Source: Saccharofermentans sp. (GTDB lineage Bacteria; Bacillota; Clostridia; Saccharofermentanales; Saccharofermentanaceae). Taken from it: DNA of 64,000 nt. Shown in pieces: positions 1 to 64,000 of the stretch (the stretch's first letter is position 1; every line of letters begins with the position of its first letter). Location: contig JAILNR010000041.1 in the NCBI GenBank assembly GCA_024691325.1, positions 22,292-86,291 of the forward strand. Direction: 5' to 3'. The position numbers and the translations under genes are program-made. Below the pieces are notes generated by a model. It had not been told where the DNA came from. It searched no databases and saw only the letters and a list, made by a program, of their open reading frames with translations.

Positions 1-721
1 TACTGACAAAAGAGAGCTTTATATCGTTGAGGGTGATTCCGCTTTGGGTTCTGTTAAGCTCGGAAGAGATGCCGAATTCCAGGGTATCATGCCGGTAAGA
101 GGTAAGATACTAAACTGCCTTAAGGCTGACTACGCTACTATCTTTAAAAGCGAGATCATAACAGATCTTATCAAGGTGTTAGGATGCGGCGTGGAAATCA
201 GTAATAAGCACAGTAAAGATATGAGTGCCTTTAATATCGATCAGCTGCGCTGGAACAAGATCATCGTCTGTACCGATGCCGACGTCGACGGTTTCCAGAT
301 AAGAACACTTATACTTGCGATGATCTACCGCCTGTGTCCGACTTTGATAGAGAAGGGTTTTGTCTATATCGCTGAATCTCCTTTGTTTGAGATAACGGTA
401 AGGACAAAGGGCAAGAATTCAAAGGAAGAGACTTTCTTTGCCTTCAATGAGAAAGAGAAGACCGAGATCTTATCGAAGTTTGAAGAGGGAAATGTATCCA
501 TCAATATCCAAAGATCAAAAGGTCTTGGTGAGAACGAACCCGAGATGATGTGGGAGACCACAATGAATCCGAAGACAAGACGTCTTATCAAGGTCTGCCC
601 CGAAGATGCAAGAAAGACTGCCGAGATATTTGAATTGCTGCTCGGCGATAACCTTGCAGGAAGGAAACAGCATATTGAACAGGACGGACATCTGTACCTT
701 GATATGCTCGATGTAGGATAA
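1..721 (+). CDS. parE: Type IIA topoisomerase subunit B (ParE/GyrB-like), C-terminal part
   Basis: This is the C-terminal part of the ATPase/TOPRIM subunit of a type IIA DNA topoisomerase; the N-terminal ATPase domain lies left of the window. The reading frame is open from base 2. The TOPRIM signature EGDSA is at residues 10-14 of the fragment, and the acidic metal-binding DADVDG motif follows about 80 residues later. The protein ends at TAA 719-721, and the subunit A gene starts 9 bases downstream, so the two are an operon. The pair is more like topoisomerase IV than gyrase because the A subunit lacks a clear gyrase box. The family is certain; ParE rather than GyrB is an inference. Confidence 0.85.
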   Translation, partial: TDKRELYIVEGDSALGSVKLGRDAEFQGIMPVRGKILNCLKADYATIFKSEIITDLIKVLGCGVEISNKHSKDMSAFNIDQLRWNKIIVCTDADVDGFQIRTLILAMIYRLCPTLIEKGFVYIAESPLFEITVRTKGKNSKEETFFAFNEKEKTEILSKFEEGNVSINIQRSKGLGENEPEMMWETTMNPKTRRLIKVCPEDARKTAEIFELLLGDNLAGRKQHIEQDGHLYLDMLDVG

Positions 722-730
722 GAGAAGACT

Positions 731-2992
731 ATGCCAAGAAAGAAGAAAGAGATTAAAGATAACAGTAATTCATTGAAGGCGAGGCTTACTGACGAGACTA
801 AGCCCGATATGCCGCCCATAGATCAGCCGATCACTGAGATGCTCGAGATCAACTATATGCCGTACGCCATGTCGGTAATAGTTTCACGTGCAATCCCCGA
901 GATAGACGGCTTCAAGCCTTCCCACAGAAAGCTTCTTTATACGATGTATAAGATGGGGCTTTTAAACGGCAACAGAACCAAGTCTGCTAACGTAGTCGGT
1001 CAGACAATGAAGCTTAACCCACACGGTGACGCCGCTATCTATGAGACTATGGTCAGAATGACACGCGGCAATGCGTCTTTGCTGCATCCTTATGTGGATT
1101 CCAAGGGTAACTTCGGTAAGCAGTATTCCCGCGACATGGCTTATGCGGCACCCCGTTACACCGAGGTCAAGCTCGAAAAGATCTGCGAGGAGCTTTTCGC
1201 AGGTATCGATAAGGATGCCGTCGACATGGTGGATAACTACGACGGTACCTTGAAGGAACCCGTCCTGCTCCCGGCAACTTTCCCGAGTCTTCTTGTTAAC
1301 AGTAATCAGGGTATTGCTGTCGGTATGGCATCCAACATCAGCTCCTTTAACTTAAGGGAAGTATGTGAAGCCACTATGGCTTATCTTAAGGATAAGAATG
1401 TTGATCTTCTCGAGATCATGCCCGCACCTGATTTCTCGGGCGGCGGACAGATTCTTTATAACCGTGAGCAGATGGCGGAGATTTATGAGACCGGTAAGGG
1501 TTCCATAACACTTAGAAGCAAATACAATGTTGATACGAAGAATAATCTCATCGAGATAACCGAGATACCGTATTCCACTTCTTCGGAGGCTATCATCGAC
1601 GGTATTGCTGATCTCGTTAAGTCCGGCAAGGTCAAGGAGATCAATGACGTAAGAGATGAGACCGACCTCGACGGTTTGAAGATTACCATCGACTGCAAGA
1701 GGGGAACGAATCATGAGGAGCTTATGAAGAAGCTTTTCCGCTTCACGAAGCTTCAGGATACATTCTCATGCAACTTTAATCTGCTGATAAACGGTTCGCC
1801 CCGAGTTATGGGTGTCCGCGCCATCATAGACGAATGGCTCGTCTGGAGACGGCAGTGTGTATCAAGGGAACTTTCTTTTGAACTTGGCAAGAAGAAGGAC
1901 AGACTCCACTTGCTCGAAGGTTTGGAGAAGATACTCCTTGATATCGATAAGGCTATCAAGATTATAAGGAATACCGAACTCGAAGAGGACGTTGTTCCGA
2001 ACTTGATGAAGGGATTCGGTATCGATAAGATCCAGGCTGAGTATGTTGCTGAGATCAAGCTTAGAAATATCAACAAGCAGTACATCTTAAACAGAACGGC
2101 TGATAAAGAGAATCTTCAGAAGGATATAGCCGAGATCGAGGATATATTGGGTAAGCCCAACCGTATCAATACTCTGATCTCGAAGAAGCTTAAGGAAGTT
2201 GCCGATAAGTACGGTAAGGAAAGAAAGACCGAACTTATCATGGCAGAGCAGGTTGAGGTTTATGTGCCCGATCAGAATATTCCTGACTATCAGGTTCACC
2301 TTATGCTTACAAGACACGGCTATCTTAAGAAGTTTACTCCCAATGCTTTGAAGAGGTCGGATGAGATCAAGATCAAGGATGACGATGAGATATTCATGAG
2401 CGTTGATGCGATGAATAAAAGCGATATCCTGTTCTTCTCCGATAAGTGTAATGTCTATAAGAGCAAGACATACGAGTTCCCTGACAATAAGATATCAGAC
2501 TTCGGTTCTTTCCTTACCAATGCGCTTGGACTTGAGGATGATGAGAAGATCATCTATATGCTCGTGACGACAGACTACAAGGGAAGACTCATGATCGGAT
2601 TTAAGAACGGAAAGGCCGCTCATTTCCCGATAGAAGCTTATGAGACAAAGCAGAACAGAAAGAAACTTGTTAACGCTTTCTCTGATAAGTCGCCGGCTGT
2701 TTCGTTCGTCTTTATCCCCGAGGGTGAGGATCCTGATCTGTTTGCAAGATCTGACAGGGATAAGGCTGCTGTATTCAAGGCTTCTATGGTTTCATTGAAG
2801 ACAACAAGATCGACACAGGGTGTCCAGCTTCTTATCAGTAAGAAGGGATCGAGCTTATCCGAGATCATTACGGTATCGGAGGCAGGTATTAATGATCCGG
2901 AGTATTATAGGATCAGGAATATCCCTGCTATCGGTTATTATTTGAAACAGGAATCATTCGAGAACAGACAGATCGGAATTGAAGACATTTAA
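731..2992 (+). CDS. parC: Type IIA topoisomerase subunit A (ParC-like)
   Basis: This 753-aa subunit cuts and rejoins DNA in a type IIA topoisomerase, working with the B subunit encoded just upstream. The breakage-reunion domain covers roughly residues 30-480. The catalytic tyrosine is Tyr143 in the RYTE motif, and the quinolone-region motif is NPHGD (residues 96-100) instead of the usual HPHGD. The sequence before the active site (GKQYSRDMAYAAPRYTE) differs from the usual GSIDGD-type segment of GyrA and ParC. The C-terminal half (about 500-753) is the DNA-wrapping beta domain and shows no canonical gyrase box, which favours a decatenating topoisomerase IV-type enzyme. Function as a type IIA topoisomerase is secure; the ParC name is less so. 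Confidence 0.85.
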   Translation: MPRKKKEIKDNSNSLKARLTDETKPDMPPIDQPITEMLEINYMPYAMSVIVSRAIPEIDGFKPSHRKLLYTMYKMGLLNGNRTKSANVVGQTMKLNPHGDAAIYETMVRMTRGNASLLHPYVDSKGNFGKQYSRDMAYAAPRYTEVKLEKICEELFAGIDKDAVDMVDNYDGTLKEPVLLPATFPSLLVNSNQGIAVGMASNISSFNLREVCEATMAYLKDKNVDLLEIMPAPDFSGGGQILYNREQMAEIYETGKGSITLRSKYNVDTKNNLIEITEIPYSTSSEAIIDGIADLVKSGKVKEINDVRDETDLDGLKITIDCKRGTNHEELMKKLFRFTKLQDTFSCNFNLLINGSPRVMGVRAIIDEWLVWRRQCVSRELSFELGKKKDRLHLLEGLEKILLDIDKAIKIIRNTELEEDVVPNLMKGFGIDKIQAEYVAEIKLRNINKQYILNRTADKENLQKDIAEIEDILGKPNRINTLISKKLKEVADKYGKERKTELIMAEQVEVYVPDQNIPDYQVHLMLTRHGYLKKFTPNALKRSDEIKIKDDDEIFMSVDAMNKSDILFFSDKCNVYKSKTYEFPDNKISDFGSFLTNALGLEDDEKIIYMLVTTDYKGRLMIGFKNGKAAHFPIEAYETKQNRKKLVNAFSDKSPAVSFVFIPEGEDPDLFARSDRDKAAVFKASMVSLKTTRSTQGVQLLISKKGSSLSEIITVSEAGINDPEYYRIRNIPAIGYYLKQESFENRQIGIEDI

Positions 2993-4900
2993 GTGAAACG
3001 CACGGAAGATAATATCTTCGATAATTACGAGAAGAAATCTCGCAAGGGTGTCGGGCATATCGCATCGGCAATAGTGTGCGGTGTGATGATTGTCGCGATC
3101 ATAGGTGTCCTTATATGGATAAACTCGACTTTGAAGATAGAATCCGGTGTTGTTCCTGACTTTCAGGCTGCTATGGATGAAGGGCGTTATACTGATGCTC
3201 TTGATATCTACCGCAGCGTTCACGATATTGTCGTAGCATCCGATGACTCCGCTTTGGCTGAGGATTCTACTTTGCAGATGCAAAGGGCACAGATGGCCCA
3301 GATGGAGCAGATAGTTAATGAGAGACTCCTGTCCATCGAAGAGCAGATGAGAACCTCCCGTTATACGCCTTCGACGGTTGATCTGAGGTTCATGAATGAG
3401 ATGGGGGAACTGACATCGTCCCAGATATCTATTTGGCTTAACGATCTTAGTACGGAGTTTTTGCTCGGTACGATAGAGAAGCCTGACCTTGTTTTTATTT
3501 TCGAGCAGATGAGCCAGGTCGGTAATGTCTCGGCTACCACAACCCCTTTGCTTCATGAGATAGAGACGATCGAGATGGCAAGAGGTGAGGTTCAGGCAGC
3601 GGAGGCTTCTTTTGACGAAGGTGACTATGTAGCCTCGGTTCACGGATATGAGCTTGTATGTCAGAACTATGAGGGATTTGTTTATAACTACGCAGTCAAC
3701 AGGCTTACTGAAATCAAGGACATAATGTATGAGCCGATGCTTGCCGAGGGTGAGCATATGCTCGAGCGTTACAGGTATTTTTCTGCTGAGTCGCTTCTTT
3801 CGGATCTTGCAGTTATTTTCCCTGATGATAACCGTATTAATTCGGATCTTCTTGAGGCCACGAGCCATACCACGCAGGTTGCCGAATATACGGGTACTGT
3901 TGAGGTCCTGAGCATAAGGCAGCTTATTGCGGATCCTTCAAGGGGGGCTTCCAATACAGGTCTTTATCTGTCGACTGATGAGTTTACGAGGATGCTTGAG
4001 CAGCTTTATGCCAATGACTATGTTCTTGTGGATGCCGAGACAATGGCGGATATGAGTGAGGACACTTTCATGACCGAGGTTAACCTGACGGTGCCTGTAG
4101 GAAAGAAGCCTCTTATACTTGTGCTTGATACATTTGACTATAATGCGGGCAGCACTTATAACTACGGTCTGTGCACACAGCTTGCTCTCGATGAACAAGG
4201 CAATGTGGTAGGTCAATATGTGGCTCCGGACGGCACGCTTGTTTCCGGCAGAGATCTGGAGGCCATAGGTATTCTTGACGCGTTCGTGGAAGCGCATCCC
4301 GACTTCTCCTTTGACGGCGCGAAAGGTGTTATCTCGATATGCGGATACGAATCCGTATTCGGCTATGTTATAAGTTCGGATGAGGCTGATGACAGGTCTG
4401 AGGCTCTTGCTAATGTGGGAAGACCTAACGTTACATTTACAGAGAACGAGATTGCAGCGAACAGACAGACTGTCTCCGAGATAATGAGTGTTCTTCAGGA
4501 TACAGGCTGGAAACTCGCGTCATCAACGTATGGCAACATCAATGCTTTTGAAGCTGATATGGATACGATAGTTGCCGATACACAGAAATGGATGGATCAG
4601 ATCGAGACTTTGATAGGTGATGTCCATATCATTGTTTACCCGGGCGGTAACTATATCTACGGTACTGATCCGAGAGCCCAGTATCTTAAGGAGAACGGAT
4701 TCAGGATCTTCTTCGGAATGGGTTATAACCCGTATCATATTTATGGTGATAACTATCTTTACTATGACCGTACTCCGATAAGCGAATCAACGCTCGCGAC
4801 TAATGATTATTCGAGATTGTTTGATGTTACGTTGATACTTGATTCATATGTCAATGCTGTAGTGCCGGCGGATGAGACACAGCAGCAGGAAACGGTCTAG
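2993..4900 (+). CDS. Membrane-anchored polysaccharide deacetylase-like protein
   Basis: This 635-aa protein has a short basic cytoplasmic tail, one transmembrane helix (about residues 20-45), a helical extracytoplasmic region (about 50-290) and a C-terminal domain that looks like the NodB/polysaccharide deacetylase fold (about 300-620). Fold hints are the YLSTDEF segment, a KPLILVLDTFDY strand where active enzymes have TFDDG, and the late strand HIIVYPGG. The second Asp of the TFDD pair is Tyr here and no HxxxH zinc motif is obvious, so catalytic activity is doubtful. The GTG start directly follows the TAA of the topoisomerase gene (zero gap), suggesting cotranscription. It probably acts at the cell envelope; the substrate is unknown. 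Confidence 0.6.
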   Translation: MKRTEDNIFDNYEKKSRKGVGHIASAIVCGVMIVAIIGVLIWINSTLKIESGVVPDFQAAMDEGRYTDALDIYRSVHDIVVASDDSALAEDSTLQMQRAQMAQMEQIVNERLLSIEEQMRTSRYTPSTVDLRFMNEMGELTSSQISIWLNDLSTEFLLGTIEKPDLVFIFEQMSQVGNVSATTTPLLHEIETIEMARGEVQAAEASFDEGDYVASVHGYELVCQNYEGFVYNYAVNRLTEIKDIMYEPMLAEGEHMLERYRYFSAESLLSDLAVIFPDDNRINSDLLEATSHTTQVAEYTGTVEVLSIRQLIADPSRGASNTGLYLSTDEFTRMLEQLYANDYVLVDAETMADMSEDTFMTEVNLTVPVGKKPLILVLDTFDYNAGSTYNYGLCTQLALDEQGNVVGQYVAPDGTLVSGRDLEAIGILDAFVEAHPDFSFDGAKGVISICGYESVFGYVISSDEADDRSEALANVGRPNVTFTENEIAANRQTVSEIMSVLQDTGWKLASSTYGNINAFEADMDTIVADTQKWMDQIETLIGDVHIIVYPGGNYIYGTDPRAQYLKENGFRIFFGMGYNPYHIYGDNYLYYDRTPISESTLATNDYSRLFDVTLILDSYVNAVVPADETQQQETV

Positions 4901-4942
4901 TGTTATTTTTGTCAACCGGTGGTATGAAATAAAAAAAAAATA

Positions 4943-4948
4943 TATAAT
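4943..4948 (+). promoter_or_regulatory. Probable -10 element of the PH-domain gene
   Basis: A perfect TATAAT follows a run of ten A residues (4931-4940) and sits 27 bases before the ATG at 4976, with an AGGAGG-like site (GGAGGG) between. No good -35 hexamer is visible at 16-18 bases upstream; the A-tract may act as an upstream element. Confidence 0.4.
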
Positions 4949-4975
4949 TAGATATATTGTTTCGGAGGGTAGATC

Positions 4976-5428
4976 ATGGCAAAAACTGACAGATTGTCTG
5001 AATATGTTAATGAACAGCCGATTCTTTGGCACGACAGAAGACGTTACTTAGGTCTTCCAATCTCATTTACAAGATATAGTTTTGATAAAGATAAGTTTTA
5101 TCTGAAGAAGGGACTTTTCAATACAAGTTCTGATGAGATCCTTCTTTACAGAGTCCTTGATGTCAGACTTTTAAGAAGCTTCTGGCAGAAGATATTCGGT
5201 GTCGGAACCATAGTTCTTAAGACAGCCGACCAGACAACTCCTTTATTGGAGATCAAGAGTGTCAAGGATTCTGAGCGTGTAAGAACTGCACTCAGTAATA
5301 TCGTTGAGAACGAGCGTAACGAGAAGAGAGTTCTTGGTAAGGAAATGTTCGGTGCTGCCGGACATCATGATCTCGATCTTGACGGCGACGGACTTGCAGA
5401 TCATATTGACGCAGATCTTTTAAATTGA
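4976..5428 (+). CDS. Bacterial PH-domain-like protein
   Basis: This 150-aa soluble protein resembles the bacterial pleckstrin-homology (bPH, DUF304-type) family: an alternating beta pattern across residues 20-115, with strands around FTRYSFDKDKFYLKKGLF and RVLDVRLLRS, followed by a helix with charged residues. The C-terminus carries an acidic DLDGDGLADHIDADLL segment that resembles a calcium-binding dockerin-like loop, although only one copy is present. There are no membrane helices. It has a strong GGAGGG ribosome site and its own likely promoter. It lies 17 bases upstream of the sirtuin gene and is probably cotranscribed with it. The family is recognised from pattern only and the function is unknown. 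Confidence 0.6.
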   Translation: MAKTDRLSEYVNEQPILWHDRRRYLGLPISFTRYSFDKDKFYLKKGLFNTSSDEILLYRVLDVRLLRSFWQKIFGVGTIVLKTADQTTPLLEIKSVKDSERVRTALSNIVENERNEKRVLGKEMFGAAGHHDLDLDGDGLADHIDADLLN

Positions 5429-5445
5429 TAATGGCAGGGTAATAA

Positions 5446-6315
5446 GTGGAGACCAGGTTAGACAGGTACGAGGGAGCAAGAGCAGCGAAGATAGCTGAAC
5501 TTCGTGAGCTTATCGAGAAGTCCAAGAAGATTGTTTTCTTGGGCGGTGCCGGTGTTTCCACGGAAAGCGGAATCCCTGATTTCAGAAGTGGTGATGGTAT
5601 CTATAATCAGGAGAGTGGTCTTAATTACAGGCCTGTCGATATCATCTCCCATTCTTTCTTTGTTGAACATCCTGAAGAGTTCTATGACTTTTACAGAAGA
5701 AAGCTTCTGTATCCTGATGCCAAGCCGAATAAAGCACACAAGGCTCTGGTCAGACTTGAGCGTCAGGGCAAGCTTATGGCTATCATTACGCAGAATATCG
5801 ATAAGCTCCATCAGGATGCGGGGTCCAAGTGTACGATCGAACTTCACGGCTCTGTATTCAGAAACCACTGTATGGAGTGCGGTAAGAAGTTTAAACTTGA
5901 CTATATCCTTGCTACCGAGGGCGTTCCTCACTGCGACAGATGCGGCGGTATGATTCGTCCCGATATTACCTTATATGAAGAGAATCTCGAGCATGATAAG
6001 GTCGATGCAGCTATCAAGGCTTTGAAGAAGTGCGATCTTCTTATCATCGGCGGAACTTCTCTTACGGTTTATCCTGCTGCAACCTTTTCTCAGTTTATTA
6101 AGCATAACAATATGGTTATCATTAATAAATCTTCCACATATCTTGACCTTTCCGCGATGCTTACTATTCACGACAGCATTGGAGATGTACTTGATTCTGC
6201 CATTCCCAAGAGGAAGAAGAGATCAGACGCAGGCAAGAAGAGGAAGAAGACTACAACAAAGAAGACAACGGCTAAGAAGACCACTTCCAAAAAGCCGGGT
6301 ACGGATAAGAAATGA
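5446..6315 (+). CDS. cobB: Sir2-family NAD-dependent protein deacylase with lysine-rich tail
   Basis: This sirtuin removes acyl groups from protein lysines using NAD+. The signatures are complete: GAGVSTESGIPDFRS at 34-48 (NAD binding), QNID at 116-119, catalytic His134 in the LHGS motif, and four zinc-ligand cysteines at 142, 145, 163 and 166. The start is GTG after a GCAGGG ribosome site. The odd part is the last 35 residues (255-289), which are almost all Lys, Arg and Thr in repeated KKTT units, like a histone H1-type tail, and are absent from ordinary bacterial CobB. The stop overlaps the ATG of the next gene (ATGA), so the two are translationally coupled. Confidence 0.92.
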   Translation: METRLDRYEGARAAKIAELRELIEKSKKIVFLGGAGVSTESGIPDFRSGDGIYNQESGLNYRPVDIISHSFFVEHPEEFYDFYRRKLLYPDAKPNKAHKALVRLERQGKLMAIITQNIDKLHQDAGSKCTIELHGSVFRNHCMECGKKFKLDYILATEGVPHCDRCGGMIRPDITLYEENLEHDKVDAAIKALKKCDLLIIGGTSLTVYPAATFSQFIKHNNMVIINKSSTYLDLSAMLTIHDSIGDVLDSAIPKRKKRSDAGKKRKKTTTKKTTAKKTTSKKPGTDKK

Positions 6316-8093
6316 CAGATTTTTTCTCAAAGGAAGCTTCGGCACTTAAAGAACAACAGCAGGAATTAGACAGGAAGAACCGCAGATTAAGTCTACTGCG
6401 GCTCGTTTTTTTTGTGCTTTTCGCAGGGGGCGGAATAGCAGGTTTTGTTAAGGGATATAATCCGGGTTTGTTTGCGGTAAGTGCTGCGGCTCTTATCGTG
6501 TTTGGCGTTCTTTGTTATGTGCATGGTAAATCCAAGCGTAAGGCGGCTTTTGTAGAGGCTAAGATAGTATCTAATGACAGATATCTTGCAAGAGCCGTAG
6601 GTGATTATTCCAAGTTCGAAGATGACGGTAAGGAGTTTACTAATCACTCTCATTCGTATTCTTCTGATCTTGATCTTTTTGGCTCGCATTCTATTTACGA
6701 ACTGTATAACGTTTCTCACTCTGTATGGGGCAGGAAGGCGTTTGCTGACAAGCTTACGGGGAAGGACATAATGTCTTTGGATAAGAAGACTATCCTCGAG
6801 AGGCAAAAGGCTGTTAAGAAACTTTCAGAAGATCCCGGATTCCTTCTTGATTATGAGGCGACAGGTATGATCAATCCTATTACGAAGGTCCCGGAGGCAC
6901 TCATCAGATTGTGTTCTAAGAGTAAAAAGATACCTTCATCCTATAAGCTTCTTTATAAGCTTATCCCGTTGATCTGGCTTGTTCCTTTGATCTTGCTTTT
7001 TATGGGCAAGGGAGGATATGCAAGGATTGCTGCTTTGCTTGTAATCCTTATCAATCTTGTAATCTGGTTTGTTATGACGAAGATGGAGTTTACGGACATC
7101 TTCAAGGCGGGACTTATATCTAAGCAGGCGGTTGCCGTTAAGAAGCGCATTGAACTTATTATGAGTGAAGATGGCAGAAAGCAGCTGTTTGTTCCTGAGT
7201 ATTTAAGTGATGAGTCTTCTGTAGAGGCGGAAGAACTTATCAGGGCTTGTAATCTTTGTTCCGTAAGGGAACAGCCAATCTCTGCTTTGATTCTTAATTC
7301 TGTTATGCCGTATGACCTTATGTGTGCTGACAGACTTATTGACTGGGCTTGTAAGTACGGAGAGTCTTTTATCGGCACGATCGGTTCGTTAGGTCAGATT
7401 GAGAGTTTGATGTGTGCATGTGTTCCGGGGCTTGTCTCGGATAATGCTTGCTATCCTTCGATAAATGAGGAAAAGAGTGCTTATTTTAAGGGGACCGATA
7501 TGGTTCATCCTTTGCTCGATCCTTCTTCGGTGGTGTCGAATTCCGTAACTATCGATTCACAGGTTGCTCTTATAACCGGATCTAACATGAGCGGTAAGAC
7601 AACTCTTATAAGAACTGTAGGCATTATGTGTGTTTTGGCTTATACAGGATCTATGGTTCCCGCATCATCTGTTGATCTGTCGGTAATGAGGATAATGACT
7701 TCGATGAGAATTGCTGACAGTCTTGAGGAGAGTATGAGTACATTTAAGGCTGAACTTGTACGCATCGGTTCGATCGTGAAGGCGGCATCTGATGAGAAGC
7801 CTTTGCTCTTCCTTATTGATGAGATATTCAGGGGAACTAATTCCCAGGATAGGACTGACGGAGCCGAGATGGTGTTGAAGAACCTGTCAAAACCTTATAT
7901 ATCAGGCTTCATGACTACTCACGACTATGCTCTTTGTGACAGGATCGTTGAGCAAAAGTATGAAGGCATAATATTCTGCCATTTCTCCGAGAGGTATGAA
8001 GGGGATAACATCATATTTGACTATACGCTCAGAGACGGGCTTTCCCATGAATCCAACGCAAAATTCTTAATGAATCTTGTCGGTATAAAATGA
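6312..8093 (+). CDS. Membrane-anchored MutS-like ATPase
   Basis: This 593-aa protein combines membrane helices with a MutS-type ATPase domain. Two hydrophobic helices lie near the N-terminus (about 30-46 and 51-71) and two more at about 213-231 and 238-256. The C-terminal third is the MutS family domain V ATPase: Walker A GSNMSGKT at 423-430, Walker B LFLIDE around 499-504, and the conserved THD at about 536-538. The mismatch-recognition and connector domains of true MutS are missing, so it should not be called a mismatch repair protein. Similar membrane-bound MutS-related ATPases occur in Firmicutes without a settled role. It overlaps the sirtuin gene by 4 bases. Confidence 0.8.
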   Translation: MTDFFSKEASALKEQQQELDRKNRRLSLLRLVFFVLFAGGGIAGFVKGYNPGLFAVSAAALIVFGVLCYVHGKSKRKAAFVEAKIVSNDRYLARAVGDYSKFEDDGKEFTNHSHSYSSDLDLFGSHSIYELYNVSHSVWGRKAFADKLTGKDIMSLDKKTILERQKAVKKLSEDPGFLLDYEATGMINPITKVPEALIRLCSKSKKIPSSYKLLYKLIPLIWLVPLILLFMGKGGYARIAALLVILINLVIWFVMTKMEFTDIFKAGLISKQAVAVKKRIELIMSEDGRKQLFVPEYLSDESSVEAEELIRACNLCSVREQPISALILNSVMPYDLMCADRLIDWACKYGESFIGTIGSLGQIESLMCACVPGLVSDNACYPSINEEKSAYFKGTDMVHPLLDPSSVVSNSVTIDSQVALITGSNMSGKTTLIRTVGIMCVLAYTGSMVPASSVDLSVMRIMTSMRIADSLEESMSTFKAELVRIGSIVKAASDEKPLLFLIDEIFRGTNSQDRTDGAEMVLKNLSKPYISGFMTTHDYALCDRIVEQKYEGIIFCHFSERYEGDNIIFDYTLRDGLSHESNAKFLMNLVGIK

Positions 8094-8138
8094 ATTAATA
8101 GAATATTAATATTTTATTCACATTTGCCCTAAATTCCG

Positions 8139-8167
8139 TTGCTTTATTTATATATTAAATATAAAAT
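8139..8167 (+). promoter_or_regulatory. Predicted promoter giving a leaderless kinase-operon mRNA
   Basis: TTGCTT (8139-8144) and TAAAAT (8162-8167) are separated by 17 bases. The -10 hexamer ends exactly 6 bases before the ATG at 8174 and no Shine-Dalgarno sequence is present (the bases before ATG are TTGAGTT). Transcription would begin at or next to the start codon. Confidence 0.5.
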
Positions 8168-8173
8168 TGAGTT

Positions 8174-9874
8174 ATGGCATTAGAGCAATTAGACAATTAT
8201 GGGGCTTTGATTGTTGATTACTCTTTTATTAAGGAATTCGGGGCTACCACTTTATTGACCGAATTACTTGATATTGCGACCAACGGTCACAAAGATGTAT
8301 ATGTAAGCAAAGCCTTCAAATTACTTCATTATTGTGTTATCCACCAGGCGGATGATATTTCCGTTTCTGTGTCTGATGCCATGCGTGAGTTTGCAGCAAT
8401 ACTGCTCCCTGAGAAGCTTTTGCATTCTTTCCCCGCTTTAAACACCGAGGATTTCTTTGAGAAAACTTCACAGATTCCCAACGCTTGTATTGTAACGGCT
8501 TCCACAGGTATCTTCATAAAGAGGATACGCGAGAAGCTTCCTGCTTATATTGGTGATATCTGCGTAATAAGCCCCGAAGGAGATATCAATTACTATCATG
8601 GCATCTCTGAATTGCTCGCAGATTTTCCCGCCGTTGAGATAAGTCCTCTTGCAACTTTGGACAAGTATCTTGATGCACCGGTCAATTGCAATGTCGGTGA
8701 TACTGTTGTTACAAGTACGGGAAAGAGGATCACTCTCGAGAAGAGGTTAAGCGCTGGAGCTGAAGGAATGGTATTTACCACCAATGATCCCAAGATAGTA
8801 GCTAAGATCTATCACAAGGGAATCATCACGCCTTTGCGCTGGAAGAAGCTTCAGACTCAGGTGAAGATGGGAATCAATGCCGTAGGTCTTTGCTGGCCGA
8901 AGGATCTTATTTCCTATAGAGGTGTTCCTGTCGGATATACCATGATCATGGGCAAGGGAAGAACATTGGGAAATGTCTTCGACGGACCTGATGCTTTGCT
9001 TAACTCATTCCCTAACTGGAAGAGGATCGATATCGTATCAACCCTTGCAGATATCCTTGAGAAGTATATCTATCTTCATATGAACGGTATAATCGCAGGC
9101 GATATTCAGATGAAGAATGCTCTTATCTATTCTGCGAATGCCATCTATCTTATCGATATGGACAGTGTGCAGGTTGAGAACCTTCCTTGTCCTGTTGGAA
9201 CAGAGGAATTTACAGACCCGAGATTATGGGGAACTGATTTTGCATCTTTCTTGAGGAAACTCGAGGACGAGGATTATTCCATCGCCATGCTGGTATTCTC
9301 TTTGCTGTTCTGCGGACTGCATCCTTATGCAACAAGAAACGGTGCAGAGACTTTACGTGAAGAGATACTTAACAAGAAATTCCCTTATGAACTTGATAAT
9401 TCTTCGGATGATCATATTCCGAAGGGTGGTTACAACTATATTTGGGAGTATTTGCCTGAAGATATCAGAACTATGCTCTATGGAACATTCCGTGAGGGTA
9501 AGTCTTTTGAAGCATTGAAGTGGTATGAGACAGTGGTTAACTATAAAGAAGCGCTCTCGTCTGAAGCATATGAGGACCCTGAGGCTTATAAGGCTTTCCC
9601 TAAGATGGATTATGTGGCAACAAATCCTGATCCCGTGGTAAAACCCAGATTCACACCTGCGGCTAATGCAACAGCGGCTCCAACTTCGCCGTTTGCTCCC
9701 AAGACGCAGCCTTCTTCCGGTACATCATTTACGCAGAGGAACGGGCAGGGGAACTACAACAAGTTTTATATCAATACCGATCCGGTCCCGAAGCCGGATG
9801 ACAAGAAAAAAACTGACACCAATGGTGGTAAGAATGATGGCGGACTAAGAGGTCTGTTCAAGAACAGGAGATAA
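8174..9874 (+). CDS. Atypical protein kinase, YegI-like, with N-terminal unknown domain
   Basis: This 566-aa protein contains an atypical Ser/Thr kinase domain (about 185-440). It has a glycine loop near AGAEGMV (194-200), the ATP-binding Lys211 in VAKIY, a GDIQMKN catalytic loop (Asp310, Asn315) in place of HRDxKxxN, and DMDS (328-331) in place of DFG. This GD...N plus D-x-D pattern is typical of the YegI-like kinases that accompany a vWA protein and a PP2C phosphatase. Residues 1-170 form a separate alpha/beta domain, possibly PIN-like (VDYSFI, IVTAS), that I cannot assign. The tail (480-566) is Pro/Ala/Asn-rich and ends in basic residues. It is first in a tight four-gene operon. Confidence 0.75.
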   Translation: MALEQLDNYGALIVDYSFIKEFGATTLLTELLDIATNGHKDVYVSKAFKLLHYCVIHQADDISVSVSDAMREFAAILLPEKLLHSFPALNTEDFFEKTSQIPNACIVTASTGIFIKRIREKLPAYIGDICVISPEGDINYYHGISELLADFPAVEISPLATLDKYLDAPVNCNVGDTVVTSTGKRITLEKRLSAGAEGMVFTTNDPKIVAKIYHKGIITPLRWKKLQTQVKMGINAVGLCWPKDLISYRGVPVGYTMIMGKGRTLGNVFDGPDALLNSFPNWKRIDIVSTLADILEKYIYLHMNGIIAGDIQMKNALIYSANAIYLIDMDSVQVENLPCPVGTEEFTDPRLWGTDFASFLRKLEDEDYSIAMLVFSLLFCGLHPYATRNGAETLREEILNKKFPYELDNSSDDHIPKGGYNYIWEYLPEDIRTMLYGTFREGKSFEALKWYETVVNYKEALSSEAYEDPEAYKAFPKMDYVATNPDPVVKPRFTPAANATAAPTSPFAPKTQPSSGTSFTQRNGQGNYNKFYINTDPVPKPDDKKKTDTNGGKNDGGLRGLFKNRR

Positions 9875-9879
9875 TTGAT

Positions 9880-10605
9880 ATGGCTGAGAACAACATTAAT
9901 GCATCGGATTTTGGAAGCAGCACTAAGAGAAGACTTCCTATTTGTTTTTGCCTTGATACATCAGGATCGATGATGGGTGCTCCTATACAGCAGCTTAATC
10001 AGGGTCTTAATAACTTCATCGCATCAATTAAAGCCAATGACGATACAAGATCAGCTACGGATATCGCTATCGTAACGTTCGGTTCTTCCGTTGAGATTGT
10101 AATGCCCTTCGGTAAGATCTCTGAAGAGGGACTTCCCGAGATTAAGGCATCTACTACGATGACTCCTATCGGTGAAGGAATTCTTACTGCTTTGGAGCTT
10201 CTTAATGCACGTAAGGAAGGCTATAAGGAGCAGGGAATCAAGTACTATCAGCCCTGGCTTGTCGTTATTACTGACGGTGCACCTCAGGGCCCTAATGCTA
10301 TGGCAAATATGGAACTTGCCATCAAAGCATGTAATGAACTTGAGAAAGACGACAAACTCGTTATCTTCAATATCGGTGTAGGAAACAGCGTGGATTTTGA
10401 CATCTTAAAGAGAGTATCAGTAAAAAGAGAGGAGCCTATCTCAGTTACATCAGGTGACTTCGGTAAGCTCTTCGAATTCTTAGGCTCCTCGAGTTCATCT
10501 GTTGTTTCATCCGGTATGAGTGATGACGCTTTGTATAACATATCTACTGAACCTGAAGGTGAGTCAGTTGATATGGACGATTTTATGAAATTCATGGAAG
10601 ATTAA
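9880..10605 (+). CDS. TerY/YegL-like von Willebrand factor A domain protein
   Basis: This 241-aa protein is essentially one vWA domain with an intact metal-ion-dependent adhesion site: DTSGSM at 26-31, the threonine of TTMTP at 92-96, and TDG at 131-133. It has no signal peptide, so it is cytoplasmic, as expected for the TerY/YegL group rather than for adhesins. The C-terminal 45 residues are Ser-rich and then acidic. The gene begins 5 bases after the kinase gene and ends 4 bases before the phosphatase gene. In the TerY-P triad the vWA protein is thought to serve as a partner or substrate for the kinase and phosphatase; that role here is inferred from context. Confidence 0.85.
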   Translation: MAENNINASDFGSSTKRRLPICFCLDTSGSMMGAPIQQLNQGLNNFIASIKANDDTRSATDIAIVTFGSSVEIVMPFGKISEEGLPEIKASTTMTPIGEGILTALELLNARKEGYKEQGIKYYQPWLVVITDGAPQGPNAMANMELAIKACNELEKDDKLVIFNIGVGNSVDFDILKRVSVKREEPISVTSGDFGKLFEFLGSSSSSVVSSGMSDDALYNISTEPEGESVDMDDFMKFMED

Positions 10606-10609
10606 TTAA

Positions 10610-11755
10610 ATGTCATCTATTACAGTATCCGCAGTAACATTAATGGGACAGAAGCACCACAACCGTGGTGTTCCTTGTGAAGATTCATCAATCGCAGTTC
10701 AAAGAGACGGTGTCTCCTGCGTTGTTGTCTGTGACGGTGCGGGATCTAAGCAGTATACACATGCCAGATTTGGTTCTAAGTCTGCTTGTGATACTATCTC
10801 GGATCTTCTTATTGATCACTTTGACGCACTTTATAACGAGAACAGGGAAGCTGCCGTACGTGCCATGGTAATTGCAGCAATTCATGTAGGCTTTGCTAAT
10901 CTTATGGAACAGTACAAGCTCGATAAGGTTGAGAGACTTTCCTGTACTCTACTTTTCTGTGCAGTAAAAGACAGAAGAATGCTTATCGGACACTTAGGAG
11001 ACGGTCTTATCGCCGGCGTATCTCATTCGGGTGTTCACCCCGTTACGATGCCTCAGAACGAGAAGGACGGAACAACGTTCTTTGTTACTGTTCCTCATGC
11101 TGCCGATTACTTGAGAATCGTTAAGACGACCATTGATGACTACCATGGAATCGCACTTATGACTGACGGTGTTCAGGATAATGTCTATGACGAGAATACA
11201 GGTCTTGTTAAACCTGTAGTTGCACGTATGGTAGAGTCCGCAGCTAAGGGAAGAGAGCAAAGCGAGACTGAGATAAAGGACATCCTTTCCAAGTATATAG
11301 TAGGCTCATCCAACAACAGTGATGACGCTTCTTTTGGAATAGTTTTTTTCGATGGGACCAAGGCCCCGGATTCGAATGAGCTTCCTAAGGAGGCGGATGC
11401 TTTTCCGAGAGCTAATGAGACCTTTAAGGAACTTCAGGCAGCAATGTTCCCTGAAGTAAAGAAAGCAAAGGCAGTGATGGAAGCATGCGCTTCCAATCCT
11501 CCTGCGGAGCCTGTTGCAGTAGGCGACGAATTGCCTGAGGGCGAAGCTCCACTTAAGCCTGTTCCCGCAGCACCTGCTCCTACGGCATTTAAACCGGAAC
11601 AGCCTGCCGCTGCTGTCTCTGAGCCTGTTAAGGCTGCACACCATGAGACTTCGAAGAAGTCGGAAAGAACATCGGTACTTTTCAAGGTTATTGCTTTGGT
11701 TGAACTTGTTGCTATAATTCTGTTATTGATAAAAATATTTGTTTTAAAGGGTTAA
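10610..11755 (+). CDS. PP2C-family phosphatase with C-terminal membrane anchor
   Basis: This 381-aa protein is a metal-dependent Ser/Thr phosphatase of the PP2C type. Metal-binding acidic residues are seen at ED (24-25), DGAGS (42-46), the GD pair at 130-131, TDG (185-187) and DD (238-239), in the pattern of the YegK group. Residues 260-350 are a Pro/Ala/Glu linker. The last 28 residues form a transmembrane helix followed by Lys-Gly, so the enzyme is probably tail-anchored with its catalytic domain in the cytoplasm. It is expected to oppose the kinase encoded two genes upstream. The membrane anchor is not a usual feature of YegK and may localise the whole module. Confidence 0.85.
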   Translation: MSSITVSAVTLMGQKHHNRGVPCEDSSIAVQRDGVSCVVVCDGAGSKQYTHARFGSKSACDTISDLLIDHFDALYNENREAAVRAMVIAAIHVGFANLMEQYKLDKVERLSCTLLFCAVKDRRMLIGHLGDGLIAGVSHSGVHPVTMPQNEKDGTTFFVTVPHAADYLRIVKTTIDDYHGIALMTDGVQDNVYDENTGLVKPVVARMVESAAKGREQSETEIKDILSKYIVGSSNNSDDASFGIVFFDGTKAPDSNELPKEADAFPRANETFKELQAAMFPEVKKAKAVMEACASNPPAEPVAVGDELPEGEAPLKPVPAAPAPTAFKPEQPAAAVSEPVKAAHHETSKKSERTSVLFKVIALVELVAIILLLIKIFVLKG

Positions 11756-11760
11756 GATAT

Positions 11761-12558
11761 ATGAGCAGAGAAGAAAAAAAATACGAGATACTTCCTGGTA
11801 CTAAGACACCTGATATTAAAGATATAGTTAATGCTGCATCGGATTTTACAAATCCCGGTGTTGATTCGGTTGCTATTAAGGGCGGTGAGTTCAGAAAGAC
11901 ACTTGCGCCTGAAGAAGAGAGATTACAGATCTCGAATGATGATATTTCCAAGCTTCAGGATCTCGGCAATGAGGTTGCCGTTGAAGAGGTTCGTGCTATG
12001 GAAGAGTCTCGTAAGAAGATGGCAGAGATCAAGAAGCAGGTTATTGCACCTGAGTCTATCGAGACACTTTCCAAGACTGCGGCTTCTATAAATATGAGCG
12101 AAGAGAAGCGCGAGATACTCGAGAAGGAAAGAGCCGAGAAAGAAGCCAGGAAGGCTGAGGAAGAGGCTAAGCGTCAGGCAAGAGAAGAAAGAAGACTTGC
12201 CCAGCAGAAGGCTTTGGAAGAGACACTTTCGAAGAAGGCTGCTGCTGAAGAAGAGGCACGCAAGAAGCTTGAGCAGGAAGAAGCCAAGCTCAAGAAAGAA
12301 GAAGAGCAGAAGCGTATGGAAGAGGCAGAGAATATCCGCAAGCAGAATGCTGAGGAGAATGCCAAGAGAGACGCGCAGGCTAAGAAAGAGCGTGACGAGG
12401 AATATAAGGCTTGGGTTGAGGCTAAGCGTAAAGAAGCGCAGGACAATGAAGCTGCGAAGACAAACGCTGATGAAGAGAAGAAAGAACCTCAGAAGGCCGA
12501 GAAGCCTGAGAAGTCTGAAGATGATGATACTTTGGATGAGTTCTCTGAGTTCCTCTGA
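11761..12558 (+). CDS. Charged coiled-coil protein of the kinase-phosphatase operon
   Basis: I do not recognise a family for this 265-aa protein. It has no signal peptide or membrane helix. Residues 1-75 are mixed and include several Ser/Thr residues. Residues about 75-240 are an almost uninterrupted Glu/Lys/Ala/Arg helix with few helix breakers, typical of a long single alpha-helix or coiled coil. The last 20 residues are acidic (SEDDDTLDEFSEFL). It starts 5 bases after the phosphatase gene with an AAAGGG ribosome site, so it is the fourth member of the operon. It may be a scaffold or substrate of the kinase; that is inference from position only. Confidence 0.65.
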   Translation: MSREEKKYEILPGTKTPDIKDIVNAASDFTNPGVDSVAIKGGEFRKTLAPEEERLQISNDDISKLQDLGNEVAVEEVRAMEESRKKMAEIKKQVIAPESIETLSKTAASINMSEEKREILEKERAEKEARKAEEEAKRQAREERRLAQQKALEETLSKKAAAEEEARKKLEQEEAKLKKEEEQKRMEEAENIRKQNAEENAKRDAQAKKERDEEYKAWVEAKRKEAQDNEAAKTNADEEKKEPQKAEKPEKSEDDDTLDEFSEFL

Positions 12559-13530
12559 TTATCTTGTTACTACGATTAATTCAGCAAGAATATAGACAAT
12601 ATCAATAATCAAAGTAAACAGTGATATGACCAGCATAGTCTTGGGTACAGAGAACCCGAGTTTCTTCTTAAGGTGGTCGTGAACCGGCGTGATCAACTTG
12701 GGAAGAATGATTATCTTCTTATGTGTGAGTCTTCCGATAGTTATCTTAAGGATGGATAATCCTCCGTCTATCAGGAAAGGAAGTCCGAGGACAAGGTAAG
12801 CAATCGGGAGCTTTAAATACATAAAGTAAAAAGCCAGGAAGAAACCGATAGCCCTTGAACCTGCATCTCCCATGAGAACCTTTGACGGATAATGGTTGAA
12901 GAACAGATAAGCTATGAGGATCACTATCATTACTGCACCGTAAAGTGCGGTGGAAAGCGTAAGAGTACCGTGGATCCAGGCTGCCGTCATTAAAGTTGCT
13001 GCGGTTAGTATAGTAACTGTTGCGGAAAGACCGTCTACTCCGTCGGTTGCGTTTGTCGCATTAATGGAAACAATGAAAAGTATTGTTGCAAGTAATATGT
13101 AAACTACAGGATGCAGATAATAAGTGCCCGGAAGGAATGAAAGCAGGAAATCCGTTCCGAAGAATCTCATGACTATAAGACTTCCGATGAAGGCCACTAC
13201 GATATCAAGTATGCCTTTGGAAAGTTCGCCCCATGCATTCTTCGATCTGTCATCGAGAAAACCTATAAGAGACATTAACAACATGATATTGAGAATGAGA
13301 TACATTCCTCTGTTATGGATTCCGAACTCAGCACAGACGAATACGAAGATCATTGTGAAATAAATACCGACTCCCGTAGGCTTTCCGATATTGACTTCTG
13401 ATCCCTCAACATATTTACGGCCGCGGTCGTGGCCAAGCAGGGTTTTTCCGAATGGCAGGAAAAACAGTGCGATAAACGTTGATATTGCGCCTGTAACACA
13501 GGCTAATATAATTCTGGTAAGTTCGGACAT
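12559..13530 (-). CDS. mraY: MraY-family phospho-sugar transferase
   Basis: This polytopic membrane enzyme belongs to the polyprenyl-phosphate N-acetylhexosamine-1-phosphate transferase family and most resembles MraY, which makes lipid I for peptidoglycan. It is 323 aa with about ten helices. Motifs seen: FLDD (Asp93, Asp94), NATDGVDG (160-167) and MGDAGS (220-225, Asp222). The usual MraY HHH motif reads PVHDH (282-286), a variant I recall from other Clostridia. The start is taken as ATG 13530, because GAGG lies 5 bases before it and would overlap the GTG at 13536. It stands outside a cell-division cluster. Its TAA abuts the TGA of the convergent gene with no gap. Confidence 0.8.
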   Translation of the reverse strand: MSELTRIILACVTGAISTFIALFFLPFGKTLLGHDRGRKYVEGSEVNIGKPTGVGIYFTMIFVFVCAEFGIHNRGMYLILNIMLLMSLIGFLDDRSKNAWGELSKGILDIVVAFIGSLIVMRFFGTDFLLSFLPGTYYLHPVVYILLATILFIVSINATNATDGVDGLSATVTILTAATLMTAAWIHGTLTLSTALYGAVMIVILIAYLFFNHYPSKVLMGDAGSRAIGFFLAFYFMYLKLPIAYLVLGLPFLIDGGLSILKITIGRLTHKKIIILPKLITPVHDHLKKKLGFSVPKTMLVISLFTLIIDIVYILAELIVVTR

Positions 13531-13560
13531 AAACACCTCAATAAGCCTTTTAACCGTGTA

Positions 13561-13566
13561 ATTATA
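13561..13566 (-). promoter_or_regulatory. Probable -10 element of the MraY-family gene
   Basis: TATAAT is read on the minus strand 30 bases before the ATG at 13530. The -35 region is weak. It lies 12 bases from the oppositely oriented -10 element of argS, so the two divergent promoters overlap. Confidence 0.4.
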
Positions 13567-13575
13567 CTGTTAATC

Positions 13576-13584
13576 TGTTATAAT
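13576..13584 (+). promoter_or_regulatory. Extended -10 promoter of argS
   Basis: TGTTATAAT is a perfect extended -10 element, 32 bases before the argS ATG. No good -35 is visible, which is acceptable for an extended -10 promoter. No T-box leader fits in the short upstream region. Confidence 0.55.
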
Positions 13585-13616
13585 TTCTATCTATTTAAAA
13601 GATTTGGGGGCATATT

Positions 13617-15350
13617 ATGGATTATAAGTCCGTTATAGCGCAGAATTTGTCGAAGATATCAGGTCTTACGGAAGATCAGATTTTTAAACTTATAGAGATT
13701 CCACCCCAGAAAGATCTGGGTGATTTTGCTTTTCCTTGTTTCATACTAGCCAAGAGTCTTCATAAGGCTCCTGCAATGATAGCGGAAGATCTTGCATCAG
13801 AAGCTTCATTAACGTCTGACGGCGTATTTACAGTCAAGAATGCAGGTCCTTATCTTAATTTCTATGTGGACAGGTCGAAGTATGCATCCGATGTTGTATC
13901 GGGTATCAATAAGTACGGTGACGCATACGGCTCTTCCGATCTCGGTAACGGTCAGAATGTAATTATCGAGTTCTCATCACCTAATATCGCCAAGCCGTTC
14001 CATGTAGGTCATGCTTTTACGACTGTTCTCGGCAACTCTTTGTCAAGGATATATGCCAAGTTAGGATATAACGTTATAAGAATGAATCACTTAGGTGATT
14101 ACGGCACCCAGTTCGGTAAGCTCATTACCGCATACAGATTGTGGGGCGACAAGGATGCTCTTGATAAGGATCCCATTACCGAGCTTTTACGCATTTACGT
14201 TAAATTCCACGAGGAAGCCAAGAAAGATGAGTCATTAGAGGACAAGGCACGTGAGAACTTCCGTAAACTCGAGGAGGGATGTCCCGAGGAGAAGGAGCTT
14301 TGGCAGAAGTTCCGTGACATGTCACTTGTAGTATTCAATAAGCTCTACGACAGAATGGGTGTTTCCTTTGATAACTACAACGGTGAATCCTTCTACAGCG
14401 ACCGCATTCCTGCAGTAGTTGATATGTTAAGAAGCAAGAACCTCCTCGTCGAGAGTGAAGGCGCACAGGTAGTTATGCTTGATGAGTATAACCTTCCCCC
14501 TTGTATCATCTTGAAGAGTGACGGAACCACCATCTATGCATCAAGAGATCTGGCGGCTGTTTTGTACCGTGATGAGACATATCACTTTGATAAGAATATC
14601 TATGTGGTAGGTACACCGCAGGCTTTGCACTTTAAGCAGGTATTCTCCGTTCTTAAGAAGGCGGGATACGAGTGCGCTGATGACTGCGTTCATGTAGGCT
14701 TCGGTCTTGTTAAGTTCAAGGATATGGTCTTCTCCACAAGAGAAGGCAACATCGTCCTTCTTGAAGACCTTCTCGATGCGGCTGTAAATAAGACGCGCGA
14801 GGTAATAGTTGAGAATGCCAAGGCAAGAGGTCAGGATATGAGTGAGGAGGAGATATCCGACATCGCCGAGAAAGTCGGTATCGGTGCCGTTATCTACACT
14901 TATGTTAAGGCCGGACGCGAGAAGGATATCGTTTTCTCATGGGATGAGATGCTTAACTTTAACGGTAATTCCGCGCCTTATCTCATGTACACATATGCGA
15001 GGATCCGTTCCATCGCTCGAAAAGCAGCCGAGGCAGGCATCACAGCTTCCACTGATAAGGAAGTTCTCGGAAGACTTACGGGTGATGATGCTTACGCGGT
15101 AATAAGTGCTCTTGCGGGATTCGGGGATGTTGTCAAGAAAGCGGCACAGATCTATGAGCCGTTTGTTATATCCAGAAGCCTGTTCGAGACAGCTTCCGCA
15201 TTCAATTCCTTCTATAACAATACAAGAATCCTGGGTGATGATATAAGCAAGGAAGATTCAGCTTCCCGCCTGGCTCTTTGTGAGGCGGTCGGCAATGTAT
15301 TGAAGTCAGGTCTCGGCCTTCTTGGTATAGAGACGGTAGAGAGGATGTAA
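13617..15350 (+). CDS. argS: Arginyl-tRNA synthetase
   Basis: This class I synthetase charges tRNA-Arg with arginine. It is 577 aa, a normal length. The N-terminal additional domain (1-110) is followed by the HIGH-type motif HVGH at 129-132 in the FSSPNIAKPFHVGH context that is diagnostic for ArgS. The KMSKS position is STREGN, a replacement common among ArgS enzymes. The C-terminal anticodon-binding domain covers about 450-577. The start ATG has a GGGGG ribosome site and an extended -10 promoter. The next gene (M3 peptidase) begins 4 bases after its stop, with its ribosome site inside argS, so it heads the argS-to-surE gene run. Confidence 0.96.
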   Translation: MDYKSVIAQNLSKISGLTEDQIFKLIEIPPQKDLGDFAFPCFILAKSLHKAPAMIAEDLASEASLTSDGVFTVKNAGPYLNFYVDRSKYASDVVSGINKYGDAYGSSDLGNGQNVIIEFSSPNIAKPFHVGHAFTTVLGNSLSRIYAKLGYNVIRMNHLGDYGTQFGKLITAYRLWGDKDALDKDPITELLRIYVKFHEEAKKDESLEDKARENFRKLEEGCPEEKELWQKFRDMSLVVFNKLYDRMGVSFDNYNGESFYSDRIPAVVDMLRSKNLLVESEGAQVVMLDEYNLPPCIILKSDGTTIYASRDLAAVLYRDETYHFDKNIYVVGTPQALHFKQVFSVLKKAGYECADDCVHVGFGLVKFKDMVFSTREGNIVLLEDLLDAAVNKTREVIVENAKARGQDMSEEEISDIAEKVGIGAVIYTYVKAGREKDIVFSWDEMLNFNGNSAPYLMYTYARIRSIARKAAEAGITASTDKEVLGRLTGDDAYAVISALAGFGDVVKKAAQIYEPFVISRSLFETASAFNSFYNNTRILGDDISKEDSASRLALCEAVGNVLKSGLGLLGIETVERM

Positions 15351-15353
15351 TTT

Positions 15354-17048
15354 ATGGAGACGATGCCGGATTTTAAGGATATAAAGTATGTTCGTCCTGA
15401 TATCGATACCATAACGGTAACTATTAAGGACTTAAGACTTAAGCTCATGACTGCCCAGGACATTAACCAGGCGTCCGACATCCTTATGGAGTACGAGAAA
15501 CTTATAATCGATTTCAATACCCAGTATGAGCTTTGCAATATCCTTCACGATCTGGATACATCTAATGAATACTATACTGATGAACTTGAGTTCTTTGATA
15601 ATGCATCAGCAGAATTAAGCGAGCTTTCCGCAGCCATGCTTACTGTTATGATCAATTGTCCCTGTGCTGAGGGCCTTAAGCATAAGTACGGAGATATGAT
15701 CTTCCGTAAGGCTGTTAATCTTAAGGAGACGATATCTCCTGAGGTTATCGACGACTATGCACAGGAATCCTCATTACAGAACGACTATGCGCAGATACAG
15801 TCGGAGGCGCAGATACTGTTTGATGATAAGGAATTGAACTTAAGTATGCTCGCTCCTTATCTCGAGTCAACGAGACGCCAGACGCGTAAAGAGGCACACA
15901 AGGCTCTGGACGAATACTATCAGGGTAAGAAAGAGACATTTGATAAGATCTACGATGATCTTGTCAAGGTCAGAACCCGTATAGCAAATAAGTTAGGTTA
16001 TGACTCATATACCAAATTAGGATACAAGATCATGGAGCGATATGACTACGATCCTGCTGAGGTTGCCAAGTTCAGGGATGCGATCCTTAAATACATAGTT
16101 CCTCTTACTGTACAGATAAGAGAACTTCAGAAGGAAAGGCTCGAATTAGATGATCTGATGTTCTACGATCTTCCGACACTCTTTAAGAACGGTAACCCGG
16201 TGCCTAACGTACCCGGTATAAGTTATGAGGATGTTGCGGGAGAGTTTTTCGCGAAGATTTTTGACAGCCGCCCGAGTTTCTTTGAAGTTCTGTCGGAGCA
16301 CGGCTTCACGGATCTTCTGTCGAGAAAGAACAAGTCCACCGGCGGATACTGCATGTATCTTGATGGATACTCGATACCTTTTGTTTTCATGAACGGCAAT
16401 GGTACTGCAGATGATGTTGCAACTATAGTACACGAGGGAGGACATGCATATGCCGCTGTAACAAGTGCTGATGTGTCGCCCTTTACCGAGTGTTTGTCAC
16501 CGACGCTTGAAGCATGTGAGATACACTCCACATCGATGGAGTTCCTTTCTTATCCTTTTATGGAGATGTTCTATGGCGAGAAAGCCGAGCAGTACAGAGA
16601 ACTTCATATGACGCAGGCTCTTCTGTTCCTGCCTTACGGATGTATGGTCGATGAATTCCAGCATATCATCTACGATAATCCTGATCTTACACCTGATGAG
16701 CGTCATGGCGTGTGGAAGGGACTCGAGGAGAAATACCAGCCGTTTATCAAGTACGATGAGGATCATCCGTTTCATTCAATGGGCGGAGCCTGGATGAAGA
16801 AGGATCATATCTTTACTTCTCCGTTCTATTATATTGATTACTGTCTTGCCCATATCTGTGCTTTGCAGCTGTGGGATCTGTCGAGAGAGGATATGAAGGA
16901 AGCTTTGACCAAGTACAATAAGCTTTGCTCTCTCGGAGGAACTGATACATTCCTTAATCTTCTTGATAAGTCAGATATCGAGAGCCCGTTTAATGTGGAT
17001 GTCATCAAGCGTATAGCATTTGCCTGCAGTGAGTTTCTTAATCTATGA
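15354..17048 (+). CDS. M3-family oligoendopeptidase (PepF-like)
   Basis: This cytoplasmic zinc metallopeptidase of family M3 cleaves short peptides. It is 564 aa, the usual size of the bacterial oligoendopeptidase F group. The zinc motif HEGGH is at 360-364, with the third ligand expected in the ETxSxxxE-like segment about 25 residues later (LEACEIHSTSMEF). The front half is helical, as in the family. It is sandwiched between argS (4 bases upstream) and the rRNA methyltransferase gene, which it overlaps by 4 bases, and it probably serves general peptide turnover. The exact substrate cannot be read from sequence. Confidence 0.9.
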   Translation: METMPDFKDIKYVRPDIDTITVTIKDLRLKLMTAQDINQASDILMEYEKLIIDFNTQYELCNILHDLDTSNEYYTDELEFFDNASAELSELSAAMLTVMINCPCAEGLKHKYGDMIFRKAVNLKETISPEVIDDYAQESSLQNDYAQIQSEAQILFDDKELNLSMLAPYLESTRRQTRKEAHKALDEYYQGKKETFDKIYDDLVKVRTRIANKLGYDSYTKLGYKIMERYDYDPAEVAKFRDAILKYIVPLTVQIRELQKERLELDDLMFYDLPTLFKNGNPVPNVPGISYEDVAGEFFAKIFDSRPSFFEVLSEHGFTDLLSRKNKSTGGYCMYLDGYSIPFVFMNGNGTADDVATIVHEGGHAYAAVTSADVSPFTECLSPTLEACEIHSTSMEFLSYPFMEMFYGEKAEQYRELHMTQALLFLPYGCMVDEFQHIIYDNPDLTPDERHGVWKGLEEKYQPFIKYDEDHPFHSMGGAWMKKDHIFTSPFYYIDYCLAHICALQLWDLSREDMKEALTKYNKLCSLGGTDTFLNLLDKSDIESPFNVDVIKRIAFACSEFLNL

Positions 17049-18469
17049 AGCTTCCTGAGGTGTTTATCGACAGAATGAAGAATGAGTTGCTGTCCTCCGG
17101 AATCACGGAGGACGGTTTCTTTGAAAGCTTTGATTCAGAAGGCCTTAAGGGGCTCAGAATCAACAAAAGCAAGGCCGGACCGGATGATTACGGCAAGATA
17201 TTAAGTTCAGTCGATCCGGACGGTTCACACACCAAGGTGTCCTGGTGCGACAGCGGTTTTTACACGAAAGCCGAGTCATCGGGGAACTCACCTTATTATC
17301 ATGCCGGCGTTATATATCCGCAGGAGCCTTCTGCGATGCTGCCGGCGCAGGTCCTTGGAGCAAAGCCCGGAGATGTTGTTATTGATCTGTGTGCGGCTCC
17401 GGGAGGAAAGGCCTGCAGAATAGCTGAAGACCTTAAAGGTGAAGGCCTTCTGATTGCTAATGAGATATCAGAGAACAGGGCCAAGGCTCTGCTTCGTAAT
17501 ATCGAGAGGATGGGAATATCAAACGTTGTCGTTCTTAACGAAGATCCGATCAACATGAGATCTGTCCTCGAAGGTGTTGCAGATAAAATAATCGTCGATG
17601 CTCCCTGCTCGGGTGAGGGGATGTTCAGAAGAGATCCTTCTGCCGTTAAGTCCTGGGAGAAGTACGGTCCGTCTGAATGCGTGATACTTCAATCTTCAAT
17701 TCTTGAAAGCGCCGATATACTGCTTAAGGAAGGCGGAGAACTGGTTTATTCCACCTGCACTTACGGACAGTCGGAGGATGAGGACCAGATCCTTGATTTC
17801 ATGAGCAAGCATCCTGAATACGAAGTTATACCTCATCCTAAGATAGAAGGTGTAACTCATGCATCAGACCATTCAAAGTTACCCGGAAGCATGAGGATAT
17901 GGCCTCACATATGTGATGGCGACGGACATTTCTGCGTTCATCTTAAAAAGAATGGAACAGCAGAGAATGAGGCAAGGCTGAATGAGTTTACGACCAAGCC
18001 CGGAAAGCTTGTCCGCGAGAAGGAGGCCATCTTAAGATTTATGTCAGGCATTTTAAATGATGAGTCATATAAGTCTTTCTGTCACAAGGTGAATGATTCG
18101 CTTCTTATAAAGGGAACACACGCTTCAATCCCGTCAGTTGATGAGAGAAGTATCAAAGGACTTAAGACAGTAAAGAACGGACTTTATATAGGCGAGCTTA
18201 AGCCGTCGGGTAAAGAACTTAATCTTGTGCCGTCACACTCGCTTGCACTTACGCTTAAAAAGGATATGTTAAAAAGCGGTGCCTGCATAGATTACAGTTT
18301 TGATGATCCGTCGGTAAGAAGGTACCTTAAAGGTGAGACGCTTACGGCGGACCCCGGCGCTAAAGGCCCGGTAGTAATTATGGTTGAAGGATTCCCGTTA
18401 GGCTTCGGAAAAAGAAGTGCGGACGGTATGATAAAAAATCTGTATCCCAAGGCATGGAGGCTGTTATGA
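17045..18469 (+). CDS. rRNA cytosine-C5 methyltransferase, RsmF/NOL1-NOP2-Sun family
   Basis: This 474-aa SAM-dependent enzyme methylates cytosine C5 in RNA, most likely 16S rRNA. SAM-binding motif I is DLCAAPGGK (114-122). The two catalytic cysteines are seen in DAPCSGEG (Cys188) and STCT (Cys238), the signature of RNA m5C methyltransferases. A C-terminal extension after about 300 resembles the RsmF C-terminal PUA-like region. Its ATG overlaps the TGA of the peptidase gene. Its own stop overlaps the start of rdgB in the same ATGA arrangement. The exact target nucleotide is uncertain. Confidence 0.9.
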   Translation: MKLPEVFIDRMKNELLSSGITEDGFFESFDSEGLKGLRINKSKAGPDDYGKILSSVDPDGSHTKVSWCDSGFYTKAESSGNSPYYHAGVIYPQEPSAMLPAQVLGAKPGDVVIDLCAAPGGKACRIAEDLKGEGLLIANEISENRAKALLRNIERMGISNVVVLNEDPINMRSVLEGVADKIIVDAPCSGEGMFRRDPSAVKSWEKYGPSECVILQSSILESADILLKEGGELVYSTCTYGQSEDEDQILDFMSKHPEYEVIPHPKIEGVTHASDHSKLPGSMRIWPHICDGDGHFCVHLKKNGTAENEARLNEFTTKPGKLVREKEAILRFMSGILNDESYKSFCHKVNDSLLIKGTHASIPSVDERSIKGLKTVKNGLYIGELKPSGKELNLVPSHSLALTLKKDMLKSGACIDYSFDDPSVRRYLKGETLTADPGAKGPVVIMVEGFPLGFGKRSADGMIKNLYPKAWRLL

Positions 18470-19056
18470 GGATTGTTATAGCAACAGGTAACAAAGACAA
18501 GGTAAGAGAGATGAACGAGCTTTTGCAGGGCACCGCTTTTGAAGCTGTGTCGATGAAGGAAGCGGGTATCTCCTGCGACATCGTTGAAGATGCTGATTCG
18601 TTCGAAGGAAATGCTCTTATCAAAGCAACGGAAGTTGCAAAGTATACTGATGATTATGTTCTTGCCGATGATTCCGGCCTTTGTATCGATGCTCTTGACG
18701 GAGCTCCCGGTATATATTCTTCGAGGTTTTGCGGCGAGAACTCTACTTACGAAGAGAAGTTCAAGAAGATATTCGAGATGTTAAAGGATGTTCCCGAGCA
18801 GGAGCGCACGGCTCATTTTACCTGCGCTATTGCTGTAGTTAGACCCGATAAGACGAGTTTTACCGTGCAGGAGACTTTCGAGGGGGTGCTTCACGAGACT
18901 CCGTGCGGGGAAAACGGCTTCGGTTACGATCCTATCTTCTATGTGCCTGAGTACAAGATGACATCAGCACAGATGAGTCCTGAACTTAAGAACAGCATGA
19001 GCCACCGTGGTAAGGCCCTGCGAAAAGCCGTTGAACTTATCCTTAAATCGTGCTAA
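18466..19056 (+). CDS. rdgB: XTP/dITP diphosphatase (RdgB/HAM1 family)
   Basis: This nucleotide-pool sanitising enzyme hydrolyses dITP, ITP and XTP to monophosphates. At 196 aa it is full length. Family signatures are ATGNKDK (6-12), the ADDSGL segment near residue 68 with the catalytic Asp, ENGFGYDPIF, and the late SHRGKA motif. The start at 18466 (MRIVIATGN) is preferred over an upstream in-frame ATG at 18454, because GGAGG lies 5 bases before it and it forms the ATGA overlap with the preceding methyltransferase gene. It belongs to the argS-surE run of housekeeping genes. Confidence 0.95.
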   Translation: MRIVIATGNKDKVREMNELLQGTAFEAVSMKEAGISCDIVEDADSFEGNALIKATEVAKYTDDYVLADDSGLCIDALDGAPGIYSSRFCGENSTYEEKFKKIFEMLKDVPEQERTAHFTCAIAVVRPDKTSFTVQETFEGVLHETPCGENGFGYDPIFYVPEYKMTSAQMSPELKNSMSHRGKALRKAVELILKSC

Positions 19057-19078
19057 TATCCGTAGGCACGAAACAAAT

Positions 19079-19095
19079 GTCCACCGTACGTGGAC
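19079..19095. promoter_or_regulatory. Perfect 6-bp inverted repeat before the ACT-hom genes
   Basis: GTCCAC and GTGGAC flank a 5-base centre, giving a 17-base palindrome that ends 6 bases before the ribosome site of the ACT-domain gene. It could be an operator or a small RNA hairpin near the ribosome site. Nothing shows which, if either. Confidence 0.35.
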
Positions 19096-19113
19096 TGTGA
19101 AGAGGGGTTTGTG

Positions 19114-19557
19114 ATGGCTGACGCAGTCGAATATTATCTCGTTGACAAGAAAGTGCTTCCGGAAGTTTTTATTAAGGTGATGGAAGTTAAGCAGCGCCTT
19201 AATACCGGCGAATCATCTTCGGTAAATGAGGCTGTGCGTAAGACCGGATTGTCACGAAGTGCCTATTATAAATATAAGGATTCGGTTTTGCCTTTCTTTG
19301 AAGCTACTAATGGCAAGAAGGTAACACTCCTTATAACGGTTGAGAATTTTCAGGGTATCTTATCTTCGATAATAAGCGTTATATCCGCGACGAAGGCGAG
19401 TATCCTGACAATTAATCAGAATATCCCGATCAACGGTCTTGCAGATATATCCATATCGCTTGATACTGCATCGATGTTCGGTTCGGTCGAGGATATCATG
19501 AATGACATTAACAAAATCGCAGGTGTCCGTAAGTGCACCGTATTAAGCAGAGAATAA
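19114..19557 (+). CDS. ACT-domain protein (UPF0735/PheB-like)
   Basis: This 147-aa protein has a short N-terminal helix-turn-helix-like region (about 15-65, with LSRSAYYKYKDS) and a C-terminal ACT domain (about 75-147), a fold that usually binds an amino acid and controls enzymes or transcription. It matches the UPF0735 (PheB) arrangement. The ATG at 19114 is 6 bases after GAGGGG and is preferred over the upstream GTGs at 19090 and 19111. It lies 15 bases before the homoserine dehydrogenase gene, a frequent pairing in Firmicutes, which suggests a role in sensing a threonine/methionine-branch amino acid. The ligand is unknown. Confidence 0.85.
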   Translation: MADAVEYYLVDKKVLPEVFIKVMEVKQRLNTGESSSVNEAVRKTGLSRSAYYKYKDSVLPFFEATNGKKVTLLITVENFQGILSSIISVISATKASILTINQNIPINGLADISISLDTASMFGSVEDIMNDINKIAGVRKCTVLSRE

Positions 19558-19572
19558 TAAGAGGTGAAAAGA

Positions 19573-20796
19573 ATGAAGAGTGTTGCAATATTGGGTTTCG
19601 GAGTTGTAGGTTCGGGCGTTGCTGAAGTCCTTGCCATGAACGAGGACAAGATCGAGAAGCATGTAGGCTGTAAGGTCCGTGTTAAATACATTCTCGATCT
19701 TCGTGATTTTCCCGGAAGCCCTTTTGAATCTCTTGTTACACATGACGCAGATCAGGTGTTCGGTGATCCTGAAGTAAGTGTTGTAGTTGAGACCATTGGC
19801 GGTGCGAGAATCGCTTATGAATATACGAAGAGAGCTTTGTCCTTAGGTAAGAGTGTTGTTACTTCCAATAAGGAACTTGTTGCTACGCACGGTCCTGAGC
19901 TTATGGAGCTTGCTAAGGCTAACAACTGTATCTACCTTTACGAGGCAGCAGTCGGCGGAGGTATTCCGATAATCAGACCTCTCCACAGATGTCTGGCTGC
20001 TAATAAGGTAGTCCGTATCGCAGGTATCGTAAACGGTACGACGAACTACATTCTCACAAACATGAGAGATAACGGTGAGACATACGAGGATGCGTTGAAG
20101 CAGGCTCAGGCGAACGGCTATGCCGAGCAGAATCCCACAGCCGATGTTGACGGTATCGATGCTCAAAGAAAGCTTTCCATCCTGTCATCTATCGCTTTGG
20201 ACGGTTCTTATGTTTCTCCTTCAGAAATCCATACTGTAGGTATCTCCGGTCTGTCACTTGATGATATCGGATTTGCAGGTAAGATCGGATGTAAGGTTAA
20301 GCTTTTGGCTGTTCTTGATAATCAGTCAGAGGGTAAGGCTTATTCATTCGTTGCACCTCACTTTGTCAGAAGCACTTCAGTTCTCTATCCTGTAGAGGGC
20401 GTATTTAATGCGGTTGTTGTTGAAGGAAATGCTCTTGGTGAGGCTATGTTCTACGGACAGGGCGCAGGTAAGCTTCCTACCGCATCTGCAGTTGTAGGAG
20501 ATATCCTTGAGGCTGTTATGCCTGTTGAAGCAGTTGCTTATGCTCACAACTGGGTAGTTCCTTCAGAAGGAGAACGCGTTACTTTGCCGTATGAAGATGC
20601 TGTAGTCAAGATCGTTGTAAGATCGGCATCTGCTTCGATCGACGATATGAAGAAAGTATTTGCTTCTTATGATACAGAGGCTGTTCTTGATGATAAGGAT
20701 CGGAAGGCTATCTTCGTAAGAGGAATCAGTAATAAGGATATTGATAAGCTGGTTGCATCTGTTAAGGATGCAAAGTGGATGCATCTTTACGAGTAA
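19573..20796 (+). CDS. hom: Homoserine dehydrogenase
   Basis: This enzyme reduces aspartate semialdehyde to homoserine with NAD(P)H, the branch point to threonine, methionine and isoleucine. It is 407 aa. The Rossmann motif is GFGVVGSG (8-15). The catalytic domain carries GTTNYILT and the NPTADVDGIDAQRK-type segment. The last 75 residues look like a regulatory ACT domain, so feedback control is likely. The start at 19573 has AGAGG 8 bases upstream and is chosen over the GTG at 19564, which overlaps that site. Its stop overlaps the surE start by one base (TAATG). Confidence 0.95.
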   Translation: MKSVAILGFGVVGSGVAEVLAMNEDKIEKHVGCKVRVKYILDLRDFPGSPFESLVTHDADQVFGDPEVSVVVETIGGARIAYEYTKRALSLGKSVVTSNKELVATHGPELMELAKANNCIYLYEAAVGGGIPIIRPLHRCLAANKVVRIAGIVNGTTNYILTNMRDNGETYEDALKQAQANGYAEQNPTADVDGIDAQRKLSILSSIALDGSYVSPSEIHTVGISGLSLDDIGFAGKIGCKVKLLAVLDNQSEGKAYSFVAPHFVRSTSVLYPVEGVFNAVVVEGNALGEAMFYGQGAGKLPTASAVVGDILEAVMPVEAVAYAHNWVVPSEGERVTLPYEDAVVKIVVRSASASIDDMKKVFASYDTEAVLDDKDRKAIFVRGISNKDIDKLVASVKDAKWMHLYE

Positions 20797-21518
20797 TGTC
20801 TGACCGCCTCATTCTTATAACCAATGATGACGGGATCGATTCACCCGGAATAAAGAAACTTGCAGGCATAGCGGTATCCTATGGTGATGTTTATGTTGTT
20901 GCGCCGGATAGCGAGAGATCCGGTATGTCTCACAGTTTTACATATAAAACTGACATAAGCGCTTGGGAGTATGATATCGGAGTGCAGGGAGTAAAGGCGT
21001 TTGCGTCTGACGGCACGCCCTGTGATTGTGTCCGTATAGGAGCTTTAGGATTGCTTCCCCGTAAACCTGATGTTGTTCTTGCCGGAATCAACGCAGGTTA
21101 TAACATCTCCTCTGATATTCAGTACTCAGCTACTGTAGGCTCCGTCCTCGAGGCTGCATTCCAGGGCATACATGCCATAGCCTTTTCGAAAGGTGTGGGG
21201 CAGACTGATAACGACACTGTCGTGGATGAGTACATAGACGGGATATTAAGCGGGCTTATTGACAGCAAGCTTGATTATAACCAGGCGTGGAATGTTAACT
21301 TTCCTTTGTGTACAAAAGAGGAGTGCAAAGGAATAATGAGAGATTGCAGGATATCAATGGATGCATTCTATAAGGATGTTTACGATAAAAGATTTGAGGA
21401 CGGTAGGTTTTATCTTAAGATCAGGCAGGGGCGTGACTGGGAAGCGTCAGAAGGCACTGATCTTTATGCCGTGATCAATAATTACATCTCAATAGGAACG
21501 GTTACAAATATCAAATAA
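20796..21518 (+). CDS. surE: 5'/3'-nucleotidase SurE
   Basis: SurE hydrolyses nucleoside monophosphates and is linked to stationary-phase survival. The protein is 240 aa with the hallmark TNDDGIDSPG at residues 9-18 (metal ligands Asp11 and Asp12), the APDSERSGMSHS motif, and the later INAGYNISSDIQYSATVG segment carrying the conserved Asn and Ser/Asp. The ATG at 20796 overlaps the hom stop by one base, so translation is probably coupled. It is the last gene of the argS run; a new promoter follows directly. Confidence 0.93.
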   Translation: MSDRLILITNDDGIDSPGIKKLAGIAVSYGDVYVVAPDSERSGMSHSFTYKTDISAWEYDIGVQGVKAFASDGTPCDCVRIGALGLLPRKPDVVLAGINAGYNISSDIQYSATVGSVLEAAFQGIHAIAFSKGVGQTDNDTVVDEYIDGILSGLIDSKLDYNQAWNVNFPLCTKEECKGIMRDCRISMDAFYKDVYDKRFEDGRFYLKIRQGRDWEASEGTDLYAVINNYISIGTVTNIK

Positions 21519-21527
21519 TGTTATAAT
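21519..21527 (+). promoter_or_regulatory. Extended -10 promoter
   Basis: TGTTATAAT begins one base after the surE stop codon and 42 bases before the next ATG. It is a perfect extended -10 element identical to the one before argS. No strong -35 hexamer is seen. Confidence 0.5.
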
Positions 21528-21568
21528 ACAGATTAGGTTTCTTTTTTTGGAATAAGGGGGAGATTTCT

Positions 21569-22825
21569 ATGCTGTATGACAAGAGTTTTGAAAGGTTCAA
21601 ATTCAGTACTGATCAGTATATTGACCAGGCGAAAGTATCTGAACTTCACAGAGAGTACGCCGATTTTACAAAGCAGCTTCTTATGGGTGACTATAAGAAA
21701 GTCAATACTGCTATGTACGGCTATGAGCAGAAGGGGAGCAAAGCCTCAGGAATAATCTTCGCAGTAATCTTCATATCCGCTATGGCTGCGATTATCGCGT
21801 TTGCCTTGATGAAGAACATAACGGGAGTTATTCTGTCTTTTACCGGGATTTTCCTTTTTGCCGGAATCATGTTGCTTTTGGGTAAAGCATTAATAGCTAA
21901 ACAGAGTAATACTTCCAAAGAGCGTTTAAAGATGAGGCTCAGAGGCTTTATTATAACTGCTGTTTGTGTATCGATTATTGCCATTGTACTTAACAAGGAT
22001 AAGTTTCAAGGCGTTCAAATGTATATTTTACTTGCTGTTATCCTGTTTGGTGCTGCAGCTTTGTGGCTTATACTCTTTGCTTTTGTTGATGTTTTTGCAA
22101 AGATGTTTTTATACAGGGAGACGGTTGATGCCAAGTGTATCGGCTATGTAAGAATTGTCGATTCTGAAGGCTCGACTAATGAAAGTATAAATGTCCGCAA
22201 ACGTTTCTTCTATATCATGACATCGCCGGTGTTCGAATACACTTATAACGGCCGTCAAATTGAGGCTTTGTATGATGACCTGGTTGTGAATAATAATTCT
22301 GATGTTGCTTTGGGTACATATGAGACCATCAGAATTAATCCGAATCATCCTGAGGATATCTACTCGCCGAGGGCTACGAAGATTAATTCGGCCGCTTATG
22401 TCATATTTGGTATGTTCGCAGCAGTAGCTGCTATTGCTATTGCCATCTTAGGATTAAGTCCGAATGCCAATGTTACTTACGAAGGTCCTGCCGTGTCGGA
22501 TTCAGGTCTTATTGTAGTGGGTGATGAAGAGATCGAAGAATCTTATGCGTCTGATATTAACGGTCAGGATTGGTATATCGAGACCTTGGTGATAGACACC
22601 GCAGAAACCGAAGGTGATTATCTTATTCTCCGCTTCGATGATCCGGGTATGAGAGCCTTAAGAATTCCGGCCGATTCCGGTTATGCCGCAGGTGACAGTA
22701 TTATCGTTCTTTATACTATTGATGATGAATGGCTCGATGAGGGCGTTCAGTACAAAGATTCATTCATTTTCATAAATCCTGGAGAGTATGAGTATCAGGG
22801 AAATCACGGGGCTTATGAAGGTTGA
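21569..22825 (+). CDS. Multi-pass membrane protein with DUF3592-like domain
   Basis: This 418-aa protein has about five membrane helices: a pair at about 50-110, two at about 128-195 and one at about 275-300. The loop between the fourth and fifth helices (about 195-270) is a beta-rich segment with FEYTYNGRQIEALYDD and IRINPNHPEDIYSP, a pattern known from DUF3592-type proteins. The C-terminal 100 residues are extracytoplasmic or cytoplasmic beta structure rich in Asp and Glu. It has its own extended -10 promoter and a GGGGGAG ribosome site. It overlaps the start of the following membrane-protein gene, suggesting they work together. The function is unknown. Confidence 0.6.
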   Translation: MLYDKSFERFKFSTDQYIDQAKVSELHREYADFTKQLLMGDYKKVNTAMYGYEQKGSKASGIIFAVIFISAMAAIIAFALMKNITGVILSFTGIFLFAGIMLLLGKALIAKQSNTSKERLKMRLRGFIITAVCVSIIAIVLNKDKFQGVQMYILLAVILFGAAALWLILFAFVDVFAKMFLYRETVDAKCIGYVRIVDSEGSTNESINVRKRFFYIMTSPVFEYTYNGRQIEALYDDLVVNNNSDVALGTYETIRINPNHPEDIYSPRATKINSAAYVIFGMFAAVAAIAIAILGLSPNANVTYEGPAVSDSGLIVVGDEEIEESYASDINGQDWYIETLVIDTAETEGDYLILRFDDPGMRALRIPADSGYAAGDSIIVLYTIDDEWLDEGVQYKDSFIFINPGEYEYQGNHGAYEG

Positions 22826-25091
22826 CAGGATAAAGTCCATTTTCCAGATCTTTGTCATTTGGCAAATAGCTTTATGCTTTGTAATAGGCGCAGTGATTTC
22901 TATAACGCCTGTGTTTCTTCCTGAGTATGATGAATTGATGGTTCAGAAGAGTCTATTCCGTGACAGCGGGATGATAGGACCTATCGATCATGGCTCAGCT
23001 GTAAGAAGTGAAAGCTTTGCTCTTGATAAGGGCAATTATATTCTTAATGTAAATTATTCGTGTACTTCTGAGAATAACTATATCTCGGTCGTTTCAGATA
23101 CACTTGATAATGAAGGTTATCTTAACGAACGGTGGCAGAATACTGTAGTATCAGATCATTCTATTACAATTGGTTTTACGCTTGATTCCTATGTTGATGA
23201 TTTGAGTGTTGCAGTTATTAATAATGATGATTATGAGTTCTTTATTACTGATATTAATGTAATGTCTAACACGGAGGTGTCATCTGCTCCGCCGACAATT
23301 CTGGCGAGATTCTTATCAACTCTTTTATTGACCGGTGTATTCTTCGGATTGTTCGACCTCTTAATATACAAGTGTATTAATGACCGGAAGGTTCTGAAGA
23401 TATACGGGCTGCTTTTTGTTATTTCCATGGTCTTGATTTTACCTTTGTTAAGACCCGGATTATATAACGGTAATGATCTGGCATTCCATGTAATGAGAAT
23501 ATACGGTATCAGAGACGGATTATTGAACGGGCATTTCCCCGTTAAGCTTCAGAGCCAGTGGTACGGTGGATATGGTTATCCTGTCGGCGCATTTTACGGA
23601 GACTTCCTCCTTTATATTCCAGCTCTGATGAGTATTATAGGAATACCTGTTACTTTCGCATATAAATTTACTTTGTTCTTTGTACAGCTGCTAACTGTTT
23701 TTACTTCGCACGATTGCTTCAAGGGAATTATTTATTTCATTTCATCAGGTAATAAGATAAAGGAATCTTCATACAGATTGGAATGTTTCTCGATTTGCGG
23801 TGCGGCAGCTTATGCAGGTATGTTCTTCAGGTGTATCACGCTTTACGAGGCGACTATCGGTGAACTGTTAGCTGCGGCTTTTCTTCCTTTTATAGCTTTT
23901 GCTTTTGTTCTTTTGATCAAGGGAAGACGCATTCAATCTATTATGATGTTTGTGATAGGTTTTACGGGCCTTATTAATACGCATATCCTTACTACTGCGA
24001 TGGTAGTAGTTTTTCTTGTTATTTTCAGTCTGGTCTTTTGTAAATACATATTTAATAAATACAATTTGTGTACTTTGCTGATTGCTGCTTTAGCCGTGAT
24101 TGTAACTAATCTGCACTTTATCGTTCCGTTCGTTGATATGTCTATGGATGACATAGATATCATGTCGTCCGGACATAGTGCTGAACTCATACAGGATAAA
24201 GGTGCTGACACGATTGGTTTCTTTACCGATGATATCTATAATGTGACAATCAGGGTAATATTGTTGCTTGTAACTGTGTTCGTCGTGGTCCAGATAGTCC
24301 GTCTTCTCAAGCATGACAGGACAGTATCCCTTAATAAATTTTATCCTTTGATATCGTTAATGATGATTACGCTTTTAAGTCTCATTATGTGTACTTACTC
24401 TTTCCCTTGGGACCTTCTGGCACAGATACCGGTTGCAGGAAAGTATGTTGGTGTGCTGCAGTTTCCGATGCGTTTCCTTCAAATCGCAGATTTGCTGTCA
24501 GTACTTATGATGATTGAGTACTTCAGAGTTCGTGATGAAGGTATAGTTATTAAGAAACTTTCAACCAGGAATCTTGTTATCGGACTTCTTCTGTTCTTCG
24601 TAATTGGAGGTACAGTTTTCAGTTTCAGACAATATAGACCTGTGGATAGGGTTTCATATGATGCTGAAGTCAATATTCATTCGGATTGGATCAGCGGTGA
24701 TGAGTATCTTCTGACCGGAACGAACCCGCACGATCTTCCTTCTCTTGAGGCATGTTTAGCCCGGGCTCCTGAAGTTGTGGTAAGTGATGTTAACAGGGCC
24801 GGAGATTCGATCTTTGTCTATTACAGTTCCAATGAGAACTGCGAAGTGGAATTCCCACTGTTTAATTACAGGCATTACAGGGCATATCTCATGACTTATG
24901 ACGGAAAGACTTCACTTGATATTTTAAACGGAAATAACAATAGGATCAGTCTTATACTTCCTCCCACTGATGATGGAGCTGTGAATGTCAGGTTTGTGAC
25001 TCCCTGGTATTGGCATTGTTCATACATAGTGAGCTTGGCCGGTGCAGTATTAATAATATATAAATATATTAAAAACAAAGCGCGTTCTTAA
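22815..25091 (+). CDS. GT-C-like integral membrane protein (YfhO/PTPS-related type)
   Basis: This polytopic protein of about 758 aa has an N-terminal helix, an extracytoplasmic domain (about 45-160), some ten further helices and a C-terminal soluble domain followed by one last helix. The segment NGNDLAFHVMRI with FPVKLQSQWYGGYGYP resembles the first-loop acidic motif of GT-C glycosyltransferases and the 6-pyruvoyl-tetrahydropterin synthase-related membrane family, which often transfer sugars from polyprenyl phosphate to surface glycans or lipoteichoic acids. The start is uncertain: ATG 22788 and 22815 both have imperfect ribosome sites. It overlaps the upstream membrane-protein gene by 11 or 38 bases. 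A terminator follows the stop. Confidence 0.6.
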   Translation: MKVDRIKSIFQIFVIWQIALCFVIGAVISITPVFLPEYDELMVQKSLFRDSGMIGPIDHGSAVRSESFALDKGNYILNVNYSCTSENNYISVVSDTLDNEGYLNERWQNTVVSDHSITIGFTLDSYVDDLSVAVINNDDYEFFITDINVMSNTEVSSAPPTILARFLSTLLLTGVFFGLFDLLIYKCINDRKVLKIYGLLFVISMVLILPLLRPGLYNGNDLAFHVMRIYGIRDGLLNGHFPVKLQSQWYGGYGYPVGAFYGDFLLYIPALMSIIGIPVTFAYKFTLFFVQLLTVFTSHDCFKGIIYFISSGNKIKESSYRLECFSICGAAAYAGMFFRCITLYEATIGELLAAAFLPFIAFAFVLLIKGRRIQSIMMFVIGFTGLINTHILTTAMVVVFLVIFSLVFCKYIFNKYNLCTLLIAALAVIVTNLHFIVPFVDMSMDDIDIMSSGHSAELIQDKGADTIGFFTDDIYNVTIRVILLLVTVFVVVQIVRLLKHDRTVSLNKFYPLISLMMITLLSLIMCTYSFPWDLLAQIPVAGKYVGVLQFPMRFLQIADLLSVLMMIEYFRVRDEGIVIKKLSTRNLVIGLLLFFVIGGTVFSFRQYRPVDRVSYDAEVNIHSDWISGDEYLLTGTNPHDLPSLEACLARAPEVVVSDVNRAGDSIFVYYSSNENCEVEFPLFNYRHYRAYLMTYDGKTSLDILNGNNNRISLILPPTDDGAVNVRFVTPWYWHCSYIVSLAGAVLIIYKYIKNKARS

Positions 25092-25113
25092 TTGACGCGT
25101 TTTTGTTTTTTTT
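25072..25113 (+). terminator. Rho-independent terminator
   Basis: Arms AAAACAAAGCGCGT and ACGCGTTTTTGTTTT pair with a small bulge around an AT-rich loop and are followed by a T-run. The left arm overlaps the end of the membrane-protein gene. Confidence 0.65.
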
Positions 25114-25135
25114 ATATCTTAAATACGGGGGTGTT

Positions 25136-27064
25136 ATGTTAGAGTTTTATAATCTTTCATTTGCATTTTCTGTATCTGCATTTATAATCTGTCTTTCCAA
25201 TCTCTTCTTTATTAGAGTACAGGGGAGAATGGGCAAACTTCAGAATAAGTTGTTTATGCTCCTCCTGATTATTGTTGCACTTAACAGTATATGTACCTCT
25301 GTTACCGCATACTATAATCCCGTTAAAGACTATTCGGACAGCGCCATGAGTATATCCGAGATATCGAGATATATTTATTTCCTTATACACACCGGCCTTG
25401 CCCCGTTATTCTATTTCTATGTTTCTTATGTATGCGGCATGGTCTTCAACAAGTTCGATGCCAGGAAAGTCTTTAATTACTTTGTTTTTGGTATTACCGA
25501 GGCACTTGCTCTGACGAATCCGATTACTCATTGGGTTTATTATGCTAATGAGAATAGAGAGTTTGTCAGAAGCTGGGGAGAGGTAATCATCTATTTGGCA
25601 GCGGCTTACTACTTCACTATGGCTCTTGCACATTTGACAACTACGTGGCGGGTATTAAACCAAAAGCGCAGAGTCGGTATTCTCACTTTTGCATCCATTA
25701 CTATACTTGGAATTCTTATACAACTGTTTATTAAAGATCTTAAAGTTGAGTTGCTTGCTGAAGCGATTGGCCTGACCGGTGTAATGATGGTAGTAGAGAA
25801 TGAGGATGACAGATTAGACCAGCTCACGGGACTTTACAACAGACAGGCATTTATTACCGATTGTCAGGGGTACCTTATCAACAAGGTCTCATTCCATGCC
25901 ATGTGTATCCGTGTAATGACTCCCGAGATCATATCGAGAAACAGCGGTGCTGACATCCGTGAGATCATAGAGAAGCAGGTGTCTCAGTACCTCGAGTCTT
26001 TGCAGAAACGCTACAACATCTACAGAATCGGACGACGCACATTCGTAATCACCTGGTTTGACAGAACCAGCGAGGAAGTTTACAGGATTGCGGAGAATAT
26101 AATAAGCAGATTTGAGAGACCGTGGAAAGCATCCGATACAATGGTGCTCCTTTCGTCATCTATTGTTATTGCAAAGATACCTGAGCAGATCGACCGCGTT
26201 AATGATGCGATGTATATGTTTGATAACAGCAATTCCGCAAAAACTGATAAAAAGATTCTTGCCGGAGAAGATATTAATACCATACTGCGTAATTCCGCGG
26301 TAGAGAAAGCGATTTCGAGAGGCCTTGCTGAAGGAAAGTTTGAAGTTTATTATCAGGCAACGGTCAGGGGAGATGCAAAGACCATTCATGGTGCAGAAGC
26401 CCTTGTAAGACTTCATGATGATGAGATGGGAATGCTTTTCCCTGATGAGTTTATTCCGGTTGCCGAGCACAACGGACTTATTGATGCAATTGATGATTAT
26501 GTTCTTATGGAAGTTTGCAAACTTATCAAGGAAGAGAATCTTGCATCACGTTCTATTGACTGCATTAATGTTAATCTGTCTGTCCTGCAGCTTATGAAGA
26601 GCGGTTTTGTCGAGCATATAAACGGCATCGTTGAGCATGTTGGTATAGATAAGAGCATGATCAACTTCGAGGTTACGGAGTCAGTTTCAGCTGAGAGTTA
26701 CGAGCTTCTAAGTAACAGGATAAATGATCTTAAACATGAAGGTTTCCTGTTCTCTATGGACGATTATGGTACAGGTTACTCCAATATGAAGGCATTAGCC
26801 TCTATGAATCTTGACTGCATAAAGATTGATAAGAGTATTTTATGGGAGGCTCAGAAGAGCGAACTTGGACAGATCATACTCGAGAACAGCATTAGAATGA
26901 TCCGTCAGATCAAAAATGAAATCCTTGTGGAGGGCGTCGAGACCTTGTCGCAGGTTGAGCTTCTTAAGAAACTCGATGTGGATTATATGCAAGGTTTTTA
27001 CTTCTCTAAGCCCGTCCCCAAGGAAACATTTCTTGAGATCGTGAATAAATATCAAAAAGGATGA
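25136..27064 (+). CDS. Membrane c-di-GMP phosphodiesterase (degenerate GGDEF-EAL)
   Basis: This 642-aa signalling protein has six or seven membrane helices (about 5-220), a GGDEF-like domain (about 225-380) and an EAL domain (about 390-640). The GGDEF active site is lost: the position reads IGRRTF (298-303), so no cyclase activity is expected. The EAL domain keeps the EALVR signature (421-425), the TES glutamate, the DDYGTGYS metal loop, the DKS lysine and the EGVET glutamate, so it should hydrolyse cyclic di-GMP. The ATG at 25136 follows a GGGGG ribosome site, and an upstream in-frame extension is rejected. Its TGA directly abuts the stop of the convergent alcohol dehydrogenase gene. Confidence 0.9.
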   Translation: MLEFYNLSFAFSVSAFIICLSNLFFIRVQGRMGKLQNKLFMLLLIIVALNSICTSVTAYYNPVKDYSDSAMSISEISRYIYFLIHTGLAPLFYFYVSYVCGMVFNKFDARKVFNYFVFGITEALALTNPITHWVYYANENREFVRSWGEVIIYLAAAYYFTMALAHLTTTWRVLNQKRRVGILTFASITILGILIQLFIKDLKVELLAEAIGLTGVMMVVENEDDRLDQLTGLYNRQAFITDCQGYLINKVSFHAMCIRVMTPEIISRNSGADIREIIEKQVSQYLESLQKRYNIYRIGRRTFVITWFDRTSEEVYRIAENIISRFERPWKASDTMVLLSSSIVIAKIPEQIDRVNDAMYMFDNSNSAKTDKKILAGEDINTILRNSAVEKAISRGLAEGKFEVYYQATVRGDAKTIHGAEALVRLHDDEMGMLFPDEFIPVAEHNGLIDAIDDYVLMEVCKLIKEENLASRSIDCINVNLSVLQLMKSGFVEHINGIVEHVGIDKSMINFEVTESVSAESYELLSNRINDLKHEGFLFSMDDYGTGYSNMKALASMNLDCIKIDKSILWEAQKSELGQIILENSIRMIRQIKNEILVEGVETLSQVELLKKLDVDYMQGFYFSKPVPKETFLEIVNKYQKG

Positions 27065-28240
27065 TCAAATCATCATCTGATAGATCTTGGTGCAGTCCTC
27101 TTCGTTAAGAGTTACGAATCCGCTTATCGATCCCTGCCTTCCGTCACCGTGGCAAAGCACATCAACTAGCTTCGGTATATCTTCCTGCTTTGCACCAAGT
27201 TCCTCGAAATTCTTCGGCATACCGATAGAGCAAAGGAAACTCTGAAATGCGTTGATTCCTTCAAGTGCAGTTACTTCAGGATGTTCGAAGTCCATCTGGC
27301 ATCCCCAGACCCTTACTGCAACCTGCGCAAATCTCATCACATTATGATTCATAACATATTTGAAGACAGCCGGCATTGTGACAGCCAAACCAGCCCCGTG
27401 AGCACAATCATAAAGTGCAGACAGTTCGTGCTCGATAACGTGACTGTTCCAGTCCTGGCTTCTTCCAACTCCGCAGGTGTTATTGTGAGCGACCATTCCT
27501 GCCCACATAATGTTTGCTCTTGCCTCATAATTATCAGGATCTGCGATTACTCTCGGGGTCTCGTGCTTCATCGTAAGAAGTAAAGCCTCGATAAGTCTGT
27601 CAGTTACTTCAACATCTTTAGTGTTAGTAAGATATCTTTCGTAAAGGTGCGCCATAATATCGGTTGCACCCGAGGCTGTCTGGAAAGGAGGGAGAGTCTG
27701 GGTAAGCTCGGGGTTAAGGATGCTGAACTTAGGTCTTATAAGATCGCTTCCGGCTCCTCTTTTAAACATACCTTCTTCTTTTGTGATTACAGAGTCAGGA
27801 CTTCCTTCACTGCCTGCAGCGGCGATTGTCAGCACCGTTCCTACGGGCAAAGCTTTCTCGACAGGCTTTCCCTGATAAAAATCCCAAAAGTCGCCGTCAT
27901 AAGGAATTCCCATCGCGATTGCTTTGGATGAGTCGATAACACTTCCTCCTCCAACAGCAATAATGAAGTCTATACCTTCTTTTCTTCCTATTTCAATTCC
28001 CTCATAAACGAGTCCGCTTCTGGGATTGGGTTTAACACCGCCAAGTTCGATAAAGGGTAATCCCTCCTTGTCCAAAGATGCTTTAACTCTGTCCAAAAGA
28101 CCGGATCTTACGACACTTCCACCACCGTAATGGATAAGGACTTTGCTTCCGCCAAAACGTTTTACGTATTTACCGGCGTCTGATTCTGTTCCTTTACCGA
28201 AAGCAAAAAGTGTAGGGGAGTAAAAGGTGAAGTTTTCCAT
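27065..28240 (-). CDS. Iron-containing alcohol dehydrogenase (BdhA/YqhD type)
   Basis: This group III metal-dependent alcohol dehydrogenase most likely interconverts aldehydes and primary alcohols with NAD(P)H, for example in butanol or ethanol formation. It is 391 aa. The nucleotide-binding GGGSVIDSSKAIA motif is near residues 94-106. Metal ligands are suggested by the Asp and His of TDIMAHLYE, and by later histidines in the IEHELSA and CAHGAGLA segments. The start at 28240 has AGGAGG upstream, and a 48-residue upstream in-frame extension is rejected. It is third in a minus-strand operon behind two small membrane proteins. Substrate preference cannot be read from sequence. Confidence 0.9.
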   Translation of the reverse strand: MENFTFYSPTLFAFGKGTESDAGKYVKRFGGSKVLIHYGGGSVVRSGLLDRVKASLDKEGLPFIELGGVKPNPRSGLVYEGIEIGRKEGIDFIIAVGGGSVIDSSKAIAMGIPYDGDFWDFYQGKPVEKALPVGTVLTIAAAGSEGSPDSVITKEEGMFKRGAGSDLIRPKFSILNPELTQTLPPFQTASGATDIMAHLYERYLTNTKDVEVTDRLIEALLLTMKHETPRVIADPDNYEARANIMWAGMVAHNNTCGVGRSQDWNSHVIEHELSALYDCAHGAGLAVTMPAVFKYVMNHNVMRFAQVAVRVWGCQMDFEHPEVTALEGINAFQSFLCSIGMPKNFEELGAKQEDIPKLVDVLCHGDGRQGSISGFVTLNEEDCTKIYQMMI

Positions 28241-28266
28241 GATAGCCTCCTGTTGACTGATAAATA

Positions 28267-28785
28267 TTATTCGGGTCTTCCCGCAGGACGACCTGTTAAT
28301 CCGACGGCACGTACAACCAAAGGTGAGACGACAACTGACAGCAGGTACCCAAGTAAGATCGAGGGCAGTAAAGATATCAGCCATTGACTAAGAAACATAG
28401 GTGCAAAAGGCGGTACTTTGTCCGCCGGTATGTGTGAACGGGCCTGGACTATATTTATCAGGCATAAGATAAAACTGCATCCGACTGCATTAATAACAGC
28501 AAAGGGAATGCTGTTTAAAAGCGTGAATTTGATGCCCGGGGGATTTGCACCTGCCTTTGAAGCAAGCGTGCGTCCCATTTTTCCTAAAGGAATCAAAAGC
28601 GTGATAATGACACAAATAATAATCGATTCTATTATGCCTGAAATGTACATAATAAGTGCGGGAGGCATAGATGACAGTTTGATCTCATCAGCTGTTGCCC
28701 TGACTATAAAAGTCATTATTATGCCCATACAGGATGAGATGATTAAAGCCATAATTATGCTGACCAGTTTTTCTTTCTTAGCCAT
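28267..28785 (-). CDS. Four-helix membrane protein
   Basis: I do not recognise the family with confidence. The 172-aa protein has four clear membrane helices (about 8-28, 43-68, 88-110 and 130-155) and short loops; it distantly recalls DUF2798-type proteins. An AAGGAG ribosome site precedes its ATG. It lies 10 bases downstream of another membrane-protein gene and 26 bases upstream of the alcohol dehydrogenase gene, all on the minus strand and apparently driven by the promoter at 29695-29723. The function is unknown. Confidence 0.55.
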   Translation of the reverse strand: MAKKEKLVSIIMALIISSCMGIIMTFIVRATADEIKLSSMPPALIMYISGIIESIIICVIITLLIPLGKMGRTLASKAGANPPGIKFTLLNSIPFAVINAVGCSFILCLINIVQARSHIPADKVPPFAPMFLSQWLISLLPSILLGYLLSVVVSPLVVRAVGLTGRPAGRPE

Positions 28786-28795
28786 ATAGATCTCC

Positions 28796-29662
28796 TTAGA
28801 TTTCCTCGCTTAATGTCTCGTTAGTCCTTGAAGCTCCGATTGAGCCGATTATTATAACAACTATTCCTGCGATCAAAGAGAGGAATACCATGAAGGTCAG
28901 CATATTAACCTTTGTGCCGATGATATCTACTAATACCTGCGTAACGTGGTCCTCGCCTTTTGCCTTTTCCTTAACATAGGAAACAGTGATGAAGAAAAAA
29001 CCCCACATCAAAAGATTAAGCGATTCTGCTACTGTCATTGCTATTCCCAGGGCTCTGACGGGACGGTATTTGTTAATGTGAATGAGCATCAAAACAACAA
29101 TTATCGCGATAAGTACTAAAGAACAAACAACGATAATGATGTCATTTATCCTTGAAGCCTCTTCGAAATCACTGAATACTTCAAGCTGACCGCCTTTTTC
29201 TGCATCATCTACCAGTTCATCAAGTGAAGTCTGGAATTCATCTATATACTCTTCCTTTAACTCTTTGATCTGACTTGAAGACAGGTTCATATCTCCGAAT
29301 ATTACATCTTCGTACTCATCAAGAAATTCGTAATATCTGTCCTCGTCGATCTTGGTATCGCCTTCAATCATACCATCAACCACATCATCAATTATGAGAT
29401 CGATAAAGTCATCTCTCATCTGTTCGGAGGTACCGGGATCGAATCCTTCAAATCTGAATGTATCTTCAAACTCTGAATCTATTTCTTCCCTTATAAGATC
29501 GATGGTTTTTTCATCCTTGATCAAATCTTTCCAAAAGTGATTATTAAGGAACGATGCTTTAAGAAGAAGACAATTAGTAAGGATAAGAATAGCGAATGAT
29601 GCGATTATCGCGAATATGACTCTTAATACCGTAGCCGTAGTGGATTCTGTTCTGGTGTCCAT
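28796..29662 (-). CDS. Membrane protein with a large acidic extracytoplasmic loop
   Basis: This 288-aa protein has one N-terminal helix (about 10-32), an acidic Asp/Glu-rich loop (about 35-170) and three further helices (about 178-200, 210-235 and 250-275). The helix-large loop-three helices plan resembles small uncharacterised Firmicutes membrane proteins; no catalytic motif is visible. It is the first gene of the minus-strand operon and is transcribed away from the PadR regulator from a promoter back-to-back with padR's, so it may be under related control. The function is unknown. Confidence 0.6.
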   Translation of the reverse strand: MDTRTESTTATVLRVIFAIIASFAILILTNCLLLKASFLNNHFWKDLIKDEKTIDLIREEIDSEFEDTFRFEGFDPGTSEQMRDDFIDLIIDDVVDGMIEGDTKIDEDRYYEFLDEYEDVIFGDMNLSSSQIKELKEEYIDEFQTSLDELVDDAEKGGQLEVFSDFEEASRINDIIIVVCSLVLIAIIVVLMLIHINKYRPVRALGIAMTVAESLNLLMWGFFFITVSYVKEKAKGEDHVTQVLVDIIGTKVNMLTFMVFLSLIAGIVVIIIGSIGASRTNETLSEEI

Positions 29663-29694
29663 TTTATCTCTCCCTGTTAATGACGTTCCTTTTG

Positions 29695-29723
29695 ATTATA
29701 CATTAACAGGATATAGTTGACAC
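29695..29723 (-). promoter_or_regulatory. Divergent promoter of the minus-strand membrane protein-ADH operon
   Basis: On the minus strand GTGTCA (29718-29723) and TATAAT (29695-29700) are 17 bases apart. The -35 element overlaps the TTGACA used on the other strand, because GTTGACAC holds both. Confidence 0.55.
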
Positions 29724-29745
29724 TTGAAATACTTCGCGATACGAT
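29717..29745 (+). promoter_or_regulatory. Promoter of the padR operon
   Basis: A consensus -35 TTGACA (29717-29722), 17-base spacer and -10 TACGAT (29740-29745) precede the GTG start of the PadR gene. It is the best -35 in the window and is overlapped at its downstream end by a PadR-type operator. Confidence 0.65.
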
Positions 29746-29759
29746 GTATATCATGACAT
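29744..29759. promoter_or_regulatory. PadR-type operator ATGT-N8-ACAT
   Basis: ATGT and ACAT separated by exactly 8 bases match the consensus operator of PadR-family repressors. The site overlaps the end of the -10 hexamer and the transcription start of the adjacent PadR gene, which predicts autorepression. Confidence 0.6.
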
Positions 29760-29784
29760 ATAGTATAGGGGAGGAGGAATAATA

Positions 29785-30105
29785 GTGGATATACAATTGA
29801 AACGCGGACTTCTGGATGTTTGTGTTTTGGCAGCTATTAAAAATGATGATTCTTACGGCTATAAGATCATTAAGGATATGAAGCCATACATTGAATTATC
29901 CGAATCAACTCTTTATACGATACTTAAGCGTTTGGAATCCTCCCAGATGCTTACAGTCAGGATGTTTGAATACCAGGGCAGATTAAGGAAGTACTACCAT
30001 ATAACAAAGCAGGGATTAAAAAGATTGGATGAATTCAATGATGATTGGAAGGAAATGCTTGCGATCCATCGGTTCATAACCAGAGAGGAAGGTTCTAATG
30101 AATAA
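29785..30105 (+). CDS. PadR-family transcriptional regulator
   Basis: This 106-aa protein is a small (subfamily 2) PadR regulator: a winged helix-turn-helix (about 5-80) with DSYGYKIIKDM and the recognition-helix segment ESTLYTILKRLE, then a short C-terminal dimerisation helix. It starts at GTG with a GGAGGAGG ribosome site 6-8 bases upstream. It heads an operon with a DUF1700 membrane protein and a DUF4097 protein, the usual envelope-stress or antibiotic-response module. A matching operator lies over its own promoter, so autorepression is likely. The inducing signal is unknown. Confidence 0.93.
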   Translation: MDIQLKRGLLDVCVLAAIKNDDSYGYKIIKDMKPYIELSESTLYTILKRLESSQMLTVRMFEYQGRLRKYYHITKQGLKRLDEFNDDWKEMLAIHRFITREEGSNE

Positions 30106-30715
30106 GGAAGAGTTTTTGGGGCAGCTGCGAAGTAAGTTAGCAGGCTTGCCTGAGCAGGAGCTTGATGAACGTATTACTTTCTATGAGGAAATGATCGACG
30201 ATCGTATTGAAGACGGTGCTTCGGAGCAGGAAGCTGTCGAACAGATAGGAAGTCCCGATGAGATAGTTGACAGAATCATGTCCGAGATTCCGTTATCAAA
30301 GCTTGTTAAAAACAGAGTTAAGCCTGAAAAGAAGCATTCCACATTGTGGATAGTGCTTATCATTTTGGGTTTCCCGATTTGGTTTCCTCTGGTCATTACC
30401 GTTTTTAGTCTCGTTCTTTCTTTGTTTATAACTTTGTGGAGTCTTATTATTACGGTTTATGCGTTGGCATTATCATTTTCGATAGTAGCGGTTGCTATGT
30501 TTATAGTAGCGATTATCCTGTTAATTACAGGCCGCTTCGGACCGGGAATCTTAAGTACAGGCGTCAGTTTAATAATAGCAGCTATAGCAATTCTTACTGT
30601 ACTTTTTTCAATATTGACTACTAAGGGTGGTGTATTTGTAACCAAAAAGATCGTACTTGGTATCAAGTCTTTGTTTGTTGGTAAGGGGGATGCATACGAT
30701 GAGAAGATCGGTTAA
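30098..30715 (+). CDS. DUF1700 (HAAS-domain) membrane protein
   Basis: This 205-aa protein has the N-terminal helical HAAS/DUF1700 domain (residues 1-75, beginning MNKEEFLGQLRSKLAGLP with the ERITFYEEMIDDRIEDG core), followed by four hydrophobic helices (about 80-105, 110-135, 138-160 and 163-185). DUF1700 proteins are almost always encoded next to a PadR regulator and are thought to act as its membrane-associated partner. Here it overlaps the padR gene by 8 bases and the following DUF4097 gene by 17 bases, so the three are translated together. The mechanism is not established. Confidence 0.85.
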   Translation: MNKEEFLGQLRSKLAGLPEQELDERITFYEEMIDDRIEDGASEQEAVEQIGSPDEIVDRIMSEIPLSKLVKNRVKPEKKHSTLWIVLIILGFPIWFPLVITVFSLVLSLFITLWSLIITVYALALSFSIVAVAMFIVAIILLITGRFGPGILSTGVSLIIAAIAILTVLFSILTTKGGVFVTKKIVLGIKSLFVGKGDAYDEKIG

Positions 30716-31376
30716 ATGGCTGATAGCAGCAGGAGTATTATTGGTCTTAGGTGTCGCAATATCATGTATAGGGCTGTCTATGACCGGGATAAAAGGACTA
30801 ACCGGGTTAAACAATAAATATGAGACCAGGACTTATGATATTGAAGAGGATTTTTCAAGTATAAACATTACTGCCACAACTGATGATATTACATTGCAGT
30901 TAACCGGTGAGGATCATTGCCGTGTTGAGTGCCGGATTCCTGAAGGGGTGTCATCAGTCGTTGAAGTACAGGAAGGTACATTAGTGATCAATACTGAAGA
31001 CGATAATAATGATTTTTTAAATTTCAATTCTATAGGCATTGGAAATGCTATGCCGGAAATAACTGTATATTTACCGCAGGAACAGTATAGTGACCTGTCC
31101 ATTTCTACTATCACTGGGGATATTATACTTGATGGTATTGTTGCTCAGGATTCAATTAGTATTACGTGTGTTACCGGCGATGTTACTTTCGATGAGTGTG
31201 ATGCCTCTTACATAAATGTTGATGTAACTACGGGTGATATTGAAGGCACATTGCTGTCGGGAAAGAATTTTGAAGCAACTGTTATAACAGGTGATGTTGA
31301 TGTTCCGCAGTCCGAAGGGGACGAAGACTGCGTCCTTCATTCAATAACAGGAGATATAACTATCGATATCGTGTAA
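30699..31376 (+). CDS. DUF4097-type beta-repeat membrane-anchored protein
   Basis: This 225-aa protein has one N-terminal membrane helix (about 6-30) and an extracytoplasmic domain of short repeated beta strands with recurring TGDI/TGDV steps (for example TITGDI, VTGDVT, TTGDIEG, ITGDVD), the signature of DUF4097 beta-solenoid proteins. The start is set at ATG 30699, which is 8 bases after AAGGGGG; the ATG at 30690 is too close to that site. It is third in the PadR/DUF1700 operon. Such proteins are proposed to sense or shield the envelope; the exact role is unknown. Confidence 0.8.
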   Translation: MRRSVKWLIAAGVLLVLGVAISCIGLSMTGIKGLTGLNNKYETRTYDIEEDFSSINITATTDDITLQLTGEDHCRVECRIPEGVSSVVEVQEGTLVINTEDDNNDFLNFNSIGIGNAMPEITVYLPQEQYSDLSISTITGDIILDGIVAQDSISITCVTGDVTFDECDASYINVDVTTGDIEGTLLSGKNFEATVITGDVDVPQSEGDEDCVLHSITGDITIDIV

Positions 31377-31404
31377 AATGTAGTCAGCGTGGAGGAACAA
31401 TAAT

Positions 31405-33102
31405 TTGTTAACTCTGTTTTATGGCAGTTTGTTTGTATTATCACTGATACTGTCAGCCGGGTATATTTATATCTGGCACAAGCATTTTGACGTGAATTTT
31501 ACTATGATCTTCACGTTGGTACCTATATCGTGCTTAGGATATATACTGTACTCTCTTTCAATGACACTCGAGGGAATTCTGATCTGTCAGAAGATTATCT
31601 ATATAGGCGGTTTGTTTTTACAGTATTTCATTCTGCTTGGTATCCTTAACTTAAGCAGGATTAATATTCCCAAGTGGATACGTACTGCTGCTTTTGTAAT
31701 TTCGGTTCTGACTTACGGTTCTGTATTAAGCATCGGTTATAGTGGAATATTCTACAAAGAAGCCACGCTTGACTTGTCTTCGGGTATTCCTGTATTGATC
31801 AAGAAATACGGACCGTTTCACGATATCTATTATGTTGTGCTGTCACTTTTTTTTGTTGCCGGTATCGTATCAATCATATACGCATGGCTTAATAAAAAAG
31901 AAGCATCCAGAAGAATCCTTATGATGCTTTTTATTCCGGATGTAATCTGTATATTAAGTTACTTTGTAGGCAGAATGATAATTGATCATTATGACCTGAT
32001 GCCATTGGGTTACGTAATCGCTCAGATCATCTACCTTCTTATAGCATTCAGAGTCAATTTGTATGATATTGGTGATACGGTCATCGATTCTATGGTACAT
32101 GAGAGTCAGATCGGATATATAACATTTGACTTCAGATACAGATATCTTGGAAGTAATGAACTTGCACGTTCTTTGGTTCCTGAACTTAATAATGTTTCTG
32201 TAGATGAGATATTCGGTTATAAGAAGTCCGAAAGAAGAGTAAGACACTATCTTGAGTCATTCAGATTGAATCAGAATGATGACACATTCTCTTTGACATT
32301 TAAAGAAGAGAATGATGTTAAGTATTATACCGTCAATGTAAGTTATCTTTATGATGGCGGTGTAAAACGCGGCTATATAGTTACTTTCAGAGATGATACG
32401 GAGAACAAGAAATACATCAAGCTTCTTGACGGGTATAATGAGGATCTTCAGCGTGAAGTTAATGAGAAGACGCTTCATATTGTTAAGATGCATGATAATC
32501 TTATCATGAGTCTTGCAATGATGGTTGAAAGCCGTGACAATTCTACCGGCGGGCACATAAAGAGGACATCAGAAGGGGTTAGGATACTTATCGAACAGAT
32601 AAAGAAGGAAGGCAAACTTAATCTGTCGGATGAATTCTGCAAAGCTGTTATCAAAGCGGCCCCGATGCACGATCTCGGTAAGATTGCTGTTGATGATGCG
32701 GTTTTGAGAAAGCCGGGCCGGTTCACAGACGAAGAATATGCAAAGATGAAACTTCATGCCCAGGAGGGAGCAAGAGTAATTCACGAGATACTAAAGGACA
32801 CTGACGACGAATTCTTTAAAGTTATCGCGGAAAACGTTGCACACTATCACCATGAAAGAGTAGACGGATCCGGATATCCCAAAGGTCTTAAGGGGGATGA
32901 GATACCTCTTGAAGCAAGAATCATGGCAATTGCTGATGTATATGATGCACTTGTAAGTAAAAGAGTTTACAAAGAGGCATTCGATTTTGAAAAAGCAAAC
33001 AGTATAATAATGGAAGGAATGGGTACACAGTTCGACCCGGATCTTAAATCGGCATACGAGAATGCAAGACCTGCTCTCGAAGCCTATTACAGGGGTGAGT
33101 AG
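31405..33102 (+). CDS. Membrane HD-GYP cyclic di-GMP phosphodiesterase
   Basis: This 565-aa signalling enzyme has an N-terminal seven-helix membrane sensor (about 1-220), a PAS-like domain (about 228-335), a coiled linker and an HD-GYP domain (about 360-555). The metal-binding His and Asp are in MHDLGK (421-426), further His at 451, 480 and 482-483, and GYP at 490-492 within VDGSGYP. It should degrade cyclic di-GMP to pGpG or GMP. The start is TTG, 8 bases after GGAGG. Its 3' end overlaps the next gene. With the EAL protein at 25136 it is the second cyclic di-GMP hydrolase within about 6 kb. Confidence 0.92.
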   Translation: MLTLFYGSLFVLSLILSAGYIYIWHKHFDVNFTMIFTLVPISCLGYILYSLSMTLEGILICQKIIYIGGLFLQYFILLGILNLSRINIPKWIRTAAFVISVLTYGSVLSIGYSGIFYKEATLDLSSGIPVLIKKYGPFHDIYYVVLSLFFVAGIVSIIYAWLNKKEASRRILMMLFIPDVICILSYFVGRMIIDHYDLMPLGYVIAQIIYLLIAFRVNLYDIGDTVIDSMVHESQIGYITFDFRYRYLGSNELARSLVPELNNVSVDEIFGYKKSERRVRHYLESFRLNQNDDTFSLTFKEENDVKYYTVNVSYLYDGGVKRGYIVTFRDDTENKKYIKLLDGYNEDLQREVNEKTLHIVKMHDNLIMSLAMMVESRDNSTGGHIKRTSEGVRILIEQIKKEGKLNLSDEFCKAVIKAAPMHDLGKIAVDDAVLRKPGRFTDEEYAKMKLHAQEGARVIHEILKDTDDEFFKVIAENVAHYHHERVDGSGYPKGLKGDEIPLEARIMAIADVYDALVSKRVYKEAFDFEKANSIIMEGMGTQFDPDLKSAYENARPALEAYYRGE

Positions 33103-33613
33103 TATAAAAGAGTATTTTGACTACAAAAGCTTAAAAAGCAAATCAAAGGCTGCCGGTTTTTTCATCGGATTGGTGGTGTTCTTATTCGTGATGATGATAA
33201 TTCTTCTTGTGGCTTGTATTGATAATCCTGTCACAGTTGTTACTTGTACAATATTGATGTGCATTATTGCTATTGAAGCTGCTTTTTTCTTTGTTATTAA
33301 AATGGTGCTTAACAGAATGCCTAAGTATGGTCAGATAATAAATGAGGATCATGACGGCAAGGTTTCTTTGATCCGTATGAGTGAAATGACGGGGTATCCT
33401 GTCAATACCGTTGTAAGTGATATAAACAGGGCAATTAAGCACAATGTTATTAAGAATGCTGTGATTCAAGGTGATTATCTCATTCTTGATCCTGATTCTA
33501 CTGATTCAGGTTATATCGATGTTATCTGTCCTACATGTGGTGCGTCTAACCGCTTAAGACGTGACAGTGCTGACAAATGCACGCACTGTGGTTCTTATTT
33601 AAGGAGAAGATAA
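33062..33613 (+). CDS. Two-helix membrane protein with C-terminal zinc ribbon
   Basis: This roughly 183-aa protein has two membrane helices (about 32-52 and 60-82), a small helical domain with SLIRMSEMTGYPVNTVVSDI that resembles a winged helix, and a C-terminal four-cysteine zinc ribbon (CPTCG and CTHCG, about 158-178). The start is unsure: ATG 33062 overlaps the HD-GYP gene by 41 bases with a poor ribosome site, and GTG 33095 is an alternative. The next gene encodes a protein with the same plan, so the two are tandem paralogues. The function is unknown. Confidence 0.6.
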   Translation: MQDLLSKPITGVSSIKEYFDYKSLKSKSKAAGFFIGLVVFLFVMMIILLVACIDNPVTVVTCTILMCIIAIEAAFFFVIKMVLNRMPKYGQIINEDHDGKVSLIRMSEMTGYPVNTVVSDINRAIKHNVIKNAVIQGDYLILDPDSTDSGYIDVICPTCGASNRLRRDSADKCTHCGSYLRRR

Positions 33614-33616
33614 GTT

Positions 33617-34135
33617 ATGTACCTGGATAGAAGTAAGACTGCCAAAAAACTGGTAATCGGGATTATTGCAACAGTTTTGGGATTTATAATGTTCTTTTTG
33701 AATTTTCTTATTATCATGGCTTTTATTGTTGAGGATGATACTGAATACATCGGCTTATTTGTCTTTTTTACGATAGTCGGAATAGCCGTTATCATCTTAG
33801 GTATCAATAACCTTGTTTTCTACGGAACGGTTAATCATCTTAACAGGTTATTCTTACATGATTCTGACGGTTATATAAGAATGGATGATATTGTTAAGAA
33901 TAAAAGTCTTCTCTTTAAGATGCGTGTCCAGAAGGCGATAGATAAGAATTATTTCACCTCGCTTACATATGATGCAAAAAACCGCGTATTCAATCTGTCA
34001 GATCGAGTACGCGGTGCTGAAGATTATACGAACCGGTTTATCGGTAAGAACTGTCCTAATTGCGGAGCTCCCTTGAAGATCCGTAAGGGAACTGCTGCTG
34101 TCTGTGACCAGTGTGGAAGCCGGGTTGGCAGTTGA
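33617..34135 (+). CDS. Two-helix zinc-ribbon membrane protein, paralogue of the preceding gene
   Basis: This 172-aa protein repeats the plan of the gene 3 bases upstream: two membrane helices (about 10-35 and 42-65), a middle domain with YIRMDDIVKNKSLLFKMRVQ, and a C-terminal zinc ribbon (CPNCG and CDQCG, about 146-168). Similar proteins are found beside signalling genes in Firmicutes, but I cannot name the family. The tandem arrangement suggests a heteromer. Its TGA directly abuts the stop of the convergent ABC permease gene, forming TGATCA with no spacer. The function is unknown. Confidence 0.6.
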   Translation: MYLDRSKTAKKLVIGIIATVLGFIMFFLNFLIIMAFIVEDDTEYIGLFVFFTIVGIAVIILGINNLVFYGTVNHLNRLFLHDSDGYIRMDDIVKNKSLLFKMRVQKAIDKNYFTSLTYDAKNRVFNLSDRVRGAEDYTNRFIGKNCPNCGAPLKIRKGTAAVCDQCGSRVGS

Positions 34136-36490
34136 TCATTCTTCCATAAGGAGTTCAACCGGTTCGGTCTTTCTTACTGATAAGGAACATATCAATGATG
34201 TAACCATTGCTGTAACGATTATTCCTATCAGGGTTACTGCCATCCATTTGGGGTGAAGAGTGTAGTTAATTCCTCTCATTCCAAACAGTATAAACGATGC
34301 GTTGATCAGATAATTCGATGCAGGTAAGGACAGGATGGTACCAAGTATTACACCGAGTGTGATAGTTGGTATGTTCATTATCATTATCTGCAGCATAAGC
34401 TGTCCCGATGTAAATCCTAACGCCTTATTGATACCGTAATTCTTGTATTCCCTGATCATCTTGGATCTGATAAGCAGCATTTCAACAAAGATGACAACCA
34501 GGATAGTAACGGCTACTATGACTATGCATATTATCTTCATGCTGTTGGAAACCGTAGAGATGATTTCCTGAATCTGCTTACCGGTATCCTCCACCGTTGA
34601 AGATGTGATGGGGGAAAGGTCCCGGGATAAAGATTCGTAGTCTTCACCTTCTGCAGCATAGACATAAAGAGCAACAGTATCTATGGCACCTGCTAAGCGT
34701 TGTGCTCCTTCGTCAGTAAGGCTGCCCTTGCGTCCAAGATGGTTAATCTTCTGGTCAAAGCCTGTTACCACATAATCGAGTCTTGTATCACCATACTCAA
34801 GATATACTATATCTCCTAATGAGACTCCTAATTCGTCTCCTACTATTTGAGTCAGCATTATCTCATTGTCGGCCTCGGGTAATCGGCCTTCGACAATCAT
34901 ATCATGTTCAAGTAAGTTCAGATCATCATAGACATCGACATCTAGGTTTATAGTGTTATCTCCAAAAGAAACATCGGGTGCCAGGGTGTAATACATGATT
35001 ACTTTATCAACTGAATCTAATGCTCTTACTTCATCGATGATACCCCTTGAATCCTTTATTGTTACGGTGCCTGCTTCGATTCCTGCAACAGTAAGCGTGG
35101 CATCCGTATCATAAGCAAAGTTCTCAAGCAGAGTGAAACCTACATTTGTAGATACAGCAAGTATTATTGTTATGATAACAAGAATAATATTGCGTCCCTT
35201 GTCTCCAAGTATATCCTTGAGCGACAACTGCAGGGAAAGGGGCAGATTCGTTTTGGTAAAGGGAAGATGATTCTTTTTAAAGTTATGGTTGGTTACGCCG
35301 CCTCTTAAGCACTCCAGGACTGTGATCTTCTTGTATTTTAATGAGGTGAGCAAGCTTGTGAGAGCGATTATCAAAGTGATTGATATTATGGTAAGCACCC
35401 CGATTATGATATTCGAAGGCTGGTTCCAGGAGAGTCCCATAACAATACTGATAACGTCACCGATAGAATCCTTGCCCAAGATAGCCAAAGTAACACCAAT
35501 AGTGGAAGCGATAACCGCTGTTATTGAATTTTCGAGCATGGAGGCAAGAATAAGCTGCTTAGTGGTGTAGCCTGAAGCCTCGAGAATACCCGTATTCTTC
35601 ATGTTCTTCTCGATGAAGTTCCTGATGCTGAAGTTGATTACGATTACGGCAATGAAGAGGATCAATACTGCAAAGAGCATTATGACTGCCATAACGATCT
35701 GCGGCATAAAGGAGCCGCCGCCCTTCATGTCAGGCCAGTTAACTTCAAGAATCGGCATCGATAATCTTGCAGGATCGCTTCCTGCCCATTCATTATATCT
35801 GTTCCATATCTCGTCACGGTTTTCTTTAATAGTGCCGGGATCATTGAATCTGATCTTAAGGCTGCAACCCGGAGCGATGGCATTAGGATTATCATTTTTA
35901 ATGGTTTGAAGTGCAGCATCGCTCATATAGACGTTATACACACTTATATTAATGCTTGAAGCAAAGATAGCATCCTCGATGTATCCTGCTACATTATAGC
36001 TGTATTCGTTATCACCGATCCTGAACTGCCACGTGCATCCTACAGGGAATGAACTCTTAAGATAATAGGGGATAAGGATGTCATTATCGCTTAGTGCGGA
36101 AGTGTCGCAATCCAAAGTGTTGATGGTTCTTTGTTCCTCAAAAGAACCCAGTATAAACTCGAAGTTCGACCACTCAGTGCTGTCCGATATCTTATAGTCG
36201 ATGAAGGCTACATCGGCTTCGCTTCTGTCGTATTCGGAAATGTTTTGGTTCTCGAGGATAATGCTCTGCACGTCATCTGCATATTCTGAAGGGACCTGGT
36301 AGTAGATGTGAGCTCCGTTATAATTATCGAATGCCGTGTCCATTACCTTGCTTATGCCGCTAAGTACAGATGCACCTGTGTAGAGCATGAAAGAGGCGAG
36401 TATGCCTAATACGGCAAGAGTGAGGATGTCACCCTTTTTCTTCTTTATGTTGTTGATTATTATAAACAAAAGCGAATACATAATTACCAT
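34136..36490 (-). CDS. ABC transporter permease, FtsX/MacB type
   Basis: This 784-aa permease has an N-terminal helix (about 20-45), a large extracytoplasmic domain (about 50-265), an FtsX-type bundle of three helices (about 270-385), a further helix at about 435-455, a second extracytoplasmic domain (about 460-635) and three C-terminal helices (about 650-775). Two FtsX repeats with large outer domains are the mark of MacB/LolE-like exporters or mechanotransmission permeases. It overlaps the ATPase gene by 7 bases; ATG 36481 is an alternative start. The kinase and response regulator upstream suggest a peptide or antibiotic defence role, inferred from context. Confidence 0.85.
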   Translation of the reverse strand: MVIMYSLLFIIINNIKKKKGDILTLAVLGILASFMLYTGASVLSGISKVMDTAFDNYNGAHIYYQVPSEYADDVQSIILENQNISEYDRSEADVAFIDYKISDSTEWSNFEFILGSFEEQRTINTLDCDTSALSDNDILIPYYLKSSFPVGCTWQFRIGDNEYSYNVAGYIEDAIFASSINISVYNVYMSDAALQTIKNDNPNAIAPGCSLKIRFNDPGTIKENRDEIWNRYNEWAGSDPARLSMPILEVNWPDMKGGGSFMPQIVMAVIMLFAVLILFIAVIVINFSIRNFIEKNMKNTGILEASGYTTKQLILASMLENSITAVIASTIGVTLAILGKDSIGDVISIVMGLSWNQPSNIIIGVLTIISITLIIALTSLLTSLKYKKITVLECLRGGVTNHNFKKNHLPFTKTNLPLSLQLSLKDILGDKGRNIILVIITIILAVSTNVGFTLLENFAYDTDATLTVAGIEAGTVTIKDSRGIIDEVRALDSVDKVIMYYTLAPDVSFGDNTINLDVDVYDDLNLLEHDMIVEGRLPEADNEIMLTQIVGDELGVSLGDIVYLEYGDTRLDYVVTGFDQKINHLGRKGSLTDEGAQRLAGAIDTVALYVYAAEGEDYESLSRDLSPITSSTVEDTGKQIQEIISTVSNSMKIICIVIVAVTILVVIFVEMLLIRSKMIREYKNYGINKALGFTSGQLMLQIMIMNIPTITLGVILGTILSLPASNYLINASFILFGMRGINYTLHPKWMAVTLIGIIVTAMVTSLICSLSVRKTEPVELLMEE

Positions 36491-37239
36491 CCCATCTTAT
36501 TAAGGAAATCCTTGAGTTGTGCGTGCCTGTCCTTAGCAGGTGTGGAAGAAAGATCAATCTCCGATTTAACGATACCATCAGCTAAGTAGATGACTCTGCT
36601 TCCGCGTTCGGCTGCCTTTATCGAGTGAGTTACCATAACTATGCTTTGTCCCTCGTTGTTAAGCTCCGTCAGAATATCGAGAACATTCTCAGTATTCTGC
36701 GAGTTTAAAGCACCGGTAGGCTCATCTGCGAAAAGGATCTCGGGCCTGTTGATAACACCTCTTACTACGGCAACTCTTTGCTGCTGGCCTCCGGATAACT
36801 GCGAAGGGAATTTCTTCATGTCGCGGTCTTCAATCTCAACCTTATGAAGAAGATCCATAGCTCTTTTTGCAAGTGTTTTTCTGTCGCGTGTTACAAGAAG
36901 ACCGCTGACCATGACATTATCAAGAGCGCTCATAGTGTCATTAAGATAGTTTTGCTGGAAAACAAACCCGCAGTGATTGCGTCTGAATACAGCAAGCTTA
37001 TCGTTGCTGTATGAAGAGATGTCCTCGCTGCCGTAAGTTATTTTTCCGAGCGTGGGTCTGTCCATTCCTGATAAAGAGTAAAGAAGAGTGCTTTTACCTG
37101 ATCCTGAATTACCCATTATTACAGTGAAGTCACCCTCATAGATCTTAAGGTTGAGATTCTTGATGACATGCTGCTGGACACTCTCGTTAGAGTATGTCTT
37201 GCAAAGATTCTTAGCTTCCAATAATACTTTCTTTTCCAT
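36484..37239 (-). CDS. ABC transporter ATP-binding protein, MacB/LolD type
   Basis: This 251-aa ATPase powers the permease encoded just downstream. Walker A is GNSGSGKST (43-51), the Q-loop is in GFVFQQNYL, the signature is LSGGQQQR, Walker B is ILFADEP, and the switch His is in VTHS. The Q-loop and signature context are typical of the LolD/MacB/BceA branch. The gene lies 16 bases after the beta-rich protein gene and overlaps the permease gene. Expression is probably under the TTAAGAA repeats at 37776-37816. Confidence 0.93.
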   Translation of the reverse strand: MEKKVLLEAKNLCKTYSNESVQQHVIKNLNLKIYEGDFTVIMGNSGSGKSTLLYSLSGMDRPTLGKITYGSEDISSYSNDKLAVFRRNHCGFVFQQNYLNDTMSALDNVMVSGLLVTRDRKTLAKRAMDLLHKVEIEDRDMKKFPSQLSGGQQQRVAVVRGVINRPEILFADEPTGALNSQNTENVLDILTELNNEGQSIVMVTHSIKAAERGSRVIYLADGIVKSEIDLSSTPAKDRHAQLKDFLNKMGW

Positions 37240-37255
37240 TTTTTATACCTATTCC

Positions 37256-37720
37256 TTATCTGATGTTGAGGACGCTGTTCTTGCCGTTTAACTCAATAAT
37301 GTTTGCAGCGGATGCCGATTCTGTTCTTGAGTTGTTCAGCCTGTTGTTCTTGCCCTCTGTGACTGTTCTGAATGTGAATCCTTCGGGAAGGGAGAGATCT
37401 GCAACGCTGTCTGAGAGGTTGATATCAAGTTTTCCGCTGATGTTTACGGCCTTGATCTTAACCGAACCTTTGGCGTCGATCTCGAGATTATCAAAGTCCA
37501 GGTCCTTGATGATCAAGCTTGTGTCAGCAATCGCTATCTCTATGTGCTTTGTATCGGAAGGGACACCGATGATGATATCTTCATCAGTGTTAATATCGAT
37601 ATCGCAGTTGTACTTGTCAGAATCTATCCTTGATTCTACCGGTGCTGTGATAGCGCCGTTGTCTGTTCCGAATAATGTTACTTTTCCTGTTCCTTTTACG
37701 TGAATGTCAAAATCCTTCAT
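37256..37720 (-). CDS. Small beta-rich protein preceding the ABC exporter
   Basis: This 154-aa protein has no signal peptide or membrane helix. It is built of short alternating hydrophobic strands (for example IDINTDEDIIIGV, HIEIAIADTSLIIKDLDF, LEIDAKGSVKIKAV) like a small beta-solenoid, similar in style to DUF4097 proteins. It starts with a good GGAGGG ribosome site and is first in the ABC exporter transcript, 16 bases before the ATPase gene. A role as a cytoplasmic accessory of the exporter is possible. I cannot name a family. Confidence 0.55.
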   Translation of the reverse strand: MKDFDIHVKGTGKVTLFGTDNGAITAPVESRIDSDKYNCDIDINTDEDIIIGVPSDTKHIEIAIADTSLIIKDLDFDNLEIDAKGSVKIKAVNISGKLDINLSDSVADLSLPEGFTFRTVTEGKNNRLNNSRTESASAANIIELNGKNSVLNIR

Positions 37721-37751
37721 TTGAGTTCCCTCCTTTTGCTTTTATGATTGC

Positions 37752-37757
37752 AGTATA
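37752..37757 (-). promoter_or_regulatory. -10 element of the ABC exporter operon
   Basis: TATACT on the minus strand lies 31 bases before the ATG at 37720. No normal -35 is present; the position is taken by the nearest TTAAGAA repeat, 18 bases upstream, as expected for an activator-dependent promoter. Confidence 0.5.
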
Positions 37758-37775
37758 GCAATACAAAACAGAGGG

Positions 37776-37816
37776 TTCTTAACCTCAAACCTACCAATTT
37801 CTTAACTGTTTCTTAA
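37776..37816 (-). promoter_or_regulatory. Triple TTAAGAA direct repeat, likely response-regulator binding site
   Basis: On the minus strand TTAAGAA occurs three times (plus-strand positions 37810-37816, 37799-37805, 37776-37782). Spacings are 11 and 23 bases, about one and two helical turns. OmpR-family regulators bind such phased direct repeats, and an OmpR-family regulator gene lies just upstream. Confidence 0.5.
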
Positions 37817-37823
37817 TTGGAAA

Positions 37824-39035
37824 TCAGGATACGCGGCGTATATATATATCGGCGGTAAACCCGTTGTTGCTTGAGAAGACTATATCTCCGTCCATGTTCT
37901 CCATAAAGTATTTTGCAAGGTAAAGGCCAAGACCGCTTCCCGGTTTGTCTGAGCTTCCGTTTCCTCTGTAGAATTTTTGTGTAAGAAGTGACAGTTCCTC
38001 CTGATCGACACCGGGACCTTTGTCACTTATGGTAATTACTATGCCGTTATCAACGCTTTTATAAGATATATCAATGGGTGTTCCAGCATACTTTACCGAA
38101 TTGCCAACGACATTATCTATTACCTGTTCAAGTCTTAACGGGTCGTAATACAGAAGGCATCCGGGGATATCATTTAAGACATTGATCTCACCTAAGTCCT
38201 TAACATTTTCGATCATGGTGTTGATGAGAAGTGAAGACTCTTCTTTGGGGTTAACCTTGAGCTCGGTTACTTCCTCAAGGGAAGCATTCATCATGTTGGA
38301 TATAAGACTGTCTATGGTCGCGGCTTTGCTCTTGATTATGGAGGTCTTGCCGAGTACATCCTTGTCTTTGCTCTTTACTTCGATTACTTCGCATGTCGCG
38401 TTGATAGTGGAGAGGGGCGTTCTTATGTCATGCGACAGCTCAGCCATCATCTCCTGCTTTGCTTTCTGCGCCCGTGCTTCGCTCTCACGGGCCTTTTTAA
38501 GTTCTTCTCTCATAATGTCAAAACTCTCGGTAAAAGCTCCGAAATAAGATGACTTATGAACTGCAAGAGGATAATCAAGGTTACCCTTTGCTATCTGTCC
38601 CGCGAAAGTCTGGAGTTTGTTGAAAGGGCGGATATAGTTTCTGTAAACAAGGATGATTATGACAAGTCCCAAAAGGGCTGCGGCTGCCAATGCAATGAGA
38701 GTAAATCTGAAATAAGTCCGTGAACAATCTTCTATCAGATTCCCGGTGTCACACCAGATGATTTTGCCTATTATCTGTCCGTCCTTTGTTATATCGAGAA
38801 TGACAGCTCCCTGCCTTATAAATGCTATTTGCTTTTGCTGATAATCATCATCCGTTAGATAAATGACCGTAGCATCTTCCGGCGGCTCCGAGCCTTCGGA
38901 TACGGCTTTTGCTTCATTATAGTAACGTGTCATATCGCCCCTGTTAAAATCGTTGCCGGGACGCATTGCAAAAAGAACTGCGAATAATGCAGTGAACAAC
39001 ACAATATAAATGATCAACAGATTGCGGAACTTCAT
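37824..39035 (-). CDS. Sensor histidine kinase
   Basis: This 403-aa membrane kinase has two helices (about 5-23 and 110-131) flanking a small extracytoplasmic sensor domain, a HAMP region (about 132-185), a dimerisation domain with the phosphorylated His202 in SHDIRTPL, and a HATPase_c domain (about 290-403) with the N-box NVVGNSVKYA, G1 DKGPGVD and G2 GSGLGLYLAK. It is intact and should be active. Its start overlaps the response regulator gene by one base. It is expected to control the ABC exporter operon immediately downstream. The signal is unknown. Confidence 0.93.
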   Translation of the reverse strand: MKFRNLLIIYIVLFTALFAVLFAMRPGNDFNRGDMTRYYNEAKAVSEGSEPPEDATVIYLTDDDYQQKQIAFIRQGAVILDITKDGQIIGKIIWCDTGNLIEDCSRTYFRFTLIALAAAALLGLVIIILVYRNYIRPFNKLQTFAGQIAKGNLDYPLAVHKSSYFGAFTESFDIMREELKKARESEARAQKAKQEMMAELSHDIRTPLSTINATCEVIEVKSKDKDVLGKTSIIKSKAATIDSLISNMMNASLEEVTELKVNPKEESSLLINTMIENVKDLGEINVLNDIPGCLLYYDPLRLEQVIDNVVGNSVKYAGTPIDISYKSVDNGIVITISDKGPGVDQEELSLLTQKFYRGNGSSDKPGSGLGLYLAKYFMENMDGDIVFSSNNGFTADIYIRRVS

Positions 39036-39715
39036 CAGATTTCCATCATATAACCGGTTCCCCAGATCGTCTTAATAATCTGCGGGTTGTTGGGATCTTC
39101 CTCGATCTTTTCTCTTAATCTTCTTATATGAACATTAAGGGTGCCGTCGCTGTAGAAAGAATCTCCCCAGACGGCTTCAAATATCTGATCTTTGGTAACT
39201 ATTGAGTTTCTGTTGTCATAAAGATATTGGGCAAGAGCAAACTCTCTGGCCTTAAGTGCGATCTTACGGCCGTTGATGATGAAACTCATAGTATCCTTAT
39301 CAAGCGGAGAGTTAGTCCCGGAATCATTATCCTTCGTCTCTAAAGAAGTGTTGGCAGTCCTTTTAAGGATTACATTTACCTTGGCAAGAAGAACGCTTAA
39401 TGAATAAGGCTTCTTAATATAATCGTCGCCGCCGATATTCAGGGCGATGAGAACATCGTCGTCACTTTGTCTTGCACTTATAAAGAGTATGGGAGTGTCA
39501 TAATTCGCTCTTATTGTTTTACAAAGCTCGAATCCGCTTTTATCCTTGAGATTAACATCCAAAAGGATAACGTCGCATGTGTTTTCCTTAAAGAATTCAA
39601 GAGCCGAATCCATATCATTGGCAACAAAACAAGTCACTCCGAACATCTCGAAGTACTCGGCTGTCATCTTTGTAAGTTCTACTTCATCATCAATTATCAG
39701 ACTCTTGTAATGCAT
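39035..39715 (-). CDS. OmpR-family response regulator
   Basis: This 226-aa regulator has a receiver domain (1-120) with the acidic pair DDE at 9-11, phosphorylation site Asp53 in LLDVN, a conserved Ser/Thr region in FISAR and Lys in KKPY, followed by a winged-helix DNA-binding domain (about 130-226) with the usual RRLREKIEEDP segment. It pairs with the histidine kinase whose gene overlaps its stop. No Shine-Dalgarno sequence precedes the ATG; instead an extended -10 lies 6 bases upstream. The TTAAGAA repeats before the ABC operon are its likely target. Confidence 0.93.
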   Translation of the reverse strand: MHYKSLIIDDEVELTKMTAEYFEMFGVTCFVANDMDSALEFFKENTCDVILLDVNLKDKSGFELCKTIRANYDTPILFISARQSDDDVLIALNIGGDDYIKKPYSLSVLLAKVNVILKRTANTSLETKDNDSGTNSPLDKDTMSFIINGRKIALKAREFALAQYLYDNRNSIVTKDQIFEAVWGDSFYSDGTLNVHIRRLREKIEEDPNNPQIIKTIWGTGYMMEI

Positions 39716-39721
39716 GTATTA

Positions 39722-39730
39722 ATTTTAACA
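39722..39730 (-). promoter_or_regulatory. Extended -10 predicting a leaderless response-regulator mRNA
   Basis: On the minus strand TGTTAAAAT (TG at 39730-39729, TAAAAT at 39727-39722) ends 6 bases before the ATG at 39715, and no ribosome binding site is present. The kinase-regulator pair would be transcribed separately from the upstream gene. Confidence 0.5.
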
Positions 39731-39735
39731 TAATG

Positions 39736-40557
39736 CTATTCGTTTATTCTTTTCATGATGTCTTCAATTACTGATCTGTAATCTCTGTGCTTAATATCAG
39801 GGAATGCTCTTAAGATACGGCCCGCTCCGAAGTGTCTGTGTTCGGTGATAGAAGCTTTTAATGATTCGTAGCGTTCCATAAGGTCTTCTTCGAGTTCCGC
39901 TTTTCCAAGCTTTGCCTGAACTGCCGATTCCTGAGCCTTTTGAACTGCCTTGAGGGATTTGTTTCCTATCCTGTCGCTCATCCTGTTGCTCATCGTCTTA
40001 AGGGAAGCCGATATCCTGTCAAGCTCAGCGAGCTTCTTGTTAAGACCAATGATAGTAAGGGCTGTTACTACCGTGTCGGCTATAAACAGGATATAAAGAG
40101 CAATAAGTATTGGCCATCCGATCCGCTCGGGGATAAGAGCGGAAGTGAACCTGTATATGAAAACATGTACAAGCTTGATAACAAACACTACAGCAAGTCC
40201 CCAGATAATAGAGAAGCCCGCGCATATGTATCCGTTAAGATTCAGGGGCATCTTGCTGTAATCCCACCATCTTGCGTGAAAGAACTTATCGAGTATAAAC
40301 CCGGCGGCAAGTTCAATGAGGGTGGTGAAGACTAGCCCCTCAAGGAAGATGACAAATGCGTTGTCGATACCTACATAATTATAGATAGCAAGTACGAGGA
40401 TCATACCGAATCCGTAAACAGGGCAGACCGGTCCGTTAAGGAATCCTCTGTTAACTACCTGGCCTTTTACAGTAGCGTGAAATATAACTTCGATGATCCA
40501 TCCTGCAAGAGAATAGACAACGAAGAACCAGCAGATATCATAAGCTGTCAGACTCAT
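39736..40557 (-). CDS. CmpB-type putative ABC-transporter membrane protein
   Basis: This 273-aa protein has five or six helices in its first 190 residues and a helical cytoplasmic C-terminus (about 190-273). The signature VNRGFLNGPVCPVYGFG (about 35-51) and the early SLAGWIIEV with Trp and Glu match the CmpB-type putative ABC transporter permease family (PF06541). No partner ATPase lies next to it. Its ATG overlaps the stop of the glutamine synthetase gene by 4 bases, so the two are translationally coupled. A link to nitrogen or amino-acid uptake is suggested only by this neighbour. Confidence 0.7.
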   Translation of the reverse strand: MSLTAYDICWFFVVYSLAGWIIEVIFHATVKGQVVNRGFLNGPVCPVYGFGMILVLAIYNYVGIDNAFVIFLEGLVFTTLIELAAGFILDKFFHARWWDYSKMPLNLNGYICAGFSIIWGLAVVFVIKLVHVFIYRFTSALIPERIGWPILIALYILFIADTVVTALTIIGLNKKLAELDRISASLKTMSNRMSDRIGNKSLKAVQKAQESAVQAKLGKAELEEDLMERYESLKASITEHRHFGAGRILRAFPDIKHRDYRSVIEDIMKRINE

Positions 40558-42464
40558 ATCTGATTATCTGAATATCTCTTATAGATGTCGGCCGCCTCGT
40601 TCATGTCGCGGTTCATTCGAAGCTGGAGCTTGGAGATCTCCTTAAGATCCTTGGACTCAAGTGAATTTCTTATGCAGCTGAATACAGACGTTCTCTCGGT
40701 CGTATCTTTGGCAAGATTCATCTTGATCGTCTCGATGTCAGACCAATACTCGTCATCAACTGCGTTAGAATCGTTATGCTTTCTTGTGTAGCTTCTGAGT
40801 GTGGCAAGGTTAGTAGGGATGATCCTGTCTGAGAGCTCATACAGCCATCTGTCCAGCATGGCATGTGAGTAGGATGAAAGGATCTTGTCGTTAAATACAT
40901 TGCCTGCACACAAGATCTTAGTTGCGTCATCAGCTTCAAGGAAGTTTCTCAGTGAATCATATACAGTGGCGGGAGGAGTTCCAAACAGTCTGTCTCTTTC
41001 ATCCTCATCCATAGTCTCGAAGATATCATCTTCGCATCTGTACAGACGATCCTTCAAAAGATAGTCAGACTCCGTTCCGAACGGCTTGCTGAATTCTGCC
41101 TCGAGATCGTGCGTTGTCTTATTGGAGTTAAGTACATATCTTATTCCGTCAAGCATGCACTGGTAGATAGCAGAAAGGCAAAGATAAGTATTTGTGTGCG
41201 GGTTAGGGGAACGAAGTTCGAATCTCGTTGTCTTATCTGTCTCCATGGATCTTACAAGACCTAAGAGGACAGAACGGTTACGGGAGGGAGTGAGTACATC
41301 CTTACCGAGTGAAGCAACTGCATGTGTGGGAGCCTCGAATCCCGGCTGAAGTCTCATGAATGCATCTGTTGTTGCAGATACAAACGGGTTAATAAGATCA
41401 TAGTTCTTCATAATGCCCATCAAAGAACCCCAACCGATTCTTGAAAGGTAATCTGCAGTTCTGTCCTGGGGAGCAAAGAGGTTGATCCTTCTTCCGTCCT
41501 TGAGGAAAGCAACGGCATTTACATGTGTATGTTCACCGGATCCGGCTACGCCTGCGAGGGGCTTTGCATCAAATCTTACACTTAATCCGTGCATTCTGAA
41601 GATTTCCTTGATGAGGATTCTTGCTGTTAACTCATAATCGGCACCCTGGAGAGCATCCGAATACTTCCAGTCTACCTCGAGCTGCTCCATGATGGAGTGG
41701 AAATCACCGGAGGAAGTAACAGCAGCCTTAACACCGCCGACTTCCTTATGTCCCATCTCGGGATTGAAACCGTACTGGTCAAGGATAAGGATAACCTGTT
41801 CGAGAGCTGTTCTTACAACACCCTTTGTACGCTTCCAGTAGGACTCCTTCAGTACCTGTGAGATCGAGAGCTGTTCTGTGGAGATCTTCTCGTCAGGGGA
41901 GTTAACCCAGAACTCAAGCTCTGTTGCCATGATAAGCGTTATCTTCTTAAGATCCTCGGGTTCAAAACCGTACTCTTCGCACAATTCCTTATTCTGCTCG
42001 AAAATCTCAGTAATTCTCTTCTCGAAGTAATCTGCAGACCTTTTGAGGACTGATCTGGAGCAGACCGCTTCTCCGTTATGGTAAAGATATGAAGGGATTC
42101 TTAATGATCCGACGGGAAGACCTGTCTTCATATCGATATGCTCGTAGTTATAGTCGATGTACCATACAACGTCTGAATCAGGAACGAGATCGACTTTACC
42201 GTCATTTAATGTGGCAATACCGGGAAGTACAACCGAGGAACCGTCAGTCTGTACCGCCTGCCCGTCGAGATAATTCTGGAGATTATCATGGAAATCACCG
42301 ATCGGGATCTTCTCGTCGGTGTCGTTTCCGGCAAGGTCAACTGCTACGAGTGAAACAAACTTGATCTCAGGATGAGCCTCAAGTATAGCAGTGATATCAG
42401 CTACGGAATGTTTCTCGGGGGGGATGATGCAAAGTAAATCGGGGTTTACTTTAAAGTCTGTCAT
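40554..42464 (-). CDS. glnA: Large glutamine synthetase
   Basis: This 636-aa enzyme joins ammonia and glutamate to glutamine with ATP. It has an N-terminal beta-grasp domain with DGSSVVLPGIATLNDGKVDLVPD (split here as DGSSVV and VDLVPD), then the catalytic domain with ATELEFW, GHKEVGG, GSGEHTHVN (ATP-binding loop type HxHxN), NRSVLLG and FELRSPNP segments. It is longer than GlnA type I (about 450 aa) and shorter than GlnN type III, matching a Clostridia group of about 630-640 aa. ATG 42464 is preferred over an upstream TTG at 42482, because GAGGACGG overlaps the latter. It is coupled to the CmpB-like gene. Confidence 0.85.
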   Translation of the reverse strand: MTDFKVNPDLLCIIPPEKHSVADITAILEAHPEIKFVSLVAVDLAGNDTDEKIPIGDFHDNLQNYLDGQAVQTDGSSVVLPGIATLNDGKVDLVPDSDVVWYIDYNYEHIDMKTGLPVGSLRIPSYLYHNGEAVCSRSVLKRSADYFEKRITEIFEQNKELCEEYGFEPEDLKKITLIMATELEFWVNSPDEKISTEQLSISQVLKESYWKRTKGVVRTALEQVILILDQYGFNPEMGHKEVGGVKAAVTSSGDFHSIMEQLEVDWKYSDALQGADYELTARILIKEIFRMHGLSVRFDAKPLAGVAGSGEHTHVNAVAFLKDGRRINLFAPQDRTADYLSRIGWGSLMGIMKNYDLINPFVSATTDAFMRLQPGFEAPTHAVASLGKDVLTPSRNRSVLLGLVRSMETDKTTRFELRSPNPHTNTYLCLSAIYQCMLDGIRYVLNSNKTTHDLEAEFSKPFGTESDYLLKDRLYRCEDDIFETMDEDERDRLFGTPPATVYDSLRNFLEADDATKILCAGNVFNDKILSSYSHAMLDRWLYELSDRIIPTNLATLRSYTRKHNDSNAVDDEYWSDIETIKMNLAKDTTERTSVFSCIRNSLESKDLKEISKLQLRMNRDMNEAADIYKRYSDNQI

Positions 42465-42562
42465 AATCGGTACCGTCCTCAAAATATTTCAATGGAAATT
42501 TTAACATAGATTGATTTATATTTAACTTGTTTTTAAAGGCACAATGTTGCAAAATTTATCAC

Positions 42563-43375
42563 ATGCGTAATTCGATTTTGGACATATTTAAAATAGATAA
42601 CCTCGGTAAGGGTATATTTTCTAAAATTATATTTACACTTTTGATGCTGATTAAGTGTTCAGTATATTTCTTCCCTTTGGGAGACACGAACTTTAATCAG
42701 TTCTTGATTTATATGCAAAATGCGATGGAAGATCCCGATGTGCTTCTTAACGCATCCGTTCAGGATCTGCCGTTGTCTATCGGGAACATAATCTACCTGC
42801 TTCATGTAACTATGGCAGATTTTCTTGTGATCATTGGGGCTTGCCTTTATTGTGCCGCCTATATAAGACAGTATAGAAAGGACCATAAGTTGGAAGATCC
42901 CGGTGATTCCGGTTATCTTATACCGCCCAGGTACTTAAAGCCTATAAGTGTCGGAGGACTGCTGTTAAGAATGGTTATTGTTTTTTGCTTTTCGATGGCG
43001 GTTTTTCTTCCTGTGGCATTTACCTTATTGTATTTGTTCCTGATTTTTATTATTATCTTGCCGTATGTGAGCATGTATCCCGCTTGCTATCTGTCGGGAG
43101 ATTGCGGTTTCTTCGCAAGTTTCGTCGAGATGGTGAAGGTTACGAGAGGATATTACCTGGTCAATGCCAGATTCATGAGCCTTTTACTCTGCCTTTATTT
43201 CCTCGGAGATTGGCTGACGTCAGCTCTGTCGTCTGTCCTTCCGGCGGTTGCGTACGTGCTCGGACCTTTCTGGGCTGTTATAATTGCGTTGAGCTTTGGC
43301 AGATATGTCGGTATGGTATACTGCAGGATGCGCGAAGTCCCCGGAGGCTTCAGAATAAGCAATCACGCTTCTTGA
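42563..43375 (+). CDS. Six-helix membrane protein
   Basis: This 270-aa protein has about six membrane helices (around 20-40, 75-97, 130-155, 158-172, 192-215 and 222-245). The layout, with a paired FPLG start and a MYPACYL segment between helices, is like DUF975-type integral membrane proteins, but the match is weak. No ribosome site precedes the ATG at 42563; a TTGTTT-17-CAAAAT promoter-like pair ends 7 bases before it. It is transcribed divergently from the glutamine synthetase gene and lies 45 bases upstream of the malic enzyme gene. The function is unknown. Confidence 0.55.
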   Translation: MRNSILDIFKIDNLGKGIFSKIIFTLLMLIKCSVYFFPLGDTNFNQFLIYMQNAMEDPDVLLNASVQDLPLSIGNIIYLLHVTMADFLVIIGACLYCAAYIRQYRKDHKLEDPGDSGYLIPPRYLKPISVGGLLLRMVIVFCFSMAVFLPVAFTLLYLFLIFIIILPYVSMYPACYLSGDCGFFASFVEMVKVTRGYYLVNARFMSLLLCLYFLGDWLTSALSSVLPAVAYVLGPFWAVIIALSFGRYVGMVYCRMREVPGGFRISNHAS

Positions 43376-43420
43376 TCGAGGCTGATAAATAATAATTGTT
43401 TTTATGGAGGAAAGCTGATA

Positions 43421-44602
43421 ATGGATAACAAAGAGCTTGCTATTCAAAAGCACACTGAATGGGAAGGAAAGATCGAAGTAATCGCACGTGCTCCCGTAAG
43501 TTCAAAGGAGGACCTTGCTGTTGCATATACACCCGGAGTTGCTGCTCCTTGTCTTGAAATCTCTGATAATGTAGATCTTTCTTATAAGTACACAAGAAGA
43601 TCAAACCTTGTTGCTGTTGTTACTGATGGTACTGCAGTTCTCGGTTTGGGTGATATCGGACCTGAGGCAGGTATGCCTGTTATGGAAGGTAAGTGTGCTT
43701 TGTTCAAGGCATTCGGTGATGTTGATGCTTTCCCTCTTTGCATACGTTCCAAGGAAGTTGACGATATCGTTAAGACAGTTAAGCTTCTTGCAGGTTCATT
43801 CGGCGGCGTTAACCTCGAGGATATCTCCGCTCCCCGCTGCTTTGAGATTGAGAAGAGACTTAAGGAAGATCCTGAAGTTGATATCCCGATCTTCCACGAT
43901 GACCAGCACGGTACAGCTGTTATCACTCTTGCAGGTATGATGAATGCTCTTAAGCTCACAGGAAAGCACATTGATGATATCTCTGTTGTAGTTTCCGGCG
44001 CAGGTGCTGCTGCTATCGCTATCACAAAGCTTCTCATCTCCAGAGGCTTGAAGGACGTAGTTCTGTGCGACAGAAGAGGTGCTGTATATAAGGGAAGAGG
44101 CCAGAACATGAACCCCGTTAAGAACGAGATCGCTGAGATCACGAACAAAGACGGTAAGAAGGGTCTTCTCGAGGATGTTATCAAGGGCGCTGACGTATTC
44201 ATCGGTGTTTCCGCTCCCGGCGTTCTCACAGCGCAAATGGTTAAGACAATGGCTCCTAACCCCATCATCTTCGCATGTGCTAACCCTACACCTGAGATCA
44301 TGCCTGATGAGGCACTCGCTGCTGGTGCAGCTGTAGTTGCTACAGGCCGTTCTGACTTCCCGAACCAGGTTAACAACGTTCTTGCTTTCCCTGGTATCTT
44401 CAGAGGTGCTCTCGACGTAAGAGCTTCCGATATCAACGATGCAATGAAGATCGCTGCTGCTGAAGCAATCGCTTCTTTGGTATCCGATGACGAGCTCAAG
44501 CCCGATTACATCCTTCCTGATGCATTCGATCCCCGTGTTGGTAAGGCTGTTGCCGAGGCTGTTGCTAAGGCTGCAAGAGACACAGGCGTAGCAAGAATCT
44601 GA
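43421..44602 (+). CDS. Malic enzyme, NAD(P)-dependent
   Basis: This 393-aa cytoplasmic enzyme oxidatively decarboxylates malate to pyruvate, yielding NAD(P)H. Signatures are AVAYTPGVAAPC near the N-terminus, VVTDGTAVLGLGDIGPEAGMPVMEGK (in two parts, TDGTAVLGLGD and MPVMEGK), FHDDQHGTA with the metal-binding acidic residues, the Rossmann motif SGAGAAAIA, and ACANPTPEI. It is the short bacterial type without a phosphotransacetylase-like extension. Codons are strongly biased to the preferred set, implying high expression. It has a GGAGG ribosome site and is followed by a strong terminator. Confidence 0.95.
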   Translation: MDNKELAIQKHTEWEGKIEVIARAPVSSKEDLAVAYTPGVAAPCLEISDNVDLSYKYTRRSNLVAVVTDGTAVLGLGDIGPEAGMPVMEGKCALFKAFGDVDAFPLCIRSKEVDDIVKTVKLLAGSFGGVNLEDISAPRCFEIEKRLKEDPEVDIPIFHDDQHGTAVITLAGMMNALKLTGKHIDDISVVVSGAGAAAIAITKLLISRGLKDVVLCDRRGAVYKGRGQNMNPVKNEIAEITNKDGKKGLLEDVIKGADVFIGVSAPGVLTAQMVKTMAPNPIIFACANPTPEIMPDEALAAGAAVVATGRSDFPNQVNNVLAFPGIFRGALDVRASDINDAMKIAAAEAIASLVSDDELKPDYILPDAFDPRVGKAVAEAVAKAARDTGVARI

Positions 44603-44626
44603 TAATAAGTTAGATTGTTTGAAATT

Positions 44627-44654
44627 AGCGGTCGCTTTGGCGGCCGCTTTTTAT
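44627..44654 (+). terminator. Rho-independent terminator after malic enzyme
   Basis: AGCGGTCGC pairs with GCGGCCGCT (9 bp, one U-G wobble in the plus-strand RNA) around a TTTG loop, followed by a T-rich tail. Confidence 0.85.
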
Positions 44655-44663
44655 TTATATATA

Positions 44664-44692
44664 AATACAAAAGCACTTTCTTGTGATATTAT
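44664..44692 (+). promoter_or_regulatory. Promoter predicting a leaderless oxidoreductase mRNA
   Basis: An extended -10 TGATATTAT (TATTAT at 44687-44692) ends 6 bases before the ATG at 44699. AATACA at 44664-44669 is a poor -35 with a 17-base spacer. No Shine-Dalgarno sequence is present. Confidence 0.5.
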
Positions 44693-44698
44693 AGCGGC

Positions 44699-45784
44699 AT
44701 GGAAAAATACAAGGTAATGATAATTGGCTGCGGAAGGGTGGCTGTAAAGCATCTGAAAGCTATCAGCAAGAACGCCCGAAAGTGCGAGCTTGCAGCGCTC
44801 GTGGATGTGTCCGAGGAGGCGGCAAGACGTTTGTCCCCGGACGCCGCTTACTTTAGTGACTACAAGAAGGCTATAGACGAGGTCAAACCCGACATCGTGG
44901 CGGTGACCGTGCCTTCAGGACTTCACTTTGAGATCGCTAAGTATGCCATGGAGCATGGATGCAATCTCCTTCTCGAAAAGCCCATGACCATGTCTTCTTC
45001 TGAAAGCAAACAGATCTATGACATCTCAAAAAGTACCGGCAAGAAGATTGCCATGGGCCATATCTACAGGTATTTCCCGATAGTAGGCCTTGTTCATGAC
45101 GATATTGACGATGGTAAGTTTGGGAAAGTAACACACGGTTCCATCTTTGTCAGATGGGGTCACGGTGATGATTATTATCAAAGTGCCGCATGGCGCGGTA
45201 CCTGGAAGTCTGACGGCGGAGCGCTTATGAATCAGACTATACATGCCATCGATCTTCTCGTATGGCTCATGGGTTCTTCTCCCGTTGAAGCCACATCGAT
45301 GATTTCCCAAAGGAAAGCAAAGATAGAAGCGGAAGACTTAGGTATGGCGATACTTAAGATGGATGACGGTTCTCTTGCTTCGATCGAGGGTACAACATGT
45401 ACTTCTGACAAGGATAAATGCGCTGAATTCTCAGTGTTCTGTGAGAACGGAACAATATCGATGGGAATAAGAAAAGGTAAGCCACAGCTTAATATCAGAG
45501 ACATTAACGGCAAAAAAATCAATGGTCGTTACATAACAAGACAGATAAAGAAGGGCGGAATAGGTTCGCTTCTCGGAGCTGCTAATCCTCATACTGCCAT
45601 CTATGAAGACCTGATCTTGTCTCTTGATACGGGCAAAGAGCCTGTTGCTGATGCAAAAGCCGGTTATACATCCGTTGATAATCTGATGGGAATCTATAAA
45701 TCCGCTAAGACAAAAGCAGTAGTCAAGCTTCCTCTTGATGAGGATTTCTCTTCAGTGGATATGACAGGTTTCTTTGGAGGGTGA
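44699..45784 (+). CDS. Gfo/Idh/MocA-family oxidoreductase
   Basis: This 361-aa NAD(P)-dependent sugar dehydrogenase-like protein has an N-terminal Rossmann fold (GCGRVAVKH at 10-18) and the family EKPMTMS motif near residue 93, with the catalytic-type Lys in EKP, followed by the alpha/beta C-terminal domain. A second conserved His may lie in the QTIHAIDLLVW segment. It is the first gene of a run ending in acyltransferase and SGNH proteins, so it probably modifies a nucleotide sugar or glycan precursor; the substrate is not readable. Its ATG has no ribosome site and appears leaderless. The next gene starts one base after its stop. Confidence 0.88.
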   Translation: MEKYKVMIIGCGRVAVKHLKAISKNARKCELAALVDVSEEAARRLSPDAAYFSDYKKAIDEVKPDIVAVTVPSGLHFEIAKYAMEHGCNLLLEKPMTMSSSESKQIYDISKSTGKKIAMGHIYRYFPIVGLVHDDIDDGKFGKVTHGSIFVRWGHGDDYYQSAAWRGTWKSDGGALMNQTIHAIDLLVWLMGSSPVEATSMISQRKAKIEAEDLGMAILKMDDGSLASIEGTTCTSDKDKCAEFSVFCENGTISMGIRKGKPQLNIRDINGKKINGRYITRQIKKGGIGSLLGAANPHTAIYEDLILSLDTGKEPVADAKAGYTSVDNLMGIYKSAKTKAVVKLPLDEDFSSVDMTGFFGG

Positions 45785-45785
45785 T

Positions 45786-47270
45786 ATGAAAAAGCTAATC
45801 GGACTTGTACTGAGCCTGATATTAACATTGACTATGCTTATGTTTTATCCTGTTAATGATGGTACCGTCCTTGCTAATACAGATTCGATCACGACTTTTG
45901 TTACCAGATTATATGAGGTTTGTCTTAACAGGAATCCTGATGAGTCAGGTCTTAACAACTGGGTGAGTAGTCTGTCATCAGGTTCTGTTACGGGCTATGA
46001 TGCAGCAGTTGCTTTCTTTTTCTCGAGTGAATATCAAAACAGAAATCTTGATAATACACAGTTCGTTACAAGTGTTTACCAGGGGGTACTTGCAAGAGAT
46101 CCGGATACGACCGGTCTTAATAACTGGGTAAGCAGGCTTAACAGCGGCACATCAAGACGCGATGTGTTTAACGGAATCATTTCTTCGAATGAGTGGGTAA
46201 GTCTTTGCAGGTCCTATGGTATATCCCCGGGAGTGCAGGTGGAACCCGCACCTCAATCGTCTTCATCTGTTGATGAGTTTATCAACAGAATGTATTCCGG
46301 TTTTCTCGGAAGAAGTGCTGATAACACAGGTCTTACAAGCTGGCGTGGAAGACTCACGGGCGGGAGGATATCGGGAATCAGTGCTGCCCGTTCTTTCATG
46401 AACAGTTCTGAATTCCGGACAAGAGCATCTTCAATGAGCCAATCGCAGCTTATTACCGTTTTCTATACGACATTTCTCGGCAGAAATCCTTCCTCAACGG
46501 AAATCTCATCTTACGCTTCGAGAATGGGCGGTGATCTGAATGCCAATCTTGAGATGCTTTTCCTTAACTTCGCTAATTCTGACGAGTTCATATCTTATTG
46601 CACCGACCACGGAATCATTCCCGGTACAGGTGACGGTTCATCCATGATAAGTGATGCGGAAGTTATGTCCTTTTTCAGTGATTCAGTAATAATCGGAAGC
46701 TCGGTAACAGACGGTTTTAACATGTACTTTAATTCGCGAGGCCGCGGTATCATGGGGGATATCAATGTCTGTGCGAGAGTATCTTATTCACTTCTTAATG
46801 ATGCCGCTTCAAGAACGGCTTATCTGCCGATGCTCGACGGTACTCCCATGAGGGCCAGAGATGTTATACGGGATTCCGGTGCACGGGCTGCATTTATCTG
46901 CATGGGAACTAATGATATTGCCGGTAATGTGGTGCAAAGATACTGCAATTATCTTGACGATATAAGAAGTGTTAACCCTGACACTCTGATCTTTATTGAG
47001 GCTTGTACGCCGAGCCGCGATGATCATCCGGCCAATGCTGATATCAGAGCTTTAAATGAGGCGATGGAGCAGTACTGTAATGATCATGACGGTTTCTACT
47101 TCATAGATACATTTACGCCGTTTATTGACGGTTCCGGACGGATGGCGGCCAGATACAGCAGTGACGGCAATGTTCATATGACTATGGCAGGCTATGCAAA
47201 GTGGTGTGAAGTCCTGTCCGATTATGTTCGTCAGTTTATTTACGAGCAAAGAATCACAGGAAACTTCTAA
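45786..47270 (+). CDS. Secreted DUF4214-repeat protein with SGNH hydrolase domain
   Basis: This 494-aa protein has a signal peptide (about 1-30), then four DUF4214 repeats (about 35-265) with recurring LYxxxLxRxPDxxGLxxW-like elements (for example NRNPDESGLNNWV, ARDPDTTGLNNWV, GRSADNTGLTSWR). The C-terminal domain (about 295-490) has SGNH esterase marks: IGSS near its start in place of GDS, MGTND (block III), and DGNVHMTMAG with the catalytic Asp/His. ATG 45786 follows GGAGGG. It sits before MBOAT and AlgJ-like genes, so it likely adds or removes acyl groups on a surface glycan. Confidence 0.8.
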   Translation: MKKLIGLVLSLILTLTMLMFYPVNDGTVLANTDSITTFVTRLYEVCLNRNPDESGLNNWVSSLSSGSVTGYDAAVAFFFSSEYQNRNLDNTQFVTSVYQGVLARDPDTTGLNNWVSRLNSGTSRRDVFNGIISSNEWVSLCRSYGISPGVQVEPAPQSSSSVDEFINRMYSGFLGRSADNTGLTSWRGRLTGGRISGISAARSFMNSSEFRTRASSMSQSQLITVFYTTFLGRNPSSTEISSYASRMGGDLNANLEMLFLNFANSDEFISYCTDHGIIPGTGDGSSMISDAEVMSFFSDSVIIGSSVTDGFNMYFNSRGRGIMGDINVCARVSYSLLNDAASRTAYLPMLDGTPMRARDVIRDSGARAAFICMGTNDIAGNVVQRYCNYLDDIRSVNPDTLIFIEACTPSRDDHPANADIRALNEAMEQYCNDHDGFYFIDTFTPFIDGSGRMAARYSSDGNVHMTMAGYAKWCEVLSDYVRQFIYEQRITGNF

Positions 47271-47288
47271 GAAGGGCAGCGCGTTTAT

Positions 47289-48677
47289 TTGGTCTTCAGT
47301 TCTTTAACTTTCTTATGCGTTTTTCTTCCGGCGGTCCTGATCCTTGACAGGGTCTGTCCTGATATCCGTCTTAAAAATGCATTTTTGCTTATAGCAAGCC
47401 TGCTTTTTTATGCATACGGAGAGCCTGTATATGTTCTTTTGATGATTGCTTCATCACTTCTTAACTACATCTGGGCTCTCATGATCTCCACGTTGCCCTT
47501 AAAAAGATTATTTATGACTTGTTCGGTGATCACTAATCTTGGTGCACTTGTTTTTTTTAAGTATTCGGTGTTTCTTACAACCTGGTTTAACACCACATTT
47601 GGTGCTTCGGTTCCCGTGCCCAATGTGACTTTGCCGCTTGGAATATCATTCTTCACATTTCAGGCTATGAGCTATGTTATTGATGTTTACCGCGGTGACT
47701 GTAAGGTTCAGAAGAATTATGCAAGACTTCTTCTTTACATCTCGTTTTTCCCTCAGCTTATTGCAGGTCCTATCGTTAAGTACCGCGACATCGAGTCTGA
47801 AATATCATCCCGTCAGGTTACGGCTCAAACTACTGCAGTCGGAATAAGACGCTTCGCGGCAGGCCTCGCGAAAAAAGTCTTTATCGCCAATAATGTCGCT
47901 GTCATTGCTGATGCCGTTTTTAATGCCCAGGCATCTGATGTTAACATGTCAGGCGCTTGGATCGGAGCCTTGGCATATATGCTTCAGATCTATTTTGATT
48001 TCTCGGGTTACAGTGACATGGCAATCGGTTTGGGCCTGATGTTCGGCTTCCATTTTAAAGAGAACTTTAACTACCCTTACATCTCCGGAAGTATAAAAGA
48101 GTTCTGGAGAAGATGGCATATATCACTTTCGACATGGTTTAAGGAGTATCTTTATATTCCGCTCGGCGGTAACCGTAAGGGACGTGTGAGAACGGTGATC
48201 AATAAGTTCATCGTATTCGCGTGCACGGGTATATGGCACGGCGCCAACTGGACGTTCCTGTTCTGGGGGCTTTACCACGGGGCTTTTCTTATGATCGAAG
48301 AATTACTGCCGAAGAAGGATAAGACAAATCCGGTGTTGAATGTGATGAAGCATCTTTATCTCATTTTGGTTGTTTTGATCGGTTTTGTCATGTTCAGGTG
48401 TGATTCCATAAGAGCGTTCGGAATTATGCTTAACAAGATGCTGATTCCCGGTGTATCTTCAGCCTCCGCGAATATGCTTTTGTTATCGGTTTTAACTCCC
48501 GTTAACCTGACCGCACTAGCTGCAGGTGTAGTTTTCTCGATGCCTGTAGGACAAAAGCTTAAAGAAAACAAATACATGAACGGATTATCTTACGTGCTTG
48601 CGGTCTTTGCCGTTGTTTTTGCATTCATGAGCCTGTCGTCAGGTTCGTATAATCCGTTTATCTATTTCAGGTTCTAA
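47289..48677 (+). CDS. MBOAT-family O-acyltransferase (AlgI/DltB-like)
   Basis: This 462-aa polytopic protein moves acyl groups, usually acetyl, across the membrane for transfer to an exopolysaccharide or wall polymer. It begins at TTG with MVFSSLTFL, the start typical of AlgI-like proteins. Family marks are IAGPIVKYRDIE, the KEFWRRWHISLS segment and the catalytic His in GIWHGANWTFLFWGLYHG (about 316-333). About ten membrane helices are predicted. No strong ribosome site precedes the TTG. It lies 18 bases after the DUF4214-SGNH gene and 3 bases before the AlgJ-like gene, forming an O-acylation cassette. Confidence 0.92.
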   Translation: MVFSSLTFLCVFLPAVLILDRVCPDIRLKNAFLLIASLLFYAYGEPVYVLLMIASSLLNYIWALMISTLPLKRLFMTCSVITNLGALVFFKYSVFLTTWFNTTFGASVPVPNVTLPLGISFFTFQAMSYVIDVYRGDCKVQKNYARLLLYISFFPQLIAGPIVKYRDIESEISSRQVTAQTTAVGIRRFAAGLAKKVFIANNVAVIADAVFNAQASDVNMSGAWIGALAYMLQIYFDFSGYSDMAIGLGLMFGFHFKENFNYPYISGSIKEFWRRWHISLSTWFKEYLYIPLGGNRKGRVRTVINKFIVFACTGIWHGANWTFLFWGLYHGAFLMIEELLPKKDKTNPVLNVMKHLYLILVVLIGFVMFRCDSIRAFGIMLNKMLIPGVSSASANMLLLSVLTPVNLTALAAGVVFSMPVGQKLKENKYMNGLSYVLAVFAVVFAFMSLSSGSYNPFIYFRF

Positions 48678-48680
48678 AGT

Positions 48681-50009
48681 ATGAAGAAGTTCTTGCCGGC
48701 AATCTATTTTGTTATCTTCCTGATGGTCCTTTTGGTACCTTCGCTTGGGATGCTCGTGAAAGGCCCTTCAGAATCCGAGAACGGGGAGGAACTTACGGTA
48801 CCTGCGATATATACGGAAGAGGGCATAAACCTTAACTATCTGTCTTCGTTAGGGGACCTGTTCGAACAGAGATTTGCCTTCAGACAGGAATTTGTGAGTC
48901 TGTACTCCGGTATCACGGAGAAACTGTTCATGACTTCTTCAACGAATGGAGTAATAGTAGGTGAGGATGATTGGCTGTTCTTTAACGACACGCTTGCGGA
49001 TTACCAAAGGACCAATATCCTGACCGGCCGTCAGCTCCATAATGCGGTAAGAAACCTTGAACTCGTTAATGAGTATTGCGAATCTAACGGTATTGAATTC
49101 CTCTTCATAGTAGCTGCAAACAAGAATACTCTTTATCCTGAGTATATGCCTTACTACTATGCACAAGGACAGGGCCCTTCAAACAGGGAACTTCTCTCAT
49201 CTTCGCTAAGCGGTTCGGGAATTAACTATATAGATTACGGAAACAATGACACATTTAATGATCCTGATGCTGTCTATTACTTCCACAGGGATTCACACTG
49301 GAACAATACCGGATCTGCGATTGTCTCAAACTCTGTTCTTTCATATCTTGGGGTTGAGCACCATAATTATTTGAATGATGAATTCACGGGTGAATATATC
49401 CATGAAGGCGATCTGGACCGTATGATACACCCTTCTGCCGTTACACCGGAGGTCGATACCGCATTTGTTCAGATGCCGCAGTTTGAATATGTTTCCCCGG
49501 TTGAAAGTAATTTTGATTTCAGGATCTCAACGACAGGGCAGGGGGAACAGAGCCTTCTTATGTACCGTGATTCGTTTGGAAGCTCCCTTTTGCCGTTTAT
49601 GGCAGAGCCTTTTGGTCATGCTTTGTTCTCAAGAAGCAATGCCATTCAGATCAATGACATTCAGGCTGTGACGCCCGATTATATCGTTATGGAGAAGGCG
49701 GAAAGATTCATAAGCCAGCTTTGCACTTCTGCTTCAAGACTTCCTGCACCTGAAAGACAGCTGCCTTCGGATGCTTTGGAAATCTCAATAGAGGACTTAA
49801 ATACCGCTTCCGCAGGGGATTATGTGACAGTCACAGGGACCTTGCCTGCGGGCTCTTATGAGGATGATTCGATTATCTATATAGTGTGCGGCGATATGTG
49901 TTTTGAGGCTTTCCCGGTCTCCAATCTTGAGACGGGAGCCGAAGGATTCCAGGCTCTTCTTGAAAAAAATCTCGTTTCGACGGATAATATTAGGGTTTTT
50001 ATACTCTAA
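48681..50009 (+). CDS. AlgJ/AlgX-like SGNH acetyltransferase (DHHW type)
   Basis: This 442-aa protein has one N-terminal membrane helix (about 5-27) and an extracytoplasmic SGNH-like domain. The DSHWNNTGS motif (about 209-217) supplies the Asp/His pair and YRDSFGSS (about 297-304) the nucleophilic Ser, as in AlgJ/AlgX and the DHHW family that complete O-acetylation after an MBOAT protein has moved the acyl group. An FEQRFAFRQEF segment near residue 62 is also typical. The C-terminal 90 residues are a beta domain. It is 3 bases after the MBOAT gene, its natural partner. Confidence 0.88.
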   Translation: MKKFLPAIYFVIFLMVLLVPSLGMLVKGPSESENGEELTVPAIYTEEGINLNYLSSLGDLFEQRFAFRQEFVSLYSGITEKLFMTSSTNGVIVGEDDWLFFNDTLADYQRTNILTGRQLHNAVRNLELVNEYCESNGIEFLFIVAANKNTLYPEYMPYYYAQGQGPSNRELLSSSLSGSGINYIDYGNNDTFNDPDAVYYFHRDSHWNNTGSAIVSNSVLSYLGVEHHNYLNDEFTGEYIHEGDLDRMIHPSAVTPEVDTAFVQMPQFEYVSPVESNFDFRISTTGQGEQSLLMYRDSFGSSLLPFMAEPFGHALFSRSNAIQINDIQAVTPDYIVMEKAERFISQLCTSASRLPAPERQLPSDALEISIEDLNTASAGDYVTVTGTLPAGSYEDDSIIYIVCGDMCFEAFPVSNLETGAEGFQALLEKNLVSTDNIRVFIL

Positions 50010-50030
50010 TATAAAAAGAAGGGTTGAATT

Positions 50031-50363
50031 ATGAAGAAAAGAATTATTACTGCTGTTATGGCATCATTGATTGCTGTTGCTTGCTTTGCAGCTTGTACAG
50101 ATAAGACTGTTACAGAGACATCAGAACAGACTGTTGCTGAGACTTCAGCTGTTGAGCAGTCACAGGCAACTGATGTTTCCGAGTCCGTTGAGTCTTCTGA
50201 GGCTTCACAGACAGAAAGTAATGCAATTCCCCAGCCGGGTGATACATATAATGGTCATACGGTAGATCATACTGAAGATCAGCCTAACTGCGATGACGGC
50301 AGCCACGGCACTATCTGGGTATTCTACACAGATTGTGACGATGTCGATTATATCGAGTACTAA
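50031..50363 (+). CDS. Small predicted lipoprotein
   Basis: This 110-aa protein has a signal peptide ending in a lipobox-like CFAAC (Cys at 21), a low-complexity Ser/Thr/Glu/Val linker (about 23-65) and a short C-terminal region (about 66-110) with NGHTVDHTEDQPNCDDGSHG and an acidic end. It should be a lipid-anchored surface protein. The AAGGG ribosome site and a gap of 21 bases place it at the end of the acylation locus. I do not recognise a family for the C-terminal region. Confidence 0.65.
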   Translation: MKKRIITAVMASLIAVACFAACTDKTVTETSEQTVAETSAVEQSQATDVSESVESSEASQTESNAIPQPGDTYNGHTVDHTEDQPNCDDGSHGTIWVFYTDCDDVDYIEY

Positions 50364-50395
50364 TATCAAGTTAATCAAAACTCAAGGAGTTTCTC

Positions 50396-53300
50396 ATGTA
50401 TAAGAAAGTCAGAAGTGACATGAATTTCGTGGAAAGAGAGAAGGCAGTTCTCGATTTCTGGAAGGAAAATGACATCTACAGAAGATCATTGAAGCCCGCC
50501 CGTGACGGTGCTCCTACTTTTACCCTTTATGACGGACCTCCGACAGCGAACGGAAAGCCCCATATCGGTCATATCAAGACACGTGTCATTAAAGACGTAA
50601 TACCGAGATATCACTCCATGAAGGGAGAGGCAGTATCATTCAAGGCAGGTTGGGATACACACGGTCTGCCTGTTGAGCTTGAGGTTGAGAAGTCTTTGGG
50701 CATCAACGGAAAGCCTCAGATTGAAAACTACGGTGTTGAGCCGTTTATCAAGAAGTGTAAGGAATCCGTCTGGACCTATAAGGACCAGTGGGAGCACATG
50801 TCTGACCGTGTAGGTTTCTGGGCTGACATGGAAAATCCCTATGTTACTTACGACAATAACTACATCGAGTCCGAGTGGTGGGCTCTTAAGACCATGTGGG
50901 AGAAGGATCTGCTTTACAAAGGCCACAAGATCGTTCCTTACTGCCCCAGATGCGGAACTGCTTTGTCGTCTCACGAGGTTGCACAGGGCTATAAGACCGT
51001 TAAGGAGAGATCTGCTGTCGTAAGATTCAAGGTAGTAGGTGAAGATGCATACTTCCTCGCCTGGACAACGACACCTTGGACACTTCCTTCCAACGTGGCA
51101 TTGTGCCTTAATCCTGATTCCGAATATGCGAAGGTAAAGGCAAACGACGGTTACACATACTACATGGCTGTTGCTTTGCTCGATACAGTTCTCGGCAAGC
51201 TTGCAACAGATGATCAGAAGGCTTACGAGATCTTAGAGAAGTACAAGGGTACTGATCTCAAGGGTAAGGCTTACGAGCCTCTGTTTGAGTGCTCCGGTAA
51301 GGAGGCAGCTAACCAGAAGAAGAAGGCTCACTACGCTGTTTGCGATAACTACGTAACAATGGAAGACGGTACCGGTATCGTTCACATTGCTCCTGCGTTC
51401 GGTGAAGACGACGCAAGAGTAGGTCGTGAGAACGATCTTCCTATGATCCAGTTCGTTGACACAAGAGGAAACATGACCGAGGAGACTCCTTTCGCAGGGC
51501 TTTTCGTAAAGGATGCAGATCCTGAGGTGTTAAAGGATCTCGAGGCAAGAGGACAGTTGTTCTCAGCACCCAAGTTTGAGCATGAGTATCCTTTCTGTTG
51601 GAGATGCGATACTCCTCTTATCTACTTTGCAAGAAGCACATGGTTCATCGCGATGAGCAAGAAGAGAGATGAGCTTCTGGCTTCCAACAACATGGTCAAC
51701 TGGTATCCCGAGACAATAAGAGACGGCCGTATGGGCGACTTCTTAAGAAATGTAATCGACTGGGGTATTTCACGTGAAAGATACTGGGGTACTCCGCTTC
51801 CTGTATGGGAGTGTGAGTGCGGACACCGCCACTGCATCGGTTCCATCGAGGAATTGAAGTCAATGAGTGACGATTGCCCGGATGATATCGAGCTTCATAA
51901 GCCTTATGTTGATAACGTACACATCAAGTGCCCTGAGTGCGGCGGCAAGATGACACGTGTTCCTGAGGTTATCGATTGCTGGTTCGATTCAGGTTCCATG
52001 CCTTTTGCCCAGTATCACTATCCTTTTGAGAACAAGGAATACTTCGAGTCTCACTATCCTTGTGACTTCATCTCTGAAGCATTGGATCAGACCAGAGGCT
52101 GGTTCTATTCACTTCTTGCTATAAGCACAGTATTGTTCGGTAGAAGTCCTTTCAAGAACTGTATCGTTATGGGTCTTGTTCAGGATAAGGACGGAAAGAA
52201 GATGAGTAAGCATCTCGGCAATGTTGTCGATCCGTGGGATATCCTCAACAAGCAGGGTGCCGATGCCGCAAGATGGTATTTCTACAGCGCTAATCAGCCC
52301 TGGCTGCCTTCAAGATTCTCTGATGATGCAGTAAATGACGGTATCAAGAAGTTCATCGGCACATACTGGAACACATATTCATTCTATGTAATGTATGCGG
52401 ATATCGATGAGTTTGATCCTAATAAGTACACACTCGATACTGCTAACCTCAATGTTATGGATAAGTGGGTTCTTTCTAAGCTCAATACGCTCGTTAAGAA
52501 TGTAACAGCCAAGATGGATGCTTACGATATATCCTCTGCGGCCAGAATGATCCAGGATTTTACCGAGGAGCTTTCAAACTGGTATGTAAGACTTAACAGA
52601 GAGCGTTTCTGGGCAGGAGAGATGGATAAGGACAAGACCGATGCGTTCATGACTCTTTATACGGCTCTTGAGACTTTAACAAGACTTGCTGCTCCGTTTG
52701 TTCCTTTCGTAACCGAGCAGGTATATCAGAATATCGTTCGCTCTGTAAATGCAGATGCTCCCGATTCAGTACATCTTGCTTCTTATCCCGTCGCTGATGA
52801 GTCTCTCATTAATTCTGAGATTGAGAAGGAGATGGATCTTGCCGCACAGGTTGTTGCTTTGGGCCGTGCAGCACGTAATGCTTCAGCTATCAAGAACAGA
52901 CAGCCTCTTTCAGATGTTTATGTTGTTGCAGATACAGCACTTACAAAGGAGTATCAGCAGATCGTATTAAGCGAACTTAACATCAGAAATTACGAGGCTT
53001 TGACTGATGCTTCTTCCTTAATGGATTTCAAGTTCAAGCCTCAGCTTAGAACTTGCGGAAGAAAGTTCGGCAAGCTTTTGAATGCAGCAAAGGATGTTAT
53101 CGCAGCTCTTCCCGGAAAAGAGACTATGAAGGCTCTTGATGAGGGTAAGACAGTAACGGTAACTGTTGAAGGGGAGAACTTCGAGATGGAGAAGGACGAT
53201 TTCATCGTTGAGACTGTTCAGCCCGAGGGCCTTTCCACACAGGAGTACAACGGAATAATCGTTTCCATCAACACCACTTTAACAGATGAACTCATTACAG

Positions 53301-53545
53301 ATGGTTTTGTACGTGAGATGATCTCCAAAATCCAGACACAGCGTAAGGAAGCAGGCCTGGAGGTTGTTGACAGGATCGTTCTTTCTTATGAGGGTAATGA
53401 CAAGCTTGCATCTATCATAGAGAGCAAGAAGGAATTCATTGCTTCTGAAGTCCTTGCTACTGATATAGTTCCCGGTAACGACGGCTTTAAGAAGGAATGG
53501 GATGTTAACGGGGAGAATATTACATTCTATGTAAAGAAGGCATAA
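50396..53545 (+). CDS. ileS: Isoleucyl-tRNA synthetase, type 2
   Basis: This class I synthetase charges tRNA-Ile. It is 1049 aa, the size of the eukaryote-like IleS2 class rather than the roughly 930-aa IleS1. HIGH is at 56-59 in the GPPTANGKPHIGH context, and the KMSKS motif reads KMSKH (602-606). An editing domain (about 190-400), zinc-binding cysteines (CPECGG near 520) and the C-terminal anticodon-binding region are present. IleS2 enzymes are typically insensitive to mupirocin. AAGGAG precedes the ATG. The 32-base upstream gap has no T-box leader. Confidence 0.95.
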   Translation: MYKKVRSDMNFVEREKAVLDFWKENDIYRRSLKPARDGAPTFTLYDGPPTANGKPHIGHIKTRVIKDVIPRYHSMKGEAVSFKAGWDTHGLPVELEVEKSLGINGKPQIENYGVEPFIKKCKESVWTYKDQWEHMSDRVGFWADMENPYVTYDNNYIESEWWALKTMWEKDLLYKGHKIVPYCPRCGTALSSHEVAQGYKTVKERSAVVRFKVVGEDAYFLAWTTTPWTLPSNVALCLNPDSEYAKVKANDGYTYYMAVALLDTVLGKLATDDQKAYEILEKYKGTDLKGKAYEPLFECSGKEAANQKKKAHYAVCDNYVTMEDGTGIVHIAPAFGEDDARVGRENDLPMIQFVDTRGNMTEETPFAGLFVKDADPEVLKDLEARGQLFSAPKFEHEYPFCWRCDTPLIYFARSTWFIAMSKKRDELLASNNMVNWYPETIRDGRMGDFLRNVIDWGISRERYWGTPLPVWECECGHRHCIGSIEELKSMSDDCPDDIELHKPYVDNVHIKCPECGGKMTRVPEVIDCWFDSGSMPFAQYHYPFENKEYFESHYPCDFISEALDQTRGWFYSLLAISTVLFGRSPFKNCIVMGLVQDKDGKKMSKHLGNVVDPWDILNKQGADAARWYFYSANQPWLPSRFSDDAVNDGIKKFIGTYWNTYSFYVMYADIDEFDPNKYTLDTANLNVMDKWVLSKLNTLVKNVTAKMDAYDISSAARMIQDFTEELSNWYVRLNRERFWAGEMDKDKTDAFMTLYTALETLTRLAAPFVPFVTEQVYQNIVRSVNADAPDSVHLASYPVADESLINSEIEKEMDLAAQVVALGRAARNASAIKNRQPLSDVYVVADTALTKEYQQIVLSELNIRNYEALTDASSLMDFKFKPQLRTCGRKFGKLLNAAKDVIAALPGKETMKALDEGKTVTVTVEGENFEMEKDDFIVETVQPEGLSTQEYNGIIVSINTTLTDELITDGFVREMISKIQTQRKEAGLEVVDRIVLSYEGNDKLASIIESKKEFIASEVLATDIVPGNDGFKKEWDVNGENITFYVKKA

Positions 53546-53551
53546 TCTTAT

Positions 53552-54328
53552 ATGTTGATCGAACTTTTAAGACATGGTAGTGAATACAGCGTAAAAGAAG
53601 TCTGCCTGATGGTAGTCATGATGCTGATTGCACTTACTCTGTCCTTCGGTTTCCATGAGTTTATGCATGCCAAAGTTGCCGACTGGTTAGGAGATGATAC
53701 CCCGAGACTTTTGGGAAGGGTAACTCTTAATCCTTTGGCACACCTTGATCCCACCGGTACGGTTCTTCTTTTGCTCGTAGGATTCGGATGGGGTAAACCC
53801 GTTATGTATAACCCCAATAATCTGAGGCGTTTCAAAAGCAAAAGATTAATGAGGATCATGGTAAGTATTGCAGGTGTTACAGGAAACTTTATCCTGTCTT
53901 TTGTATCAATGATCATCATAGCAATTGTGATGAGAGTTACGGGATTTGCCACATCTGTTCCTCTCATCAATGCTCCCGCATATGTATATGCCGGTATCAG
54001 CGGTGAGGGCGGTGTTCCTTTTGTTCCTGCCATAATCTGCTATATCCTGTATTACATTTTCTCTTTCTCTATGAGCCTTATGGCATTTAATCTTATACCG
54101 ATTCCTCCGCTTGACGGATTCCATATCCTTGAGGAACTGTTGTCTTATAAGATCACTACATCACAGGGATTTAAGAACTATGTTCAGTATGGGCCTATGG
54201 TCCTCTTCGGACTTATAATCATAGGCAATTTCACCAATGTTGACATATTATCAACGATAATGAGCATTATTCAGTTACCGGCACACCTCATTATCAGTAT
54301 TGCCGTAAGCTGGATAGGTATGGTGTAG
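53552..54328 (+). CDS. Site-2 protease family (M50) zinc metalloprotease
   Basis: This 258-aa intramembrane protease has five or six helices. The zinc motif is HEFMH (about 32-36) in a hydrophobic helix, and the third ligand is in the PPLDGFHIL segment (about 183-191, the NPDG-type motif). It lacks a PDZ domain, so it belongs to the compact group found before scpA in many Firmicutes rather than to RseP. It follows ileS by 6 bases and is 2 bases ahead of scpA. Its substrate is unknown. Confidence 0.9.
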   Translation: MLIELLRHGSEYSVKEVCLMVVMMLIALTLSFGFHEFMHAKVADWLGDDTPRLLGRVTLNPLAHLDPTGTVLLLLVGFGWGKPVMYNPNNLRRFKSKRLMRIMVSIAGVTGNFILSFVSMIIIAIVMRVTGFATSVPLINAPAYVYAGISGEGGVPFVPAIICYILYYIFSFSMSLMAFNLIPIPPLDGFHILEELLSYKITTSQGFKNYVQYGPMVLFGLIIIGNFTNVDILSTIMSIIQLPAHLIISIAVSWIGMV

Positions 54329-54330
54329 GC

Positions 54331-55113
54331 ATGAGTGAAGCCGTGGCACAACCTAATCTTCAGATCCGCGAGTTTGAAGGTCCCCTGGACCTTCTTTATT
54401 CGTTAATAGTAAAGAACGATATTGATATCTTTGATATACCGATCTCCGAGATTACGGAAAAGTACATGGAATATCTTGAGCATATGAAGAAGCTCGACAT
54501 GGAGATCGCATCCGAGTTTATCGTAATGGCCGCGACGCTTATTCACATTAAGTCCAGGATAATGCTTCCTTCAAAGCAGGATCTGCAGGGTGGTGATAAG
54601 GAAGAGGATCCCAGAGAAGAACTCGTTATCTCGCTTTTGCGTTACAGAAGATGCAAGATGCTTGCGAAGGAACTTAAGAAAAGAAATGAGTCATACAGGG
54701 ACTGCGTCTACAGACTGCCTTCCACAGCAAAGGAGATGAACGTTAATATCGTATATCCTCCGCAGGAGTTTGTACCCGAGGAGTTCTCTGTTGCCATTGA
54801 TAATATCTGCAAGAGAAATGAAGTAAGATTTGCTGATATCTCAACAAAGATAACGCATATCCTTAAGAGAGATAAACTCTCTGTAAGGGAGAGAATGAAG
54901 AGTGTATGGCTTAAGATCGCTGGAAGAGGAAAGATGTTCTTCCACGAGTTGTTTGAGAAGGGAAAGGCTGATAAGACTGACAGGATAGTAAGTTTCCTCG
55001 CGGTGCTTGAACTTCTAAGAAGCAACAGGATAGACGCAACTCAGAAGAAACCGTTTGACGTTATACTCATAGAAGAAAAAGGCGAAGGAAATATTAATGG
55101 AGCAGAAGGATAA
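54331..55113 (+). CDS. scpA: Segregation and condensation protein A
   Basis: ScpA is the kleisin subunit of the bacterial SMC condensin and bridges SMC heads with ScpB. The 260-aa protein shows the N-terminal IREFEGPLDLLYSLI motif (about 12-26), the DIFDIPISEITEKYM segment and a C-terminal winged helix. Its 3' end overlaps scpB by 17 bases, the usual arrangement. Confidence 0.95.
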   Translation: MSEAVAQPNLQIREFEGPLDLLYSLIVKNDIDIFDIPISEITEKYMEYLEHMKKLDMEIASEFIVMAATLIHIKSRIMLPSKQDLQGGDKEEDPREELVISLLRYRRCKMLAKELKKRNESYRDCVYRLPSTAKEMNVNIVYPPQEFVPEEFSVAIDNICKRNEVRFADISTKITHILKRDKLSVRERMKSVWLKIAGRGKMFFHELFEKGKADKTDRIVSFLAVLELLRSNRIDATQKKPFDVILIEEKGEGNINGAEG

Positions 55114-55777
55114 TTTTGAATTAACATATCAGGAATTGTCTCCTGCGTGCGAGGCTATTCTGTTTGCATCCGGTGATCCTGTTTCACAGGACAGACTTGC
55201 CGAGATTTTAAATGTTGATGTTAAGACTGTTGATGAAGTCATGGCGAAGGTAATCTCGGATTATGAGAACAACCCCTGGGGCGGACTTCTCGTAAGAAAG
55301 ATTGAGAAGTCTTATGTTATGTCAACCAAGCCCGGTATGATGAAGGTGTTGGAGAGAATGTTCTCGCCTAAGATGCATCCGCCGCTGTCGCAGGCTTCAT
55401 ATGAGACGCTTGCAGTTATTGCTTATAACCAGCCCGTTACACGTGCACAGGTGGAAGCCGTCAGAGGTGTATCATCAGATTCGATCATCTCCAGACTGAT
55501 CGACAGGGGCTGGATCGAGGAATGCGGTAATCTCGATGCTCCGGGAAGACCTTCGTTGTTCAGGACAACGAAGCAGTTCCTTATGGAATTCGGCATATCT
55601 TCTGTTGATGAACTTCCTTCGATGGAGCTTATGTCGTACCAGACTATCAGAGATCTTGAGGAGTCTTTGCAGAAGGCTGCGGGCAGTGATGACGGACAGA
55701 TAACCATTGAGAATTATATGGAAGCCACAGAAGCCGCTTTAAAAGAAGGTGAGATGGAAGATGGAGAGCATAATTGA
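55097..55777 (+). CDS. scpB: Segregation and condensation protein B
   Basis: ScpB dimerises and binds ScpA in the SMC-ScpAB complex. The 226-aa protein has two winged-helix domains (about 14-90 and 95-165) with the conserved LSQASYETLAVIAYNQPVTR segment and DAPGRPSLFRTT. A mixed acidic C-terminal tail extends to residue 226. It overlaps scpA upstream and the RpiR-family gene downstream. Confidence 0.95.
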   Translation: MEQKDNFELTYQELSPACEAILFASGDPVSQDRLAEILNVDVKTVDEVMAKVISDYENNPWGGLLVRKIEKSYVMSTKPGMMKVLERMFSPKMHPPLSQASYETLAVIAYNQPVTRAQVEAVRGVSSDSIISRLIDRGWIEECGNLDAPGRPSLFRTTKQFLMEFGISSVDELPSMELMSYQTIRDLEESLQKAAGSDDGQITIENYMEATEAALKEGEMEDGEHN

Positions 55778-56654
55778 GCTTATAACCGAGCAGATGCCTC
55801 AGATGAGTAAGGGGCATAAGGCAATTGCTTCTTATATCATTGAAAGTTATGACAAGGCCGCGTATATGACTGCGGCCAAGCTCGGAGAAGAGACCGGTGT
55901 ATCGGAATCGACCGTAGTCAGATTTACAACGGAATTAGGTTTTGAAGGATATCCGCATTTCCAGGCTTCACTTAAGGAAGAGCTTAAATCCAAGCTGACT
56001 TCCGTTCAAAGACTGAATTATACGGAGAGGTTTGATGATGATCAGACAGCCGTAAGGGATATCATGAAAAGTGATATGGAGAACCTTAAGGAGACCATAG
56101 CCAATCTTGATGATGAGGCCATGGCGAAGGCGGTAGATGCTATCCTTAAGGCCCGTAAGATCTATATCATGGGACTTCGCTCGAGTGCACCACTGTCGGC
56201 GTTCATGCATTTTTATATGACACTGTTGTTCGATGATGTTGTCCACATTCATTCCAACAGTACCAACGAAGTGTTCGAGCAGATCATGCCTATTACCAAA
56301 GAGGACATCATGATAGGCATATCTTTCCCGAGATATTCACAAAGAACGATCAATTCCATGGAGTATGCCAAGAAGAAAGGCGCAACGGTACTTGCAATAA
56401 CAGACAAGGACAATACGCCTATGACTCAGAAAGCTGATATCAAGCTTTTCGCGAAGTCGAGCATGGCGTCTTTTGTTGACTCTCTCTCGGCTCCGCTCTC
56501 GCTTATCAATGCTCTTCTTGTAACACTCGGTATCCACAGAAGAGATCACATCAGAAGTTCGTTCGAATCGCTCGAGATCTTATGGTCTCAGTACGAAGTA
56601 TATAACGGCGGCAAGGACCGCGCAGACAGACCCCAGGAGGATACACAATCATGA
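55761..56654 (+). CDS. RpiR-family transcriptional regulator
   Basis: This 297-aa regulator has an N-terminal helix-turn-helix of RpiR type (about 1-80, with TGVSESTVVRFTTELGFEGYPHF) and a C-terminal SIS domain (about 120-260) that binds a phosphosugar. ATG 55761 is 7-8 bases after AAGGTGAG and is chosen over the GTG at 55749. It overlaps the end of scpB and the start of cmk, so it is embedded in a housekeeping operon rather than next to sugar genes. The ligand and targets are unknown. Confidence 0.9.
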   Translation: MESIIELITEQMPQMSKGHKAIASYIIESYDKAAYMTAAKLGEETGVSESTVVRFTTELGFEGYPHFQASLKEELKSKLTSVQRLNYTERFDDDQTAVRDIMKSDMENLKETIANLDDEAMAKAVDAILKARKIYIMGLRSSAPLSAFMHFYMTLLFDDVVHIHSNSTNEVFEQIMPITKEDIMIGISFPRYSQRTINSMEYAKKKGATVLAITDKDNTPMTQKADIKLFAKSSMASFVDSLSAPLSLINALLVTLGIHRRDHIRSSFESLEILWSQYEVYNGGKDRADRPQEDTQS

Positions 56655-57316
56655 GTAATGTTTATCAGATCGCTATCGACGGCCCTTCAGGGTCAGGAAA
56701 GTCAACACTCGCCAAGGGTGCTGCCGCTAAGCTCGGCATCATGTACCTTGATACTGGCGCCATGTACAGAACATGCGGCGTGTGCGCTTTGAAGACAGGT
56801 ATTGAACCCAAGGATGAGGATGCCGTTAAGAAGATGCTTGAGACTATGGATCTTAAGATCAAGTTCGAAGACGGCATTCAGCACATGATCTTAAACGGCG
56901 AAGATGTAACAGGACAGATAAGAACTCCTGAAGTATCAAGGGCAGCTTCCGACATAAGTTCTTTGCCTTTCGTAAGGACTGCTATGGTAGATATGCAAAG
57001 AAAGATCGCTGCCGACCAGAGTTTTGTTGTTGACGGCAGAGACATAGGCTCAGTAGTTCTTCCTAATGCCAAGTACAAGTTCTTCTTAACCGCTTCCCCT
57101 GAGGCCCGCGCGAAAAGAAGATTCCTCGAGCTTGAGCAGAAGGGAACACCTCAACCCCTCGATGAAGTCCTTAAGGATATCATCTGGAGAGATAAGCAGG
57201 ACTCCGAGAGAGCAGCTTCACCTCTTATCAAGGTTGATGATGCGGTTGAGATCGATACATCCGATATCGGAATAGAAGAGACTTTGGAAGTTCTTCTTAG
57301 CTATATAAAAGAATGA
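56651..57316 (+). CDS. cmk: Cytidylate kinase
   Basis: This 221-aa enzyme phosphorylates CMP and dCMP with ATP. The P-loop is GPSGSGKST (10-18), followed by YLDTGAMYR (32-40), the DGRDIGSVV motif and the LID-type arginines near RDKQDSERAASP. It overlaps the RpiR-type gene by 4 bases (ATGA) and the following ispH-S1 gene by 4 bases, the classic cmk-ispH order of Clostridia. Confidence 0.96.
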   Translation: MSNVYQIAIDGPSGSGKSTLAKGAAAKLGIMYLDTGAMYRTCGVCALKTGIEPKDEDAVKKMLETMDLKIKFEDGIQHMILNGEDVTGQIRTPEVSRAASDISSLPFVRTAMVDMQRKIAADQSFVVDGRDIGSVVLPNAKYKFFLTASPEARAKRRFLELEQKGTPQPLDEVLKDIIWRDKQDSERAASPLIKVDDAVEIDTSDIGIEETLEVLLSYIKE

Positions 57317-59367
57317 AAGTAATACGTGCCGAATCAGCCGGTTTCTGTTTTGGTGTAAAGAACGCCGTTCAGACCGCATATAAGATGGTGGACGACCGTA
57401 AAGACGGCGAGCGTCTTATTATGCTCGGAGAACTTACCCATAATGAGAAGGTAACGACCGAGCTTTTATCCAAGGGCTTCGAGATCATCGATTCTGCCGA
57501 GGATGTTCCTTCCGGAAGCAAGGTGATCATAAGAGCTCACGGAGTAACACCTAAGCAGAAGCAGATACTTGCCGCAAAAGGCGTAACGGTATTTGACTGC
57601 ACTTGTCCGTTTGTTCAGAAGATACATAAGATCGTAAGAGACAATGCCAATGAAGGTAAGAATATCATTCTTACCGGTATGCCGGGTCACCCGGAGGTTG
57701 AAGGCATAAGGGGAGAGGCTCCTGATTCTGTTACCGTTATAAGCTCTGCAGATGAGCTTTCAGGGATAGATTCAGACCTTGAGAATACTGTGCTTATCTC
57801 GCAGACGACATTCTCTACGGAAGCCTTTTCTGACATATGTGCAAATATCAAAAATAAAATTGCAAATAATCAGATTTTTGATACAATATGTAATACGACA
57901 GTCTGCAGGCAAAGGGAAGCTATGCGCATATCGCAGCAGGTAGATGTGATGCTTGTCATCGGGTCTTCCCACAGCTCGAATACGAAGAAGCTCTTTGAGA
58001 TTGCAGAAAGTCGCTGTTGTAGAACGTTTCTTGTAAGCGACAGCTCGGATGTCAGACGTCTTATTGATGAGGGTAAGATATCGGCGGACGATACCGTAGG
58101 AGTCACGGCAGGTGCATCTACACCGGAAGCAATTATTTTGGAGGTTGTTCAGGCAATGGACGAGAACGAGAAGGAAATTCTGGCGGATCAGGAACAGACT
58201 GATACAAATTTTGCGGAGTATGTTGAGAGTATTCCCCAGCTTAGAAGAAATGCTGTAGTGAAGGGAGAAATTACCTCGGCTGATTCCGATTATGTATACG
58301 TCGATATCCATGATAAGTCCGATGGAAAGATTGCCCTTCGCGAGTTCGCAGGTGACCCCGATTTCAACGTAGAAGAAGCGGTTGCAAACAAGCAGGAAGT
58401 TACAGTAGTCATCAAGAGTATCAAGAACACAGAGAACGGTAAGGAGATCATCCTTTCCAAGTCTGCTCTTGACTTCGAGAAGAATAAGCAGGAACTTCAG
58501 GAAGCATTTGAGAACAAGACACCCGTTAAGGCAACTATCACAGGTGCTGTTAAGGATGGTGTTATCGCAAGCTACGGCGGTATCGACATTTACATCCACA
58601 AGACTCAGATCAAGATGGGCGAGGTTAAGGACCTTGATGCACTTAAGGGTGAGCAGATCGAGCTCCTTATCACTAAGTTCGATACAGAGAAGCACAGATT
58701 AAGAGTATCCGGTTCACACCGTCAGATCCTTATCCAGGAAAGAAAGGCTAAGGAAGACGAGGTTTGGAACAATATCGAAGAGGGCAAGCACTATAAGGGT
58801 ATCGTAAGATCACTTCCCGCATTCGGTGCATTCGTCGATATCGGCGGAGTTGACGGACTTGTTCATATCACAGAGCTTTCATGGAAGAGAATTTCCAAGC
58901 CTTCCGATGTTCTTTCAATCGGACAGGAGATCGATGTATATGTTAAGTCCTTTGACAGAGAGACAAAGAAGATCTCTTTGGGTTACAAGAAGGAAGAGGA
59001 TGATCCTTTCTATAACATTGAGGAGAGAATCCCCGTTGGTGCTATCGTTAAGGGTACAGTCGTAAGAATCACAGACTTCGGTGCTTTCGTACAGCTCGAG
59101 CCTGATCTCGACGCACTCTGCCACGTATCCCAGATCTCTAATGTAAGACTTAAGAGCCCTGCTGATGTTCTTACTATCGGCCAGGAGGTTACTGCAAGAG
59201 TAACTAACATTAAGGCTTCTGAGAGAAAGATCTCCATCAGCATCAAGGACTATGAGCCTATCGATCCTGAAGAGGAAGATATCTACGCAGTTTCTGATTC
59301 TTCGGAAGAGGCTCCTGCTAATGAGCCTGCTAACGAGGCTGAAGCTGAGGCACCAGCTGAAGAGTAA
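57313..59367 (+). CDS. ispH: Fused IspH (HMBPP reductase) and ribosomal protein S1-like domains
   Basis: This 684-aa protein joins two functions. Residues 1-285 are IspH, the [4Fe-4S] reductase of the last MEP-pathway step to IPP and DMAPP, with iron-sulfur ligands Cys12, Cys98 (TCP) and Cys192 and substrate-binding His residues in LTHN, AHG and GHPEVEG. Residues about 305-630 are four S1 RNA-binding domains; the first two are divergent and the last two (AFGAFVDI, DFGAFVQL) are canonical. The acidic tail (640-684) is rich in Glu, Ala and Pro. The fusion is known in Clostridia, where it stands in for stand-alone RpsA. A perfect terminator follows. Confidence 0.94.
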   Translation: MKVIRAESAGFCFGVKNAVQTAYKMVDDRKDGERLIMLGELTHNEKVTTELLSKGFEIIDSAEDVPSGSKVIIRAHGVTPKQKQILAAKGVTVFDCTCPFVQKIHKIVRDNANEGKNIILTGMPGHPEVEGIRGEAPDSVTVISSADELSGIDSDLENTVLISQTTFSTEAFSDICANIKNKIANNQIFDTICNTTVCRQREAMRISQQVDVMLVIGSSHSSNTKKLFEIAESRCCRTFLVSDSSDVRRLIDEGKISADDTVGVTAGASTPEAIILEVVQAMDENEKEILADQEQTDTNFAEYVESIPQLRRNAVVKGEITSADSDYVYVDIHDKSDGKIALREFAGDPDFNVEEAVANKQEVTVVIKSIKNTENGKEIILSKSALDFEKNKQELQEAFENKTPVKATITGAVKDGVIASYGGIDIYIHKTQIKMGEVKDLDALKGEQIELLITKFDTEKHRLRVSGSHRQILIQERKAKEDEVWNNIEEGKHYKGIVRSLPAFGAFVDIGGVDGLVHITELSWKRISKPSDVLSIGQEIDVYVKSFDRETKKISLGYKKEEDDPFYNIEERIPVGAIVKGTVVRITDFGAFVQLEPDLDALCHVSQISNVRLKSPADVLTIGQEVTARVTNIKASERKISISIKDYEPIDPEEEDIYAVSDSSEEAPANEPANEAEAEAPAEE

Positions 59368-59390
59368 TCTATATATTCTGGATTTATTTG

Positions 59391-59419
59391 AAGGCCGTCT
59401 TGCAAAAGACGGCCTTTTT
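59391..59419 (+). terminator. Rho-independent terminator after ispH-S1
   Basis: AAGGCCGTCTT and AAGACGGCCTT form a perfect 11-bp stem with a GCAA tetraloop, followed by Ts. It is the strongest terminator in the window. Confidence 0.95.
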
Positions 59420-59484
59420 ATTTCAATTTGTTTACACTAAGGTTTCAAAAGCGCTGATTACGGCTAATTATCGCGAAAAGCAAT

Positions 59485-59490
59485 TATAAT
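59485..59490 (+). promoter_or_regulatory. -10 element predicting a leaderless NlpC/P60 mRNA
   Basis: Consensus TATAAT ends exactly 6 bases before the ATG at 59497. No Shine-Dalgarno sequence is present and the -35 region is weak. The stretch 59420-59484 otherwise shows no gene or clear motif. Confidence 0.5.
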
Positions 59491-59496
59491 AGTCGT

Positions 59497-60720
59497 ATGA
59501 AGTACGAGGTTAGAAAAAGTCTTGCCTTTGTTACGGGCCTTGCATTATCGCTCAATATTTTAAGTGTCGATGATATCGGCGCTGTTAATGATGTGTCTTT
59601 ACAAGCCCCTGAGATGGAGATTACTACGGCAGAACCGTCAAGTGTTGTTCCTGCTTCTTCATTTGTAAGTGTATCAACGATTACCGATGAGGCGACCGGT
59701 GGCACTGATGATATAGATGACCGTACTTTCACTATTACAGTCGATGATGTTGAGAATCCTGAGATTATGAGTGCTGATGAGTTTATTCATGACGGTTCTC
59801 ATTTCTGGCTCGATGCGGATCTTGCAAACTTAAGGGAAGAGCCGTCAGTAGAGTCAGATATCTTAGGTCAGGTTTCTTATTCAACTGAGGTCATAAGAGT
59901 ATCTTATGGAACGGAATGGTCTTTCGTAAGGCTTGATAACGGAACTGAAGGCTACATTCTGTCTTCGCTTCTTTCGAGCGAGGAGATCGCACTTCCAACT
60001 GCTACTCCCACACCTACACCGACAACGGCTCCTACAGCTACGCCGACGCCGGTTCCTGTTGCAACGGCAACCCCCACTCCTGTACCTGAAGCTGCACCGG
60101 CGGCACAGACTGCTTCTAACGCGGAGACTCCGTATAACGCTACTGTTTATGCGTCCTGCGTAATGAATGTAAGATCAGGTCCCGGAACCGAGTATTCTCT
60201 TGTTACCGGATTAAATCCCGGCGATGCTATCACTGTTACGGCAAGTACTGATAACGGCTGGTACAGAACGGCAGACGGATATTATGTAAAGGCTGATCTT
60301 TGTCTTGATACGGCACCTTCAACGCCCGCTTCTTCCGGCACAGCTCCTGTTGATACATCGGGTTATTCGGATTTTGCAGCATACTGTATGCAGTATGTAG
60401 GGGTTCCTTATGTTTACAGCGGTTCTTCGCCGTCAGGCTTTGACTGCTCCGGATTCGTTTCTTATGTTTATGCTAATTACTACGGAGTAAGCCTGCCGCA
60501 TAATGCTGCTGAAATCGCCGGACTCGGAGCTCCCGTATCAGCTGAGAACATAACGTGCGGAGATGTATTGTGCCATGACTACAACAATGACGGTTATATC
60601 GATCATGTAAGTATCTATATCGGAAACGGCACCTGCATACATGCATCGAACTCAAGGCTCGGAGTTGTTACCACCTCATGGCCTATGGGTTCCGTCGTAG
60701 CCATCAGAAGATTTGCTTAA
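59497..60720 (+). CDS. Secreted SH3-NlpC/P60 peptidoglycan hydrolase
   Basis: This 407-aa wall hydrolase cleaves peptide stems of peptidoglycan. A signal-like hydrophobic N-terminus (about 5-25) leads to an SH3 domain (about 108-165, ANLREEPS), a Thr/Pro linker (about 168-200), a second SH3 domain (about 210-270, MNVRSGPGTEYS) and a C-terminal NlpC/P60 domain (about 285-407). The catalytic Cys317 is in FDCSGFV and His370 in DHVSIYIGNG. There is no ribosome site before the ATG. Its 3' end overlaps the convergent MATE gene by 45 bases. Confidence 0.92.
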   Translation: MKYEVRKSLAFVTGLALSLNILSVDDIGAVNDVSLQAPEMEITTAEPSSVVPASSFVSVSTITDEATGGTDDIDDRTFTITVDDVENPEIMSADEFIHDGSHFWLDADLANLREEPSVESDILGQVSYSTEVIRVSYGTEWSFVRLDNGTEGYILSSLLSSEEIALPTATPTPTPTTAPTATPTPVPVATATPTPVPEAAPAAQTASNAETPYNATVYASCVMNVRSGPGTEYSLVTGLNPGDAITVTASTDNGWYRTADGYYVKADLCLDTAPSTPASSGTAPVDTSGYSDFAAYCMQYVGVPYVYSGSSPSGFDCSGFVSYVYANYYGVSLPHNAAEIAGLGAPVSAENITCGDVLCHDYNNDGYIDHVSIYIGNGTCIHASNSRLGVVTTSWPMGSVVAIRRFA

Positions 60721-62070
60721 TCTCCTGTAAACCGTAAAGTACATAGTAATGAAACTTGCGAGCCCGCCTACCACATTGGAGACGGGTTCTGCCATAAATA
60801 CACCGTTTACTGAAGGTGTTACAAGCTTCGGAAGAAGAATGGTCAATGGAATGACCAGAACCACCTTACGGAATAAAGAGAAGCATATAGCACGTCCGTT
60901 CTTCTCAAGTGACATGAAAGTCGACTGTCCTGAGAACTGGAAAGCCATAAAGATATAAGCTAAGAAGAATATGTGGAGCGCGGGTATAGAAGCGTTGATA
61001 AGATCGGTATCCTTTGTAAACAGACTTATAAAGAATCCCGGGAACAGGAATATCAAAAGCCAGGCTATACCGGTATATACGAAAGCGAGCAGGAATGACA
61101 CTTTGATACCGCTTCTAACCCTGTCAAACTTGTGAGCGCCGAAGTTAAAGCTGATTACAGGCTGTGCCCCGCTTGCGAATGCATTAACTGCAACGGTCAT
61201 GATATCTCTTACCGAACCTACTACAGTCATAATACCTACGTAAAGATCTCCTCCATAGTGAAGAAGAGTCCTGTTACATACAGTCTGTGTGGCACTGTTG
61301 GTAAACTGCATAATAAAGCCCGTTATTCCGACAAGACAGATCTCACGGCAGATTTCCGGGACAAGCTTCATGGATTCTTTTCTTATCTTGTACTTGGGCT
61401 TTTCGCCTGTGAGGAAGACAAGGACCCAGATCATTGATGCAGTCTGGGATATAACAGTCGCAAGAGCCGCGCCTCTAATGTTCATGTGAAGAGCAAAAAT
61501 AAAAACGGGGTCCAGAATGATGTTAAGAAGTGCCCCCGTGAGCGTCGTGATCATCGCGGTGACGGGGAAGCCCTGATTACTTATATAAAAGTTAAGTCCG
61601 TTCGCGAGCATCGTTGCGGTCGTGCCCAGAAGATAGATACGAAGATAAGCACAGGCATAAGGATAGGTGACATCACTCGCGCCGAGTGCGTAGAGAACCG
61701 GTTTCATCCCGATATACAGGGCCGCCGCTATGCAGACACTGCTTATGAGCATAAGCGAAAAAGAGTTGCCGAGAACCTTGGATGCCTTCTGTTCATTACG
61801 TGAGCCCATGGCTATCGCGAATACGGGGGCGCCGCCCTGACCGAAGAGCATAGTAAAAGCAAGGATAACTGAAACAACAGGGAAAGTAAGACCTAATCCC
61901 GTAAGAGCATCCGTGCCTTCATCGGGGATGTGTCCGATATACATTCTGTCGACGATGTTATAAAGAAGCTGGACTAGTTGAGACAAAAGTAAAGGGAAGG
62001 CCTGTCTTAATACATGCCCTGTAACACTTCCTTGACCGAAATCAACCGATTTTCCTCTTTTAATACTCAT
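60676..62070 (-). CDS. MATE-family efflux transporter
   Basis: This 464-aa multidrug/toxin exporter has twelve predicted helices. It shows the pair of MatE domains (about 20-185 and 240-410), with PLLLSQLVQLLYNIVDRMYIG in the first helix region and GQGGAPVFAIAMG in the second. The ATG at 62070 has only a weak GGG ribosome site; an in-frame upstream extension to 62115 would run into the tRNA terminator and is rejected. It lies directly downstream of two tRNA genes on the same strand. Its stop is inside the 3' end of the convergent NlpC/P60 gene. The substrate is unknown. Confidence 0.9.
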   Translation of the reverse strand: MSIKRGKSVDFGQGSVTGHVLRQAFPLLLSQLVQLLYNIVDRMYIGHIPDEGTDALTGLGLTFPVVSVILAFTMLFGQGGAPVFAIAMGSRNEQKASKVLGNSFSLMLISSVCIAAALYIGMKPVLYALGASDVTYPYACAYLRIYLLGTTATMLANGLNFYISNQGFPVTAMITTLTGALLNIILDPVFIFALHMNIRGAALATVISQTASMIWVLVFLTGEKPKYKIRKESMKLVPEICREICLVGITGFIMQFTNSATQTVCNRTLLHYGGDLYVGIMTVVGSVRDIMTVAVNAFASGAQPVISFNFGAHKFDRVRSGIKVSFLLAFVYTGIAWLLIFLFPGFFISLFTKDTDLINASIPALHIFFLAYIFMAFQFSGQSTFMSLEKNGRAICFSLFRKVVLVIPLTILLPKLVTPSVNGVFMAEPVSNVVGGLASFITMYFTVYRRLSKSSDGYDGTHRP

Positions 62071-62091
62071 AAACCCAATGATACAAAATTT

Positions 62092-62121
62092 AAAAGGTTG
62101 CCTCTGCTGAGACAACCTTTT
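62092..62121 (-). terminator. Rho-independent terminator of the tRNA-Pro pair
   Basis: A 13-bp stem with a 4-base loop lies just 3' of the tRNA genes. One position is a G-U pair in minus-strand RNA but a C-A mismatch in plus-strand RNA, so the hairpin serves the minus strand. A T4 run follows on that strand. Confidence 0.75.
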
Positions 62122-62124
62122 TTA

Positions 62125-62201
62125 TGGTCGGAGTGACGGGACTTGAACCCACGACCTCTTGCTCCCTAAGCAAGCACTCTAGCCACCTGAGCTACACCCC
62201 G
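62125..62201 (-). tRNA. tRNA-Pro, anticodon AGG
   Basis: The 77-base sequence folds as a full cloverleaf with encoded CCA. The acceptor stem CGGGGTG pairs with CACTCCG and has the C1-G72 pair typical of bacterial tRNA-Pro. The anticodon stem CTTGC/GCAAG encloses loop TTAGGGA, so the anticodon is AGG. The T-stem carries two G-U pairs. A34 is rare in bacterial tRNA-Pro and would be expected to be converted to inosine. It closely matches the upstream tRNA-Pro and is probably a duplicate. Confidence 0.93.
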
Positions 62202-62232
62202 GTATTACTGTCATATGCCTGTTCGGAAATCC

Positions 62233-62308
62233 TGGTCGGAGTGGCGGGACTCGAACCCACGGCCTCTTGCTCCCGAAGCAAGCACTCTACCACCTGAGCC
62301 ACACCCCG
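62233..62308 (-). tRNA. tRNA-Pro, anticodon CGG
   Basis: The 76-base cloverleaf has encoded CCA, the acceptor stem CGGGGTG/CACTCCG with C1-G72, and an anticodon loop TTCGGGA giving anticodon CGG, which reads CCG. It is transcribed first, 31 bases before the AGG copy, from the promoter at 62342-62370. Confidence 0.95.
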
Positions 62309-62341
62309 ATATTTCCGAGCCGGACTTAAGACAGCCTAATG

Positions 62342-62370
62342 ATGATAGTACAAAACTTTGATTATTGCAA
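62342..62370 (-). promoter_or_regulatory. Promoter of the tRNA-Pro pair
   Basis: On the minus strand TTGCAA (62365-62370) and TATCAT (62342-62347) are separated by 17 bases, ending 33 bases before the tRNA 5' end. Confidence 0.65.
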
Positions 62371-62394
62371 GTTTAATATTCCTATTTCTTTTAT

Positions 62395-62400
62395 TATAAT
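62395..62400 (+). promoter_or_regulatory. -10 element of the thyA-folA operon
   Basis: Consensus TATAAT lies 34 bases before the thyA ATG. The -35 region (TTTAAT at 62372-62377, 17-base spacer) is weak. It is divergent from the tRNA promoter. Confidence 0.5.
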
Positions 62401-62434
62401 AAATACTAGTTTGTTGAGCGGAGGGACTGTCTAT

Positions 62435-63265
62435 ATGAGTATGGCAGATGAGATATTCGATCAGAATATTAAAGATATCCTTAATTCAGGGTATACGACC
62501 GAGAACGAGAAGGTCAGACCTCACTGGGAAGATGGTTCTCCTGCATATACATTTAAGAAGTTCGGTGTTGTTAACCGCTATGATTTGAGCAAAGAGTTCC
62601 CGATGCTTACGCAGCGCTATATCAATTTCAAGGGCGCTGTTGATGAGATCCTCTGGATATGGCAGAAGAAATCCAATAACGTAAAGGACTTAGGAACTCA
62701 TATCTGGGATGCATGGGCTGATGAGAACGGCTCTATCGGAAAGGCGTACGGATACCAGCTCGGTGTCAAGCATCACTATAAGGAAGGGGATATGGATCAG
62801 GTTGATCGTGTCCTGTTTGATCTTAAGAATAATCCAAGCAGCAGAAGGATCATGACTAATATCTATGTTCATCAGGATCTTTGTGAGATGAACCTCTATC
62901 CTTGTGCTTACTCCATGACGTTTAATGTAACGGGCAACAAGTTAAATGCGATCCTTAACCAGAGAAGTAACGACATGCTTGTTGCAAATGGCTGGAATGT
63001 CTGCCAGTACGCGGTTCTTGTCCACCTTTTCGCGAGGTGTTCAGGACTTGAAGTTGGAGAGCTTGTACATGTTATTGCTGACGCACATGTTTACGACAGA
63101 CATGTTCCTATCGTAAAGGAAGTTATCGACAGACCTTGTTTCCCGGCACCGAAGCTCGTTATCGACGAGGGGATTACTGATTTTTATAAGTTTACGACAG
63201 ATAATATCCGCCTCGAGGGATATGAGTACGGTGAGAAGGTGAAGGGAATACCGGTGGCAGTATGA
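62435..63265 (+). CDS. thyA: Thymidylate synthase
   Basis: This 276-aa enzyme methylates dUMP to dTMP using methylene-tetrahydrofolate. Catalytic Cys157 is in LYPCAYS, the phosphate-binding Arg residues are in PSSRRI, and the dUMP-binding NQRSNDMLVANGWN segment and the HVYDRHV motif are intact. ATG 62435 has GGAGGG 9 bases upstream; an upstream in-frame ATG at 62339 would extend into the promoter region and is rejected. It overlaps folA by 4 bases, a natural pairing because ThyA yields dihydrofolate. Confidence 0.96.
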   Translation: MSMADEIFDQNIKDILNSGYTTENEKVRPHWEDGSPAYTFKKFGVVNRYDLSKEFPMLTQRYINFKGAVDEILWIWQKKSNNVKDLGTHIWDAWADENGSIGKAYGYQLGVKHHYKEGDMDQVDRVLFDLKNNPSSRRIMTNIYVHQDLCEMNLYPCAYSMTFNVTGNKLNAILNQRSNDMLVANGWNVCQYAVLVHLFARCSGLEVGELVHVIADAHVYDRHVPIVKEVIDRPCFPAPKLVIDEGITDFYKFTTDNIRLEGYEYGEKVKGIPVAV

Positions 63266-63765
63266 GTATGATAGCGATTGCAGCTGTAGATCAGAACTGG
63301 GGCATAGGATATAAGGGTGACCTTCTCATCTCTCTTCCTGAGGATCAGAAGGGAGTTTTCCGTAAGTATACTGCGGGCAACACAGTAGTGTTCGGAAGAA
63401 AGACGCTGCTTACTTTCCCCGGCGAAAGGCTTCTGCCCAAGAGAGTCAACATCATCCTTACTAGAAACAAGGACTTTGAGAAGGAAGGCGCAGTCATCCT
63501 TCATGACAGGAAAGAGCTTCAGGAATATATCGCTTCACATACCGATGAGAAGATATTCCTCATAGGTGGAGAGACTGTATATAAGTCAATGCTCGATCTT
63601 TGTGATGAGGCAATAATCACTTATATCCATAAGGAATTTACTGCCGATGCTTACTTCCCGAATCTCGATGAAGATCCCGAGTGGGAGCTTGACCGGGAAG
63701 AAGATGAGATAATGTCTGAAGCAGGCGTCTCATTCACTGTCAGATTTTACAAAAGAAAAAATTGA
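63262..63765 (+). CDS. folA: Dihydrofolate reductase
   Basis: This 167-aa enzyme reduces dihydrofolate to tetrahydrofolate with NADPH and is the target of trimethoprim. Family marks are IAAVDQNWGIGYKGDLL at the N-terminus, the NADPH-binding TVVFGRKT, LPKRVNIILTRN, and the FLIGGETVYKSML segment. It is translationally coupled to thyA (ATGA overlap). Confidence 0.95.
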   Translation: MSMIAIAAVDQNWGIGYKGDLLISLPEDQKGVFRKYTAGNTVVFGRKTLLTFPGERLLPKRVNIILTRNKDFEKEGAVILHDRKELQEYIASHTDEKIFLIGGETVYKSMLDLCDEAIITYIHKEFTADAYFPNLDEDPEWELDREEDEIMSEAGVSFTVRFYKRKN

Positions 63766-63790
63766 CTAACAGTCAAAAAAGCAGTAGCAT
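63762..63790 (+). promoter_or_regulatory. Promoter downstream of folA
   Basis: TTGACT (63762-63767) overlaps the folA stop codon and is followed 17 bases later by TAGCAT (63785-63790), 24 bases before the TTG start of the next gene. TTGAC and GTCAA at 63762-63776 also form a small inverted repeat. Confidence 0.5.
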
Positions 63791-63814
63791 AGGCACAGTT
63801 TAAGGAGAAAGAAT

Positions 63815-64000
63815 TTGAAGAATATCGATCCGGCAATCAAGAATATGACTTCTTACATTGCACTCGCGACGCTTATCATGAGTGCACTTATGGAAGCAGT
63901 CTTTCTTATCATCGGAAGATGGGACCTTCCCGTCCTGTTTGGTAATCTTCTGGGTGCCGGTGTCGGTATCCTCAATTTCTTCCTTATGGGGCTCGGCCTT
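63815..64000 (+). CDS. N-terminus of an ATP synthase subunit I-like membrane protein
   Basis: The reading frame is open from TTG 63815, 5 bases after AAGGAGAAA, to the end of the window (62 codons). The translation has a hydrophobic helix (YIALATLIMSALMEAVFLII), a short GRWDLP turn, and GNLLGAGVGILNFFLMG, a pattern like the AtpI/AtpZ small proteins that precede the F-type ATP synthase genes. Truncated by the window edge. An atp operon probably follows; that is inference. Confidence 0.6.
   Translation, partial: MKNIDPAIKNMTSYIALATLIMSALMEAVFLIIGRWDLPVLFGNLLGAGVGILNFFLMGLGL

What the first reader, a model, noticed from the sequence alone, without database searches (positions are those of the whole stretch)
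8174..12558. YegIKL/TerY-P-like kinase-vWA-PP2C operon with an added coiled-coil partner and membrane anchor
Four genes spaced by 4-5 bases encode an atypical kinase (GD...N catalytic loop and D-x-D in place of DFG), a TerY/YegL-type vWA protein with intact metal site, a PP2C phosphatase and a long charged coiled-coil protein. The first three match the YegI-YegL-YegK triad of E. coli and the TerY-P triad described in tellurium-resistance and stress systems. Three things are unusual: the PP2C carries a C-terminal membrane helix, the kinase has an extra N-terminal domain, and the fourth gene is an unassigned coiled-coil protein that may be a dedicated scaffold or substrate. No TerD-type genes are nearby.
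Basis: partly seen in the sequence, partly recalled or inferred. Interest (0 to 1): 0.75.

Follow-up and report, generated by a model that had tools for sequence, protein, structure and literature searches.

The report
Rumen clostridial membrane phosphorylation switch operon
In Saccharofermentans and related gut bacteria, four neighbouring genes encode a kinase-like protein, a vWA protein with a metal-site signature, a PP2C-type phosphatase and a coiled-coil protein that likely work together as an on/off protein-phosphorylation switch at the cell membrane, and whose kinase is predicted to descend from a mobile, defence-type module.

Summary
The genes at 8174-12558 encode a kinase (KIN), a YegL/TerY-type vWA protein, a PP2C phosphatase and a coiled-coil protein (CC), spaced 5, 4 and 5 bases. 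KIN, vWA and PP2C align with E. coli YegI, YegL and PphC; D-x-D is a trait of that kinase class. KIN was found in 74 of 148 genomes of the order, all in one family (Saccharofermentans and sister genera); in the loci examined the order KIN-vWA-PP2C-CC is kept at a largely syntenic housekeeping locus. KIN probably also reaches the membrane: C-terminal hydrophobic helix in 13 of 19 sister loci, short basic-hydrophobic tail in the window's genus. The vWA lacks the W-containing tail of 11 outgroup vWAs and carries a DDFxxF tail instead; CC in this genus often ends in a similar motif. Best reading: a domesticated, membrane-held YegI-type switch with a dedicated adaptor. All biochemistry is untested. 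New variant of a known kind.

The parts
8174..9874 (+). KIN: YegI-class Ser/Thr kinase-like protein, 566 aa
8174..8680 (+). KIN residues 1-169: predicted PIN-like N-terminal domain; D15 kept, the other two aligned PIN acids replaced
   Evidence: AF2 models, fold search, alignment with PIN-kinase relatives, family invariants
8699..9604 (+). KIN residues 176-477: kinase domain (K211, D310, N315, D328-x-D330)
9635..9871 (+). KIN residues 488-566: predicted disordered linker ending in a basic-hydrophobic tail (GLRGLFKNRR), inferred membrane-targeting
   Evidence: pLDDT under 50; tail statistics and hydrophobic helix at the same place in sister genera
9880..10605 (+). VWA: YegL/TerY-type von Willebrand A protein with intact MIDAS signature
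10513..10602 (+). VWA residues 212-241: family-specific tail in place of the W-containing tail of outgroup vWAs; DDFMKFM at 10576-10596
10610..11755 (+). PP2C phosphatase with complete metal-site Asp set
11678..11746 (+). PP2C C-terminal predicted transmembrane helix (about residues 357-379)
   Evidence: hydropathy
11761..12558 (+). CC: coiled-coil partner protein, 265 aa
11761..12060 (+). CC residues 1-100: conserved N-terminal core; the first part (KKY...P-D...I..AASDF) is recognisable in the five genera sampled
12535..12555 (+). CC C-terminal motif DEFSEFL, similar to the VWA tail
4976..8093 (+). upstream context: bacterial PH-domain, Sir2 and MutS-V genes, syntenic in most loci
12559..13536 (-). 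downstream context: MraY/WecA-type glycosyltransferase gene on the other strand, then ArgS and an M3 peptidase, syntenic in most loci that reach that far

Best explanation
This operon encodes a YegI/YegL/PphC-type kinase-vWA-PP2C triad plus a conserved coiled-coil partner, which likely works as a reversible Ser/Thr phosphorylation switch held at the inner face of the membrane. Shown by sequence: the four proteins, their homologies, the complete PP2C metal site and vWA MIDAS signature, the kinase core residues and the kept gene order. Predicted: the PP2C membrane helix, and a PIN fold for the N-terminal domain of the kinase. Inferred: (1) that domain lost nuclease activity and now senses a ligand or docks a partner, using the family-invariant residues S17, F48, K49, H52 and R117 and the nearly invariant D15; (2) the basic-hydrophobic kinase tail binds the membrane, because most sister loci carry a hydrophobic helix at the same place, so kinase and phosphatase share one surface; (3) the kinase would phosphorylate itself, the vWA protein and/or CC, and PP2C would reset them; (4) the vWA tail (DDFxxF) and the similar CC tail would dock on one shared site, letting CC compete with or be handed over from vWA as adaptor or output. 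The module was probably derived from PIN-kinase-vWA-PP2C modules of the kind now seen on plasmids, and became a core gene set of this bacterial family.
Confidence: 0.6

Rival explanations
1. The operon is still an anti-phage or conflict module of the TerY-P or kinase-phosphatase defence type, merely fixed in this family.
For: The three PIN-kinase relatives studied outside the family sit beside transposase, recombinase or relaxase genes (for L187 recombinase- and methylase-like frames read by eye). TerY-P modules accompany restriction systems and OB-fold kinase relatives act in defence (PMC11090510 passages).
Against: PADLOC matches only weak, best E 0.005; core and largely syntenic; vWA 79-99% identical to the window's across the genus, unlike fast-evolving defence genes; aligned PIN acids lost.
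Confidence: 0.15
2. CC is a client or a loosely coupled disordered protein, and the likeness of its tail to the vWA tail is coincidence between acidic C-termini.
For: CC middle is variable and charged (mean majority fraction 0.32 for residues 166-250); strict motif in only half of genus CCs; other proteins can carry the motif at their end.
Against: CC kept beside the triad in the five genera sampled with a conserved N-terminal core; tail conserved again after the variable stretch (0.65 for residues 251-265); in the own genome 3 of 10 motif matches are C-terminal in a long frame and 2 of those are these adjacent genes.
Confidence: 0.3
3. A soluble metal-sensing stress switch of the published TerY-P idea, with the vWA MIDAS as metal sensor and no membrane role for the kinase.
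For: Intact MIDAS signature; the TerY-P triad is hypothesised to be a metal-sensing phosphorylation switch (PMC11090510 passages).
Against: No TerD gene in the genome, no zinc ribbon on the kinase, hydrophobic C-terminal helix on PP2C in all but one truncated protein and on KIN in 13 of 19 sister loci.
Confidence: 0.2

Closest known systems
E. coli YegI-YegL-PphC (YegK) system
   Same: Homologous kinase with D-x-D, homologous vWA and PP2C, linked genes; YegI reported membrane-bound (PMC13232886 passages)
   Different: YegI starts directly with the kinase domain; YegL ends in the GW tail; PphC is 253 aa against 381; yegJ lies between pphC and yegI in K-12, and no CC-like gene was seen in the 16 kb fetched (one 97-residue frame at E 0.0015, taken as chance)
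TerY-P triad (kinase-zinc ribbon, TerY vWA, PP2C)
   Same: Kinase, vWA and PP2C as neighbours
   Different: No zinc ribbon on the kinase, no TerD in the genome, different vWA tail, added CC
   Same: N-terminal PIN or PIN-like domain, same kinase class, same gene order with two vWA genes in G338
   Different: PIN acids present in the relatives; zinc-finger C-termini in two of the three over Pfam cut-off; mobile context; W-containing vWA tails and no CC found
Kinase-PP2C-vWA sets in GAP1-N2 conflict systems
   Same: Kinase fused to zinc ribbon or TM helices beside PP2C and a standalone vWA (PMC7159879 passage)
   Different: No GTPase family among the neighbours annotated here

Membership tests
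YegI-YegL-PphC type triad | YegI-class kinase domain with GD...N loop and D-x-D | tested here: met
   hhalign prob 98.6 to YegI; residues invariant in 42 sequences
YegI-YegL-PphC type triad | YegL-type vWA with MIDAS signature | tested here: met
YegI-YegL-PphC type triad | PP2C with metal-site aspartates encoded next to the kinase and vWA | tested here: met
YegI-YegL-PphC type triad | Kinase autophosphorylates and the PP2C dephosphorylates it | not testable with these tools
   reported for E. coli in PMC13232886 passages; no assay here
YegI-YegL-PphC type triad | Kinase at the inner membrane | tested here: inconclusive
   hydrophobic helix in 13 of 19 sister loci, basic tail in this genus; no localisation data
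TerY-P triad, strict sense | Kinase fused to a C-terminal zinc ribbon (definition in PMC11090510 passage) | tested here: not met
   no zinc-finger family in KIN; residues 488-566 predicted disordered
TerY-P triad, strict sense | TerD-type genes in the genome | tested here: not met
   0 matches to PF02342
PIN domain superfamily (KIN residues 1-150) | PIN fold | tested here: met
PIN domain superfamily (KIN residues 1-150) | Recognised by a PIN sequence profile | tested here: not met
   no PIN family in KIN or 3 relatives' N-domains; three relatives outside the family do match PIN_4
Active PIN nuclease | Conserved acidic active site | tested here: not met
   by alignment only D15 kept; positions of the aligned Glu and second Asp are H52 and about T111
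Known anti-phage systems | Matches a PADLOC model with a clear score | tested here: not met
   best E 0.005

The most novel reading that the evidence does not exclude
A mobile PIN-kinase-vWA-PP2C defence-type module was captured once by the ancestor of this bacterial family and turned into a core membrane signalling system: the PIN nuclease died and became the kinase's sensor, the vWA traded its W-containing tail for a DDFxxF docking tail, and a new coiled-coil partner came to mimic that tail so that vWA and CC compete for one receptor and set the output.
Probability: 0.3. Interest if true: 0.75.

Novelty: new variant of a known kind. Interest (0 to 1): 0.52.

Why it matters
YegI-YegL-PphC and TerY-P triads occur in many bacteria, but what they sense and what they control is not settled in anything I saw. 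Here the triad is a core operon of one bacterial family with two family-specific handles: a predicted pseudo-PIN sensor, and a linear tail of a kind seen on two adjacent gene products. These make the input and output sides directly testable with peptides and point mutants. If the domestication reading holds, it would be a case of a nuclease-kinase conflict module reused as a membrane regulator.

Tried and rejected
Rejected: D-x-D as an oddity of this kinase, because YegI and L187 share it. Rejected: CC as phage cargo; no tblastn match in the phage collection. Rejected: strict co-variation of vWA and CC tails; the acidic extensions after the motif go together within the genus but follow lineage, and g13 breaks the pattern. 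Rejected: motif exclusivity, since 4 other C-terminal matches in long frames exist in four genomes; five further matches near a stop in frames of under 60 residues were left out of that count. The reversed control pattern gave 1, 4, 5 and 4 matches against 10, 15, 7 and 4, so raw counts alone show little. Rows dropped: L027 and L045 from the kinase alignment, L045 from the CC one, L027 and L039 from the vWA one; the structure alignments hold the window's kinase and 41 or 23 of the 80 found. An early note counted 14 of 19 sister kinases with a TM helix; the counted value is 13 of 19.

Full report
WHAT IS THERE. Four + strand genes at 8174-9874, 9880-10605, 10610-11755 and 11761-12558 are spaced by 5, 4 and 5 bases. 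The second and third have clear Pfam families (VWA E 6e-16, PP2C_2 E 4e-33); the first matches Pkinase only weakly (E 0.0023) and the fourth matches nothing. The own genome has no TerD match. It has two other frames over the Pkinase cut-off and one other over the PP2C_2 cut-off, so this triad is not its only candidate Ser/Thr phosphorylation system. The neighbourhood is housekeeping: topoisomerase subunits, Sir2 and MutS-V genes upstream; a MraY/WecA-type transferase, ArgS, an M3 peptidase, an RsmF-like methyltransferase and a Ham1 protein downstream.

DISTRIBUTION. Titles of related contigs name Saccharofermentans sp., Clostridiales, Ruminococcaceae and Mageeibacillus records, many from rumen or faeces. 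KIN is found in 74 of 148 genomes drawn from the order, all 74 in one family, one match each save G127 with a second partial one; the only listed family member without it is G122 (87% complete), and 54 further no-match genomes are not listed. In a class draw, 9 of 291 match: 8 of this family and one outlier, G338, with the kinase domain only. In a phylum draw a vWA of this type (E 1e-20 or better) is in 6 of 398 genomes, the own one and five others; all five have a kinase of the class beside it. CC was found in 23 of 40 near relatives, 22 besides the own genome; all 23 are of this genus, and the one genus member missing is 64% complete. A single g13 CC as query finds 54 of 98 family genomes, because CC diverges fast.

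GENE ORDER. In 22 genus loci all four genes lie in the same order wherever the contig allows; L027 and L045 are cut by contig ends, and in L039 the vWA gene reads in two frames. In 80 genome-contig loci, which partly overlap those genomes, KIN and vWA are in 80, PP2C in 78 and CC in 76. L061, L122 and L128 are cut by contig ends. In L112 a module of about 6 kb with response-regulator-, histidine-kinase- and ABC-transporter-like frames (read by eye) lies downstream of vWA, and PP2C follows just beyond the fetched stretch on the same strand; CC was not sought there. In 19 sister-genus loci, some from the same genomes as L126-L135, the order is again complete, with weak but positioned CC matches, 20 to 55 bits. 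Flanking genes bPH, Sir2, MutS-V, MraY-like, ArgS and M3 peptidase are syntenic in most loci that reach far enough; L186 shows no Sir2 match and a more distant MraY-like gene.

MEMBRANE. By hydropathy (19-residue Kyte-Doolittle mean over 1.6 near the end), PP2C ends in a membrane helix in 67 of 67 genus, 19 of 19 sister-locus and 9 of 10 L126-L135 proteins, the tenth (L128) being cut by its contig end. KIN has no such helix in 70 of 70 genus proteins but has one at its C-terminus in 13 of 19 sister loci and 3 of 10 L126-L135 proteins; of the six sister loci without, five end in basic tails and L174 in a weakly hydrophobic end. Genus KIN tails (KKKFFGLF, GLRGLFKNRR and similar) have net charge +2 to +5 in the last 12 residues with a median of four F/L/I/W/M, after a linker of median charge -1; over the last 16 residues the charge ranges from -1 to +4. 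They resemble amphipathic membrane-targeting tails of the MinD kind (recalled, not tested). The simplest reading is that both enzymes act at the membrane.

TAILS. Of 11 distinct outgroup vWAs, E. coli YegL included, none has the motif; 9 carry GW and 2 DW or AW near the end. In this family that end is replaced. In the genus the new tail carries D[DE]Fxx[FY] plus I, L, M or V in 70 of 70 vWAs; in L126-L135 it is DDFFKAI or similar, 0 of 10 by the strict pattern. CC ends in the strict motif in 33 of 66 complete genus proteins and in a looser [DE]F..F in 49 of 66; sister genus g13 has DFLDF-like ends, and the short CCs of g12, g14 and g15 have neither. A genome-wide DNA pattern scan gave 10 matches in the own genome, 1 for the reversed control pattern; 3 lie at the C-terminus of a long frame: vWA, CC and one other. 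In three more genomes 26 matches (13 for the control) gave 8 such cases, 5 of them vWA or CC. Two adjacent genes sharing so rare an end is suggestive of a common docking site, but the unevenness in CC keeps this at the level of a hypothesis.

MECHANISM. Kinase and phosphatase would be held at the membrane and the pseudo-PIN domain would set kinase activity. vWA, through its MIDAS and tail, and CC, through its conserved N-terminal core and tail, would be substrate, adaptor or both, with PP2C resetting the state. Shown: anatomy, homology, conservation, order. Predicted: folds, membrane helices. Inferred: membrane binding of the short KIN tail, sensor role, docking, direction of phosphorylation, descent from a mobile module.

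RIVALS AND NOVELTY. A still-active defence module is less likely because the genes are core, largely syntenic and conserved and PADLOC scores are weak. Chance likeness of the tails is possible. A soluble metal switch is possible but fits the membrane helices poorly. By the published definition of TerY-P, kinase plus C-terminal zinc ribbon (PMC11090510 passages), this is not TerY-P in the strict sense. It is a new variant of the YegI/YegL/PphC kind. Kinases with TM helices beside PP2C and vWA genes are already in print for another context (PMC7159879 passage).

Noticed in passing
window 4976-8093: bPH-domain, Sir2 and membrane MutS-V-type genes stay directly upstream of the triad in most loci of the family; a functional link to the switch is possible.
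   Followed up: partly
L026, L028, L029, L043, between the MutS-V gene and KIN: A gap of about 1.4 kb, room for an extra gene, where the window has 80 bases; most sister loci show a similar gap.
   Followed up: no
L112:6727-12717: A two-component plus ABC-transporter-like module (read by eye) sits between vWA and PP2C in this genome.
   Followed up: partly
L187:5533-10682; L227:4077-7995; L228:4098-9098: PIN-kinase-vWA-PP2C modules beside recombinase, transposase or relaxase genes; L228 has a fourth gene with a weak DnaJ match (E 9e-4, under cut-off).
   Followed up: partly
window 2993-4900 and 22788-25091: ORFs of 635 and 767 aa without a Pfam match at E 1e-5; the first is kept next to the bPH gene in many relatives.
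   Followed up: no
L043:7395-8681: CC of this relative (429 aa) has repeated EEPxFxDL-type stretches and an extra EDFFASL motif, as if the tail motif had multiplied.
   Followed up: no
L224, L225: Two frames in genome G005 end in DEFEEFISKHK and DEFEKFLK, similar to the vWA/CC tail motif.
   Followed up: no
L039:11698-12404: The vWA gene of this relative reads in two frames (true break or assembly error); left as found.
   Followed up: no
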